DNA of 64,000 bases from Haliclystus octoradiatus (taxonomy: Eukaryota; Cnidaria; Staurozoa; Stauromedusae; Haliclystidae). This document shows positions 1-64,000 of this stretch, in pieces; position 1 is the first letter of the stretch; every line of letters starts with the position of its first letter. Both the position numbers and the translations under genes were made by a program. The stretch spans positions 27,666,445 to 27,730,444 of the forward strand of contig OU744446.1 of NCBI GenBank assembly GCA_916610825.1. Reading direction: 5' to 3'. The notes beneath the pieces were generated by a model that was given only the letters and a program-made list of their open reading frames with translations, was not told the origin of the DNA and did not search any database.

Positions 1-463
1 GAATATAAATCAAAAATCATTAAAAATGTATGAAAAATAATGTCATTATTATTCGCTCTGTGAAATGGTTTAAATGTAGAACTGATATAATATATAAGGT
101 CTTACTCAGATTACATATAAATATACGTTAATGTTAACATTTCCCAGATTTTTGACGTTAGGCATTTCTTCATTTGACCTAATAAGCTTTCAACCAAGAT
201 TGCATTTGCGTTTCCGAAGAGGGTTTTCATCACTCAGCTTGTTACTTTTATAATTTAAATTCTTCATTTAGTCGAAATGTCAACAATTAGAATATGCTGA
301 ATGCTAGATTCTATTGAAATTGTTTTGATTTCAAATGTCAACGCCACTTTGTTTACAACTGCTGTTACCCTTGGCAGTCTTTAATTATTCTTAAAAATAT
401 TTTTAATTGTTTACAACTGCATGTTTGTTTTGAGGGGAATAATATTTGACTTTGTTTTTATAG

Positions 464-3400
464 GACTTTTGAGGCTCTAGATACATTAGTTGAACCACAT
501 CAACTGATTGCTACTATGGGCTGCATAGCATCTGTTTCAAGAGTTCTTGTATCAGGTGCTGAAAATTTTCCTGAAGGTCCAACGTTTATATTGCCATTGC
601 TACAGTTGATTTTACCTGGAATCGATCCCAATGATGTCAGAAAATCAATGGTAGGTTTAAAGAATGAATAAATATGTGCAGACCAACAAAATGTAGGAAT
701 CCTGGAATCCTAGATTCCAGAAGGTAAAAAACTGACATTTTTATTAATTTATTGGTCAAACCTCAACAAAATTGCAGAAGGAAATGTTGAAATGCCTCTT
801 GGTTTCCAGAAGGCTTTTGTCAAACCCTATTTCCTTTTGGTTTGCCTTTCAATGAACTCATTGCTAAGTTATGGTATGTGTTGATATAAGCCCTTTTCTC
901 TTCTCCAATGAGCTCCTGAACTGTTTTTCGCAGGGGTAATTATTATGCTGCATCAAATCTTACTTACTTTCTTTTTTGAATAAATCTGCAATATGAATTA
1001 TCATCAACCTAGCACTTCTGTTAGTCCAGATCCAGAAACTTGGGTATTTCCTTGTTCTATGTAGTATTAATTTTCATTTTTTATTAAATCCATAGGGTGC
1101 ATTCACTGTGATCTCCAGCATTTGCAGTCTGATACCATTTGTTGATTGTTCTTCTTTATTACAAGAAGATGCTTCATTGACAGAGGTAAATTGAAATGGA
1201 TGTACCCACCAGTATAGCAATATTAACCAATAAAGGCAATTATGTGATTCTAGCTGTTAATTTAATGACTTTAATGATGAGTAAGAGTTCATGCACCAAT
1301 CAAGCAGTCCATATTCATAAATTTCCTATAAACGGCTCATGAAATGTTCATAGTCTTTACTAAATTTGTGGATGTGCCATTATTGTTTCATGCAAGAGGA
1401 CATTAACTTGTTACTTCCATGGCCATTTTGCCATCAATGCTATTGACTATGTAAATTTATGATTTTGGACAGTCTCTGATGAAGTAACCGAATACAACAA
1501 TGTTAATATTAATATTGATATTAATATTATTATTAATATTAATAATGACCAGTTTTGGCCATTATTATTGATCGCTTTCCTTTGTGTTGATAGGTTGAAA
1601 AACAATTGTGTCACCAATCATCATTATTTGAAGATTTCGTTTTACAATTTTTAGACAGGTATGATGTTTAGAAACTGGCTGGTATAAGTTGATAATATTC
1701 TCAAAATAAAATCTTATCCAAAATTGACTTCATACGAAATAGAGAAGTGAATCTGTCCACATTCGCATGTGTATAATTCTCGAATAAAATGAATAACAAA
1801 GAGACATACGAATTTTCGCTACGAAATGTGCTAGTTATTATACTACGCACTTGGTGCACAATTTCCTATGAGCTATAGCTTTGTGTCCCACTCTAGTCAC
1901 TTCAAGATAAAAATTAAAGGCAAAAATCACTTGCCACGGTTGCTCATGATTTTCTGATGCCTATGTGTGCCGTAAAGAAAGCTATAGCTCATAGGAAACC
2001 ATGCACCAATTGCTTATTAGCTGTTAAAATTCTAACACTTTGAATTCTAACTTTTTATGTGTCAACCCTTACATTACATTGGAACAATCTGCAATCCTCG
2101 ATGTAAACGACTGCTGACAGTCCGACTTATAGCAAAATGTGCAAAATTATGTTATTGTAAATTAACTAATCATTTAATCTTAGTATTTTTAAAGACATTG
2201 TTTGTTTGTATTATAATGAGCCCTTTGATAAAAAGTCTGTCCAGGCGTGTAGGTTCATCTCAATAAATGATGATGATGATGAAGAATAAAGGGTTACTGC
2301 ACGGCAGCCGTTTTTGGGTTCTCTGATACCAACACGTGGGATGTTGGGAGACACGAGAAAGCATCAGATAAACAAGAGACGGTAGGGCAAGTGTTTTTCA
2401 GCTTTCGAGTGTCTCCCAACATCTCAAGTGTTGGTATCAGAGAACCCAAACACAAGGCTGCCATGCAGTAACCCTTTTGTGAAACAAAACCTATTTTTAC
2501 TATTTTTAAACGAATTTAACATAAAATGCTTGACAGATTAGATCAATTTTCTCCTATAAATCTTCACGTCTTCGTCATATTTGGCTTTCTTCGAATCACA
2601 GATCCGGAGTTATACTTTCGAACCACTTTCAATTCTTTCGAACGCCATGATTTTGATCTGTCCTGTTTCTTATTTCTGCTGTTTTGCAAACTTTTGCCGG
2701 TTTTGTAGAGGCTTTTTGTCACTCGGAATAGCCATATGACCAAACAAAATGACGCGAAAGGAAGAATGCCTTTAATTATGATATTCTGAAATATTTATAT
2801 ATTATTGACGGTGCTAACGTTATTCAAATTTTTATTTACAATTATTTAGAAATTTTGTGTGTTTTGTTTTTATCTATCATGATGTCCAAGTTGTTTTAGC
2901 TTGCATGATCCAAACACGGGAGTTAGCCAATCAAATTACTAGAACAGCATTCGAAAATCTCTCGAGTTTTACAATGTTTAATACAGTGCATTCAACTGAC
3001 ACCAATTTTATATATTTTTAACTTGTTCAGATGCTTTAGCATGATTGACAACAGCTCAGTCGAACAAACAACGCAGCAGGATAATCTGATGATTGATGCC
3101 ATGAGTACACAAGAAGGATTAATTGGCTTAGGGATGGCATCCACTTTAAGTACCATATTAATGCAATCATCACCACAAATATTCAAGGTAAGTAACAAAA
3201 AAATTCAACAGCCGTGACAAGCAAAGTTAGATCCATGTTATTCAAATATTATTCAAGTTTTTCTTGATAATAATTTAAAAGTGTTGCATCACTCAAATGA
3301 TGATTTTTCTGCCACTGTACTGATTAGACATATGCACAATGGCACATATTAATCACCATCTATAAGCTTTTTGTGTTTGATATATTTGTGTTGCTCAATT

Positions 3401-4993
3401 CAACGTCTTGTAATCATTGAAATGGGTTCCTTGCCATGTCAACAATGTTGCATTTATAGACAAAAGTTAATCTTATCAATTTTATTTTATTAACTTTAAT
3501 ATAACATTAAAATAACATGGTAGGATTTCATACATAAATTACATTACATGAAACGATTTTGAAGCAAAACAATCAAGCAATGATGATAAAAGTTTCTAAT
3601 ATTAACATAGATAGTCTGCCCTTGTCTATAAATAACTATAAATGAGTATTTACAGTGCATCATGCTTCTATGTTCTATTAAATCATATTCATTAAATCTA
3701 GCCTCTATATATTGGGCGCCTCTCTACATTAATCACGCTTTCCAGGGCTACTACCTGGCTGATACACACAGACGATATCACTGTAGTTACCTTTCAATGA
3801 TTTGTAAACATGGATAATTGTTGTCTCTCAATGAGGGTCAGCTTAGTAACTCTAACCTAGCTCCACAAAACCCACTATTTCGCTACTCTACATCTGGGCC
3901 TTGTAAAATTTCAGCGAATGAAATGATGTGCTAGCAATGTTGTATCATCTATTTTATAAACAGAATACAATGGGCCACTTGAGACATAATGAAATGATGT
4001 GCCCTGTGATGTTCAAATCATTTTTAACGCCTTTCAATACACAAAGACGTCACAAATACTTTAACAAATTAGAAAGTAGACTAATCGTTCGTTCAGCTTA
4101 CAATGGTCACCTCAATATAGCAACCACCTTCCTATGGTGGTCACTTGTACAAGGTCTAAAATGGCATTTTCTATTGAAAGAACAAGCATGAGACTTTCAA
4201 ACTTTTCGCAGATTTTTCACTATTTCCAACTTTATCAAACTCTAGTTATTTCAATTTCACCATTTAAATTCCTTGTAAATAATGTAGATAAACTTGATTT
4301 GAGTCTAATTCTAATATTTGAATTCTTATGCCTGATTGAATCAGCCCCATATAAAGGCCACCTGCATATACTGGTCAATTTATCTACCTCTCATTCAAGT
4401 CTTACTTTAATAAGTTTAATTAATTTTAATCATCATTGCCGTTTTTTAAAGTTGTATCATTGTATGCTTTCAGTCTGCTTTGTCGTCATTGTTTAATTTC
4501 TGTGCATCACGCGTTCTTGAAGTAACCGTTGCTGGTAAAATGGCCTCACAGATGTTCAGAGCTGCAGCCAAAGTAAGCTATTTGTGAATCTTGGTTTTTG
4601 TGAGTCAACAATTCAACAAAGCATAGTTATCATCATGGATGATAATTGTTTGTGTGTGGCTGCTTCTACATTTTAGCTGACACAAGCCAGATATTCATTA
4701 TGACTGATATTGTGACCTCTGAAGCGTATGGATATATATTCCTTATTTCATAATAATAATTGTTAGTGATTTAATTTTTTCCTGCAATTGGTCGCAGATG
4801 TTCACCTTAAATATCAATGAGACTAATGAATTCTTGTGCATTCTGATTTGGATTTATAGTAGATAGAAGCCCACAAATCTTTTTTTAAGTTTCTGAATGG
4901 ATCTTTTTATTTTTCTATTTCAGGCATATCCTGATTTAACGTTCAAGAAGTTTTTGCCTCATTGTTGCTCTTCGATCAAAAATATAGCATCAG
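464..4993 (+). CDS. PSME4: PSME4 exons 1-6 of those visible
   Basis: Exons are 464-650, 1096-1185, 1594-1658, 3031-3187, 4474-4572 and 4924-4993. They encode the middle N-terminal HEAT region from [13 protein letters not shown] to [12 protein letters not shown]. Acceptors such as ttatag|G (463), tgttcag|A (3030) and atttcag|G (4923), and donors such as AAG|gtaagt (3187), match consensus. Phases agree: exon 3 leaves AG, completed by A in exon 4, and exon 6 leaves G, completed by TC of exon 7 far downstream. The introns contain foldback elements annotated separately. Exon 5 is preceded by a stretch (4098-4395) belonging to a dispersed MITE. Confidence 0.93.
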
Positions 4994-7900
4994 GTAAATA
5001 CATTCATGTGAAAATGTGACTGCTTACAAGAATATATCGCTATAAATTCCATTGTCATAAGCAGTTCATACAAATTTGGCAAATTTTACATTTATGGACG
5101 GGTTCATGATTGTTCATAAACCCACAAGGGAATGTTCATACACTTGATATTGCTTTCACAGACAATTCAAACATCTTATAATGATATGCTCTTCTACCCA
5201 TCAATTGCTAATAATTAAAGTATTCAATGAATACTATTAATATTTAGTTGAAACCGACTAGGGTACTATTCGATGATCTGCATTCTGATTGGTTGCTCAA
5301 TCGTTCACTATTTCCTCATAGTGAACGCTGGCAAGTTCCCTCGCAAAATTCTAAACTAAACAAGCAAGCGTTTTTGAATCAATTTTATACAAGAGTCTTA
5401 TAAATTCCGTGCCCGAGAAAACAAAGCAAGCAACAAAATATGAGATGAAGTTGTTTAATGGTAGGCTATGCATATACAATTTTAATCTTATTTAACAATC
5501 TTCTCGCAATTTTTTCGTCGCTACTTTATTGCAGATATATATAATAGTTCATTAGTCAGCAAAAGTTTATAAACAACAAACGTTTATATTACAAACTGCA
5601 AACATTTATGTATTTTTAGATACTCAATAGTTACCTTGCTCAAGTTTGCTATTTCGTGGGGCTGTAAATTTGTAGCCAGTATTGATATCGAACTTTTTTT
5701 GTTTTAAAAATTAAGTGTGAATCAAGTCAAATTAAAATTCATCCTCCAAATCACGACGCTGCAGTCGTCATGGATGCCTTTGATTGACGGTTGTATTAAA
5801 AATTAATTATGCAAGAGGCGAATAAATATTTGGAATTTATTTCTTCTGATGTGTTTGGCTTGTACCACTAGTTGGTTTCTACTAAAACAATTAGACAACT
5901 CGCCCTTGTTGTCTACCGTCCTGAATAGTCACCTCGGAGGACCTCAGTGACTATTTGACAGTAGCCAACTCGGGCTCGTTGTCTAATTGTTAAATAGTAG
6001 CCATGCAAATATAACATTAAAGTACAATTAATAAACCATTTGAATTATGAATGAGTAACATGTTCTATCTTCACTGCTTCTAGTCATGAACAGGGATAAT
6101 CGTCAGTGTCCTATAGTAGACTTTGCTATGAAGTCATTGAGACCCAGGGAACACAACAACGGCTTAACTGGATCTGATTTAGTATTCAAATTGCACATAG
6201 ATAAATTACATGAATTATATATGGTGATGACGTTAATTATACACACAAGTTTACAGGACGTAACAGCTTGATAATTACAAATCATTCACACACCGTTATA
6301 CACATTACACAACATCCCCCTCCAGCTTTAAAGAGTGGCAATAATTTTCAAAGGCATGGATTTAGCACCACGTAAAAGGGTTACTTTTCGCGACAAATTA
6401 GCTAGATTCAGCAGCTAATGACAAATGGTCTTACCATTACTAAATAATCGATTTTATGAGCAGACAAATAATTCAGCAACAATTTATTGCTTATATCGCA
6501 AGCAAGTTAGTTCAATTTAACAGCTAATTGATTACTTTCAGCAGCAAATTGATTGAAAACACGACTTCTTGTTCAGCGAACAAGTAGTCCTTCCATTATC
6601 AACTATTCGGTTTATCAAGAGCAAAATAATTCAACAACAAATCTTTGATTTTGCCGCAGCAAGCTGTGAGTTGAGAACAACACAATTTGTTTTAACAGCA
6701 ATTTAGCAGTACAATTATTACAGTGCAGCTAGCTTACGCATTGATTTAGCACAATTTACATAAATAAATTCTAAATATTATTCTGAACTTTGAATCGACT
6801 TGCTACTTAGTCACCCCTAAGGTACACACTATACAGAGATTACCCCCTTACTCCTAAACTTTCCAATATCATGCTACTGCTTGACCAATGCTGCTCTCGC
6901 TCGTGATGGCCTGCCAGGACCTAGGCTTTGTTTACATATAAATTGTTTTTGGTCAACCAGACCTTTACATTTGGCTTCTCGTTAGACTGGTCCAAAAAAA
7001 ATTTGAAATATGAAATGAAAAATCCAATTTATTTGTCATAGGAGTCTAAAAATAAGATTGCCAAAATTTTCTTTTCAAATTCCATCAGGAAGTGGGGTAC
7101 CAAGGCCCCTCTAAATTAATAGGTAAAGTGAATGGGAAAACACTAATAATTTTGGAATGGCCCTATATGTCATCTTTACAGTGGACATTTCACGGGTATT
7201 TTTAGATGGTTATAAAGGTGACATTCTCAACAATTCTGTTTGGATAATTAAAATATTCAAAATCCAACAAATCCCATGCAAATTACTGTTTCTATATGAT
7301 GCATAAAAAGTGTGGCATCCGCTGAGATAATCGCTTATTTAGACAAGTGTGAGGCTTTAATCTGTCATCGCCGAGAAAATTGTAGCGGAGGTGCGAACTG
7401 CTTCTGCGGTCACTTCTGATAGTGATGTTTAAAAATAGACTTGGAGCGATGAAACTTACTCTGTGGGCATTTAGAAGTAGATTTAGAATCATTCTTGTCT
7501 TGTGCCCTTTTCATTTGTGACGGTAAAACTTTACAAAAGTAGGCACAGCATGCTTTCGATAGTATTGAGTAGCAAACAATATGGACTTCACTTCTCGCTT
7601 CACTTTCAATATAATAGTGGTTTACTATAGACAAATAGAAAACAAGAAATCGACATTAAAATACTCAATTAGTTTGAAAGATTGATGTTTTATATTACCA
7701 GGATAAATTGAATGTGACGGGGAAAGCGGGAACAGATGTTTGAGAATGGATCTCGCTTTTCTCGCTCTGGTATGCTATACGTTAGGAGAGTTTTAAGTGG
7801 GGACGTGCGTTGTGCGTCTGATATTCAAAAGAAACTGTTGAACAGTACATTTAGAATATACTTTGCTGCAACGAAAGTTAATTGGACACATTAAAGTCTC

Positions 7901-10900
7901 ATGTCATCAGAAACTGAACATTGGTGTTATTTTGTATATTGCTAATATATAAAATCATCGCGAAAGTTTGCAATGACTGAGATATTTTTCATAATAACTA
8001 CAACATCAGATGATTGGCTTTAATCAATTTTTAGAAGATGTGGAGGTTTCTCCCTTTGAAGTTCAATGCTGCAAATGAATTATATTTATGACTTCTTCAA
8101 GAAATAATAATGGTTGCCTATACAACTAAAATATATTTGATCGGTTTTCAAGAGCCTATGAATATCCATAAACATCAACTGTATGTATTGAATATCGTGT
8201 AGATTTATGTACATTTTAATGATATAGCATTTTTCAAGTTAGAAAGAAATGGAATGAATAATATTCGCAGGTGAATAATGCATTGGACTTGCTATATACA
8301 AAAACTGTAGACCCCGACGAGAGCTGGCAAAATTCAAAACAATTTATTCAAACAGACTTTATTTAATAATGTCAATAATAGATGTAAATTATATTTCCAA
8401 ATCAAATATGAAAACGATCAAAAAAGCAAAGACGTGATCAATTTTGGAAATATAATAAAATTAATATGTCACTGTATAGAATCGTAATTGTGATTAGAAC
8501 AGTCAAGATAAACAATATAAAATAAAGTGGGAAGCTTATCGAGCCCATTAATGTGTAATGAAGCAAGTATATCAATACAATGGAAATCAGCATCTGGATG
8601 GGGGTTGATGTGGTATCAAGAAATATTACGCTTTTCACAATTGTTTTATTTATCATTATTTATCGTTCGTTTAAAGTTTTTATCAATATTTCTAATATCT
8701 CCTTGGTATTCTCGCTGCATTATTCAACTGCAAGTAACAAAGCGGCTGACATGATATTTTTTTGCTTCAACTTTGGGTACTTGTTCCGACTTAGGGTACT
8801 GGCATCGGCAGTAATTGCCGAGTTCTCGCTGGGAGCCTTTGTGCGGGCCAGTCTCTTTATTATTTTGAGGGCAGGTGGTTGATAATCCTCTATCCCTGTT
8901 CTGAATGTTTTTGGATCAGGTAAGCATGGGATGGTGTTGTGATCGGCTGATTTTACCTCAGATAATTCAGAGCCGCTTGAAAATGTAGTTGGTGAATCCG
9001 AGAATGAGTCATTTCTGGATCGCTTTCTCTCTTTTCCGCTATCCTTGATAATTGATACCTGATCTTCCTCTAGAAATGTAAAAAACAAAATGCAAAACAT
9101 AGCAGCGATTTTCAATATTGTGAATGCAAAATTAATCATAATTTGATGAGGTTTGAATTTCTAAGGATGCCGAAATTTGATTGTGTTTGCGTGAAATCAT
9201 TGGTGAAATTAAATTAATCTCGTTACAGTGATATGACGGGCAATTAGATATAAACGTCTCTTTTTATAATAAAGTTTAGAATCCGCCAGTATTCAATTTT
9301 TTACTACTCAAATATCAAATAGGCATAGAAATTGAAAGTTAATAATTTTTACTGGTTTAATGCTTTTGAAGCATCTATAGGAACTGTTACAATTTTATCA
9401 AAATGACACATCTCACAAATTCCAAAATAAATTCAAGGAGTACATGATCTTGGCAGTTAAGAAAATAGAAACAAAAAACAAGCAAACACTGATAAAGGTT
9501 GGCAATCGCAAATAATTGACTTTCTTAGGTCCACAAATCCGAGTATTGAATTACTGTATTTTAATTGATGAATACTCCACTTATTATCAACTTCCAAATA
9601 CAGAAACAAGGACCTCCGTACTGTATTTAAGACAAAGTTTATTAAGAGCCAAACTACTGTAACGTAGAAAGCTACATGCATAATGAAAAGCATCATATCA
9701 AATTAATTAAGGCATCTGGACATATCTTACTCGCCAGATTCATTGCAGTAATTGGCATTCAATTCATCATCAGATGAACATTCACAATCTGCTACTTCAA
9801 CTTTAAACAGAATATTTAGAGTCGTAAGCGGCCAATTTCCAACTTTTGAACCCGGGAAAGGTTCCATTTTGGGTAAGAATATTACATCACGTGGCCTCGT
9901 AAGAAAATCGTAGCGATGTTTCAGTCCTCCAAATAATAATTTTACCCTATCGTAGCCTGCAACCATGGCTCTCCTGTCAGCCTTAACAGTAGCCAGCCAA
10001 TCATCCTCTTCCTCTTCGTTTAGTAGTTTTTCTGGCCCAATAATTCTTGGTCTGATTGGACCGAAATTGGACGCTGGGTAAACATTGGCCAAATGTCTAC
10101 GAGCAATCATGCAAGCAATATCGGGGTTTTTCATAATATCGCCCCTAAACGACAATGTTTTTTTGAGGATAACCATGCCTTTGATGATTTCTTTTTCTAT
10201 CTCCCTCCTGGCAACAACAACATCTTTATTTAGGCGAATATCCGTTATATCTCTGTTACTGAGATATATCTTAGATCGATATATATATATATTAAATGTA
10301 TGCAAATTTTTACGATTTAATATATACTGCAAAGAAAAGTGTAAAGTACAAATTACGAGCTCATATAGATCTGTAGAAGTGGATACATTTGATATTAATC
10401 AGATGAAATTGCCTGTTGTGAGATTGCTCAATGTATGCCAGTGTCTTCCTTATTTAGGTTTAAATGAAGCAATGAATTATAAAGGGTCCCAAACATAACC
10501 ACAGATTGAAGCGTTAAAACCACATTGTAGCCGCAATAGCCAGTCATGACGAAGTCTATAATATGCGTTAAAATATTCTAAAATAGTAATGTAGACGGTG
10601 TCGCCCTACCGAAGGCACCCGTACCACTCCTCGATATCTAGATGAGTGGCTTTTTTCGCTGAGAGTAATGATTTTAGACGCTCTTTTTTGATCTCAGCCG
10701 CGACACTGCAGATCAATTCCACAGATTTCATTGCAGATAGGCCTTGATTGTCAATGCGCACCGATGCGCCGCAGCTACTCACAATGCAATTTCCTTTCCT
10801 CTGGACCATTCCATCCGCCATCCCTGGATGGTACTCATTTGATGTTTCAGATAAAGTCAAGGCTGAGTTGACCTTAGGGGGAGGTGAACCACAGTCGATC

Positions 10901-13900
10901 AGATATGATCGATCTGAATTTCGGTTGCTCTGCCATCTGAGCTAATCCTCCTAAATATTCTAATCCGGTGTCTAAGTAAGAAATCCAATTCTGTATAATG
11001 CAAATCAAAATTGTCTGTAGAAAAATTAGACATCTTCTATGTAACTCTGAATTATGACACACATTTTATTATACAACTTTTATCATGCTACAACCTCTTT
11101 TTATTTCAAAAATTTAATTTAATTTATTGATTGCTTATAATTCAACAATATCCAGATCCGATTTAAATCATGTTCTACATTTATGGATAAAGATCATGTC
11201 ACGATTCCTTCCATAATATGTTTGTAAGATTATAGCAGTTGGTGATTATCTTTCATTACCATACCTTCGTAGCCCTTCTATAAGATATAACTATATTCAA
11301 TCTATGTAATAGATGCATAAATATTCGCTACAATTTCCAATCTGTAAAAGTAAAAAAGATAGTAAATCAACCATTATAAAAAATCACTAAATGAGGTGGA
11401 TGTGTACTACTCTGGTGACAGAACCACAAGCTTATAGATTTCTCAATATTTGTAGCAAAGGTCATAATTCCGATTTACAGTTAAATATTGCTAATATTGT
11501 ACCACAGCCACAGTTGAGTAAATGATACGAAGCAACAGTTGTCTTTAATTTTGATCGCCAAATTTTGTTGGTTACAAGTAGTTTTTCAACTTTTATGGTT
11601 ATTTTAAATAAGCATGGCAACGTCTATGATTGCTAGAGCAGATCTCGATATATGGCTGATTGGCAAATGCAGATGTGACTGAGGATCCCAGAAAGCTTCC
11701 TACTAAACGAAATGTATTACAGTTATACTACCACTTCATCCGTGTTGAAAAATTAAACGCAGCAGATGCAAGGAATGCAGTTGTACATCAAATTTGTGAA
11801 ATATGGAATAAAGCTAGAATTCCAATGGCCCTTTTTCCGGACGCTATTGGAAAAGTTGAAAGAATGTTAGCAAGCTATTGTATAATTCGGCGACATCGCA
11901 GCCGTAAATCTTCAAAACAATTGGAGAATGAACAATTATTTACCGTACAGTTAGATAGTCTGTTTGATGTTGCCCATGAGAATGCGGAAACTTTGCTAAC
12001 AAATAAATATGACTGAGTTTCTCGTTGACCAGAGGACAGTTCGCGTTGGTTACATGGGAAAGGAAGACACTCAATTGTCTGAATTAGAAGAACGAAGGAG
12101 AATCAGAAACGTAAATAGCGATATACCTCATACGCCTATTGAAATGGAAATTGAACAGCAAACTAAGGAGGATAATAGTTTAATAATTTTAGATAGTCAT
12201 TCTGAACATTCAGAAGAAGAAGAAGAAATAGAAGAATATCAGGATATTGAAACTGAAATTGGAACAAAACGAAAGAACAACGACAAACTCAAAGTTATTT
12301 CACCAAAATTGTCATCTGTACTTGACCGAACTAACGTCTCAGACAGAAAGCCCACCTTTTTTGTTGCTGCTGTAGCTAGTGAACTGGCAGGGGTTAATGC
12401 ACAACAAGTGAACTTGTCCAGAAGCACTATACGCAGAGCACGGATTTTAAATAGGATTGAAGAAGCAGCTGACAAAAAAGGCAAGTTTTTAAATAAAAAC
12501 AAAAAAAGCTTCCTTGTTGTTCACTGGGATGGCAAGAAAGTGAAGAAAATGAACTCAAGAAAGTTAGTGGAGCGTCTACCGATATTAGTCACTGGAGAGA
12601 ATGTCGAAAAACTTCTAGCGGCCCCTTCTTTAGAGAATGCAACAGGATTGGTCATGGCTAGTGCAGTACATGCATCTTTATTAGATTGGGAGATAAGTGA
12701 AAACATTATTGACACGTGTTTCGACACAACTGCATCAAGTACTGGCAGGCTCAAAGGTGCTTGCATTTACATTTAAAAAAAACTTGGAAAAGATTTGTTG
12801 TGGATAGCCTTTAGGCACCACATGTATGAGCTTATTGCGTATCATGCTCACAAGAGGTGCTTTGGTCCATCGTCGTCAGGACCAGAAATTTTACTGTTTG
12901 ATAGATTTGAGGCAGCGTGGTGTGAAATTGACCAAACAGATGTACAACCACCATGCCCATTATCATCATTTGATACTACTTATTTAAAAAAACGAAAGAA
13001 AAAAAAAGTCAATCACTTTAAGGGCAGGATTACCCCAGCAATCTAGATTTTCTATTTCTTCATCAATCTGTATCATTTGTTTGCAGTAGGAGCTATGTCA
13101 AAAATAATATTGATTCAAATAAAAAAAATTCAGATATTTGAAATGATGACGTCAGCAAAGATGGCGGGCCAAGAATTTATGGGTCAAGTTCTCTTGAGGA
13201 CTCCTCAAAATCCTTTGGTGGGATCCCCCCTAAAATCACTGCATAAGTTTTGTGGTAACACCAGGATCATTCTGAACTATGAATACAGCTGTGGATAATT
13301 TAATTATCGACAATTTGACAATTTTGAGCAAAAAAATGGTGCGGCATAGCTACGTTTACGTCTTTAACATCTCTATTTCTCTAGTATTGCTGGTAATTAC
13401 AGTTCGAATGTATAACCACATAACAAAGAGTATTCTGCCTAAGTTTGAACCAATTTGTCCAAGTGGTTTTCGAGGAGACCTAAATTTTGTGTTCCCAAAA
13501 TGGCAAAAATTCGATTTTGAGAAAAAGCAACAAACAAATTTAATTAAATATTGACACCTTCTAACTTGACAAATACAGTGTATTTTAATATTTTTTGAAA
13601 TTACAATGTTCATACATGTCATAATACTCAATTTTCATCTCCTAGCAACCCTGGAGCATAATCTTTGTCCCCTCTACTGGTTAACGCCGTCTCCTGTCTT
13701 TTTCGGCGGTCAGCTTTTTGTTGGTCTGACACAACCAAATTTTTCACGCGTTTTGCGTCACTCTCTGCGTAATACTTTTTAGTATAAAAACCGTCATCCA
13801 CCCCAATTAGAGATAATATCTTTAATTTAGCAGACTTTCCTTCGTTATACTGGATTGTTGCTGATGCTGCACCATGTTCTAGCCGCTTGACTCCAACAAA

Positions 13901-16900
13901 TACTTCCTTAGGGCAATATGTCCATATAACGTTGTGGAACGACTCGTTCACATTCTGCGTCCCACCATGAGTACATTTCTGTAGAAGTTCTTTATCAGCT
14001 AATGCAGTGAAAACAGGCTTTATAACTTCCATTACACATTGTGGTAATACAGGTACTGATTTTTTTTTACTTGACTTGACTTGACACCAGTCTCCACATA
14101 ATTCATGTTTTCCTTTGCGGTGGTGATATGTCGCCCATATGGCTTTTTGCATTGCTTTGACACCAGAGTGGCAATGTTTCCTGATGGCAACACCATAATG
14201 GCCCTGTATACGGTGGATGGCCTTCTGGGTCAGTTTACCCTTACCACCAATTCCTTTTGTAAACTTTGCTTTACTGATGGTGAATTTTTTATTTTTAGAT
14301 TCAATGACAGAAGTCATCAATCGCCTGCCCATTCGCTTTTGGATGTGGCCAATACACTCCAATTTGACAATCTCCTGATTTTTGTAGACTTGTGGGATTG
14401 ATTCAGCCAGTTTGTTGAATCCTTTTGAGTCTCCGTCACCCAGGTAACCAGTGAAGCGAAGACCATATTTTTCCTCTGACCGTCTGAATATCCTTCCGAT
14501 GCCTACGTGTTCCATGGCACCAGAAGATCCATCATGGTTTTTCTTACAGGGATGAGTTTTTCCATTGAAAGATTTCTTGGAGCAGACACCACAATAATTG
14601 GAAAGAACTTCATAGTCAATGATTTTGGAAGATTTTCCATTTACTGTTGCAGTGGTCATCACCCCATTTTTGCTAACAAAGCCTCGCTTTTGCCATGTTC
14701 CATCACAAGAGACTGTTATGTCTGTTCCTTTTACTTTTTTACCTCTTCAGCTGCCTTTTGCATGCTTTCAGCTGCGACTAAGTTGAAGCAATTCATTAGT
14801 CTATTTTTGTTCTCGCTCCAATGCGGGGAAGATATTGGCTGAGGGAGTGTAGGTCTACAATTGCACATTCGTTCATTATTTGCCTGTCGATCATTAAGAA
14901 TTTTGTTGTTGTGGTTGTTTATGATTTTTCCTATGTTGTCCATGCATCTGTAGCTGACTTTCATAGTGTTCTTATTGAAAATCTTGCTGAGTCTATGATT
15001 TTCAGGGAAGTGTTTATTAATAAGCTTTAGGAATATTTTTGCAATGTTGGTGAGGACGTTCTTGCTTAATGGTGGGTTAAACCATGTAATTTGCCTTCTT
15101 CTGTTACTTCTTCCAGTAGACGTTTTATTACTACGGCGGTTGTATTCAAGTTCTGTGTTGTACCCGCTTTCCTTTAGAGCCTTTTCATAAATAGGTTTGG
15201 CGCGGTTGAATTCATCATTGCTTAAAGATAGATCGCTTATTCTTTGATTGATAGCGCGTTGAAGTTGTTTAATAATTAATGGTGGATGATTTGATTTTGA
15301 GTTGATGTACAGAGGGGTGTTATTAGGTTTTCGGTAAGATTTATATGAGCCATTAGTGAAATTTAGCGTAACATCTAAAAAATTAGTGATTTTGAGGTTG
15401 GATTCAATAGAGATTTTTAGACCATTGTCTTTTGGTTATTACTTTCTTTAATTTTTCTGCTTTTGGCCCAGTATTTTATGGGTGATATTAGTAAGTGTGA
15501 TGTTATTCTGTCTATGATTGAGAGCCAACCAAGACGACTACGCATCTCAGAGACAGGGGTGCGATAATCACAACGAAGAACTGCCCTCATCCCTCTGTTT
15601 TGTACTCTCTGGAGGTGATCAAGATGTTGCTGTTTGCAGTTCCCCCATTCAACAGCACAGTAATCAAAATGAGGCAAAACAACTGAATTATAAACTAAGG
15701 AGACTGTATGTTGGGCTATATAACATCGAATGTATTTCAATACACCGATGCCTCTATTTATCTTGCTAGTCATGGCAATGACATGGTCATCAAATGATAT
15801 GCACTGATCAATTTCCACGCCTAGATATTTTAAACGGGCTACATTGTCAATATAGTCATTATTCACAGTTATATCAAAGTTTCGTGAGTTTTGCTTTTTT
15901 TAGATTTGGTTTAGTACCTATGGCCATACAGTTTGTTTTAGATACATTCAAACTCAATGTATTTGAACACAGCCATATATATATTATTTAAATCATGTGT
16001 TAGTAGTTTTTCAATTTCGGTTATAGCTTTATTGGCAACGTATAGAAGAGTGTCATCAGCATAAGGAATTCTTTACAGTATCACAAATGTTGCTTATATA
16101 AATTAAAAAGAGAAGCAGTGCATTGAAGCAGGCAAGTTTAGCATTTTTTTATGTACCGTGTAACGTGAAAGTTATAAAAGATCTAAACCTTTCTCATGAT
16201 ATCTTCAATGTCTTTCAGATTATTATTTTTATTTTTTGCATTTAAAGAACTTCGAACAACCAGCAGCCTTTTCTTTGTTTTGTTGTGTTGATTATAAAAA
16301 ACGAGGCTGAACTTCTCGAAAGTGACGTCAGTGACTTAAACTCTTTCAGCTTCTCTATACCAGCTACAACCCTACAATTTGATAAAACATTTTCGATGTC
16401 TTCATCAATTACTAATTTTAATTGTTCTAAGATCACCAGGTAGATTGTTCCAAACTTTTGACCCATAAATTGAAAATATTGACTGCCCATAATCTGTTTT
16501 ATGAAGTGGCAACCTAAACAGATTTTGGTTATTCCCTTTTGTAGAATTTTTCCAATTAAAGTTAATTCATTTTCCAAATAAATTGCAGTTTGTTTTTGTA
16601 AACATTTAATAATTAAATGTGATAGTTCTAAACCTATTAACTGTTGGAAAGGTAGCCAACCATATCTAAACTTAAATTGGTAAAACTAATACATTTTTCA
16701 TACCACTGATCGACCTGCTACGGCCATTAAACACTCCATTCTTAGTTTCTGTGTAGTTAATGGTTCACATGCAGGTAAATAGTATATCACAAGTGGCCAA
16801 ATGTAAGTTTTTAGTCACATTTTCTTGATTTTTTGTGCAACATATTTACTTGCATTTTGTATAAAAAACAAAGCGATAATTAACTTATGACATTGGTTGT

Positions 16901-19900
16901 TGACACATAGTTCGATTTTATCAAGTTTTGATTATACTTTGATTCCTTCCTAACAGTTTTACATTTGTGGCTTCATTGAGTGGTAGTTGCTATCATAACA
17001 TTGGTTTTATTGGCATTAAGTTGCATTCGATTCTCGTGACACCAAACTGATAATTAATAGCTCATAATCAATTGCCATAGCAACCACCTGAAAAAGTGAG
17101 TCATCTTGCGACTGGCTTGATTCTAACTAACATAAAATCAACATTTCAGGCACATTTAATGACTAAATTGGTTTTTATAGCAAATTAGAATAGTTTTTAC
17201 AAACTATAATTTCAATATTAACCACATAATCTGAAAAGGTTAGGCCTACACTTTCGAAAATATTTGCTGATTGCATACTTTATAGATATCCCCTTATATT
17301 ATCTTGATGCAATGTATTATATCATGCTATGACATGTAGGCAGATATGTAGGCAAACTTTTGATTGTTCTGGCTTTAAAGGCCTGGTCAAAATTAACATA
17401 AAATGGTGTCAAGTGATCTGAAGGGTCTATGGGATCGGTACAGTAGCCTGCAAAGCAGCGCATGGACCTGGTCTGATATTTTAAAAGGCTTAAAAGGTGT
17501 GTTCACAGCTCTGATCCACTACGTCGAGCAATGACAATACTGCCTGGTCATGTAATATATGTAATACAAACTGGCGCGGGAGTTATTCGAACGTATCGAT
17601 ATGTTAACATCTAAAATTTACATAAATTTTTAAATTTACTTTCATCGTCATCTTCAACAGTTGAACTACAGCTAGAATATTCAAATTCACTACTTTTTGA
17701 AGAAAAAGAGCTGTCTTCTGGTTCAGTGAGCTTCAGACTTAAGCTAAAAACTTTTTGTTAGTGAAGCAGGACGACACTTGTAGAATACTTGTTCAGAACT
17801 ATAGAGGAAATTAGCAATAATTAATAATCAAAAGTAAAAACAAAACAAAACAAAACAAAACAATTGTTAGCTTCAAACAAAACTGTCAATTATGTTTCCT
17901 TAATTTTAGAAGTTCAAGCTCAAATATTGTGCATGTTGTAATGTAGATCTCTAGCACACTGTAATTACACATGCACATAGAGATAGAGCCTGAGAACAGA
18001 TTTCCGCTGTGGAAGATTTACACAATTGTTAGGTTATGGATGCAAGCATAGGCTGTGTGGTATTTTTGAGATTGTTTGTTGAGTATCAAGACATTTCTAG
18101 TCAGTTTGATGATTCGTCATAAATATTTTTCATGATTATTCATAACTATGCCTCTGTACTGCAAATTGGAAATGCAAATAATATGTTTCCAGAGAAAAAA
18201 AATGGTAGAACAGCAATCCACGTAACAACAAAGGCAACTAGGAGCCTTAGCACAACCATGATCAGACTGATTATACTGAACTTTACAATCAAGCCATCCT
18301 GCACTCACACACCTCATATTTTGAATGCTACTAATATCATTGTATTTTTGGCAGATATTCTGTTAAGGATAAACAGTTTTCTTAGGGGTCGAGGTACACC
18401 TCAAGTCAAATTCTTGAATGAAATGATTTGTCATAAAGCTCAGCTGGCTGATGTTAAGCTATATCTAAAAATCAATCTCTTGTATTATAAACACGAGAAT
18501 TGAGAACATACAATAATCTGATCGAAGTATCAAAGTTATAAAACGAGAATTTACATGGTGTAATAACTTCATTTTGATCCAGTGATACAATTGGATTCTC
18601 AATACTCCCTGCACATTCTTTCATTCTCCAGTATTCTTGAATCAAGTAAATAGCAATTTAAGAATCAGTCAGAGACACTGTTCTCTGATCTTCCGCCTTG
18701 CAACTTCTCCACAATTCATAAGCTGCTTGTCGAAAATGAACTGTCTTTCGTGGTCCACATTTCTTTGCGCGTCCTGAATCTTCATCAGATCCCCCTTTTT
18801 GCCTCTGTAACTTCTTAAACCATTTGATAAGGAACTTGAGAAAGATGGAGATGAATCCATGTTGATTTTACAAATACAACTCACTAAAATCACGAGTGCG
18901 TGCAAAGGAGACACAAATGTCTGCTGTCTATCGTGAAAGCAAGTGATTGAAATCTGGGTCCAGATTTCAAAGACAAAAATATGCAAAGGCTGCTGGTCAT
19001 TATATGGTCTTTAATCAAGCGTTTTCTATGCAACTTCTTTTTAAACCAGGCCAGATACATTTTAATTCGTAAATATGATAGTTTACTTAACTATTTGATG
19101 TTCTATTACGAACGGGTGAAAGACGTCACCATGGAAACATCAATGGAATGTAGCCTTCAAGTTTTCTTTAGTTTGTAACTCCTTGTTTATTTCCATATAA
19201 AGACCACAACAGAGGCTGTCACGGTTCTGTGATGAAGATGTGTTAGAGACTGTTTGCATCTAGCTCATTCGTATAACGCAGAGGTGCGCTTTCTGCATTA
19301 TGTTCATTGTTAGTGTTCTTGGACTGTACGAATCTAATACAGTGGCGATAATTTGTTCAAATCACATTATTACCACTGAATCAGAAAACCAAATCAAACA
19401 CATTGAATTCTCTGATACAGTCTATTGAAAATAACACATAATGTACAATATCAATATAATTTACATAAAGTAATTAATAAACAACTGAACAATTCAATAA
19501 CACAAACTTGCCTAATTTAGTTTGATTTTATCTGTTTTAATGTAAAGTATCTTTTCTCATTTTAATCACATGGCTATAATTTAGCTACCATTGACCAGCC
19601 TCCCTTTAACACATACATAAGAAGTTTGTAAGAGGCTATAATTTGAACGATATTTGAACAAAACACTCCTCCCTATTCAAAACTACTGATTTTATCGATA
19701 TTTTGGCAAATATTATGCTATATACTATTTAACTTTCTCCGTCAATAAGTAGTTCACAGCTGTGCTGATCAATTGCATTCAATTCTTTACCAGTTTCCAG
19801 TCAGGCATAGCTTGTGGATGGGACAGTCATATTCACCATTACGAGTTTTCCATTCAACTTTTCGAACATGTCCATAATCTTCAGGATACGTTTTCAAAAC

Positions 19901-22900
19901 AATCCATTTGTCCCATTGGCCTGAGGTGCATTTGATTCTTTCATCTGACCACAACGTAAAATAATAACGAGATCAAATGCTTCTAAATTTTCACAAAGCT
20001 TCTAAGTTGAGCCGGCATAAACAGTAACAAAAAATTTAACCTTTTGCTGTATGGACTTCATGTGATCTCTCGGATTCAATCTATCTTCAGGCTGGACATT
20101 GAAAAACAATCATATTGTGTCCACAGTCCATATAGTAATGAGTTTAGTGTTATGAATGCACTGTCGTCTAGGAGATATTGAGCATAGCAAGGAAACAAGG
20201 GTCTGGAATTGATCAAGTATGTCACCTTGCATAGAAAGGTGATCCATTCTTCATAAAAGTATTTTGAACTGTATTATCCACAAAATGCATCTAGTGATTC
20301 ACAAACAGAATTGATGAGCGATTCAACAACACTATTATTTCTGATAAAATATCACCCCAATCAATTTCTTGAGCCCATAATTCCTGAAGTTTGATAGAAA
20401 ACTTGAAAGTGACTTGTACAGGAAGACCAATTGGGTCACATAATTTGTCTACTGCACTAAGGATGGTTCTTTTAGTTAGAATAGGTTCAGAGCTTCTTGA
20501 AAAGCTAGAACCATTGTACAACATTGGCTACAACAACAAAATTAAACACATAATAATAATGATAATAATAATAAGTCAATTTATATAATGCTGCTTCTAT
20601 ATAATATCCTGCCGGCAGCGCTGTACAATATTGAGAGTTCTATAATCTATATAAAAGTTAAAAAGAAAATTTAAAATGGGTTTATATTATTTAAATCTAG
20701 CCATATTTACAGTTGGTATATTTTACGGAATAAAAATCTTTTTAATTGTGATTTGAAATTTTCTGCTGAATCATATACTTCATATACAAATTTGAAAATA
20801 TTTTGCTTTTCATTTTCCTTTTCTGATATTAAAGAGATTGCTCAATTTAATTGAATGCCAACTTACTTTGAAACTCTTATGCTTTATAATATGTTTGCAG
20901 TCGATGGTATCAAAGATGAAGAAGAAGTTGATAACGAACTACTGTGGAATTTAGAAATTATTTGTGAATTAGTTCGATCAAGTGGCACTCATATATTACC
21001 ATATAAGAAACTTTTAGCTGAAACTATTGAATGTACAATACATTTGAAAAGCAAAAAAGCTTATAGCTTATCTTGTAAAGTAAGTAATAGTAGTCATTGG
21101 GTGTTATTAGAACCTACTAGCAATGAGTGAATCTTGTTGCTGTGTTCATTTAAACAACATAGACAGTATCTGACAAAAGATGTTGGCTTTTTTGTTTGTT
21201 AACTTTATTTTGAATCGAAAAATGACAGGAATAAATGAAAAATTTGAAACTGTTATTTTTCAGATTCGGAACGATCATTTTTCAAAACTACGGATCAATT
21301 CAACAAAAAAACTTACAAATTAATCAGGAGGTCACTCCGGATATTACGTTGATGAATAGATGTTTGGTTTTAATTTTGATTACTTAATTTCAACTATTTG
21401 ATAATTTATTTTTAATTAATGATTTGCCTTTTAGCTGTCACATTTCTTTTAGTTATAATGTGTATCTATTGCAAGAAAATCTGTGAATTTGTCATTCTAA
21501 TTATGTATTGTTTTCTCGTTGTAGATGTTACGAGAAATCCTTTATTCTTTATCCCGTACTTACCCCTTGGAATGGCATAGCATTGAAGGAGGTTTTGAAA
21601 AACCACCATCGGAACATTGTTATGTTCGAGTAAGTGTCCCACATACCTTAGTCAGTGCATTTTTATATTTAAAGGGGAAAAGATGGCCGATGGGCTCTAC
21701 ATGCTTAGAGTCATGTGCGTGTTTGTCGTTTGTATTGTTTCTGTGCCTGAAATCATGCGGAAATTTGAAATTTGAAGCCATGCCGAAGCCATGACTGACA
21801 TCGATTGTTGAATTTACGCTAAGCCTAAATTCAAGTTGAGGTCGTAGCGACTGCCGGTCAATTTTGCTCCTTCAATAATAACAATAACAATATTTAATTC
21901 AATCACATTTTTGAATGTTATTACAGATATATATAATATGACTGGCGCACACCTTTTAAGCGCAAGTGCTTGTCTATTTGAGAGACATGCCATTTCAAAT
22001 TAACAATGAGATGAAATTCCAATTGATAATTACGACTTTGAAACATTTGATTTCTTGATGTTTGCCATAAATGGTATCACAGATGAAGAAGTACGTTCAT
22101 AGAAGTCCAAATTTAATGTGGTACTGTACACTGCCTCTACCAGGGTGATTGGGAGAACCTGCCTAAATTATCTTAAGTTCTCAGTTATATGGAATATATT
22201 GCATAAAAATGATATTTTATAATCTTTTGCAATGTAGTTAATATAAACTGCTGATAAATGTAGACCAGATAATTTCTAATATTATATCAAGTTGTCAAGT
22301 GGGATGATTCTTCTACAATTTAAATATTTTGTATTTAAACTATGAGTAAGACATTCCGATTCAACCTCAACATTTGATCCCAGTGCATGTACCTGAATTT
22401 TAATTTGTAAAACATTTTCCTGCGAAAAAATGTATTGAGTTCATGAAAGTTGGTAAAGTTCATGAACTGCTTTGCAGGGGTACTGTTAGCAATAATTTAT
22501 TGCTTTAGCTTGTTCCCTTTCAAATTTGGATAGTATGCCTACAACATGTAGCCTTGTGAGGAAGAGTGTTCGCTTCTTCTTTCTTCTATAAATAATAAAT
22601 ATTTGCTTTTGCTTTCTTAGGACTGGGGTAAAACTGGTGCAATAGGAGACCTGAATTTTAGCTGGCATATTCCTTGTAAAGAAGAGCTGGATTGGATAAA
22701 TGAATTATTTAAGCAGTTTTTAGTACCTGAAATCACAAAACTTGATGCTGCAGCTACAAGCAACTCTCTAACTAGGTAATGAATCAAATACGGCTTGGTT
22801 GTTAGACAAACAAGGAGTTTTATTGGCATTAATTCGGAACACTATTTATGAATTGATGATGAATTTGAATATTTCACAGGGATTCAGTACATAACGTTGA

Positions 22901-25900
22901 AAATAGATACTTTGCCATTGACATATGAAGCCATCATCATTGATAAATATTGATTACGAGACTTTTTGTACGATACAAAATATATCAGAAATTTTGTCCA
23001 ACGGCAATCATTGTGTTATTAATTGTGAAAACTTGTCACACATATTCAACTGATCTTATCCCTTACCCGACGTAGCGCAATGTCATACATAAAAACAATC
23101 GATGGAAGTAGTTAGTAAATTCTGGTTAGTTTTTAATATTTTGAATATAAAAATATTTAGAGAGGATGGCAGATGGAAAGATTTTCAGTAGCATTTGACA
23201 TTTGTGTATCAACAATTACGTCGACCGATCCGCACATTCTCTCTAGGAATCCAACTTGAAAAGATGAAAAAGAGCATGAAGATGTTTACCACTTGTATAA
23301 TAGAATATGTTGTTAATATTCCACTACGGTTGAGATTGTAATACCAAGTACACAATGAGAAGCATGACATAACTCAATTGAGCCACTCCTCTTTAATGTT
23401 GAATAATTCACATCATATGCTGTTATCTTGGATCAATTTCTCATGATCAATCTAACTTGATAACAGTGCTTGTTTAGTAAAGTATTAGTTCATTGATGCT
23501 GAGGATTACACAGATGGAAAATAGTAAAATAATACCAAGCATTAATCTAGTATAACCATACTTCTTCGTCATACATAGAAGTGAGGCTGCAATCCAGCCT
23601 CCTATTGAATATTTTACTTGATTAACACAATAACATAACAGTGCTTACGTCATTATCATATATATTGTTACAAATCAATTCTCATGAACTACAACACAAT
23701 TTCTTTCAACACAGTCAAGGAATTGTGACATTTTTAGGATTCATTCAAACTAACCTAATTTGAATTACTAAACTATTACTAACTAGACTTCATTGGTATC
23801 TATTTGTTTTCAACATTAGGGATGAACTTCATCAGACTCTACAGATCATTATCAGCTGTGTTCATGGTGCAGCTATTGTGCTGCCAAGCTGGACAGATGA
23901 ACCTCGTGTAGTAAACATGTAAGTTTTACAACACCTGTCCTCGGTCACCTCTACTAGTAAATAAACTCATGAATATCTGCAACAGTAGGCCTGATTTAAG
24001 TGCAAGAATGACTCAATTCTGATAGCCTTCTTTTTGTTCGTTCAGGCAAGTTTGGGTTGATTTAGTTCAGAAAGTCGATTTTTTTAATTGTACTGCACAA
24101 ACAAGAACAAGAACACAATTTTTGATTTGTCATTACAATGCGCCTCTGGTACAAGCGTATAACAATTGGTTGATAGAATAATTAAATGAAACCTAATAGC
24201 CCAAGAAAACAGAATTAGAAAAAACGCAATTATTTTAACTGGTAAAAAGTAAATAATCCCTTTGATGACATGTTCACTTCTTTGTTTCTTGCTTAAAAAA
24301 CGTTTATACTTTTCTCATACATTTCTCTGTGTGCTTTATGGAGATTTTGCAAGTATATTATTGAAGTGCAATAATACGGTTTCAATTTCAATTCATGCTT
24401 AATTTGCAGCAGGTGCATTTTTTCAAAAGCTCGAATTGCACTCACCCTACAGGCTTGTGCAATTTTAACACTTTTTGAAAGATTTACATGTTGCAAATTA
24501 ATCAGGAATTGAATTCGAAATTCTATGATTACCCATATAATCTATTAGGCTATGTGTGTCATCATTTTGTGGAATTTGGGGAAATTATTGAGAATTGACA
24601 ACCCAGTAACTGTTCAGTAAGCTTCATCCCATTGTTAAGTGATGGCATTTGGTACTTGGTTTGCGAGGGAGCGATGTAGTTAAGAGTCTGCATTGGGCCC
24701 ACCAGTAAACCTGTCACTAACTCCAAGCACCAGTCTTCCTGATAATCATGGAAATCGCCAAATATAAGTTTAATATCATAAAATTACAATAGCTTTGATT
24801 AATACATTGAGAATTAAGAAGTTGAGGGAGGAAAGAAAGAGTAGCATCTTGATCGTTTCTTGTGTTGTGAGGCATGACGCCTGATGTCTAAACTTAGGCT
24901 AGCGAATGTAATGGCTATCAAGATAAATAAAGGTTGCAAAGTGTGTAGCTAGCTAGCAAATTCCAGTCAGGAATAAATTAGATAATTTCTTACCTTCTTA
25001 TAAAGTCGTCACATGAACACCCTGAACGCAACATGTTTCCAACCAATAAGAGTCATTCACCACATCGATTTCACTTGTTCACTTTGCATGTGAGATGAAT
25101 CTGCGCATGTGTTACGTTATGGTCCTAGCCATCGTAACCCAGATTACATACTGCACAATATATGGCATGGGGCATCATTGTGTGTTTGTTTTATTCAGCC
25201 TAATTAAAAGTAGCCCCCTATTTAAAGAGGATATGTGCATGACCTGCAGTAATACCTACTTGTAAAAATAACACATCGATGGTTATTCTTGCATTGTATA
25301 GTGGTCCAAAGTCATTGATAACAAGAGAGCGTTTCTTTAACATCAACACAACAAAAGAAATTGAGGCATATAAAGTGTGTGTCACTCGCAAAGAAATTAC
25401 TCTGATTGCTCATAAGTTTTTAGGTATGTGCTTATTGTATCTGCAACTGTCTTGTATCTGTGTCTTAACTTATACTTTTCACAACAGTTGAAGGACGTAT
25501 CAATATTGTTGGATTGTGAATAAAGACATTAGATTATATTAGAGTGGTACTTAACTTTCCCCAGCACAATGCATTCTCTGGAAATTATAAATTACATAAA
25601 TGTATTTAAATAATAGTGGCACATTTTTGTCAACCAACCATTTTCTTGTGGCCTATTTTGCAATGCCTCTCGGACTTATCCAGTGAGGATGCCTCTCCAC
25701 CAAACTACAAAATTTGCTCTTGAGAGTTATATTCTCTACAAAAATGAGAGTACTGCCATTTTTTTCTTAAGCTGGCTGTTTCTGCCTTTTGATGAAAGTA
25801 AAGTTGTAAAACTGTTTTGATTAAATCTTATAATTTAACATATGTTACTTTCACATCCTATCAAATTATTGCTATCAACTTAATGCCCATCAAACAGACT

Positions 25901-28900
25901 TTCTGCATTGGAAAGCCAATTACGCAATAGCAATATTGTATTATTATCATTAATTCCGTCACTTACTGTCAATAATTTTGCTTAATTATGAATTTATAAA
26001 GACATATCATTTACTACTGTATTGTTCTTCAAATACTATGCCATCTTATTTTAATCATTGCTTGCACCTTCTCCACAGAACATATGTTTGCTGAACGCGA
26101 AGATGACACAAAATCATTCCAGCTGATATCCAAGGTAGAATAAATGACAGCTTTATAATTTGCTTTAAATATCCTAGCTGTATATGTAGTTCTAGTAGCT
26201 GTTGCTTTGTTTGACTTTAGCCACTGTACCAACTGCTTATATAGAATGTCTCTATCTTGAAAATAATTTGCAACTGATGAAGCTACATCACCTTAGAAAT
26301 TCATACTGTGTGAACAGCGTTCGACTTCGCAGAACGTTTTACTTTTCAAACATCTTTTCAAAAATGTTTTTACAGATTTCAATTTTCTTTTTTTCAAATT
26401 CTTCATTTCAATTCAGATTTGACCGAAGTTATCAATTAGGATTTATAATGAAATTATATAGCTTTACATCAATTCAGTTGCATTGATAGTTATTTTGTCT
26501 GAATCAGTTCCCCACATAATGCTACTGTACCAGAGGGCTTGGCCACTCTACTATTGCAATATGCCATATTTTCATTCGTACCAGAGGTCTTGACCACTCT
26601 ATTATTGCGATATGTCATATTTTCATTCGTAACTTATTTATATATTTTCATTTATTTATTAAAAATATTTATACAGAATAAACACATCGGCAAAATGAAT
26701 CACATTTGTCAATGTGTGTCCTCATTGAAAAAGAATAATTATAAATTAAACTAATTAAATGAAATAACGATGTCCATTACTGATCTGTTCTATATACAAA
26801 TATGATTAAAAGTACCATAATTTTCATAAATTGAGGTTGAAATCAAGTCAAAACTAGAAATGTAAAATTAGGAATTGATTATATAAAAATTGTATTCATG
26901 TGGTAACTTGCTAAAATGATTCTTTAAAATCAAAATTAAGTATAAAAGGCAAATGATTCTGTTGTACTCCTAAGAGACTATGTATTCGAAAATTCCTACA
27001 CTACATTACATTCTTCTCATCTCTCTTGACAATGACTTATATACTTTTTGTTTTGTGTTTTAGCTATATAGCCTGTTAATTGCATATTTTGGAGTTTTCC
27101 AAACGGAATATGATATGAGGTAATTATATTGACATCTTATTCAACTGCTGTTGAGCTATCCATGATTAAGGAGAGGGCTACAACGTGCACATAATAAACA
27201 CCTAATTTAAATTTTAAAAAGTTCTACAAAATTACAGAGGATTACAAAAAGGACATCAATTTACCACTAATTGGTTGATATTGATTGTTGATATTCTATT
27301 TTAGTCTAATTTTGCTTGGATACAAAGATTTATGAATCAACATTATCTTTTAAGAAATATCAACATTTCCAATAATTTAAACAATTCAAGTACACAGGAC
27401 ACAATCCATGAGTTATCTATAAAGATATTAATGAACTGCATTTTATAGCAGAATGCGATCTTTTCTTTCTGTCCTCTTGAATTTGCACTCCTACAAATGT
27501 AATTATAATTGAACTATTTCCATAGCGAAAACGTAATTTGTCAGTTCACAAACAGTTTGTGAAAATTTGATTGTTCAACATTCATGAACTACGTTGACTG
27601 CGGCACTTTCATATTTATAGCACTTTTGATTGTTCAAGTATCGCTAGTTTCAGCCACAACGCTGACTAATGATTTGTGTTACATGTTGGTATGATTTAGG
27701 TATCGTACGTCAATTGGTATTAAAGAAGCATTAAGGGACAGGGTATGCACTGATGTTATGTGATTTCATATGCTATTAATATCTTTAGTTGATTTTATTT
27801 TGCAATATTTTTTAATTTTGGTGACCCATCTAAATCTCTGGGAAAGCGACAACAGCATTTTCGCACCAAACCTGTTTTTTGTTTGAAGTGTGTTTTCTTG
27901 TTTTGAAGCAGTATTTTCAAGAACAGACTTCACTTTCTCAAAGACTTTTCTAGAACAGCTCCGAAAAGCTTGAAAGGAAGCCATGGAGAATGCTGAAGAG
28001 CTCGATGCATTATGAACAAAATGGTTCGAAAAGGATAAAGAAAGTGTTTGATAACAAAAATCCTTGGAAAATATTTGATGGCCATCAAAAAAAATTGGGA
28101 CAAATAAAATACATGATGCAACACATCAGACAAAGTCTAAAGAGTGGCTAGGCCTATAGGACAAGTATTTTCCAAGGATTTCAAAATTGTGCAAATGTTG
28201 CCGTTGTTTTCCCTGAGGGCTTAATTCAAACATTGTGTTTTTGTTTCAAATATTTCCAAGTTGTTTGAAATGTGTGTTTATTGTTGGATATCTTGCTAAT
28301 CATAAGAAAAGCGTTATAAAGTTGCAAACTGCAGCAGCAATGGAATTTTAGCTTTCAGCATGTCTCACAACACCTTGAGTAAAATAGGTTAACAATAGAA
28401 CTTTCTCTTGAAAAAATCTCTTTCAACTAATTGATTCATTCTTATCAAATATAATGTAGTCCTGGGATTTCTATTGGAAAATAATACACAAACCGTACTT
28501 ACTTAATGAGACAAGAGAAAAGCTTAACAGAACACAACCCCATAGACAAGTGTTTTGTTACGCTTTTTGAATGTTTTGTCACCATTGGAAAGTTGGTTCG
28601 ATTATTTCTATTTTGACTAGTTCGATCTTTAGCATTCAATAATTGATACCATGTTTTGTTTTTTGTCATTTAGCTACGAGGAAACAAAAACCACCCAAGG
28701 TCTACACTCATCGACCGTGTTCAACTTCAGCATGATGTAAGATAGTTTTTAATTACATCAAGCGCTGTGTTATCATACAAAGAAGATTACATGGAACATT
28801 TGTTTAATGGTTTTACTGACATATAGAAAGACTGTAATTGTTAGCCTTAAGCATACAGGGTCTAAACAGTATCGTAGGGTCTAAGCTGTCTGAACAGTAA

Positions 28901-31309
28901 CCTTTGCTGATGATCTCCACCTGTCTTTTAATTTCAAAGTTTCTTTGACCTTGTGTTTACCATTTGAAACCTGAACACAGTTGTACTTAATTAAAACAAC
29001 ATCTGAATTTAATTGGAACAGTTATCATGTAAAAGATCTGTAGACTATAAAGCTTGCTGATCAATTAAGATAAACAAAGTCTGCTTTTCTCAATGTCGGA
29101 AAATCTTGTTACTGTAGCTATTTAATAGTAGAGAATAACTCTTAATGCCTATTAGTAGTTCATGTTTATATGAGTCGACTGTTCTGCGTGCAATACAGTT
29201 AATGTGTGTCGTTAGTAATAGTCAGTTAATAAATCTGAGCCGTTTCTCATGACTTAATTGCATTAATATTCCTTCTGATTTGCATTTACTCTAGCTCCGT
29301 GTCTTAGAAAGAATGTCATCACCTTTTACCGAACTTCATCGAACACTTTTCAAAGACCTTATCAAACTGGGTACAAGTGTATATACTGAGGTGAATTTAT
29401 ATTTATAACTTGCCAACAATTGAACTGTGCAGGAAACGTGAATATGTTCATGAATGTCATTTGTATTGGTCATAATGCATGTATTGTATCAGAATCTAAT
29501 ACCTTATAATTAACATCTCCAATGATATGTTTTGCTTTGTTTTCATTTATATATATGTCTTTATTGGCAAAAAATTGAAAATATTTACTAAATGGATACA
29601 CGTATAGTCTTTAGGAAAAGAAACTAATACAATGCGGTTTATATACTATATATATACATTTAATATAAAATTGAGACAAAGATGAGGCAAAGCCTTTCCG
29701 TAACTCCAAGTTTCACGTGTTTATTTCACGATCATCAGACGGTATACTAAAAGATTAAAAAACATACTGCTATACTCCTGTTAACATAAATAAAACGCAA
29801 TACATGCCATTCTCCTAATACAAAGGTTTTTATTTGCTATTGTTGGGTCTATTGTCACATTTAATTACAGGATTTAAAATTTCTTAAGTAAAACTTATTC
29901 TCGTGTCGGCATTTTGATATCAGTTCCGATCTTTTGTTAAGTAAATTAGATAAATGTGATGTTATTATATGGTATTTTTCAGTAAGACATAAGTTGCATT
30001 TTTTAGACATATTGCTGTAGGCGTTAGCTTTAAACACGCCACGCAAACGACGCATCATCATTCAAACACAAAAAAATACAAAAATAAAACGGAACTTTCA
30101 AAGCTTATATGGAATCTCAAGGAAAATAACACAGATTTTAATGTCCTAACGCCTACAGTAATATGTCTAGAAAATGCAACTTATGTCTTACTGAAAAATA
30201 CCATATAATAACATCACATTTACCTAATTTACTTAACAAAAGATCGGAACTGATATCAAAATGCCGACACGAGAATAAGTTTTACTTAAGAAATTTTAAA
30301 TCCTGTAATTAAATGTGACAATAGACCCAACAATAGCAAATAAAAACCTTTGTATTAGAAGAATGGCATGTATTGCGTTTTATTTATGTTCACAGGAGTA
30401 TAGCAGTATGTTTTTTAATATTTTAGTATACCGTCTGATGATCATGAAATAAACACGTGAAACTTGGAGTTACGGAAAGGCTTTGCCTCATCTTTGTCTC
30501 AATTTTATATTATGCTCTGTTTTAACCAACATTGAGCACTTTCACATATATGTGTTTTACTTTATATTACATTATTATATATACATTTAATATATAATAA
30601 TATACTATTTTTGAACCAATAGGTACGCATCAAGGCTCAGAAAGTGTTATCAAACAGTTATGATAAATTTGATTATTCAGCACGGAGTATGCTGCCATTT
30701 GTAATTGAAAAACTCAAGCAAGACCCAAACACGTCACATGAGGAATTTAAGGTACTATCAAGTTATTAGAACACGCAAAATGATTAAATATAAATATTCT
30801 TCATGTTGTTTTTCATTTATGATGGATTTGTTAATGGCCAACTATAAGCAGGAATCTGACTTCAGACTCAAGTCCAATGTTGTTCTTTTCTCAATGCAAA
30901 AATACATATTCGCTCAGACAGCTGTTGTTGTTTGTGTGAATAATCTTTGAAATAAAGTAGAAATCCAGAGCATATTATAACTAATCAAAACAATATGAAT
31001 ATTGACTGAAAAGTTTCAACAGGTCGTTACTCTTTCATATTCATTATTTTAACAATTGTTTATTGTAACAGATTGTGTGATATGTGGTAGGATGTGATGT
31101 GGCCTTGCCGAAGTAATCAGATCTTTTAGTAATGACTGTTTTATTCATTCTGACAGGGAGCACTTTACATGCTGTGTGAGTATCGGATGATGTATTTAAT
31201 AACGCATTACTGGGAAGTCATGGTTGATGTATGGCCACTGATAATTAAGGTCAGTCAAGTTAGATAAGTTCTCACGCTACAGTACGATATATGCAATACT
31301 TTCAATATA

Positions 31310-31363
<54 letters not shown>

Positions 31364-34300
31364 TTGATTTAATGAATAAATAAATTTATTTATTAAGAGC
31401 AAAACATCAATATAGTGCTCAATACCGGTAAGCAGAGCTGTATAGATATAAAATAAGAAAAGAGACGTTTTCTCCGTTACTCGAAGTTTCGCGCTGTAGC
31501 GCTCCTCAGACGGTTTTATTCATATGAATAAAACCGTCTGAGGAGCGCTACAGCGCGAAACTTCGAGTAACGGAGAAAACGTCTCTTTTCTTATTTTATA
31601 TCTATATGTATATATATATATATATATAATAAAGTAATTGTGTGGGCAAAACATCAATTTGAGTGCTCAATGCTAAAAGCAGAGCAATATAAATAGTAGA
31701 TCAAAGATCACAAGTTTATTCCGTTACTCTGAGTTTCGCGTAAAGACGCTCTTCAGACGGTTTTATTATAATCTATATATTTAATAGTCTTACTTCTTTA
31801 TGAATAAAAGTACCTACTCCTCCCAATCTATTTATGACAATAGTAAAATTGTCAGTATTGCATTAACTACTCAATCTTACTCAAGAGTTTCAGCAAAACA
31901 TGTTTTTTCCAGCAATTCCATCAGCCATTGAAGGCAATCAAAATTATTTAAATGCTGCACATACCTCTAACGAATGCTTTATTTCTACATAATAATAATA
32001 ATATACTTAATTTTAAAATAACCTCGTATCCTACTGCAATGATGAAAAAAAATACTGTATACAGTTACGTGTTGGTATGTTTAACAGGATTCCAAGACGA
32101 CCGCTTATATATGTATTTACATGTAGTAAGATTATTTTTTTGTATATGTAACAGATATATATATTAAACATGTCAAAATAAGTACTTTTTGGCTAAGCTG
32201 GGAAGGTCCTTTTCCGTTGATGAATTTTTGAAGCAAGGTCTAGTTGAATTTAAATTAGTGATCCTATTATCGCTTGCTTTTAATAATTCGTTGAACATCA
32301 AGGCTCCGACGCGAGTGATTGAGCGCTTCCCCCTTACTTTTTAATGCTTCTTCTGGCTGTTGCTGATTGTGTCCTTCCTTCAACGCTTGTAAATAACGAT
32401 TGTAAATATTCAGGTAGTAGTTTTGAGCAAGCGTCATTACACATCAACATAAGGGATGTCAGTGATTGATGGTGGATAGTGTCGAAATGAATACCAACTG
32501 ACTCCAGTTCTTTCCCATAGCTAACTTTGCCGAGAGTTTGCTTAACGGATGCTTTAGGCATTTGTCTAGGCGATTTTGGAGATGCTTATCTAATGTAGTA
32601 GTTAGTGTGCCACAGTATCGAAAATGTGGTAAGATTAAGGATTTAATCAATTCTACCATTGATTTGGGAGATATAAAATGCCTCAGTTCTGATAATGCGG
32701 ATGATGTGCTATTTACTTTTCGGCATGTGGCAGCTACAAAGTCCTTCATGGAAAGCTGATTTCAATAATTACTCCAAGTACCTTTATGCTGTTTTCAAAG
32801 TTTAATATATGACCATTTACAATTAGCTCTGGGTTCTTTTTACCAAATGAAATGCAATGCGTTTTGGTTTCATTAATGGTGAGCATATTGATTTCAAACC
32901 AGCCGTATGTAAGCTGTAGTTCTCCGTTCAGTATAATTGACATTATGTCGATGACTGCATGTTGGTAGTATGTGGTAGTGTCTTCTCCGTATTGGCAAAA
33001 AATAGCATGTTCCAGGGTAGAGGAAAGATCGTTTTTGTAAATATTGAAAATGGGCAGGCCCCAACATGCTACCTTGTGGAACGCCATATTGTGTGGCTTC
33101 ATATGATCATATATTACCCTCCACTTTCACCCTTTGTCTCCTGTCTTGAAGGTAGTTGCAAATAAGCTCAATTGAAGATGCGTAAAATCCATACATTGTG
33201 AGCTTGAGAAGCAGCATCTGATGGTAGACTGAGTCAAATGCCTTGCTGAGATCTAAAGCGATTGCAGACACTTGTAGACCGTTGTCTACAGACTTGCGCC
33301 AATCTTCTGTTGCCTTGATGAGAGCTGTTTCGCATGAGTGATGTTTCAGATAGCCTGACATTGTCTGAGACCAAAGTTCGTTGCTTGACATGTGACTACT
33401 TATCTGCTTGTTCAGAAGCCGCTCGGACATTTTGTAGAGTGTGACTAGCAGCCTAATCGGACGATAATTGGACATGCAATATGGATCTCCGTGTTTGTAG
33501 ATCTGAGTCAGTAGTCCATCATCATCATCATCATTTATTCAGAAACCTTCAAGTTATACATAACTTTTTTTCAAAGGACTGATTTCCAATGAGCAGGAAA
33601 TGTTTTCAATTCAATACATTTGTTAAATAGCTCAGCTATAGTCTCAGGTATGAGATCAGATACAGAAGTAAGAATCCAATTAGGCAAGCAATCTTCTCCT
33701 GGTGTCTTGACTTTAAGATGATTTAATATGGTCTTTACTTCAATGGCATTGGTTTCAAGAACTCAAATAATGGAATATTTTCATCCGTAAGTTTGAGAGT
33801 ATTTAGATACTGATACCGGTAATGCAAAGCAACTAGAGGCTTACAATTTGATGAAATGTTGGCAAATGTCCTGTTCATTATGTCTGCAACAGCGTGGGCG
33901 ACTTTGTGAGTTTCCCATCTTCGTAAAGTTGTATTCCATTGGATGATGATTTTTTGCTAGGTAGTCATGCAAAAATTGTTCGCCAAAAGTTGTTCTTGTC
34001 CCTTTCTTTTAAGATAGAATGCATATGCCTCTTTATCTCCACTCGTCATGTTTTTGAGGCAATTTTTTTTCCTCAATGTATACAAATTGGTTTCACAATC
34101 TACTTGTAATTAACAGATAATGGAATTTGACAGGTGTAGCATTTTATACCTAGTTTATATGTTCTAAATATATATATATTCAGTGTGACCCGCTCGAGTC
34201 GGAATTTCCATCTATTTCACTTGTATTAATCCAATTTTACACTTATCAGAAATAATATAACAAAGAGATTTGACCCTCTAATAAAGTCTTAATAGCAGGA

Positions 34301-37300
34301 GTTTTGAGAGACTTGATGCCAGACTGCAGATAAGAGAGAATTTTGCTTAGCTAAACTACCAAAGAGCTGGTTGAAGGGTAGGTCATCGGTAATATCATAT
34401 TGTTATGATCATGTTTCAGGCTGACCATTCAGAGAAGTTATCAATTGTCAAACTTGTCAATGCAGTGTGTATAAAAGTGACACAGCGCCATGACAGTATT
34501 GGCATCAAAAGAAAGGTAAGTGATTTTAAATTTTAATATCATTTAAGGGTACCAGACCATGTGCATTAATTAGATGATGTATGTATCTAACTCTGTCCAT
34601 CATGTCAAACTTGTTAATAGACGTACTGTTTACCAAACACTGCTACAGTTGTACCAGCACATACATGGCAAAAGTAGGAATCTTGGAATCCTAGATTCCA
34701 GAAGGTTAGAGCAAATTCAGAAGAAAATTGATTTTTTTGGTCAAATTTCAACAACAAAAGTTCAGTAGAAAATGTTGAGATGCCTCTAGAATTTGAAAAA
34801 AATGAACATTTTATCTATCCCTGTACATGACTAATGATTTGGAACATCTCTGTTGTTCAACGAATGTAGCTTCGGTTGATAATTATCATGCATTTTTTAT
34901 TCAATTTCTTATTAAGGTAAGTGAACAAGTTCTTGAAGCAGCGCAAACTATTTTGCAATCATCTGATCCAGTGCCAAAAACTCATTTTGGAAAAGATTCA
35001 AATTGCAATGATCCTCTACCAACAAAAGAATTGCAAAAAGAAGCTGATGATCTATTGGAAGAATTTAATGAAACTAATCATAAGTATGTTTCCGTTTTGA
35101 TTTTTTGTCAATTACAAATGGCTCTATACCTTGCATTGTATCATTGTCCCTTGTGAAATAAATTTTTGGACAGGAAATGTCACACTTTTTAGGGAATGTT
35201 TCATGAACACTTCATGATCAGCTCATGAATAACATATTTATAAAATTGATTTTACATATTTTGGACATTAGTCATCAAATTACTTTTTATTCAAATGATA
35301 CTAAATAAATAAATAAACCATATTTAACATCACCATTGCAAGTAGCTAAGAACACTGGTTATATTTTAATATTCTATAAAACCAATATAAAGCTACTAAA
35401 ATCCATGATTTTGACCATGCATTTTCCATAAATTTTGACGTTCGATGTAGGTTAGGGATTGCAAAGTTACTAGGGCAACCTGCAATGCTAAAGAACATGG
35501 AATAAAATCATCTCTCTCTGGTTTGACGGCTTGGAATCTTGACAAAATTCGAGTTCGACAACTATCTTATTCGTAATTATAAAATATTGATGTAGAGATT
35601 GAGGAATTGTCAGAGCTGTTGATAAATACAATGTAACCCCCTTAAATGCATTACTTTTTAGCGAGGACTGAACCACAAATTGATCAATCAAGTATCAATG
35701 CCAGGCTGGATAAAGCCGGTATTTTCACTTATCCAAAATGCTCTTTGCAGTTTACACTGTATTGATACTTATTGAGATCATTATCAATATCTGTGTTTGA
35801 TTTTAAACCCCCAAATGATATTCATAATTCAATGTTTGACTCCCTACAAATCACATTGTTGCTACTCTACTGTGTTTATTAAACCACTTTGTTACTCTGT
35901 TATTATCTTCTAGATTTTATTATCAATTGATTGATCATTTGTCGGCAACTCTGGAAGATAGCAGTCTGTAAGTATCACTGCATTATCTGTACACAATAAG
36001 ACAGCACGTACTTCTTAAATAATACCCTTTATACTTAGCAACTTTCAATATTGATGCAGCACTATCAGATAGGCTGTGGGGACAAACTAAGACAGCGCTC
36101 TGCATGAAAACTATATTTGTCTTTCTTTTAATTGGTGTCATTGTATCATTGATATTGAAAGGTATTTTCTTATCTGCGTTTAAACAATTAGGGTATGGGC
36201 CAGTATCTGGATCCAAACAACATCCACAATTTCTGTAGAAAATGTCTGTAGAAAGAGCATGTATGCCAGCCTCTCAATCGAGTATTACATAAATGATTGG
36301 ATCTTGTTTATTATATTTCAGTAATTGGCGGCATATTGAAATGTGTTTGAAATTACTTGTGATTTTGATTCGCCATGATACTCCTCTGCCTGCGCGTGCA
36401 GTCAAAGTTTTGGTGAACTGTTTGACCCATGATGCTCTGGCAATGAGAAAGGTAGTTTGTTAAACATACTTTAGAGACAAACTCTCTTACTAAGAAAACT
36501 TGCTTCGAAATCCACTGTCATGGTAAACTATCTTCCTTTGCTTAAAGGCATACAATTGATCATCAACTTACAACGCCTTGCAGGCTCAAAGTTGAAAAGT
36601 AAATGCCATTTTCAAGCGATAAGTAGTGTAGTGAATCAGTGGATATTTGAAGACCAAACTCAAAGGTCGTTGGTCAATTGTATGACTTCAAAGTTAAGTA
36701 ATCGTGCTCAGTTTGCTCAGTTTGCGCGCTATGCCAAACTTTGAATGGTGTGATATGATCACTTAGATATAAAAAAGCTCTATCAATCGGGGGATTAGCT
36801 CAGATGGCAGATGGCGAATTTCAGTTTTTGTCATATCTGATCGACTGTGTTCAATTCCCCCGAAGGTCAACTCAGCCTTGACTTTATCTAAAACATCAAA
36901 TGAGTACCATCTAAGGATGGCGGATAAAATGATCCAGAGGGAACTACATTGTGGGTAGCTGTGGCGCATCGTTAGGCATTGACAATCGAGACCTATCTGC
37001 CATGAAATCTGTTGAAATTGATCTGCAGTGTTGCGGCTGAGATCAATAAAAAGCATTTAATATCATTGCTCTCAGAGAAAATAGCCACTATGCTAGAAAT
37101 AGAGGAGTTGTACGGGTGCCTTCGGTATGGCATCAACGTCTCAATTATTTACAATTATTTTTATCGATAGTTAGATACATGTAAAGCTCGAAAATGGATA
37201 GGGTGACAAATGACTATTCTCTTATTAGAACAGCAATGCACTATTTGTAATAAGCAGTAGAAGCTACTTTTAATATCAATACAGTGTACCCCGCTTAGGT

Positions 37301-40300
37301 GCAAGTCAAAATTTCCAAAGATTTCTGCACTTATCTATCCAAAATTGTTATTCAAGGGTTTGACCACAAATAGTTTATAGGGTTTCAGATCCAGGTTGCA
37401 GTTAAGCGGGAATTTCGTTTATCCGAATTGCACTTAAGCAGGTTACACTGTACTGCAAGTGTATTCATTACTTCTGTGATTGTTACTGCCATTTATGTAT
37501 AAAATGTAAATTATTTTTACTAGCTATATTTTTCGGTTTCTTTTTAGATTGCCATCAAAGCAGTAGGAGCTATTTTAAGGCAGCAGAAACAGAGTTACAA
37601 GAAAGTTGTTGTTGACTTGCCTGCTCTAGGTAATACAGGATGTATTCTTATTATATGACCTGAGCTATGAAATCTGAAAAAGATTGAAGACCAATGGTCT
37701 TTATATGAAGTAAAATTGTGTTGAAAGATATCCCATGTTTCTGTTTTGCTAGATTGTGAGATTCTTCTATCTTATCTATCTTTCATCTCTGCTTGTATTG
37801 TAATTCAGTTCATGTAATGTAAACTTGACTCTTTATGGACGTTAATAACTTAACCGTTACAAATAAAATTAATGAGCTCATGAACAGTTCATGAACATAA
37901 AATTGCCCAAATTTCTATTAAAAGTTTATGAACATTTCATGAACTATTCTTGAAAGTTTATTAAAAAATTTCGCCAATTACACGTTCATGAACTGATGAA
38001 CTTTTTTGCATTGGTAGCTTCACTCGTTATAGAATATATGCTGCAGGATATGACAATTATAACAATGCTTCACTCCATAGTCGTCAGTCTCTTAAGAGTT
38101 TGCCTGCTATAATATTAATAATTTATCATTTCATTTTGTATTTTCTTGACTTTATGAATTGATTGTCATTCAGTAGTAGGTAGACTCGAAGCACCAATGT
38201 GATTTTTCAGAAATAAGAAATCATCAGACCCCTTGGATACTCTTCCCAAATCTAGCCTTATAAATGATAAGATCTATAGATGGAAGATGTTGGCTTAAAT
38301 TGTTCCGATGTGTTGTTAACCTATACCTTATTTGTAGGTGTTGATGTCTCTGAGAGTGCATTACTCAAATTACCACCTGGTGATCGACCTGACAATGATT
38401 GGTAAGTCAGTGTACACATATAAAGAACTAAAATACTTAGTCAGAAAATCACAAGCCGTCAAGTGCGTTATCACGCAGTATTTCATAGTTTCCTTATTCA
38501 CTATTTGTTTTATGACATGATGGTAGTCCAACTTAATTAATTAATTATGCTGCAACATTTAGGCTTCATCTTGACTTGTCTAAAGTTCCTCTGACAGAAG
38601 AAGATTGGTCAAAACAAACACTCATTGATAAGACTCATTGGGGATTTTACACATGGCCAAAGTATGTATGGAAGCTATTTACAATTTACATCACACACAA
38701 AATAATCAAGTTGCCTGTATGTATGTTTTTTGTAATCAAACTACAGTAGTTACTAACCAAACAGATGTACACCCCCTTGAGGATAATTTTCACCAAGAAC
38801 AAATTGTCAGATCGAAAAAATTACGCCATCGTGCTCAACGAATTTAAATATAATGTACTATGTACGGGACTTTTATTTTTCAGTGTAGTCTCACTTTAAT
38901 ATCACTGTCCTGATGCAGCTAAATATTGTGATAACCATAAGACGATCATGATATTGCCTCTAGTGAAATAATTGAGTTTGTAGGAACTGGTTCTGAAAAT
39001 GATTGATGTTAAGCGGATTGTGATATCAACCCTGTATGTAAAGGCCACCTGTCTATAATGGTCAATTTATTTACTTCTCATAACTGGCTGTTATATACAG
39101 GTTTCACTGTATAAACAATTTATGCCAGCATTTGATTTTAATGACTGTCTTTATTACTAGGGAATTAACATCTTATGCACCAATCAATGAACAGCCAAAG
39201 CAAGGCAGAAATGTTTCAGAAATGAGTGAGGTATAACCATGGTATAACTGAACATTTTTCACTAGTCAATGTTTAATAGACTTTGTTTGTGAAGATGCAG
39301 ATCTTGTTCATCAGATATAGAAGGGCAAGAGCATGGCATTATATTTATTTTCCTTTCATATTATTGGCCTTATTTCAAATTCAATTTTGATGATCAAATC
39401 ACGCTATAAATATTTTATTCACAATTCTATATCAACCCAACAAAAGGGGTGTTTATCATCTGTCTCCATACTTTTTTCCATTTTCCTCATTTCAACATTG
39501 TGAATTTTATATTTATCAACATCAATGTTTACCACAACACTTCATTGTTGCATCACACAGCAGTGGTAATTCTAAAATGAAGGTATTGTATCGTCTTTTA
39601 GTTAGTATATTAATCAATCACTACGTTTGGTTCTAGCGTAATAAATATGCTTTCTGCCACACATTTAAGTACATCGTTGACGTATTTAGCTTACCCCTAT
39701 AAAACCCAGTTCATGGACCTTTAACACAGGCCCAATGTTCATGAACGGTTTATTTTAATATTGTGGAAAACATACCATTTAGTGTCAATTGGCTGGTATT
39801 AAATGTTCATAGATGGCTCTTATGGATTGTTTTATGAACTGTTAGATGAGATTCATTGAGAGTGAATTTTTTCACTGGTGTAATGTAAGGCATCTTTATG
39901 TTAAGATTATAATCAAGTGCTGTTTTGTTTTGCCACTTTTTTAGGCTGAGGCTGCAATATTTGAAAGCTTCTCAAAGAAAGAATTTGTTGAGAAATTAGT
40001 TGGTTTTCTTAAGATAGAAGATAAGAAAGGAAAAGATTCGTTTTCATTACAACGATATATTCTTTTCAGGGTAAAAACTATAATACAGTCTAACCTGTTA
40101 TAAAAGTCACCTCTATGAAGCACCCAACCTGTCTATAGTGACCACTCTTGCAATGTTTAAAATAGTATGGATACATTCACAATTGATGTCAACCCCATTC
40201 CCCTCTTGTCAACTTTCCTAATGGTAGTTTGGCTTGGAGTCATCGCTGCTTGATGTCAAATTTGAATGTTCCTTATTTTCTATTCTATCAATCCTGTATA

Positions 40301-43300
40301 TAAAGACCACCTGCATATAGTGGTCACTGTATGTATCACTCATAGCTGGCTGTTATATACTGGCTTCACTGTATCATAAATTTGGTTGAAAATGGAAAAT
40401 GTATTGATTTTCACCTATTTTTACCGAGTGTTTCTGAGATAGTGAAGAATAATAAAAAGTCTGTATAATGAACTCATTCCCCATGTACCTTACACTCTAT
40501 AAATTTCCATCAAGTGTCTATGAAGATATTGCATTGAAGATGTATCATATCTAAAGCATGCAATCTTGTATTCATAAATTTATTCATCTTTCATATGTGC
40601 ATATAATTTGTAAATAAGAACTGGATTTTCATTATGATTATGAATGTTTTCTCTTGTTTTATTTTCTTCATCTAGGGTTTGTTTAGAAACTATGATATCA
40701 GCTTCTTTCATTTATTTGTCCCAATGCTGAATGAACTATTGGATGAATCATTGGTAAGTGAATGTTTTTTCTAGATCTTTTTTAATTAATACAAACGTCT
40801 GTGATTGTGTGTTATCCTGTTTCCCGCAATTTTCACTCACATATCTCATGCAAAATATTGAAGTTAAATATTATTTTTTCCTTGTATACGTTTATTATAT
40901 TGCATTCCATTATCCTTAGTTCTGCAACTGAAACTGTCAGTAAATATATATTCATAACGTTGATCTGCATTATATATCACCTGGCTTCATTCTACAGTGA
41001 AACCTGTATATAACAGCCAGCTACTAGAGGTAGATAAATTGACCACTATAGACAGGTGGCCTTTATATACAGGTTTGATTCAATAGAAAATATTATTTTA
41101 GACATAGCAAGAGTGACCACTATAGACAGGTGACCGCTGTATAAAAGTGACCGCTATAACAGGTTTGACTGTATTAGCAAATATGATTAAATTGTGTGAG
41201 TGATCATATGGATGGTTGTGGATAATGTATTTGTACTTATCATTATTAGAAAAGGGCATTGATATTGTCTGAATAAGCAACAGTCTAACAAATCCTAACC
41301 CAATAAAGAATACTCCACCTAAAACTGAAGATTGACACGAATATTAAACAAGCACTGCTGAAGGGGACGATAAAAAGAACTTTGAAAAGAGAGTTCATTA
41401 ACAATATGTGAAACAGTTTATGGGGACACAGTTAGAAACGTCTTGTTTGGATTCTAATTGTTCAGCTTTGCTGCCCTGTGACCTGAATATCTGAATGTGT
41501 CTATATCAAGTCACTGTTGATAACACATGTGCACTTGGAATGAAAACTGATTTGTTAGGCTTTTTATAAAATCACGAAGCATAACATTTGAATGCTTGAA
41601 TTGATAGGAACATAATAATCATATTTGAACTTCATCCATTTGAAATTGATATGTTTTTTACCTTTGAAATGATAAATCCCATAATTCGTTTCTAGGAAAG
41701 CAGCCATCGTTGTGCATCTGAGATTATCAGTGGATTGATTCGTGGCTCAAAGCATTGGTCATTTGACAAAGTAAGTATTCCCGTTATCTTACATGTAATA
41801 TCATTAAGCTTTTATTGAATACATTACAGCACATTATTATACAACTATATTCTAAAATAATGCAATCCCAGTAACGTACAACTGATGGGGCATGCATTTG
41901 ATGTTTACGCAAAATAATTGACTTATGACATTTGTTTACATGAAGAATATCCAATAGACTGATCCATAAAGACTCACGTTAAGAAATGTGAATGTCATCA
42001 TAGGTTTTATTGCTCCTATTGGTTATTGGGACAGGGACACGCATTACCCAAGTAGGCTAATGTACTGTTGTAACTCTGTACTGCTGAGGAGTGTGTAGAG
42101 TCAATGAACCTTAAATGTTCATGACTCTCTGGACATTTTATAAATTATTATTAAGGACATTGACATTTTTGCTAAGGCTTTCTGAGTATTTTGGACTCAA
42201 CATGAGTTTTATTGACATTTTCAAGATTATAGATCATAATGTATATGACCTCATTGAGAGTTCTAGAATGTTAACAAAAGTTCATGAAGCTCATATAAAA
42301 TACATACTGGTCTATGTAACTGGTCATGAACTCTGTAAAAGTTCTAGAATATTATGAGGTGTATGTATTGAGGAGGATTAACTCATAAGGCAGAGCAACC
42401 GAACTTCAGACCGGATCATATCTGATCGACTGTGGTTCAAATCCCTCTAAGGTCAACTCAGCCTTGACTTTATCTAAAATATCAAATGAGCACCATCTGA
42501 GGATTGCGGATGGAATGGTCCGAACCACTAATGATAAGAACCACTCCTCTAGAAGTAGAGGAGTGGTACTGGTGCCTTCGGTACGGTGACACCGTCTACA
42601 TTACATATTTGTGAGATGTATGAACTGTTTATGAACTCATATGCTGCATTTCCAAAGGGAAAGCTTCCAATTTTGGTCATACATTTTTTTCGTAGTCAGA
42701 TGCTATTGTCAGGGCATTTCGGTTGAGTAAATTTACATCCCCACAGCAATGATTTCCTTCCATTTTTGTTTAATGCCTTCTTGTATCTAAAATCCTAACT
42801 GTTTCCTTCTTCAGCTGGAGACTTTTTGGGATCAAATATTGCCTATTGTCAAAAAAGTATTTTCAACAATTATGCCAGAGATGGTTAAAGATTGGGCATC
42901 AGCATTTGTTAATGCAACGGTAAGCAATACAATACAATAATAACGTCCAATATGACCATAACCGGAGTGATATAGTTTAGTTTGATAAAAACTGGTTTTT
43001 AGGAGTGAGTGATATTGATCAAATGAAAAAGAAACTTTCTTTGTCATTTTGTTCAATTTCTGATATCCAAATAGTCAGATATGTATTTATATATTAGTTA
43101 AGAATCTAGATTTCAAACCCCATAGCAGGTACGTGGAGTACAGTGAAATCTGTATATAACTGCTAGCCATGAAAGGTAGATAAAATATATGTAGGTGGTC
43201 TTTATATACATGGTTGATTTAGTAAAACACACTGTTTTGGTTAGACATACCAAGAGTGACCACTATAGACAGTTGGTCAGTTTATAGAGGTGATCATAAT

Positions 43301-46300
43301 AACAGTTTTGACTGTATAGCAATGTTGGAAATTAAACTTCCAGATAAGATTCATTGTAACTCACAGCCGTGGATTTTGGGGAATGTAGGGAACATTAACT
43401 AATTCTATATTGAGTTGTAAGATTTCCAAGCATTTTCCTTGGATGATTGTGCTGGATTTATCAGCTTCAATGCAAATTTCACTCAAAACTCTATTATATT
43501 CAATTATATTGCCACTCTTCAATATTTGCTGCAGGTTGCTGAATTTACTGAATGCATGTGTTGATTAACAGTACATGTCTAGATAACCAACTTTAGATAA
43601 TCATTTTATGCGCAATACAACACAGCTTCGTTTTTTCCCTTTTATTGTAATTTATGGATACAGTCAGAGCCATCTATTTACAAGAGTTGGGACACTTCTG
43701 CCATTTTTGTATCTTTTTGCCTGGACCCAAGCACGTTTTTAATAGTGCGCATGTGCAGGAGAATGTTATGTGTTTTTTCCATAGACATAATAGATATCTA
43801 TCTATTATGTCTATGGTTTTTTCAGCCATATTGTATTGTATTTTTTCGCCCGTTTCACTTGAAATGATTGAGAACCTGTTTTCAAAAGAACAAAGATGGC
43901 ATCCAAAAATCACGTGACTGGCATCTGTCCAATTGGAGACGATAGCGGCTCATGAAAGCGTGTCCCAACTCTTGTAAATAGATGGCTCTGGATACAGTGC
44001 TTGATGCTGTCACCATCTCTATTTATTAATTGTTGTGTTATTTATTTCAGGAAAGTCGAGATCCTTACCGTCTTCATCGCTTGTTTTCTTTTCTAATTGA
44101 AAATCCTTTGAATGGGGAAGGAGGAGCGTTTGGTGATGCCACGTATGTACACTTCAATAATATGAAATGAACTTTTTCACCTTCTTTTTATGCCTTTATA
44201 ACTCGAAAATTCTTTTCAGCCTATTTCCAGTCTATTTTTAAACAATTGTACTTTCATGTCTGTAGTCGGTTGTTGAATATGTTTTGAAAGTTACGTCAAT
44301 TTCATTATCACTGCAAATACTCGTTACTTGAAAAAGTAATTGATTACTTACTTATTATTTTTCTCAGAAAAGTAATTAATTACCCCCTAAATAACTTCAA
44401 AACTAACGAGTACCAAGTAACGCGTTACAACACTGGTTTTGATATGTTATTGGCAATGTCATGTCATAGTTATGTCAATCTGTATCTTTACAAGAAGAGA
44501 TGATTTCAACCTATTATTACTTAATGATTACACTGATTCTTAATGAAAATAGACAAAATCTATCCTTAAATGGTATACATTGAATATTTTATGAACTGAA
44601 AATGTGTGCCATTTCACTATATGTGCATTGATAACATGTTCATTAATAAATGTTATTTTTTACCATTTGACATTGAAATTTAAACTGCACTTTCTGTAGA
44701 TAAAGCATCTATATGATAGCTGTGTGTATGGACTATACTTGAACTACCTACGGACTTGTTTTGCAATTCAATAAAATTATAACATTTTGACATTTTAAGT
44801 TTTGCTTATTTTCTAGACGCCTGTTCCTGGCACAAAACACAATTGTACAACAAGAATGGCGTATGCCAGAATTAAGCCATCAATTTTCTAATTATCTTCA
44901 TCAATATCTGTCTCATCCTTACAAAAGTGTCCGTGATCAACTGGGAACGTAAGTTGTTATTATAATCAATCCATATAGTAATTGAATAATGTGAAAGTGG
45001 TTGAATAATTGGTATAAGTGTTCACTTGCATGTATGAAGATATGTACCATCCTATGTGCCATCTTCTCATCTGATAGGTATGTAAGTGATTCTATCAATA
45101 ATCTTGAACACTATAAAGCCCAGTTGTCTACAAGGGGAAGGGGACAAGGGGATAGTGATCTTAGTAAGGTAGATATGATGATCAGGCCAAGTAGGGTTAT
45201 GCATCTACCTGTATTTCTTGATCTTCTTCAGTTTACAAAGCAGAATGATGATGCGTTCAAGAGGCAATCCTCTCCCTACCCCCCTCCTATCCCCTAAAAA
45301 GACTGTTTTTATGCATGGCTTCCAAAGTTTGAAACAAGCCCACCCTTGGCAGACACTAGCTTAACATCCTTCGCTGGTAAGTTATAACTAAGTTTGATAA
45401 TACTTTTTTGTTTGATTTTATTTGATCTCTTTTGTTTTAGTGTCCTGTCATACCTTTACATGTTTGATACACAGTATGGAGGTTTCACAAGGACAAGATC
45501 ACCTCGGTTTAATGACTTGGTTGATTTAGTTTTACCAAAACTAGCGTGTCTGAAGAAGAGCGATACTGAAGAAGCTATGGAAGTAGATAGACCAGTAACA
45601 AAAATTGAATCTGAATGTAAAGCGAATAGTGATGATAAAGACGGTGAAGGAGATCCACATGAAAGTGAAGAGAGAAAAGAAGCCGTACGCTTAGCTAAGA
45701 CTGGTTAGTGATATAGAATAGATTTATCACAATCAGCAATATAGGGTTAATAGGATGATTATGGAAATGTGCATTGCAGACGTCTTATATTGGAACAATT
45801 TTTAGTATAAGCATGCATTCCACACCAACAAGATTGTTTTGATGTGATTCCTGTTTGTGCCCTGCAAACAAATGCAGTTGATTATAATTTCGTATGCGTG
45901 CTTAATAATTAACCATTAAAACTTAGCCACAGGTATGCACTTCAGGTGCTCAAGTGTGTCTCATAGAAAATCTTATAACGCCAGTATGATATCAGCATAC
46001 AGTTACATCATTGTATATCGTATTTAGATAATCATCTGTGTTAATTAAATATACGTTGAAAAATTATATTTATTCTTTGTATATATTGAGTGACACCTGT
46101 ATATAGCAACCACATAAGAACTAGATAAATTGACCACTAAAGACAGGTGTTAATTCAATAGAATAATGCTCTTTATATAATTATTAATGAAGTTGATACT
46201 ATGGATAATTGGTCGCTATTTAGAGATGGTCCTTATAGGCAGGTTTGACTTGCTATAAAAAACAGTGTCTGATTGAGTATTTTCTTGCTAAGTTGTGTTT

Positions 46301-49300
46301 ATTTTGTGGATTTGTTTTGTATTGTAGATTTTGATGATAACTGTTTGATATTGTAATTATTTTATTTTTGTTTCCAGTGTTAGCAATGTTGTCTCATTAC
46401 TCTTATTCTGTGCAACCAATCACAAAGCAGACCTTCAAGTTACTCCCTGTGGTAAGCTAGGCTAATCTACCGTATTCAATCAGAATTATATAAGGTTCAA
46501 TTAATCTGGAACATTCGGATAATAATTATTGTTCAATCTCAGAAGAAATACCCTAAAATAACTCGGCTTAAATATTTTAATTCCCATGTTTTCAGTATGC
46601 TTCATTTGACTTTTTCCAATTGACTATATTTCTGTTGGAAATGTCCTATATTCTACTGCAGTCTGCACATTATAACTGGAAAACTATAAGGCAGTTGCTT
46701 ACATTTATAACATTTTAAGAGTAGTATCTTATCTTTATAGAATTGGAGCCTTACTATTTTTTGTCCTTTAATTTCCGTTTTTGCTGTTGTTGTTGTCTTA
46801 GCTTATGCCATTGGTCTCTAAAGAAGACGATCAAGAATTACAAGATTATTGCAAGCAGGTACAAAGTTGATGTTGTATGGTCGTTGAGATACTTTGTTAC
46901 TTAATACTATTTTAATAATATGGAAACCAACTAATCTGATGTGCTAAGCTACCACAGTCTGTATTTTTCTGTACATCATTCAAGATTTGATCGACACTGA
47001 TTGATACTTCACATAAATTAATCGATTTTCAATTCATTAATTTGACATTAATATTATCCGTATCTGTATTTAGATATGTCTTTTCTGATTTTATTAGGTT
47101 TTCCGTAAACTTTCTCATCGTCAATTACCAAGTGATACTATAGATGATTGTTTGAATTGCTTAACGGAGGTATGACAATTGTACTATTAAATAATACAAT
47201 GAGACATTTACATATCTGCCACCCAGCTATGAGGAAATGTAGATGAATTGACCGCTATCCTGCATTTTAATTCAATATATAATAATATTTTCAACCTTGC
47301 CTGTCCATGTTGTAACTGCTGTATAGAGGTCGCCGCTACAGCAGGTTTTATGCAACTTTCAGAGCCTCCGAAAGGATGTTTAGCGGACAATTGCCGCAAA
47401 TATCCCCTGGGCCGAAAGTTTTTCTGTTGGCCTTGACAACTTGGTATCCAACTAAACAAGCAATTATATCCTCTTTAAACCAATAACTCTATTTTGGCCA
47501 TGATTGCTTTTTTCTCAAAAGATGTAATTTATTTGTTTACCTGTACATGAGCGACCATGCAGTCATCTATTATATATTTTCTTCAATCAAATTATGAACT
47601 GATTCCGCTCAGGGAAATGGCTCTGTTGTACCAGCGCACTTACTATTCTAAAATGACTCATACTGCTGTTTTGTCGGTTGTGAATTTCAGCCTCGTGATC
47701 GCTTCTCCCTCTTCTTTGATGTTGTTGTCGTTGTGCATTATGTAATGTAATATATCATTTTTGGAATTAAAATTGAAATTTTCCCATTAGATTGCAGAAA
47801 ATAAATACTGGAATGCCAAAGCTAATGCATTGAAATATCTACAAGTAAGTTCAAACAGTGTGTGTTATTTTCATAACACAAGTACAAACTATTTTCATCT
47901 TTGCTTTAACCACAGTTTAACCTAAACTTGACCTGAACCACACCATTATAAATGTATACAAACGTAGAACGTCTACTTGTTATCTATTGAACACCAAGGA
48001 ACCACAACAATAGCCTTATCAAGCAAGCAGTGACATTCTTGGTGAGAATCTGTTTAACCTTAACATATATATAGTTGAGTTTCGTCAAGTTGAAATACTA
48101 ATAATCCAGCACATAGTTTTGTGAAACTGACAAACAAAGGTTTTAAAACCGAAATGCACCAGTATAAATTCTGAGTAAATTTAGAAAATATTTTCGAGAA
48201 AAATAACTTTGATTAACGCATAGAATATAACTGTTGTAATTGTGAAATTTTGTAAGCTCTTTCAGAAACGGCAACTTACATCGTTGGGAACAGCATACAG
48301 TATACAGCATACTGACACATCGGTCCATATATTTTATAGTTAATCCATGATCTCAATCAATCTATGCCATCCCGGATTAGAATCTAATACATAGCTTGCC
48401 TTCCCGGATTGTACTAACAAAAGCAATGAACCTCGTTTTGACGGTTTTGGAGACACATCCAGAATTAAAATTTTGAACTAAAATGCTCTATTATGCATAT
48501 CTCGAAATAAAACACAATATTACTTACTAGAATGCTTGCCGCTCGGTTTATTAAAATGTCATATTCTGATTTTGAAAAAATTATGTTTTCTATATCTGTT
48601 TCAGAGTGTCACTTTTCATAATTTGTTTACATTAAAACCAATGGTTGGTCAAATCAAATCATTAATTTTGAAATTATTTGAAGATGAGCAAGTTGAGGTA
48701 TGTTGCATTTGCATAGCTAGAGGTTCATGAAATTAATTTCTGCGTACCCAATATGATAATAATTGCCTGATGAACTATTTTAATGTTCCTATGTGCTCCG
48801 CAAGATCTTAACAGAATAGGTCCCAGGCTCCACTCGCAGTCATATTTTGAGCACTCCCAGTAGAATGAATGCAGGGCAAACTGTAAGAATTGCACAGACA
48901 TAAGCATTCGGAATAATTATTTTTGATTATTGTCAATTAATAATTGTTATGTATTGTGAAGAAGTTCCAAGTAATGTTATTCTCTTTAAAAGAGTTAATG
49001 GCTTGAAAATTTGCAGGCACAAGGAAGAACAGTTGCAGACAATGTTTAGGAGTGGGGTTGGAGCATATAATTAGATGGTAAAAAAATGTTCAGGTCCTAC
49101 CCATTGTCCTACCCCCTATTGTATATGTTTCCCCATCAAATGTATTCAAAGCCTAATACTAATTCTGCGTTTTTTTCGATTACCTGCTTACTTCTAACCC
49201 GAGATTTCACATATAATTGTATTGAAATGTTTTAATGATTGTCTTGCGGAGTAGCTTCAGGTGTATTCCAGTGAGCTGTTTCTATAAATAGATGGACGTA

Positions 49301-52300
49301 AGGACATAGAATGCGCGGGTGTAACACAGGGACATAATGTAATTTATTGTATGTTTCATCCATCAAGATCCAATCTGTTCACAGCAGCATATTTTCATCG
49401 TTTAGGTAAGAGAAGCTGCCTCTACTGCTATCAGTGGATTGATTCATTTTGGTTTCATAAAAGTTGATGAAAAATTACTAGTAAGTGGAACGATTGGATA
49501 ATTATATGATCCTCAAATGTGTACTTGAATGAACATATTTTCTATATTGTTCTCGTATAGGGACATTTTCTATCTTTATCACGTACCAAACTACCCAAAA
49601 CAAAAAAGAAAACTATTGAATCACCGTCAACCGGAGGTAAATAAATATAATATTGTGATTATGCAATTTACGGTATAATGTACAACTATTATCTAATGAT
49701 GATATAGAACGTGTTGTTTCCGCTGTTTGCATCTTGTTTTATTTTTCTGGGATAGTCCTTTGTAGAAAAATCTACATATAAGCAGTATTATCGGACCCTT
49801 TGAGCGTCTCGAAATGATTCTTCAACCTTAACATTCAATTCTGGTGAGACTCCTGTCCTAATGCTATATATACTAGGTTAAAAATTCTATATTTATTTTT
49901 TCATCACTAACACCCTTAAAATGGCAGACACTCACTTGTCTATTTTAGGGAGTCACTCATTTCTCATACAATCTATTCTATAATCCATGTGCTAAGCTAA
50001 TGTACCAATACTGGATTCAATTTATAATAAACTGTTGTTAGACTGAACAATCTAATGCAAGCCATATCATGTATAAGTGTCATACATTTTGTATTTCATT
50101 GTATAGCATTGCCTGCGATCATCAAGCGACATTCTGGTGTTTTGGGACTGTGTGCTTGTATCGAGGCATATCCGTATGTGGTACCAAGTTGGATGCCAGA
50201 TGTTATTGTTGGAATTGGGGATCATTTGCATGACCCTGAACCTATTCAGGTCAGTTTCATAGATTTGATCCTATTATAACTCATAGAGCCGTTGATATAT
50301 AGCTTATTTGGTTGCGGTGTGAGAGGTCGCACGCTCTTATCTTACCCTCTAGCGATTTGGCAAAAACTGTATAAATTCGCAGGCAGTCAACGTGCAGTGA
50401 CTTGCATTTCATTGAGCGGAACTTACGATGGATACTCTCTCTAGCTTGTGTAGTCATAGTCTTCTATTAGGAATAAAAATTGATAATTTTCTGATTTATA
50501 GGTCAAACCTCAACAAAAAATACATTAAAAAATGTTGAAATTTTTCAAGAGTCTGGAAGGCTGAATATTTTTGTCGGACACTAATCGCATCTTAATATGT
50601 ATGATGCTTGTTACCACCATAACACAGCTACGGTTGGTTCGAGACGTACTTTTTGGAGTTTAGATGACTTTCATGGACGGACTTCGTGGTATCCGTATCC
50701 CCCCATCTGATGGTTACCGGGCCCTCCCTCCACGATAATTTGAGCTTTGTGTACTTCATTGTATATGTATAAATTATTTTACAGGGTGTATGATCTTACG
50801 CTTTCGATAAGGAAATTAAGAATCCGCCAATATTGAAAGCGTTTCTTAGGAAACTCGTAATTGTATATGGCATCGAAAAATAAGAAATTGACTTTTTGCC
50901 GGTTTAATGCAATTGAAGCATCCAGTAACTATAAAAAAAAATGCTATCAAATTGATTCCTCTTACAAATATCAAATAAAAACAAGCGGACATAATCTTGG
51001 GATCTAAGATAACAGAAACACGAAAGCAAAAGGTGATAAATGTTAGCAAACGCAAATATTTGAAATTCTTAGACCTACAAATCGGTATTGAACTTTCTTA
51101 GCAATCTGGTAAGTTGAGTACTAACTTTCTTATAAAGCACTTCATTATTAAAAAAAGTTTATAGAATGCAAATAACGTCTCTCCAATTTTATATAGAAGA
51201 TAATACGGAGTGTCAACTGTTATTGACCTTGTTTTGATAAAAAAAGACTGAAATAAAATGTTAAGAATGTTGTTTTGCGTGATATACCTGTTAGCGTCTG
51301 ACCCTTTATACCCGTACTGATCATACCAATCGATCTCTAACTCTTTGTCGATCGATCGATGGCTCTTGTACTAATCAGTATCAACTTTGACGTCATTTTT
51401 ATTGTTGTGATGAACTCTGATTAATGGAAATCTACATCACAAAATCTGACATTCTGTAACTATCACTCAATATGCGCTATTCTCTACTTTCCCATATCTG
51501 TAATCTACAATAACATGATTCTCATAGCAGATCTTCTGACCTTTTAAATATAGTTTTGTCTTTATACAAACATATTACCACAGTAATATTTACCAATAAA
51601 ATACCACATTTAACCATTATTTATAAACATAACATATATTCCTTGTGACACACTGACCTAGTTATCTCAAGATCATCTCATAATTCCTACTTTCCTAGTT
51701 ATGTTATATTATTGATTTAATCCCTTGTTGTTGAGATTTTTGAAATAAGTAATCTTCCACCAGTAATAATATTCGTGATTGACATTTCGTATCCATCACT
51801 CTTGACCCTGTCTTGAAATCAACAACTTTCAGGTCACCGAAAATAGGTGCTCTTTTGTTCCGTGTTTCTATTTTGATCACAAAACAATTATTTGAAGACC
51901 ATATAAATAAAAACAAAGATGTTATGCCCGTAGGTTCTCACGAGGAGACATTTATTAAAGGCATAAAATTGACCATCGTGCCTTGCGTACTCAAAGTTGA
52001 AAAATGAATGCTATTTTCAAGCCACAAAATAATGGTGTAGTGAATCAGTACATATTCGAAGACCGAGCGCAAAGGCCGCCGGTCAATTGTATGCCTTTAA
52101 CATGTTAAGAAAGTCTATAATAATATGTGTACAGCATGTATGTGCTATCATTGACGATAATTGATTTAAATACAAACTGAACTTCGCGAAACCTAAACAT
52201 TAAACATTTAAGGCCTTGACATGGTGTTAGTTCGTTTTTACGTATGGATCTATTGAGCCATTGCATAAACACAAATCCTAATTTCAACTACTATTATAAG

Positions 52301-52845
52301 AAGATAAGTAAAATTGAATTGAGGTTTGAATTATGTTCTTAATTTTCTGAGATCTTCAGCCTGAAATGTGGTTATGATAATGTTCTCAATCACGGCTGTA
52401 AATCCCAAGGGTTGACTCTAATACACTGACTCAATTCATAGCTAGTATATATATAGTATAATTATACCATTGATAGCCAGTCATTATACTAATCATGATT
52501 TAACAGAACATAAAATGAGGACCATTTTTCTGATGGTGGATGAAATAATCCTGGGGAAGTTGCATTATGATTATCTGCGGCTTACCGTTGCACTTTGACA
52601 GTCAATGCGTTTATCTGCCATAAATTCTGTTTAGGACAATACCGTTTTTATTACTAGTTAATAATGATGAGTTGTATGTTGTTATATTGATTCAAATTTT
52701 TCATTTGTAGTCAACTGTTAAAAGCACATTATTACAATTCAAAAGAACCCATCATGATAATTGGCAACTGCATAAGCAACAATTCTCAGATGATCAACTT
52801 GTTACTCTAACTGATCTGTTAATTTCTCCTAGCTATTATGCTTGA
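464..52845 (+). CDS. PSME4: PSME4 / PA200 proteasome activator, 3' 42 coding exons (5' part outside window)
   Basis: PA200 is a large HEAT-repeat protein that caps the 20S proteasome, in the nucleus and in spermatids, and promotes ATP- and ubiquitin-independent degradation, including of acetylated histones. Forty-two GT-AG exons splice in one uninterrupted frame (4,276 nt; 1,424 residues plus stop; one leading base belongs to an upstream codon). Recognisable family blocks in order are EPHQLIAT and FPEGP (exon 1), VDCSS (2), PHCCS (6), ELLWNLE (7), GGFEKPPSE (8), LIDRVQLQH (15), GDRPDND (24), THWGFYTWP (25), [16 protein letters not shown] (29), ESRDP (31), [12 protein letters not shown] (38-39), KRHSGVLGL (41) and THHDNW (42). 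The protein ends SPSYYA, the HbYX-like tail that enters the 20S alpha-ring pocket. Vertebrate PSME4 is about 1,840 residues, so roughly the first 400 lie upstream. No AATAAA is seen in the 250 bp after the stop. Splice sites were placed by eye, and every exon junction agrees in phase. Confidence 0.95.
680..835 (+). repeat. MITE-like repeat family A, copy 1
   Basis: It begins near GGAATCCTGGAATCCTAG, continues with a segment like GGTCAAACCTCAACAAAA, and ends near CAGAAGGCTTTTGTC. Related copies occur at 34668-34810, 50470-50582, 60003-60150 (reverse) and 61286-61442. The two ends resemble inverted copies of each other. Length is about 150 bp with no coding capacity. It lies in the first visible PSME4 intron. 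Confidence 0.6.
1851..2009. repeat. Foldback MITE (TTGGTGCA ends)
   Basis: Left arm TTGGTGCACAATTTCCTATG and following GAGCTATAGCTTT is mirrored on the right by GAAAGCTATAGCTCATAGGA and following AACCATGCACCAA. The element is about 160 bp with arms of about 35 bp and has no ORF. This is a typical non-autonomous DNA transposon in a PSME4 intron. The superfamily cannot be decided because a target-site duplication is not clear. Confidence 0.7.
2288..2477. repeat. Long-armed foldback MITE (AAAGGGTTACTGCA ends)
   Basis: The 190-bp element has near-perfect arms of about 75 bp. The left arm runs AAAGGGTTACTGCACGGCAG, then TTTGGGTTCTCTGATACCAA, then GATGTTGGGAGACAC. The right arm repeats these in reverse order and ends GCAGTAACCCTTT. 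Only about 40 bp separates the arms, so the transcript would form a strong hairpin. It follows a short (ATG)n run. Confidence 0.75.
4095..4395. repeat. MITE family B (TACAGT...AAACCTGT ends), old copy
   Basis: It contains the paired motifs AATGGTCACCTCAATATAGC plus CTATGGTGGTCACTTGTACA on the left and ATATAAAGGCCACCTGCATA plus TGGTCAATTTATCTACCTCT on the right. These are the two ends of the element seen best at 40083-40374. Short ORFs across it are chance. It sits just upstream of PSME4 exon 5. Confidence 0.6.
5243..5886. mobile_element. Non-autonomous DNA transposon with ~20-bp inverted ends
   Basis: The left end TTTAGTTGAAACCGACTAGG is matched in reverse by CCACTAGTTGGTTTCTACTA at 5875-5894, leaving a body of about 600 bp without a long ORF. 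The body contains a small palindrome (GTTCACTATTTCCTCATAGTGAAC, about 5308-5331). Superfamily unknown. The left boundary is clearer than the right, which runs into the next hairpin. Confidence 0.45.
5887..5992. repeat. Hairpin-forming repeat (TTAGACAAC arms)
   Basis: AACAATTAGACAACTCGCCC on the left pairs imperfectly with GGGCTCGTTGTCTAATTGTT on the right. An inner pair AATAGTCAC / GTGACTATT extends the same fold. It abuts the element at 5243-5886 and may be its terminal part or a separate MITE. Confidence 0.5.
6408..6705. repeat. Degenerate tandem duplication (~160-bp unit, two copies)
   Basis: Two diverged copies share the same block order: a TTACCATTACTAAATAATCG-like block, then AAATAATTCAGCAACAAAT, then GCAAGCAAGTTAGTT. 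The second copy has TTCCATTATCAACTATTCGG, AAATAATTCAACAACAAAT and GCAGCAAGCTGTGAGTT. No ORF spans it. It may be the remnant of a tandem repeat inside a transposon. Confidence 0.45.
6706..8437. other. Intron 6 stretch with no recognised feature
   Basis: This is A+T-rich intronic sequence. Short ORFs on both strands (for example 7292-7634 minus) show no family motif, no codon pattern and no splice context. I see no terminal repeats or RNA gene here. Confidence 0.5.
8720..9139 (-). CDS. Unrecognised ORF, possible 3' exon of a gene nested in PSME4 intron 6
   Basis: It encodes 139 codons, but the first ~25 are hydrophobic and probably intronic. On the minus strand a good acceptor (tttttacatttctag, about 9072-9086) precedes [10 protein letters not shown], which would make a ~115-residue exon ending in a TAA. 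The peptide is Ser/Lys-rich ([18 protein letters not shown]) with a basic middle segment ([11 protein letters not shown]). No domain is recognised. The reading frame is open on the minus strand while the plus strand of the same region is also partly open. An alternative is a decayed transposon ORF. Together with 9727-10332 it may form one transcript. Confidence 0.35.
   Translation of the reverse strand: MINFAFTILKIAAMFCILFFTFLEEDQVSIIKDSGKERKRSRNDSFSDSPTTFSSGSELSEVKSADHNTIPCLPDPKTFRTGIEDYQPPALKIIKRLARTKAPSENSAITADASTLSRNKYPKLKQKNIMSAALLLAVE
9268..9555 (+). repeat. Dispersed repeat C, copy 1 (partner at 50808-51095)
   Basis: It aligns over nearly 290 bp with 50808-51095. Shared blocks include AGAATCCGCCAGTATT, ACTGGTTTAATGC followed by TTGAAGCATC, ACATGATCTTGG, and GCAATCGCAAATAATTGA with CTTAGGTCCACAAATC. 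There is no ORF and there are no clear inverted ends. It lies between the two unrecognised minus-strand ORFs, so it may be intron or UTR of that gene, or an unknown transposon. Confidence 0.6.
9727..10332 (-). CDS. Unrecognised 201-codon ORF, likely coding
   Basis: The longest open frame in the first 11 kb has protein-like composition. From about residue 30 it reads [20 protein letters not shown], then [20 protein letters not shown], an acidic [10 protein letters not shown], then [20 protein letters not shown] and a Cys-containing acidic tail ([11 protein letters not shown]). The first ~28 residues are A+T-rich and look like intron read-through; a possible acceptor (tatatctcag, about 10259-10268) would start the exon at [10 protein letters not shown] donor-like GCGAGTAAGA overlaps the stop codon. 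I do not recognise a family. It is opposite in strand to PSME4 and could be a nested gene, a retained paralogue fragment or a transposon protein. Confidence 0.4.
   Translation of the reverse strand: MQYILNRKNLHTFNIYIYRSKIYLSNRDITDIRLNKDVVVARREIEKEIIKGMVILKKTLSFRGDIMKNPDIACMIARRHLANVYPASNFGPIRPRIIGPEKLLNEEEEDDWLATVKADRRAMVAGYDRVKLLFGGLKHRYDFLTRPRDVIFLPKMEPFPGSKVGNWPLTTLNILFKVEVADCECSSDDELNANYCNESGE
10591..10951 (-). repeat. tRNA-derived SINE, full-length copy
   Basis: Reading the minus strand, it starts GGAGGATTAGCTCAGATGGC (A-box TAGCTCAGATGG) and has a degraded B-box (GGTTCACCTCC) about 40 nt on. A body of about 280 bp follows, including CTCAGCCTTGACTTTATCTG, and it ends near GGGTGCCTTCGGTAGGGCGA. 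Copies of the same family are at 36789-37140 and 42372-42600, with a body fragment at 52513-52635. The 42372 copy retains a perfect B-box (GGTTCAAATCC). Confidence 0.8.
11660..13046 (+). pseudogene. Transposase-like protein (hAT-like DDE/RNase H fold), broken
   Basis: Three collinear pieces (11660-12016, 12009-12776, 12795-13046) read as one protein of about 460 residues with one frameshift near 12014 and one in-frame TAA at 12774. The N-terminal region has [14 protein letters not shown] and [11 protein letters not shown] middle domain contains [38 protein letters not shown] and, after the stop, [18 protein letters not shown] and FDRFEAAW. The WDGK, FDTTAS.TG and RHH series resembles the first and second acidic positions and the C/H helix of hAT-type transposases. 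I recall this multi-copy protein family from cnidarian and arthropod genomes, but the assignment rests on motif memory. The catalytic C-terminal glutamate is not visible, and no terminal inverted repeats were found. Confidence 0.65.
13628..14853 (-). pseudogene. Mutator-like (MULE) transposase, frameshifted
   Basis: The main ORF (13628-14662) and the end of the preceding ORF (to 14731) join after a single-base shift near 14731. Joined, they read ..[12 protein letters not shown], then [138 protein letters not shown] and CPKEVFVG. The D of CDGTW and the D of GDGDSK are the expected first two catalytic acids. The glutamate of NESFHNVIW fits the third. This is the Mutator-like transposase domain common in molluscs, ticks and cnidarians. 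The N-terminus is missing: at about 14853 the frame passes straight into Penelope-like sequence. Confidence 0.85.
14854..15429 (-). pseudogene. Penelope-like element reverse transcriptase, C-terminal fragment
   Basis: On the minus strand an ATG-less open frame reads [20 protein letters not shown], then [35 protein letters not shown], then [33 protein letters not shown], and [19 protein letters not shown], ending NNERMCNCR. These are hallmark blocks of Penelope-like RTs from the palm end (FLDVTL) through the thumb to the CNCR cysteines that precede the GIY-YIG endonuclease. The upstream palm is lost at a junction with LINE sequence near 15429, and the GIY-YIG domain is replaced by Mutator-like sequence, so this is a remnant. 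The 77-codon ORF at 14731-14964 spans the junction. Confidence 0.85.
15417..16135 (-). pseudogene. LINE (Jockey/CR1-type) reverse transcriptase fragment
   Basis: The 149-codon ORF (15417-15866) reads [31 protein letters not shown]-like, [18 protein letters not shown] and [13 protein letters not shown], the RT thumb and post-RT region of non-LTR elements. Upstream, with one or two frame changes, 15867-16135 gives [11 protein letters not shown] and [15 protein letters not shown], with the YADD catalytic box intact, followed by [15 protein letters not shown]. The 5' part of the RT and the endonuclease are absent. The 3' end joins the Penelope-like fragment at about 15429. Confidence 0.85.
16242..16690 (-). 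pseudogene. LINE ORF2 C-terminal fragment (second element)
   Basis: Minus-strand frames give [32 protein letters not shown], then [20 protein letters not shown] and WNNLPGDLR, the standard C-terminal signature of CR1/Jockey-group LINEs (a KTxYGQ block followed by WN.LP..LR). At least one frameshift interrupts it. A further open stretch ([17 protein letters not shown]) continues past the usual end. It is separated from the YADD fragment by about 110 bp and could be from the same or another copy. Confidence 0.75.
16691..18660. other. Intron 6 stretch with no recognised gene
   Basis: It contains a short (AAAAC)n run (about 17836-17866). A 123-codon plus-strand ORF at 18132-18503 has no recognisable motif and an overlapping minus ORF. 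I see no terminal repeats. It may be old decayed transposon sequence. Confidence 0.5.
18669..18986 (-). CDS. Unrecognised 105-codon ORF beside BEL/Pao remnant
   Basis: After a hydrophobic, probably non-coding lead, an internal Met begins [18 protein letters not shown], followed by a charged helical stretch ([25 protein letters not shown]). Downstream position of an LTR-like stretch (19150-19400 on the same strand) makes a gag start of an LTR element conceivable. This is inference with no diagnostic motif. Confidence 0.2.
   Translation of the reverse strand: MHIFVFEIWTQISITCFHDRQQTFVSPLHALVILVSCICKINMDSSPSFSSSLSNGLRSYRGKKGDLMKIQDAQRNVDHERQFIFDKQLMNCGEVARRKIREQCL
19150..19400 (-). mobile_element. 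Possible solo LTR or LTR fragment
   Basis: On the minus strand the stretch contains a TATA-like CTTTATATGG about 19185-19200 and an AATAAA in GGAAATAAACAAGG just after it, with a GTTACAAAC end. It lies between the BEL/Pao-like pol remnant and a possible gag-like ORF on the same strand. No second LTR was found, so this is weak. Confidence 0.25.
19765..20523 (-). pseudogene. BEL/Pao-like LTR retrotransposon pol remnant
   Basis: Two conserved pieces are on the minus strand. 20291-20523 reads [20 protein letters not shown], then [19 protein letters not shown], matching the post-RT block (..R.ILS..S.L.DPLG..., K..LQ.LW....WD) of Pao elements. 19770-19910 reads [20 protein letters not shown], then [16 protein letters not shown] and a stop, matching the C-terminal tail after integrase. 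The RNase H/integrase core between them is mostly deleted and scrambled, so the element is dead. Confidence 0.75.
20901..31249 (+). CDS. PSME4: PSME4 exons 7-18
   Basis: Exons are 20901-21079, 21525-21629, 22621-22775, 23820-23918, 25302-25423, 26079-26134, 27064-27119, 27700-27742, 28674-28736, 29295-29390, 30623-30751 and 31157-31249. The block runs from [17 protein letters not shown] through the [18 protein letters not shown] exon to [13 protein letters not shown]. Two split codons support the small exons: exon 10 ends AAC AT, completed by T of exon 11, and exon 11 ends TTA G, completed by AA of exon 12. Exon 14 is only 43 nt. The intron between exons 16 and 17 (29391-30622) contains the Penelope-like inverted repeat. 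Confidence 0.93.
29698..29742 (-). ncRNA. Hammerhead ribozyme motif (left arm)
   Basis: On the minus strand: CCGT, core CTGATGA, stem II CGTG/CACG around loop AAATAAA, core GAAA, short stem III CT/AG with loop TGG, cleavage dinucleotide TT, then ACGG closing stem I with CCGT. The first stem II pair is U-U rather than the usual G-C, which may weaken it. Minimal type-I hammerheads with very short stem III are known in Penelope-like elements. Confidence 0.75.
30431..30475 (+). ncRNA. Hammerhead ribozyme motif (right arm)
   Basis: This is the same architecture as the left-arm copy: CCGT, CTGATGA, GAAA, stem III CT/AG, TT cleavage site, ACGG. Stem II carries one change (CATG against CACG) giving an A-C mismatch, so folding is weaker than in the left arm. 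It follows the GIY-YIG stop codon by about 120 nt. Confidence 0.7.
31304..31362. repeat. (AT)n-(AAT)n microsatellite
   Basis: An alternating AT run is followed directly by about twelve AAT units, 50 bp downstream of PSME4 exon 18 and upstream of the ribozyme cluster. A second shorter AT run flanks the palindrome at 31607-31630. Confidence 0.9.
31474..31513 (-). ncRNA. Hammerhead ribozyme motif
   Basis: In the minus direction: stem I CCGT, core CTGAGGA, stem II GCGC with loop TACA and GCGC, core GAAA, stem III CT/AG with loop TCG, cleavage site TA, stem I ACGG. All conserved core positions are present (CUGANGA, GAAA, UH), giving a complete 40-nt minimal hammerhead with 4-bp stems I and II. 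Confidence 0.85.
31534..31573 (+). ncRNA. Hammerhead ribozyme motif
   Basis: Exact mirror copy of the minus-strand motif in the other arm of the palindrome, so it has the same complete core (CTGAGGA, GAAA, TA) and stems. In PSME4 pre-mRNA this is the sense copy and could cleave after the TA at about 31569. Pairing with the other arm would compete with the ribozyme fold. Confidence 0.85.
31721..31760 (-). ncRNA. Hammerhead ribozyme motif (diverged unit)
   Basis: In the minus direction: CCGT, core CTGAAGA, stem II GCGT with loop CTTT and ACGC, core GAAA, stem III CT/AG with loop CAG, cleavage site TA, ACGG. Stem II differs from the other copies but by a change that keeps pairing (GCGT/ACGC). 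This covariation supports selection on the fold. Confidence 0.85.
32175..34075 (-). pseudogene. LINE (CR1/Jockey-like) ORF2 remnant
   Basis: Reading the minus strand from about 34075: an early RT block ([20 protein letters not shown], then [17 protein letters not shown]), a gap with an (ATC)n run, then [58 protein letters not shown] and [11 protein letters not shown]. Next come [16 protein letters not shown], the catalytic box changed to [13 protein letters not shown], and ILPHFRYCG. The C-terminus reads [20 protein letters not shown] up to [10 protein letters not shown] and a stop near 32178. Several frameshifts break it, and the endonuclease domain is absent. It fills most of PSME4 intron 18. 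Confidence 0.88.
34420..45703 (+). CDS. PSME4: PSME4 exons 19-33
   Basis: Exons are 34420-34515, 34917-35083, 35914-35967, 36322-36451, 37548-37629, 38338-38401, 38563-38661, 39161-39230, 39945-40070, 40676-40753, 41696-41770, 42815-42919, 44051-44142, 44817-44948 and 45441-45703. They encode the central and C-terminal HEAT repeats. Exon 33 is the longest (263 nt) and contains an acidic, low-complexity loop after [11 protein letters not shown], consistent with a disordered insertion also present in other PA200 proteins at this place. Exon 20 starts with GTAAGT directly after its AG acceptor, so its boundary looks like a donor as well as an acceptor. Confidence 0.93.
34668..34810 (+). repeat. 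MITE-like repeat family A, copy 2
   Basis: It starts GGAATCTTGGAATCCTAG and continues AGAGCAAATTCAGAAGAAAA and AATGTTGAGATGCCTCTAGA, matching the copies at 680, 50470, 60003 and 61286. It lies between PSME4 exons 19 and 20. Confidence 0.65.
35450..35768. repeat. MITE family D (TACAGTGTAACC ends), degraded copy
   Basis: The right part reads GCCGGTATTTTCACTTATCC, then TTTGCAGTTTACACTGTAT, matching the end of the better copy at 37278-37455. The left end (TTAGGGATTGCAAAGTTACT) is poorly preserved. Confidence 0.4.
36546..36690. repeat. TTAA-flanked MITE family E, copy 1
   Basis: The left end after TTAA is AGGCATACAATTGATCATCA. The body (GCTCAAAGTTGAAAAGTAAA, then GTAGTGAATCAGTGGATATT) matches 51959-52096. 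The right end GGTCAATTGTATGACTTCAA is diverged. Ends with TTAA suggest a piggyBac-like non-autonomous element. Confidence 0.6.
36789..37140 (+). repeat. tRNA-derived SINE, copy 2
   Basis: It starts GGGGGATTAGCTCAGATGGC and continues through CTCAGCCTTGACTTTATCTA and GGATGGCGGATAAAATGATC to GGGTGCCTTCGGTATGG. It is the same family as 10591-10951 in opposite orientation, with several substitutions and a lost part of the tRNA-like anticodon region. Confidence 0.8.
37278..37457. repeat. MITE family D, best copy
   Basis: The 180-bp element begins TACAGTGTACCCCGCTTAGG with TGCAAGTCAAAATTTCC and ends GCACTTAAGCAGGTTACACT with GTACTG, so the termini are imperfect inverted repeats. Internal motif CGGGAATTTCGTTTATCCGA is shared with the 35.7-kb copy. 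Confidence 0.6.
37860..38015. repeat. TTCATGAAC-rich palindromic repeat
   Basis: At least five TTCATGAAC or GTTCATGAA motifs (an 8-bp palindrome core) occur within 150 bp, alternating with TTTATGAAC variants. Similar clusters lie near 1265-1360, 5098-5150, 35190-35240, 39706-39850 and 42105-42360, all in PSME4 introns. This is likely a dispersed foldback family with poorly defined ends. Confidence 0.5.
39038..39113. repeat. MITE family B, 3'-end fragment
   Basis: It reads CTGTATGTAAAGGCCACCTG, then ATGGTCAATTTATTTACTTC and GCTGTTATATACAGGTTTCA, matching only the right end of the element at 40083-40374. Confidence 0.65.
40083..40374. repeat. MITE family B, near full-length copy
   Basis: The 290-bp element has ends ATACAGTCTAACCTGTTATA and TATACTGGCTTCACTGTAT, which are inverted repeats (TACAGT..AACCTGT), compatible with TA target sites of Tc1/mariner type. 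Subterminal GTCTATAGTGACCACTCTTG and AAAGACCACCTGCATATAGT are also inverted relatives. There is no ORF. It is the reference copy for 4095, 39038, 40994, 43139, 46090 and 47222. Confidence 0.75.
40994..41173. repeat. MITE family B, short internally deleted copy
   Basis: It begins CTACAGTGAAACCTGTATAT and ends GCTATAACAGGTTTGACTGT. Inside are two GACCACTATAGACAGGTG motifs. It is about 180 bp against 290 bp for the long form. Confidence 0.75.
42105..42360. repeat. TTCATGAAC-rich repeat, long copy
   Basis: Contains GTTCATGACTCTCTGG, AAAGTTCATGAAGCTCATA and TGGTCATGAACTCTGTAAAA, and a duplicated AGTTCTAGAAT motif at 42260 and 42340. It also opens a chance 80-codon plus ORF with no motif. Confidence 0.4.
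42372..42600 (+). repeat. tRNA-derived SINE, copy 3 (internally deleted)
   Basis: It starts GAGGATTAACTCATAAGGCA, has a canonical B-box (GGTTCAAATCC, about 42432), then CTCAGCCTTGACTTTATCTA. It then jumps to the 3' tail GTGCCTTCGGTACGGTGACA, with about 120 bp of body missing. Confidence 0.8.
43139..43318. repeat. MITE family B copy
   Basis: Begins TACAGTGAAATCTGTATATA, has GACCACTATAGACAGTTGGT and ends AATAACAGTTTTGACTGTAT. Same short form as 40994-41173, 2 kb away. Confidence 0.75.
43665..43990. mobile_element. hAT-type MITE with 8-bp target-site duplication
   Basis: The 326-bp element has terminal inverted repeats of at least 30 bp beginning CAGAGCCATCTATTTACAAG, then AGTTGGGACAC. It is flanked on both sides by GATACAGT (43657-43664 and 43991-43998). 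The CAGAG start and 8-bp duplication are diagnostic of the hAT superfamily. A perfect 18-bp hairpin (CCATAGACATAATAGATA, 2-nt loop) sits at 43788-43825. The perfect ends imply a fairly recent insertion into intron 30 of PSME4. Confidence 0.92.
44318..44435 (-). repeat. hAT-like element end (CAGTGTTGTAACGCGTTAC)
   Basis: On the minus strand it begins CAGTGTTGTAACGCGTTACT, followed by repeated AGTAATCAATTACTTTT-type motifs, the typical terminus of Ac/Tol2-group hAT MITEs rich in GTAA/TTAC. Only one end is clear, so it is truncated. It lies in the intron between PSME4 exons 31 and 32. Confidence 0.65.
46090..46254. repeat. MITE family B copy (diverged)
   Basis: Contains ACCTGTATATAGCAACCACA, then TTGACCACTAAAGACAGGTG and TATAGGCAGGTTTGACTTGC, an older version of the short form. 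Confidence 0.6.
46378..52845 (+). CDS. PSME4: PSME4 exons 34-42 (C-terminus)
   Basis: Exons are 46378-46451, 46802-46858, 47098-47169, 47791-47844, 48605-48697, 49406-49480, 49561-49636, 50107-50249 and 52711-52845 (TGA at 52843-52845). Exons 37-39 cover the region called bromodomain-like in mammalian PA200. Exon 40 encodes a basic KLPKTKKK segment, matching the KTKLPKKRKR-type nuclear-localisation-like stretch of the vertebrate protein. The last exon reads [13 protein letters not shown] and ends SPSYYA. Intron 41 (50250-52710) is 2.5 kb and carries MITE copies and a degraded SINE. Confidence 0.93.
47215..47346. repeat. MITE family B copy (diverged)
   Basis: GAATTGACCGCTATCCTGCA, then GTATAGAGGTCGCCGCTACA and GCAGGTTTTATGC correspond to the element's ends. 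An 83-codon minus ORF across it is chance. Confidence 0.5.
50470..50582 (+). repeat. MITE-like repeat family A, copy 3
   Basis: Contains TTATAGGTCAAACCTCAACA, AAAATGTTGAAATTTTTCAA and ends ATTTTTGTCGGACACT, matching the 61286-61442 copy. Its left third is lost. Confidence 0.55.
50808..51095 (+). repeat. Dispersed repeat C, copy 2
   Basis: It aligns with 9268-9555 over its length, sharing AGAATCCGCCAATATT, GCCGGTTTAATGC with TTGAAGCATC, ACATAATCTTGG and CTTAGACCTACAAATC. It lies in PSME4 intron 41 with no ORF. Confidence 0.6.
51955..52100. repeat. TTAA-flanked MITE family E, intact copy
   Basis: TTAA, then AGGCATAAAATTGACCATCG at the left. At the right GCCGGTCAATTGTATGCCT, then TTAA. The ends are inverted repeats (AGGCATA.AATTGACC) and both sides carry TTAA, as for piggyBac-type insertion. 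The 138-bp body has no ORF. Confidence 0.75.
52513..52635 (+). repeat. SINE body fragment
   Basis: GAGGACCATTTTTCTGATGG, then GGATGAAATAATCC and GACAGTCAATGCGTTTATCT with GCCATAAATTCTG correspond to the middle of the tRNA-derived SINE at 10591-10951. The tRNA head and tail are missing. Confidence 0.5.
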
Positions 52846-53746
52846 ATTATGATCATAACGAATCTATCTTCAACTATGAAATCCTAAAAAATTTTATAGA
52901 GTAATGAATATTATTATGAATGTTATTCTCACGTCATTTATCAACGAGTTTAAAAAATACGTATAATTTTATTATTTTATAAAATAATTCAAGCCTGTTT
53001 ATAAATGTCTGTAGGTATTGCAGAGGTTTATGCAAACAATGCTACTGGCTATTAATTATTTAACATTTATACTCATTATTATGCGCGTTACAAAATAATC
53101 ATTATTGCTGTTTCATATCTCAAATGATAATAGATCCATTCTTATGTATTACTTCAAGAACGTTGAGCAACAACCTATTTTTATCACAATACTTATATAT
53201 ACTGTCTATCTCATTCGATTTACTTTACTTACTTGTGTTGCTTATGGTGCTCGAATAATTCCAATTTTATCACTCTCTTTATTGAGGGGGTATGTAGAGG
53301 GGATACAGCAGCTATTATTATCTAAGATTCCCGCTACCAGCTATATACCATATTTTATTATTTTGCCTATTTAAATCTAAACCATAACAAAGTACAAATG
53401 CAAACTAATAGCAATATTTTCATGATAGCAATAGGTCGTGTTTCATTGGCTGATAAGACTTCATCAATTGATATGCTGCAGGCTGGTAGACCGTTGCTTA
53501 GACCGTTGCATAAACATGCATAAACACAGCTGAGTTTTTGTTTACTTATAATTACACCTTGGTTACACATTTCTATTCTAAGGTGTTTGTTATTGTCTCC
53601 AAATATCAACCTAAAGTACACTTGTTTTTTATTAGTGTTTATTAGCACTACACTATAAGGTATTTCTAGAGCAGGCTCTGAATACACTTACCAACATATC
53701 AAAATCGTAAAAGTAAAGTGAGACTTGGGCAAGTCAAGCTCTGAAA
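52846..53746. other. Intergenic region PSME4-PDE12
   Basis: About 900 bp holds the PSME4 3' UTR and the presumed PDE12 promoter. I see no AATAAA close to the PSME4 stop and no convincing TATA box before PDE12. ORFs at 53105-53374 (+) and 53367-53687 (-) lack any motif and are treated as chance. Confidence 0.5.
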
Positions 53747-55549
53747 ATGTTATCAACAAATAAAAGCGCGGGAATATCCTCTCATTGGTGTTGCAGTCTA
53801 GAAGTGATAAAAGAGGCTTCTTCAATATCTTGCATTTCTGTAGTGAAATATTCAAAAATGGAGTCTAAAAAGATATTATATGCAATCGTAAAACTGGTAG
53901 AAAATAGCACAAACTTATCGATATCATTCGACCATCTTGGCAAATCCCGAACATTTTGTCGTCAGATAGAAGAAACTGTTGGAGATACATTAAAGCGGGT
54001 TGCGTTAAACATTAACAAACAGCTTGGAGTAAGTAGGAAGAAATCCAAAAAAGATCAAACTTTGCTAGGTCCATCAACGTCTGGACAGGCTCCAATACCA
54101 AATGTATATCTTATTGATAATTCCACTAGTGAAATACCCACAAAAACAATTAACAAAAATGCCTGGAAAACAGGAAATACTCTTATGATAAATGAAACAG
54201 CTTATAAAGTAGCCTTAAATCCTCCAAATATTTTGAGATTGGAACTCCCCAAAGCAATTATGTCATGTTTTCCAATTACGCCATTAATAGATTATGAATT
54301 TGCATCTTTAGAATCATCCAAACTACAATGGTATGTGAAAGAAAATAAAAATTGTGATGATGTAGAATGGCTTGCCAAAGCTAATGGGATGAAATTTATT
54401 CCTGGAAATGATTTGATTGGTTTTTATGTTAAACTAAAATGTTATGCTGGGAATGAAACTGAAGAATGGCCAATTCCCCAGGAAGTTATAAGTACTGAAC
54501 CTATTACATGTGGTCCAGGGTATTGTCCGTTTGATCAACGACATTTAATTGCTGGTACAATTACTAATAATGATACAATTAGGATAATGTCCTATAACAT
54601 CCTTGCTGACTGTTATGCATCGTCAGATTTTGCACAACAGCATTTATTCTCTTATTGTCCACAATATGCTCTTGATATGACGTATCGTAGACAATTACTT
54701 CTCAAAGAAATAACAGGGTTTAATTCTCATATCGTATGCCTTCAAGAATGTGATGAAAAACATTTTGATCATTTCTTCAAACCTGCTATGAATGGATTTG
54801 GCTATGAAGGTCTATTTTCAGGTAAAGCTGGAGAGACACCCGAAGGTGAAGCATTGTTTTATAACAAAAATAAATTTACATTCATCAAAAGCTCAAGGAT
54901 TGTTTTCAAAGAAGCAGTACATACAATAGACAACTTTCATCTTATGAATTTCTTAGATTCTCAACCAGATATGAAAGAGGAGCTTTTAAGAAAATCAACA
55001 ATTGGTCAAATTAATCTTCTTCGAGATAATTATTCATCGAAATATATATTTATTTTGAATACTCATTTATATTTTAGGGCCAATTACGATCATTTCCGTC
55101 TTATACAGATGTATACATTAATTGAAGCACTTAATAAATTTATCCTTGAGCAAAAACTAGAAAGCAATAGTTATGCTATCATTGTATGCGGGGATTTTAA
55201 TAGCTTACCAGATTCCGCCGTCATTGAATTTTTATCTACTTCACAAATATTATGCGATCATCCTGTGTGGAAGTTTTGTGATCCTGATCTGGTTGAAAAC
55301 TTTGCTGGTATATCTCTTCAACTTCCGTTCAATTTAAAAAACTTTTCTGGTTTTCCTGATTTCACAAATTTAACAAATGGCTTTAAAGGGACGCTAGATT
55401 ATATTTTTGGTAATAATAAATTGATAGTGAATGGTATTGTTCCCATAAGTGATCAAAAAGAATTAGAAACTTATAACGCACTGCCGTCTGTTGTATCACC
55501 ATCAGACCATGTGCCGTTAATTTGTGATCTTGAATGGCAATCTAATTAA
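53747..55549 (+). CDS. PDE12: PDE12, 2'-5' phosphodiesterase / mitochondrial poly(A) deadenylase, single exon
   Basis: This 600-residue protein is close to the 609 residues of the human enzyme. PDE12 removes 2',5'-linked oligoadenylate and short poly(A) tails in the mitochondrial matrix. The C-terminal EEP nuclease domain begins at RIMSYNILADCY (catalytic Asn284), then LQECD (metal-binding Glu334), NTHLYF (His440), CGDFNS (Asp483, Asn485), LDYIF and the final SDHVPL (Asp587, His588). All active-site residues are present. The N-terminal half matches the family's less conserved domain (AYKVALNPPN, LELPKAIMSCFPI, CGPGYCPFDQRH). A second in-frame Met is at residue 38; the first 37 residues are uncharged-to-basic, suiting an import signal. 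The absence of introns beside intron-rich neighbours suggests either an ancestral compact gene or a retrocopy. Confidence 0.94.
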   Translation: MLSTNKSAGISSHWCCSLEVIKEASSISCISVVKYSKMESKKILYAIVKLVENSTNLSISFDHLGKSRTFCRQIEETVGDTLKRVALNINKQLGVSRKKSKKDQTLLGPSTSGQAPIPNVYLIDNSTSEIPTKTINKNAWKTGNTLMINETAYKVALNPPNILRLELPKAIMSCFPITPLIDYEFASLESSKLQWYVKENKNCDDVEWLAKANGMKFIPGNDLIGFYVKLKCYAGNETEEWPIPQEVISTEPITCGPGYCPFDQRHLIAGTITNNDTIRIMSYNILADCYASSDFAQQHLFSYCPQYALDMTYRRQLLLKEITGFNSHIVCLQECDEKHFDHFFKPAMNGFGYEGLFSGKAGETPEGEALFYNKNKFTFIKSSRIVFKEAVHTIDNFHLMNFLDSQPDMKEELLRKSTIGQINLLRDNYSSKYIFILNTHLYFRANYDHFRLIQMYTLIEALNKFILEQKLESNSYAIIVCGDFNSLPDSAVIEFLSTSQILCDHPVWKFCDPDLVENFAGISLQLPFNLKNFSGFPDFTNLTNGFKGTLDYIFGNNKLIVNGIVPISDQKELETYNALPSVVSPSDHVPLICDLEWQSN

Positions 55550-56480
55550 TAATGAATTATATAAGAGATGACGATATGATTTGTTTTAATTGTAACCAAT
55601 TAATCTATTAAGGCTTAGTGTACATTGTGTAGCTTACATATATTATATTGAAAGTGAAATCCCTGTTTAAATGCAACCTGGATTTAAAACTTTATTAACT
55701 ATTTTGTAGTCATTTCTTTGTTAAATAATTTGGTATAAGTGCAAATTCTGATAACTGCAATGTAAATTGTTGACAATTTTGACTTGCACTTAAGCCGGTT
55801 GCACAGTAGTGCAGCTACTATACTTTATTTATTCTCCGATCTGGTTTTGTAGATTTTGGAATTATCATCATTAATCCAGAGAGTGCAAATGCTACTGAAA
55901 CAAGCTGAGCAACTGCTGCCATCTGCACAAAATTTCTTATGCATTCATGACCGTAAATTCTGAGGTTGTAGGGGGTGTGACACCTCTCCAATAATAAATG
56001 GTGGTTCATATTTGAGGCAAAAGTGATTAAAAAAACGGTCAGAAGCATGCATTTTACCAACTTTGATACATACATTTATCATAAATATTATAATTACAAT
56101 GATATGTTTTGGCATCTGTAGTTGTCAAGGGCAACAGACAATAACATAAATAAAATTATTACTTGTTATTCCTCAAGATTCAGCAGGCAAAATTTCCAAT
56201 ATTGATTTTTTTTATTTACATACTCCATTATAACTATTACTATTACTAATGTAAATGTTCAAATTTTCAGTCACATTATCCAGTAGGTAGAACTATGGTA
56301 GAACATGATCATATCAATCACATCAAAACAATATAAATATAGCACAAAAGTCAATAGCGTTTCTTTGTGATATGTTTAGATGATGTGAACAAAGCAGGAA
56401 CTTATTCCCATGTAAGGCATATACCAAAATGTGTCCCCAACAATAGAATCGGGCTTATTTCATCACATACATTCTTTTGT
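55550..56480. other. Intergenic region PDE12-SLC4, with MITE family D copy
   Basis: It contains the PDE12 3' UTR. A diverged family D MITE lies at about 55650-55815 (CCTGTTTAAATGCAACCTGG to GCACTTAAGCCGGTTGCACA). An 85-codon minus ORF at 55818-56075 has no motif. Nothing else was recognised. Confidence 0.5.
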
Positions 56481-56484
56481 TCGT

Positions 56485-57011
56485 CATAGCAAATGACGTC
56501 ATTATTTAGCGGGTGTGCTCTTAATGACACTAGTGATCTTGATCATGTGACAGTCACTCACGGCATATGATTGGTTACTTATCATAACTAACTGTCAACT
56601 GTTCGTCCGCCATGTGCACTATACAATGCGACGTAAACAAGTCGAATTTCAACTGTGTGAACGCATTCACTCCTGCTTCCAACACGAGGAAAATAATTGG
56701 AAATAACGGAGCAGGCAAAATCACAGACACACCGATATCATTTGTCTTGAGGATATACCCTTACAGCGATACATAAATCCTGTTTTCATCAATCTTCAAA
56801 TTATTGCTTGGTTCAATCAAACCACATCGGATTTAAAAGGCTTGCAAACTTTTTAGTCAGAAGTGTTTGTTATCAAATTTCACTCCTTTGGATTTTGAGG
56901 AGTTTGGGCAATTTTAAAGACTATCAGATCAATCAGGTCGATGCTGCATCAAATTAACTGGAAAATTTTTAACCCAGATGCAGTAATACTGCCTACATAA
57001 ATGAATTAATC
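56485..57011 (+). promoter_or_regulatory. Putative SLC4 promoter and 5' UTR with 2-codon uORF
   Basis: A perfect CRE palindrome TGACGTCA lies at 56494-56501, and an inverted CCAAT box (GATTGGTTAC) near 56568. No TATA box is evident. Immediately upstream of the start codon, ATG AAT TAA at 57001-57009 forms a two-codon upstream ORF ending 2 nt before the main ATG. The transcription start is unknown. Confidence 0.35.
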
Positions 57012-60000
57012 ATGGCCGATTTTGATCAACCAGTGGAGAAAAATGTTGCTGTTGCGGAATTAAAAATTGTTGATGAAGGAAACAAAAAAGGTGATGTCGA
57101 GAAAGATTCAAATTCGTCATTAGTATTTGAATCAGCAGATGATGAAGCTTTTGAAAAAGACGAAGATGAAGACGATGGTTTATGGTTAAATTTAACGATT
57201 GGTGACGATGATGAATTAGATAACAATTATGAGGTAGGATGTTGTTTTGTTGTAGCACGCTGTCAAGGCAAATCTGGCACTTGCAAGCTGAAACTACATG
57301 TTATTGTACGTTATAAAATATTCTGATTTCTCTTCATCTTATTGACATATTTAAAATAGTTGTGGGCAAAGTGATGTTTTCCAGTTTATTGCTATCTATT
57401 TCCCATCATAGCTGTTACGCTGTATTTGTTTGTTTGAGAATTATCTTAAATTTATGTGGGATGATACGACGACTACAGTATTTTAGATAACATAAGACAT
57501 TTTTACAGAACTAACGTTTCTTCCGTAGTTTTCAAATTATCTGTATCATAGTTAAAAACGTGCTTTGAAATGTTATAATAATACATAGTGTTGTTTGCAG
57601 TAATTCAGCCGTGTTTGGAATAAGAACCGAATTTCAAAGGCTTTACGGTTTTTGAGCTACGATGAAATTTGATCCGTGGCTTTTGAACTATAAATTTGAC
57701 TCTAATTTCCTCAAAACTTGTGTCTGCAGTCTTTGCATGTCGCGGATGAGTTTTTTAATGCTTTCTTAGACACTAGAAACTCTTTTGTGACTGTACTTTT
57801 GAATGTAGGTCATATTTATTGAATCGATCCAAATAAAGTATTTACAATTATTGTTATTGATTTTTTGTTAGGTACGTCCAGACCTAAAGCCTGAAGAATA
57901 CGTTGAACAATACGAGAAATTATTAACGTATAGCTCAAAGTATTCCGCGCCAAGCAGTGATGGAATCGAAAATCAAAAACTACATCGACAAACTTCGCAT
58001 AATGATTATCAATTTTCAGAAAAAGATTATCGCCGTAAGTATATATTCCTGTTTGTCTCTTTGCTATAAAGTCTATAAATAGCTTCGTGGTTTTCAATTA
58101 CAGTAATTCGATATTGTGTTCAAATTTATCATTCGATTATCAAATAATTATAATTAGTTAGTCTACTTCCCAATTTTATTCTGAAGTGTCTGACGTGCAA
58201 AGCTCATTTCAAATTGACTTCAATTTATTAGTTTTTCGAGGATTATCCTTTTGAATGCAAAGCAATAAAAAAATCACAAAGAGAACAATAGTGTGATATG
58301 CGTAACTAAATCTAAACGTTAAATCTAAACTGTCTCATGGTATAGTATACTTTATTCGAAATGTTTAATGCTACAACTCCAAACCCTGCAACGAACCAAA
58401 ACTAAGCAGAGTTCATATCAGCCTACAAAAAACACACTAAACGTTCACGATAGGCGTGTTATTGCAAAAAGTCAAACCGTGTGTCAACTGAAGCGGGAAA
58501 TGACATCTCTCTTTATTTCTTCTCTATGGTTACATTTAACGGTCAGTGTTTAATTCGCTAAGGGTGACAGACGTAACGTTGTATGACAATTTCAAATTGT
58601 GTAGCATTTTCGATAGAGCAATTACTTAGTAATCGTAGATAATTATTGCCATTATATTGTTGTCATCTTCGTAACACAAAAAATTAATAATTCAAGTCTT
58701 TGAGATTTGTACAATTGTACTTTGTTCTACTTTGTACCTTGCAATGGTGATAACTATTATCTAGACATTGATTATTAAGTGTGAAAGTGTTTATTATTGT
58801 ATTGCTAATGTATTGCTAATTACATTATGGCGGTCCTCTTTCGGATGCAATGCGGTGCGCCGCTTTGTAAATTCTCTTCTTCTAAATCTTTGCAACTGTC
58901 GCCAAAAATTGTGTCACTTTTGAATCAAACCCCCACCACCACCCCTAATAACAACAACAACAATACAATAGATGGTGTGACTATATACTCCACTCACAGA
59001 TTTTACACTTCTTAAGGCGTGAACCAATCAATTTAATCTATTTGTAAACATTAATACAAGTTTATCATCTGGTGCAGGCCTCAGCATTGGTCAAATATCT
59101 TGAGCATTCTGTTTACGTTTAAAATGATGTGGCTACAGGATGTACAGAAGATTAATGCCTCTTCAGATTCTCCAATGACTAGACCTATATTTACATTAAA
59201 GAAATATGTCTCAGTTCATGAAATTATAGAGTTCTTGATAATGTCTGTTCATTGATAGTATGGTATTGATCATAGGTTTATGTATAAAAAAAAGAGGAAA
59301 GGCAGTTCATATTTTGCCAAATGGAAACATCTGAAATTAAATGGTCACCATTTTTCCATTGCCCTTCGATATATTATGTCAATTAAATTGCTCCATATGG
59401 CCAGCCCCCAATTTGATTTATCAGACTGTCGATGAAATAGGATAATTAGAAAATTATGATTCAAATTTAGATTTGTAACAAATGAATAATTATCTTCTGC
59501 TGTTTAAGGTCATCGCAAAGGGTCACATCACCATCATGAAACACTGCGTCCAATTACAACATTGCAAGATTCAGAGACAAGACATCATCATCGCAAACAT
59601 CACAAGAAGAAAGATAAATCGGAGAGAAAGGAACGCAAGGATAAAGACAAACATTCATCAAAGTCTCCACCTAAACTTCAAACTCTGCAGGTACTCCCAC
59701 AGATTGTTGAAAATGAAGAACTTGCTCAAGATGAAATTACAAAAGAGAATGAAATCAAAATGGCCAACGGTGTTAAAGATGTGCAAGATGGAGTTCCTGA
59801 GAAAAAGCATCATAGGCATCGACGACGTCATCATCATAACAAAGGTATATCATTGCAAGACAGTCTAGAATCACGTATTAGAACTGGCCTGCAAACCCTT
59901 CAAGATGAAAGGAAAGCTATTAAAGGAATCATGGGAGAGATTGATGATGCTGGAGAGATGGAAAATTTGGAGGAAATTACTAGTAAGTCAATGTGATAGG

Positions 60001-62476
60001 CAGAGTCCGACAACAGGTTCAACTTTCTGGAATCCTAGAAGCATTTCAACATTTTCTTCAGAATTTTTTTGTTGATGTTTGACCAAATCAATTTTCTTAT
60101 GAATTTGCTCTAACCTTCCATAATCTAGGATTCCAGGATTCTTTTGTCGTGTCCTGGTGGTAGGCCTATTAACTATTATCTATATATGGTAGACTTTCAA
60201 TTTGGGTAAAACTATTACTTAAAAACACAATTAACAACCAACAATGGGGTCAATGGTATCAGGAAATGAATTTGAAAGTTCAAACCAAAATGTTCCGAGG
60301 TACCAAGTTACCCTCATTCCAAACGGCTGGAGAAGAGGACCGTTATGAAACGAGGCTAGTACAGAGGCTTTTTCAGGACTGTCAACTATTTTGTTATTCT
60401 CAGCAACTTTCCCAGCTTTCCTTCTTTGTATATCTTAAAACCTGGCATATATTCTCAGCAACTTTCCCAGCTTTCCTTCTTTGTATATCTTAAAACCTGG
60501 CATAGTGTTTTTCTAACCGTGATATTGTCAATTGTAGACCTATGTCAGTAAATGTAAATTTGCTGCATTTTCACCCATACGCTGTTTCACTTAAATTGCT
60601 GATTACCTGAACTACAAAATGTTTACATGTTATTACTTGATTTCAGGTCATAGATTTGAGAATATGAAAGGCGTACGCAGAAGAGCAATAGTACCACGAC
60701 AAAGATCTGGCATGACAACACATATCCGCAAAGCATCAACATCAAACAAACATTCTCACATGCAAATTACTTTACCAACATATAAACATGATCATGATCC
60801 TAAAGAGGTAAGTCAAACAAAAAGAAAAATTAATTTTATTGAAAGTCAGAATTATTCTCTGAAACAAACACAAGAAAAGTAAAAAATTACCTGTTTTTAC
60901 TGGCAAATCTACACTCTGTGTAGTAGTATAGTCCCATAGAAAAGTCAATCAATCATGGAACACTTTGACTAGAAGATAGTTATTGAAAATAGTCTAGAGT
61001 TATTCAACATGATATTTTGAACAAATTAAAGTCAAAAATATTTTAAAATGTGCACCGGAACTAGTTTTTAAAACTCAGATGTGACAAATAAAAAGAGCCT
61101 GGAACTAGTTCTGGTACGCATTTTTAAAATATTATCATGTTGAATAATTCTAGACTATTTTCGATGACTATCTTCTAGTCAAAATGTCCATATGATTTTT
61201 CCTATGAGACTATACTACTACATAGATTGTAGATTTGCGTTTTTACGGTCACCTCTCTACAACTACCAGCCAGGGTCTGAGAAAAATGGGAATCCTTGGA
61301 TCCTAGATCTTGGAAGGCTAGAGAAAATTCAGAAGAAAATTGGCAATTTTCTGATTTATAGGTAAAACCTCAAAAAAAAATTCAGAAGAAAATGTACAAT
61401 ATGGTTCAAGATTCCGGAAAGCGAAACCTTTTGCCGTACACTGCTACCAGCTTCCTTAATAGGCTGAGCTCGTTTAGATTAGCAATGTGTTTCAAGAAGT
61501 AATGGTTTTGTATTGAGCTCTATGATGATACATAAGTGGAATTCTGGACGATGTCAAAACTTTTTAAACATGATAATAGTACATTAGCAGGCATGAGAGA
61601 GTTCCTCCAATCAGCGGATTTCTTCCTTTTCCATCAGCTCCTAAACAAAGAAAACTCTTAATCTAGCTCATGTTTTAACAGGTTTTCTAGGGTTTTCCTC
61701 TCTTGTCACTCAACTTTTCATGCATGATTGCATGATGCAAGCTACCTTGTGTGCTGTCATTACATTTTAGTTAGACATACAATTCAATGGATGGGTACCG
61801 CAGCACCATTCGTTGGCGTCATGAATGTCATCCACAAGCCTCGCATGTAGGCAGCTCCCTTATCTTGTATGATTATGTCAGACCTTTAGCATACCCATAC
61901 GCGTATGTCATGATCAGTTTCATGGGAAGAATCTTGGGTAGAGGCTCTTTTCTACTTCACATCCCTTGCTTCACATGCCTCACACGCGACACAGCCAAAC
62001 CAATGACCTAGGCCTGTTGAGTTAATCTGATTGATAAAAAATGATGACTCACTGCCTTGAACTAATTTAGATCACATGTAGTCCTAGGGATTCGAAATGT
62101 TTTATATAATAGAGGAGGTTATATGGTATAGGCCTATTGATCGTCATGAAAAGTTTTATGATTTTGATCGTGTTAAAATGACCGACCTCTCAATAACGGC
62201 CAATCGACTTCTGAACTGACCCTCGATGTAGCCTAGCCTATTTACCCATATGAAAGAATCGCCGTAAAGAGACTTTGTCTGTCTTTTCATAAACGCAGGG
62301 TTTTGTTGAATTGGAAGAGCTGACATTAGATGAAAATAACGAGTATCAATGGCGTGAACGTGCTCGTTGGATTAAATTCGAGGAAGATGTGGAGAAGAAC
62401 GATTGCTGGGGAAAACCCCACGTTGCCTCATTATCATTTCACAGTTTACTTGAGCTACGCAAGGGCATTGAAAATG
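57012..62476 (+). CDS. SLC4A2: SLC4 anion exchanger (AE2/AE3-like), N-terminal exons 1-5, 3' part outside window
   Basis: SLC4 AE proteins exchange chloride for bicarbonate at the plasma membrane and control cell pH. Exons are 57012-57233, 57872-58034, 59509-59982, 60647-60807 and 62299-62476, encoding 399 residues in one frame. Exon 1 is acidic (VFESADDEAFEKDEDEDD). Exon 3 is His/Lys-rich (RHHHRKHHKKKDK, HHRHRRRHHHNKG), as in the variable N-terminus of AE2/AE3. Exon 4 has SHRFENMKGVRRR, matching the KSHRFEDVPGVRR motif of AE3. Exon 5 starts the cytoplasmic band-3 domain: GFVELEELTLDENNEYQWRE, ARWIKFEEDV, WGKPHVASLSFHSLLELRKG. WGKPH..SL favours AE over sodium-bicarbonate cotransporters. All splice sites are GT-AG and phases agree. 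Membrane segments lie beyond the window, so AE2 versus AE3 is undecided and an undivided invertebrate AE is likely. Confidence 0.88.
60003..60150 (-). repeat. MITE-like repeat family A, reverse copy
   Basis: On the plus strand it runs GTCCGACAACAGG, TAGAAGCATTTCAACATTTT, TTGACCAAATCAATTTTCTT and ends CTAGGATTCCAGGATTC, the reverse complement of the other copies. It starts 20 bp after SLC4 exon 3. Confidence 0.7.
60395..60504 (+). repeat. Perfect 55-bp tandem duplication
   Basis: The unit starting TATTCTCAGCAACTTTCCCA and ending AACCTGGCATA occurs twice head to tail without mismatch (60395-60449, 60450-60504), implying a recent slippage or duplication event. It is intronic. Confidence 0.9.
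60903..61239. repeat. Long foldback MITE (~140-bp arms)
   Basis: The left arm GCAAATCTACACTCTGTGTA, GTAGTATAGTCCCATAG, GACTAGAAGATAGTTATTGA, TCTAGAGTTATTCAACATGA is mirrored on the right, ending ATAGATTGTAGATTTGC. A central inverted pair GGAACTAGTTTT / GGAACTAGTTCT also occurs. Length is 337 bp with no coding capacity. It lies in the SLC4 intron before exon 5. Confidence 0.8.
61286..61442 (+). repeat. MITE-like repeat family A, copy 5
   Basis: Starts GGGAATCCTTGGATCCTAGA and continues AGAGAAAATTCAGAAGAAAA, TTATAGGTAAAACCTCAAAA, ending CTTTTGCCGTACACT, the fullest match to the family's right end. Confidence 0.7.
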
Positions 62477-64000
62477 GTATGTAAAACAGGCGGACGTTAT
62501 GTAAAAAAAAATATTTTGAAGTCCTTTTGAAGTCCTAGGCCCGATGCCAGGATCAGCACGACGATGCCCAGAGATCAGGGATAGATTCTGATGTCTTCCA
62601 AGTTTGGTTATTTAGCAGTTTAGTAAAAAATTGTTTTAAAACAGAAGACAGCTTGAAGTACTGTTTTGTAAATAAAAAAAAAATGATTGGAGTATATTCA
62701 TGAACATATATTTTTCAATTTCCAATGTTGTCGTTGTTGTTTTACCGTTTTCAATGCCCGGCCTTTTCAATTACAAATTTTATTCCATTATTAATTATAT
62801 GTAAATAACCTGTTTTCATTCACCTGAATACAAAATTGTATAGATTCTACCACGTTTATGTCGTTTATGAAATGATAAAGAATGCCGGTATTTCACGCTG
62901 TCGTCTGTTTTATAGTTATGTCAATTGCGCTTGCTTTTGTCATTCAGTATTCTATATTATTGAGTATCTTATTTTATTGTAGATGATATCTTCCTGCATT
63001 TAAATCGGTATAATAAATCGTACAACTGCCCGATATCCGCAACCTTGTCCCTAGTCTGATCCTGCCCATAAATCGATAAGATAAAGATAAGCTATTTTTC
63101 TTGATATCCAAATCCATGTAACCTTTCGTCTTATCCTTTGATCGCGTTTGAACGAATCGCATACATTTTTGTGCTACCTATAACCCCTATTATTGGAAAT
63201 TTGTTTGCTTCTTTCAAAAATTGAAGATAAAATCGTATCAGTCTGAGTATTTGACTTGCCCATGTCTCACTTCTCACTATTACGACAATGCAACACAAAG
63301 CTAGGACTAGATCGAATGTTACACAATCGTTTGAGTACATGATGCAATCTTCATCAGTTGCTATTTTGCATCGTAAAAGTAGGAGGCCTATTGAAAACGT
63401 CTACTTTTCGATTGCCAAGAAGTTAAATCTTGGTCTTTGAAGAAATATTCACAAGTAATACGAATGGAGATGTATTCGCTAAATATATTAGGCATCCTTT
63501 CTCTAGGCCTTAAGATCACTCCAAATGACAATCGTATTGGGACTTGCCACCTTTTTATTGTATACTTCTTCAACTTGGTCGAACTTTCTGGCTACCAAAT
63601 TCTAGGACAATAGAAAAGATATTGTTCTCCAGTTTTTCATGAATTTAGGAATATTTAGCGACATATTTTGCTACTGTATAAAATTAAATAAAAACAGGCC
63701 AAATAGAAGGATTTAATTATCACAAAGAGATCAGTCAAGAAGCTGTATAGTTGTTATTTTGCTTTACTTCCAAAACTGTTTATGAATTTATGTTATGCAC
63801 TTATAATATTTAAGGTCACGCAAACAAGTTTGCTGTCTGTTCAATATGTAATAACTCGATGGAATGGTTTGTGTTTATACATCTTAGTACGTGAAACATT
63901 ACATGTCTATAATATCATAGAAATATATTTATCTTTACATAATTGCTACTAAACATGTTATTTGACATGAGCTAATACGCAGCTGTTTTAAAATAGGACG
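62477..64000. other. SLC4 intron after exon 5, nothing recognised
   Basis: It begins with the donor GTATGTAAAA after the G of a split glycine codon. I find no further exon with SLC4 motifs up to the window end, and no clear repeat. Short minus ORFs at 62974-63573 have no motif. Confidence 0.6.

Follow-up and report, generated by a model that had tools for sequence, protein, structure and literature searches.

The palindrome at the centre of this stretch raises the question of how two outward-pointing ribozyme cores came to be joined back to back without a single intervening base, and what such a structure says about the element that left it. The window, meaning the whole stretch of 64,000 nt that was analysed, belongs to an assembly of 262 Mb in 33 contigs, whose size and gene content suggest a eukaryote. 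Positions 31441-31606 were identical to their own reverse complement across all 166 nt, as the earlier note had described for a perfect palindrome with 83-nt arms, and no other perfect spacer-less palindrome with arms of at least 12 nt was found in the 64-kb window. The evidence set out below points to a single insertion of a Penelope-like element (PLE) as the probable origin, with both target ends primed on a hammerhead-first mRNA and the two cDNAs then joined. Similar insertions recur in the genome and help to show how PLEs insert. The parts of the palindrome and its surroundings are listed here, with ref denoting positions in the element reference.

31441..31606, no strand: perfect palindrome of two 83-nt arms without spacer
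31522..31606, plus strand: short, tail-less copy (ref 2380-2470), running from the strong-stop (ATATGAAT...) through the hammerhead to ...TATATCTATA, with TA-rich target beyond
31344..31525, minus strand: long copy (ref 2380-2571), the same unit as the short copy plus a tail, its outer end running into (ATA)n
31522..31525, no strand: shared 5'-terminal ATAT of the two copies, which overlap by 4 bp where they meet head to head
31534..31573, plus strand: predicted minimal type I hammerhead in the short copy, with cleavage expected 3' of A31569
31474..31513, minus strand: predicted minimal type I hammerhead in the long copy, with cleavage expected 3' of base 31478 (minus strand)
31344..31440, minus strand: 3' tail of the long copy (CAGCTCTGCTTACCGGTATTGAGCAC...)
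31597..31628, no strand: TA-rich repeat on the right side, made of the short-copy end and target, which meets the tail end of the lineage-B copy
31616..31767, minus strand: lineage-B PLE copy of the long type, with a hammerhead at 31721-31760

Each hammerhead of the palindrome reads outward from the centre, and both arms carry CCGT-CTGAGGA-GCGC-TACA-GCGC-GAAA-CTTCGAG-TA-ACGG. The hammerhead pattern matched four times in the window, whereas 100 shuffles gave 0.15 matches on average and never more than 2; one of the four, at 19840-19884, is probably due to chance, since the covariance-model search (E<=5) does not list it. Across the genome, the core pattern gave 3604 matches as opposed to 8 for the reversed pattern. 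A regular-expression search found 119 instances of the core where 0.05 were expected in shuffles. Rfam 15 returned no hammerhead call over the whole window at the gathering threshold, over 5 kb at E<=5 or for a single arm at E<=10, so that the check with Rfam hammerhead models suggested by the earlier note came out empty; as no Rfam hammerhead model reached its threshold, the motif is referred to as a minimal PLE-type hammerhead and not as an Rfam member. The palindrome also matched Rfam miRNA models, but these were hairpin matches under threshold and were rejected.

Nineteen variants from the fetched loci were aligned, and helices I and II were found to covary, with changes on both sides in 5 of 11 pairs and a covariation score of 0.241 compared with 0.149 in shuffles, none of 500 of which scored as high. 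The 3-bp helix III was invariant among the 19, and 95.2% of the paired cells paired, a figure that is flattered because the alignment leaves out 10 of the 29 distinct variants, including the ones with the largest number of broken pairs and those whose helix III is broken. Since the core and a part of helix I are set by the regular expression used to collect the variants, only the free positions are informative here, and the match of covariance model R1 to the arm is circular, because R1 includes that arm. The predicted hammerhead identity thus rests on the invariant core and the covariation, and to that extent the proposal that each arm holds a hammerhead core was borne out. The lowest-energy fold of a single arm differed from the hammerhead fold, and the whole arm folded no better than its own shuffles (z -0.08). 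For the transcript of the palindrome, a hairpin of -146 kcal/mol is predicted, which would bury the hammerhead and compete with ribozyme folding, in support of the competing folds that the earlier note had envisaged.

Searching the genome for the 83-nt arm, likewise suggested beforehand, gave at least 50 matches, with 40 of 377 candidates scored, and the arm recurred at loci with other flanks. Arms faced each other at a distance of at most 30 nt at 40 places, so in this genome the perfect spacer-less palindrome is not the unusual object that it had been taken for, and the TTCATATGAA centre was identical at four of these 40 places, including the window. For closer inspection, 55 merged regions with a total of 212 kb were read, which combined the 50 listed arm matches, the 15 loci listed for the 40 facing-arm places and 20 of 85 further planned regions. 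Among the first 100 places listed for the core pattern, neighbours less than 1 kb apart were divergent (minus then plus) in 16 cases and in any of the other three orientations in 9, and the 61 neighbouring hammerheads of lineages A and B within 5.2 kb comprised 41 divergent, 13 convergent and 7 in the same direction. The interiors of head-to-head pairs ranged from 0 to ~4.4 kb, with the palindrome arms at the outer ends. The palindrome is the extreme case of such a head-to-head pair, in which both copies stop at one 5' position.

The arm was found to be the 3' part of a ~2.57-kb unit bearing a 717-aa frame (locus L032), and at this locus two units stand in direct orientation, 2551 bp apart, with their pLTRs in tandem as in PLEs. 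The 717-aa frame contains YRDDG, CxC..C....C and NYIGLTE-F-H motifs that are conserved in relatives, and which I take to be marks of a reverse transcriptase (RT) and a GIY-YIG endonuclease; searches of the ORF against Pfam, NCBIfam and PDB sequences returned no domain above chance. The unit is considered a putative PLE, an assignment made by architecture and by motifs read by eye: its pLTRs stand both in tandem and inverted, it has a tail and a hammerhead, its targets are AT-rich, and its ORF contains YRDDG and NYIGLTE...F. The link to PLE terminal repeats drawn in the earlier note is supported. The note's description of a short non-autonomous derivative with opposed ribozymes was not supported, as the same arms end head-to-head PLE pairs whose interiors reach ~4.4 kb and include facing ORFs, such as the two 702-aa ORFs that face each other at locus L039. 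Nor was the retrozyme arrangement of non-coding hammerhead units in direct tandem found here, the arms being inverted and derived from a coding element.

AT-rich insertion with a target-site duplication, a further PLE feature, was also found: in 18 of 24 pairs, a stretch of 10 nt or more consisting only of A and T was common to both flanks. The palindrome itself sits in a TA run at the tail end of the lineage-B copy, and its own duplication is masked by TA repeats. The window holds a second head-to-head pair, which is laid out as follows.

29661..30512, no strand: second head-to-head PLE pair, of a third lineage, with a short left copy and a long right copy
29698..29742, minus strand: hammerhead of the left copy of this pair, predicted by covariance-model search
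30431..30475, plus strand: hammerhead of the right copy of this pair, predicted by covariance-model search
29649..29667, no strand: left target-site duplication of this pair (TATATATACATTTAATATA), 19 bp
30576..30594, no strand: right target-site duplication of this pair, 19 bp

The arms of this second pair (29661-30027 and 30146-30512) were 98% complementary, and C-terminal coding remnants at 30028-29864 (minus) and 30154-30309 (plus) were ~61% identical to the L032 ORF at the amino acid level, along 52-55 C-terminal residues. Elsewhere in the window, a PLE ORF remnant at 14731-15435 (minus) had 55% amino acid identity to the L032 ORF over 201 residues. The frame at 15417-15899 (minus) resembles the end of a LINE-type RT by eye, with no Pfam match, and the frame at 33110-33538 (minus), a separate LINE-like remnant, matched RVT_1 at E 4e-13. 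A 372-aa frame at 13628-14746 (minus) looks by eye like a transposon-derived protein, and a 610-aa frame at 53717-55549 (plus), with PDE12-like N-terminal and exo/endonuclease/phosphatase domains, is a probable host 2',5'-phosphodiesterase 12 gene.

Comparing the outer ends of the copies revealed a strict rule. Copies mostly ended either at ref 2470 (short) or at ~ref 2555-2571 (long, with tail), and in the fetched loci 36 of 41 head-to-head pairs, with four of the 41 (C2:35.2 Mb) apparently representing one duplicated segment counted four times, had the inverted pLTRs and one-sided tail of PLEs, that is, one long and one short end; none was short/short. The other five were one long/long pair at a complex locus, two pairs with tail stubs and two unclassed pairs; the stubs measured 12-14 nt and occurred in one copy of each pair, the partner being short once and long once. 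At C2:35.21-35.27 Mb (L053-L056), four near-identical lineage-B palindromes lie within 53 kb, three with both flanks in common and the fourth with one, apparently a duplicated segment.

Exact patterns extended this count to the whole genome. Lineage A was represented by 90 long and 54 short places, which formed 33 head-to-head pairs within 5.2 kb, 32 of them long/short and one short/short. For lineage B, 58 short places and 100 of 101 long places were listed, and these gave 37 pairs, 34 long/short and three long/long. Taken together, with 100 of the 101 lineage-B long places listed, 66 of 70 head-to-head pairs had one long and one short end, and in either lineage none of 100,000 label shuffles reached the observed excess. 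In two of the three lineage-B long/long pairs, a short copy followed ~2.4 kb further on in the same direction as the long one, so the outermost ends of these two may again be long and short. A different arrangement was seen at C7:18807269-18807936, where four lineage-B long ends stand in direct tandem within 0.7 kb, possibly a short-unit array, unlike the head-to-head rule.

The inner, 5' ends were then considered. Out of 70 lineage-A hammerheads, 37 continued into the element for all 40 nt examined, 20 lost their match to the reference exactly 12 or 13 nt upstream of CCGT (one of them a mutated long copy, which is no stop), and the remaining 13 had other upstream match lengths; as the sample was selected on full arms or body sequence, the share of such stops is no estimate for all insertions. 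The recurrent 5' start was ATATGAAT at ~ref 2386, and TATATATC, a TATA box, starts 33 nt upstream at ref 2353. Upstream of the stop, the sequence varied by place and consisted of the partner arm, filler or A+T-rich sequence. The strong-stop at ref 2386 is probably the 5' end of the RNA, at which reverse transcription would run off. Both arms of the window palindrome start exactly there, overlapping by ATAT (31522-31525). Lineage-B palindromes are no evidence for the stop, because the search pattern forces the junction. Within pairs, stops tended to co-occur, with eight pairs stopping in both copies, two in one and 14 in neither (Fisher p 6e-5).

The 5' ends also allowed the relation between the two arms to be assessed. 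Among 24 long/short pairs with clear 5' ends, which leave aside 13 of 37 blast-defined junctions that were unclassed, the short copy reached further 5' in 11, by 14-879 nt; in eight of these 11 the excess was at least 34 nt, and alignment spill may account for the three excesses of 14-19 nt. The long copy reached further 5' by more than 10 nt in seven pairs, and in six, among them the window palindrome, the two ends lay within 3 nt of each other. Since the short arm was longer 5' and the long arm longer 3' in 11 of the 24 pairs, neither arm can have been the template of the other in these, and two separately started cDNAs, one per target end, can account for them. Junctions of other types contained filler of up to 53 nt or short overlaps, as in end joining.

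If the two arms of a pair are separate cDNAs, the number of RNAs behind them becomes of interest. Alleles were compared up to ref 2460 in 29 segment pairs with an identity of 95% or more, at 12 sites where three loci or more had the minor allele; position 2466, where only short copies showed A in place of C, was excluded as primer-derived. I found that 45 of 50 within-pair comparisons agreed, five disagreements where 18.2 were expected for random partners, although few pairs contribute to these comparisons, which are mutually dependent. The five disagreements fell into three pairs and concerned the boundary of an A/T run (2100, 2101) and a CpG (2335). With a looser filter (minor allele in at least two loci), 11 of 195 disagreed as opposed to 35.3 expected. 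Two independent RNAs drawn at random from a pool were therefore rejected as the source; because alleles agree within pairs, both cDNAs may derive from one RNA, from the RNAs of one locus, or have been gene-converted, and later gene conversion between the arms could yield the same agreement. Mixed pairs of lineages A and B, sought as proof of two templates, were absent from the 41 pairs (25 AA, 16 BB). At ref 2466, the short copy ends in TATATATATA, not TATATCTATA, in four pairs (C1_23291714, C1_30120400, C2_1064177 and C2_18510193), as if the target's own TA primer had replaced the RNA-derived base. Finally, 86 of 90 exact long copies were intact across the cut site, which suggests that template RNAs are mostly uncleaved by their own hammerhead.

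Under the proposed mechanism, the PLE protein would cut a TA-rich target on both strands, and each target 3' end would prime reverse transcription on sense RNA at an internal start site. Two such sites would exist ~100 nt apart, a "long" one after the tail and a "short" one at UAUAUCUAUA, with one target end using the long site and the other end the short site. In the case of the palindrome, both cDNAs would start on the 5'-terminal pLTR of the RNA and run off the end of that RNA ~12 nt before the hammerhead; their 3' ends could then pair via the self-complementary ATAT, and fill-in would produce a perfect palindrome with hammerheads pointing outward. Perfect ribozyme palindromes are accordingly suggested to arise as by-products when reverse transcription runs off the 5' end of the RNA, and many pairs would join two separately started cDNAs, one per start site, made from one RNA or from like RNAs and united by end joining. 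More tentatively, a single RNA might bridge the cut ends and be primed twice, so that every insertion becomes a long/short head-to-head pair, which I regard as possible but somewhat doubtful. If true, it would explain the long/short rule, the allele agreement and the co-occurring strong-stops, and inverted pairs would be the normal product of PLE insertion and no accident.

The main competitor is self-priming, in which one strand, either the first cDNA or an antisense RNA, would fold back and serve as its own template, leaving an inverted repeat with a palindromic junction. It would produce a palindrome that is perfect and spacer-less, palindromic junctions that recur in the genome and arms with agreeing alleles, and the window palindrome, with its coincident 5' ends, may be compatible with it too. 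However, a fold-back copy cannot exceed its template, and the 11 of 24 pairs with mutually longer arms (eight of them by at least 34 nt) rule self-priming out as the general route; nor does it explain the fixed short end at ref 2470, and it is considered unlikely here. A later inverted duplication of a resident pLTR, by template switching or hairpin repair, would likewise yield identical arms, and inverted-repeat arms are prone to such duplication, but in nearly all pairs counted genome-wide the two outer ends belong to different recurrent types, and copying would not repeatedly yield one long and one short end, which makes this origin highly improbable.

That the palindrome is instead a non-autonomous mobile element moving as a unit might be read from the exact TTCATATGAA junction at four places, yet a common 5' stop plus ATAT already yields this junction, the junctions otherwise vary widely, the interiors form a continuum up to 4.4 kb, and palindromes with outer ends read also show one long and one short end. 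Nothing was found that points to the palindrome travelling as a unit, and the chances of this are small, hardly better than those of a later duplication. An assembly fold-back artefact, which the perfection of the palindrome might suggest, is scarcely credible, because the outer flanks differ on each side and the arm recurs elsewhere with other flanks, at dozens of places with different junctions. Double priming of one insertion, followed by joining of the two cDNAs, remains the preferred origin of the palindrome.

Several of these features are known from other systems. PLE hammerheads, inverted pLTRs, tails and palindromic junctions have already been published (PMC3846280, PMC11167929, PMC7761336, the first and last as far as their available text goes). 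According to PMC7761336, which cites Cervera & de la Pena 2014 and Lunse 2017, the pLTRs of PLEs carry minimal type I hammerheads, in the accessible part of that text at thousands per genome, as here, and usually without non-conserved helix III nucleotides, whereas the 19 variants aligned here have a 3-bp helix III. Metazoan non-LTR retrozymes, in the available portion of PMC7229834, similarly hold type I hammerheads in small repeats, but they are non-autonomous tandem repeats with RNAs of ~170-400 nt, and the palindrome is inverted and derives from a coding PLE.

The Penelope of Adineta vaga, as described in the available text of PMC3846280, shares the head-to-head arrangement, inverted pLTRs, one-sided tail and palindromic junctions, as well as AT-rich targets and direct pLTR-ORF-pLTR units; the word "hammerhead" is absent from the main text of that paper. 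The same source, so far as its text was available, calls the tail optional, in contrast to the one-long-one-short pairs that prevail here, and proposes self-priming on an antisense template for the inverted Penelope structure, a route with which 11 of 24 pairs in the present genome are incompatible. In the literature searched, with its partial coverage, no precedent was found for the one-long-one-short rule, the strong-stop or the test against self-priming. The many near-identical head-to-head pairs form a footprint that can separate models of PLE insertion.

The closest biochemical parallel is Poseidon of Anolis carolinensis (PAc, PMC11167929), which has a similar AT-rich target and a hammerhead near the pLTR/ORF start. 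In purified form, its protein cuts both target strands and extends them, and synthesis starts internally, at two positions on either side of the tail; second-strand synthesis was left for later work. The PAc ORF begins inside the hammerhead, whereas the first ATG of the L032 frame comes after the tail. Uncleaved RNA is the main PAc template, in line with the long copies that are intact across the cut site here. The strict long/short rule is not predicted by the PAc assay, because in vitro the choice of start site does not depend on the strand, whereas nearly every pair in the present genome uses each site once.
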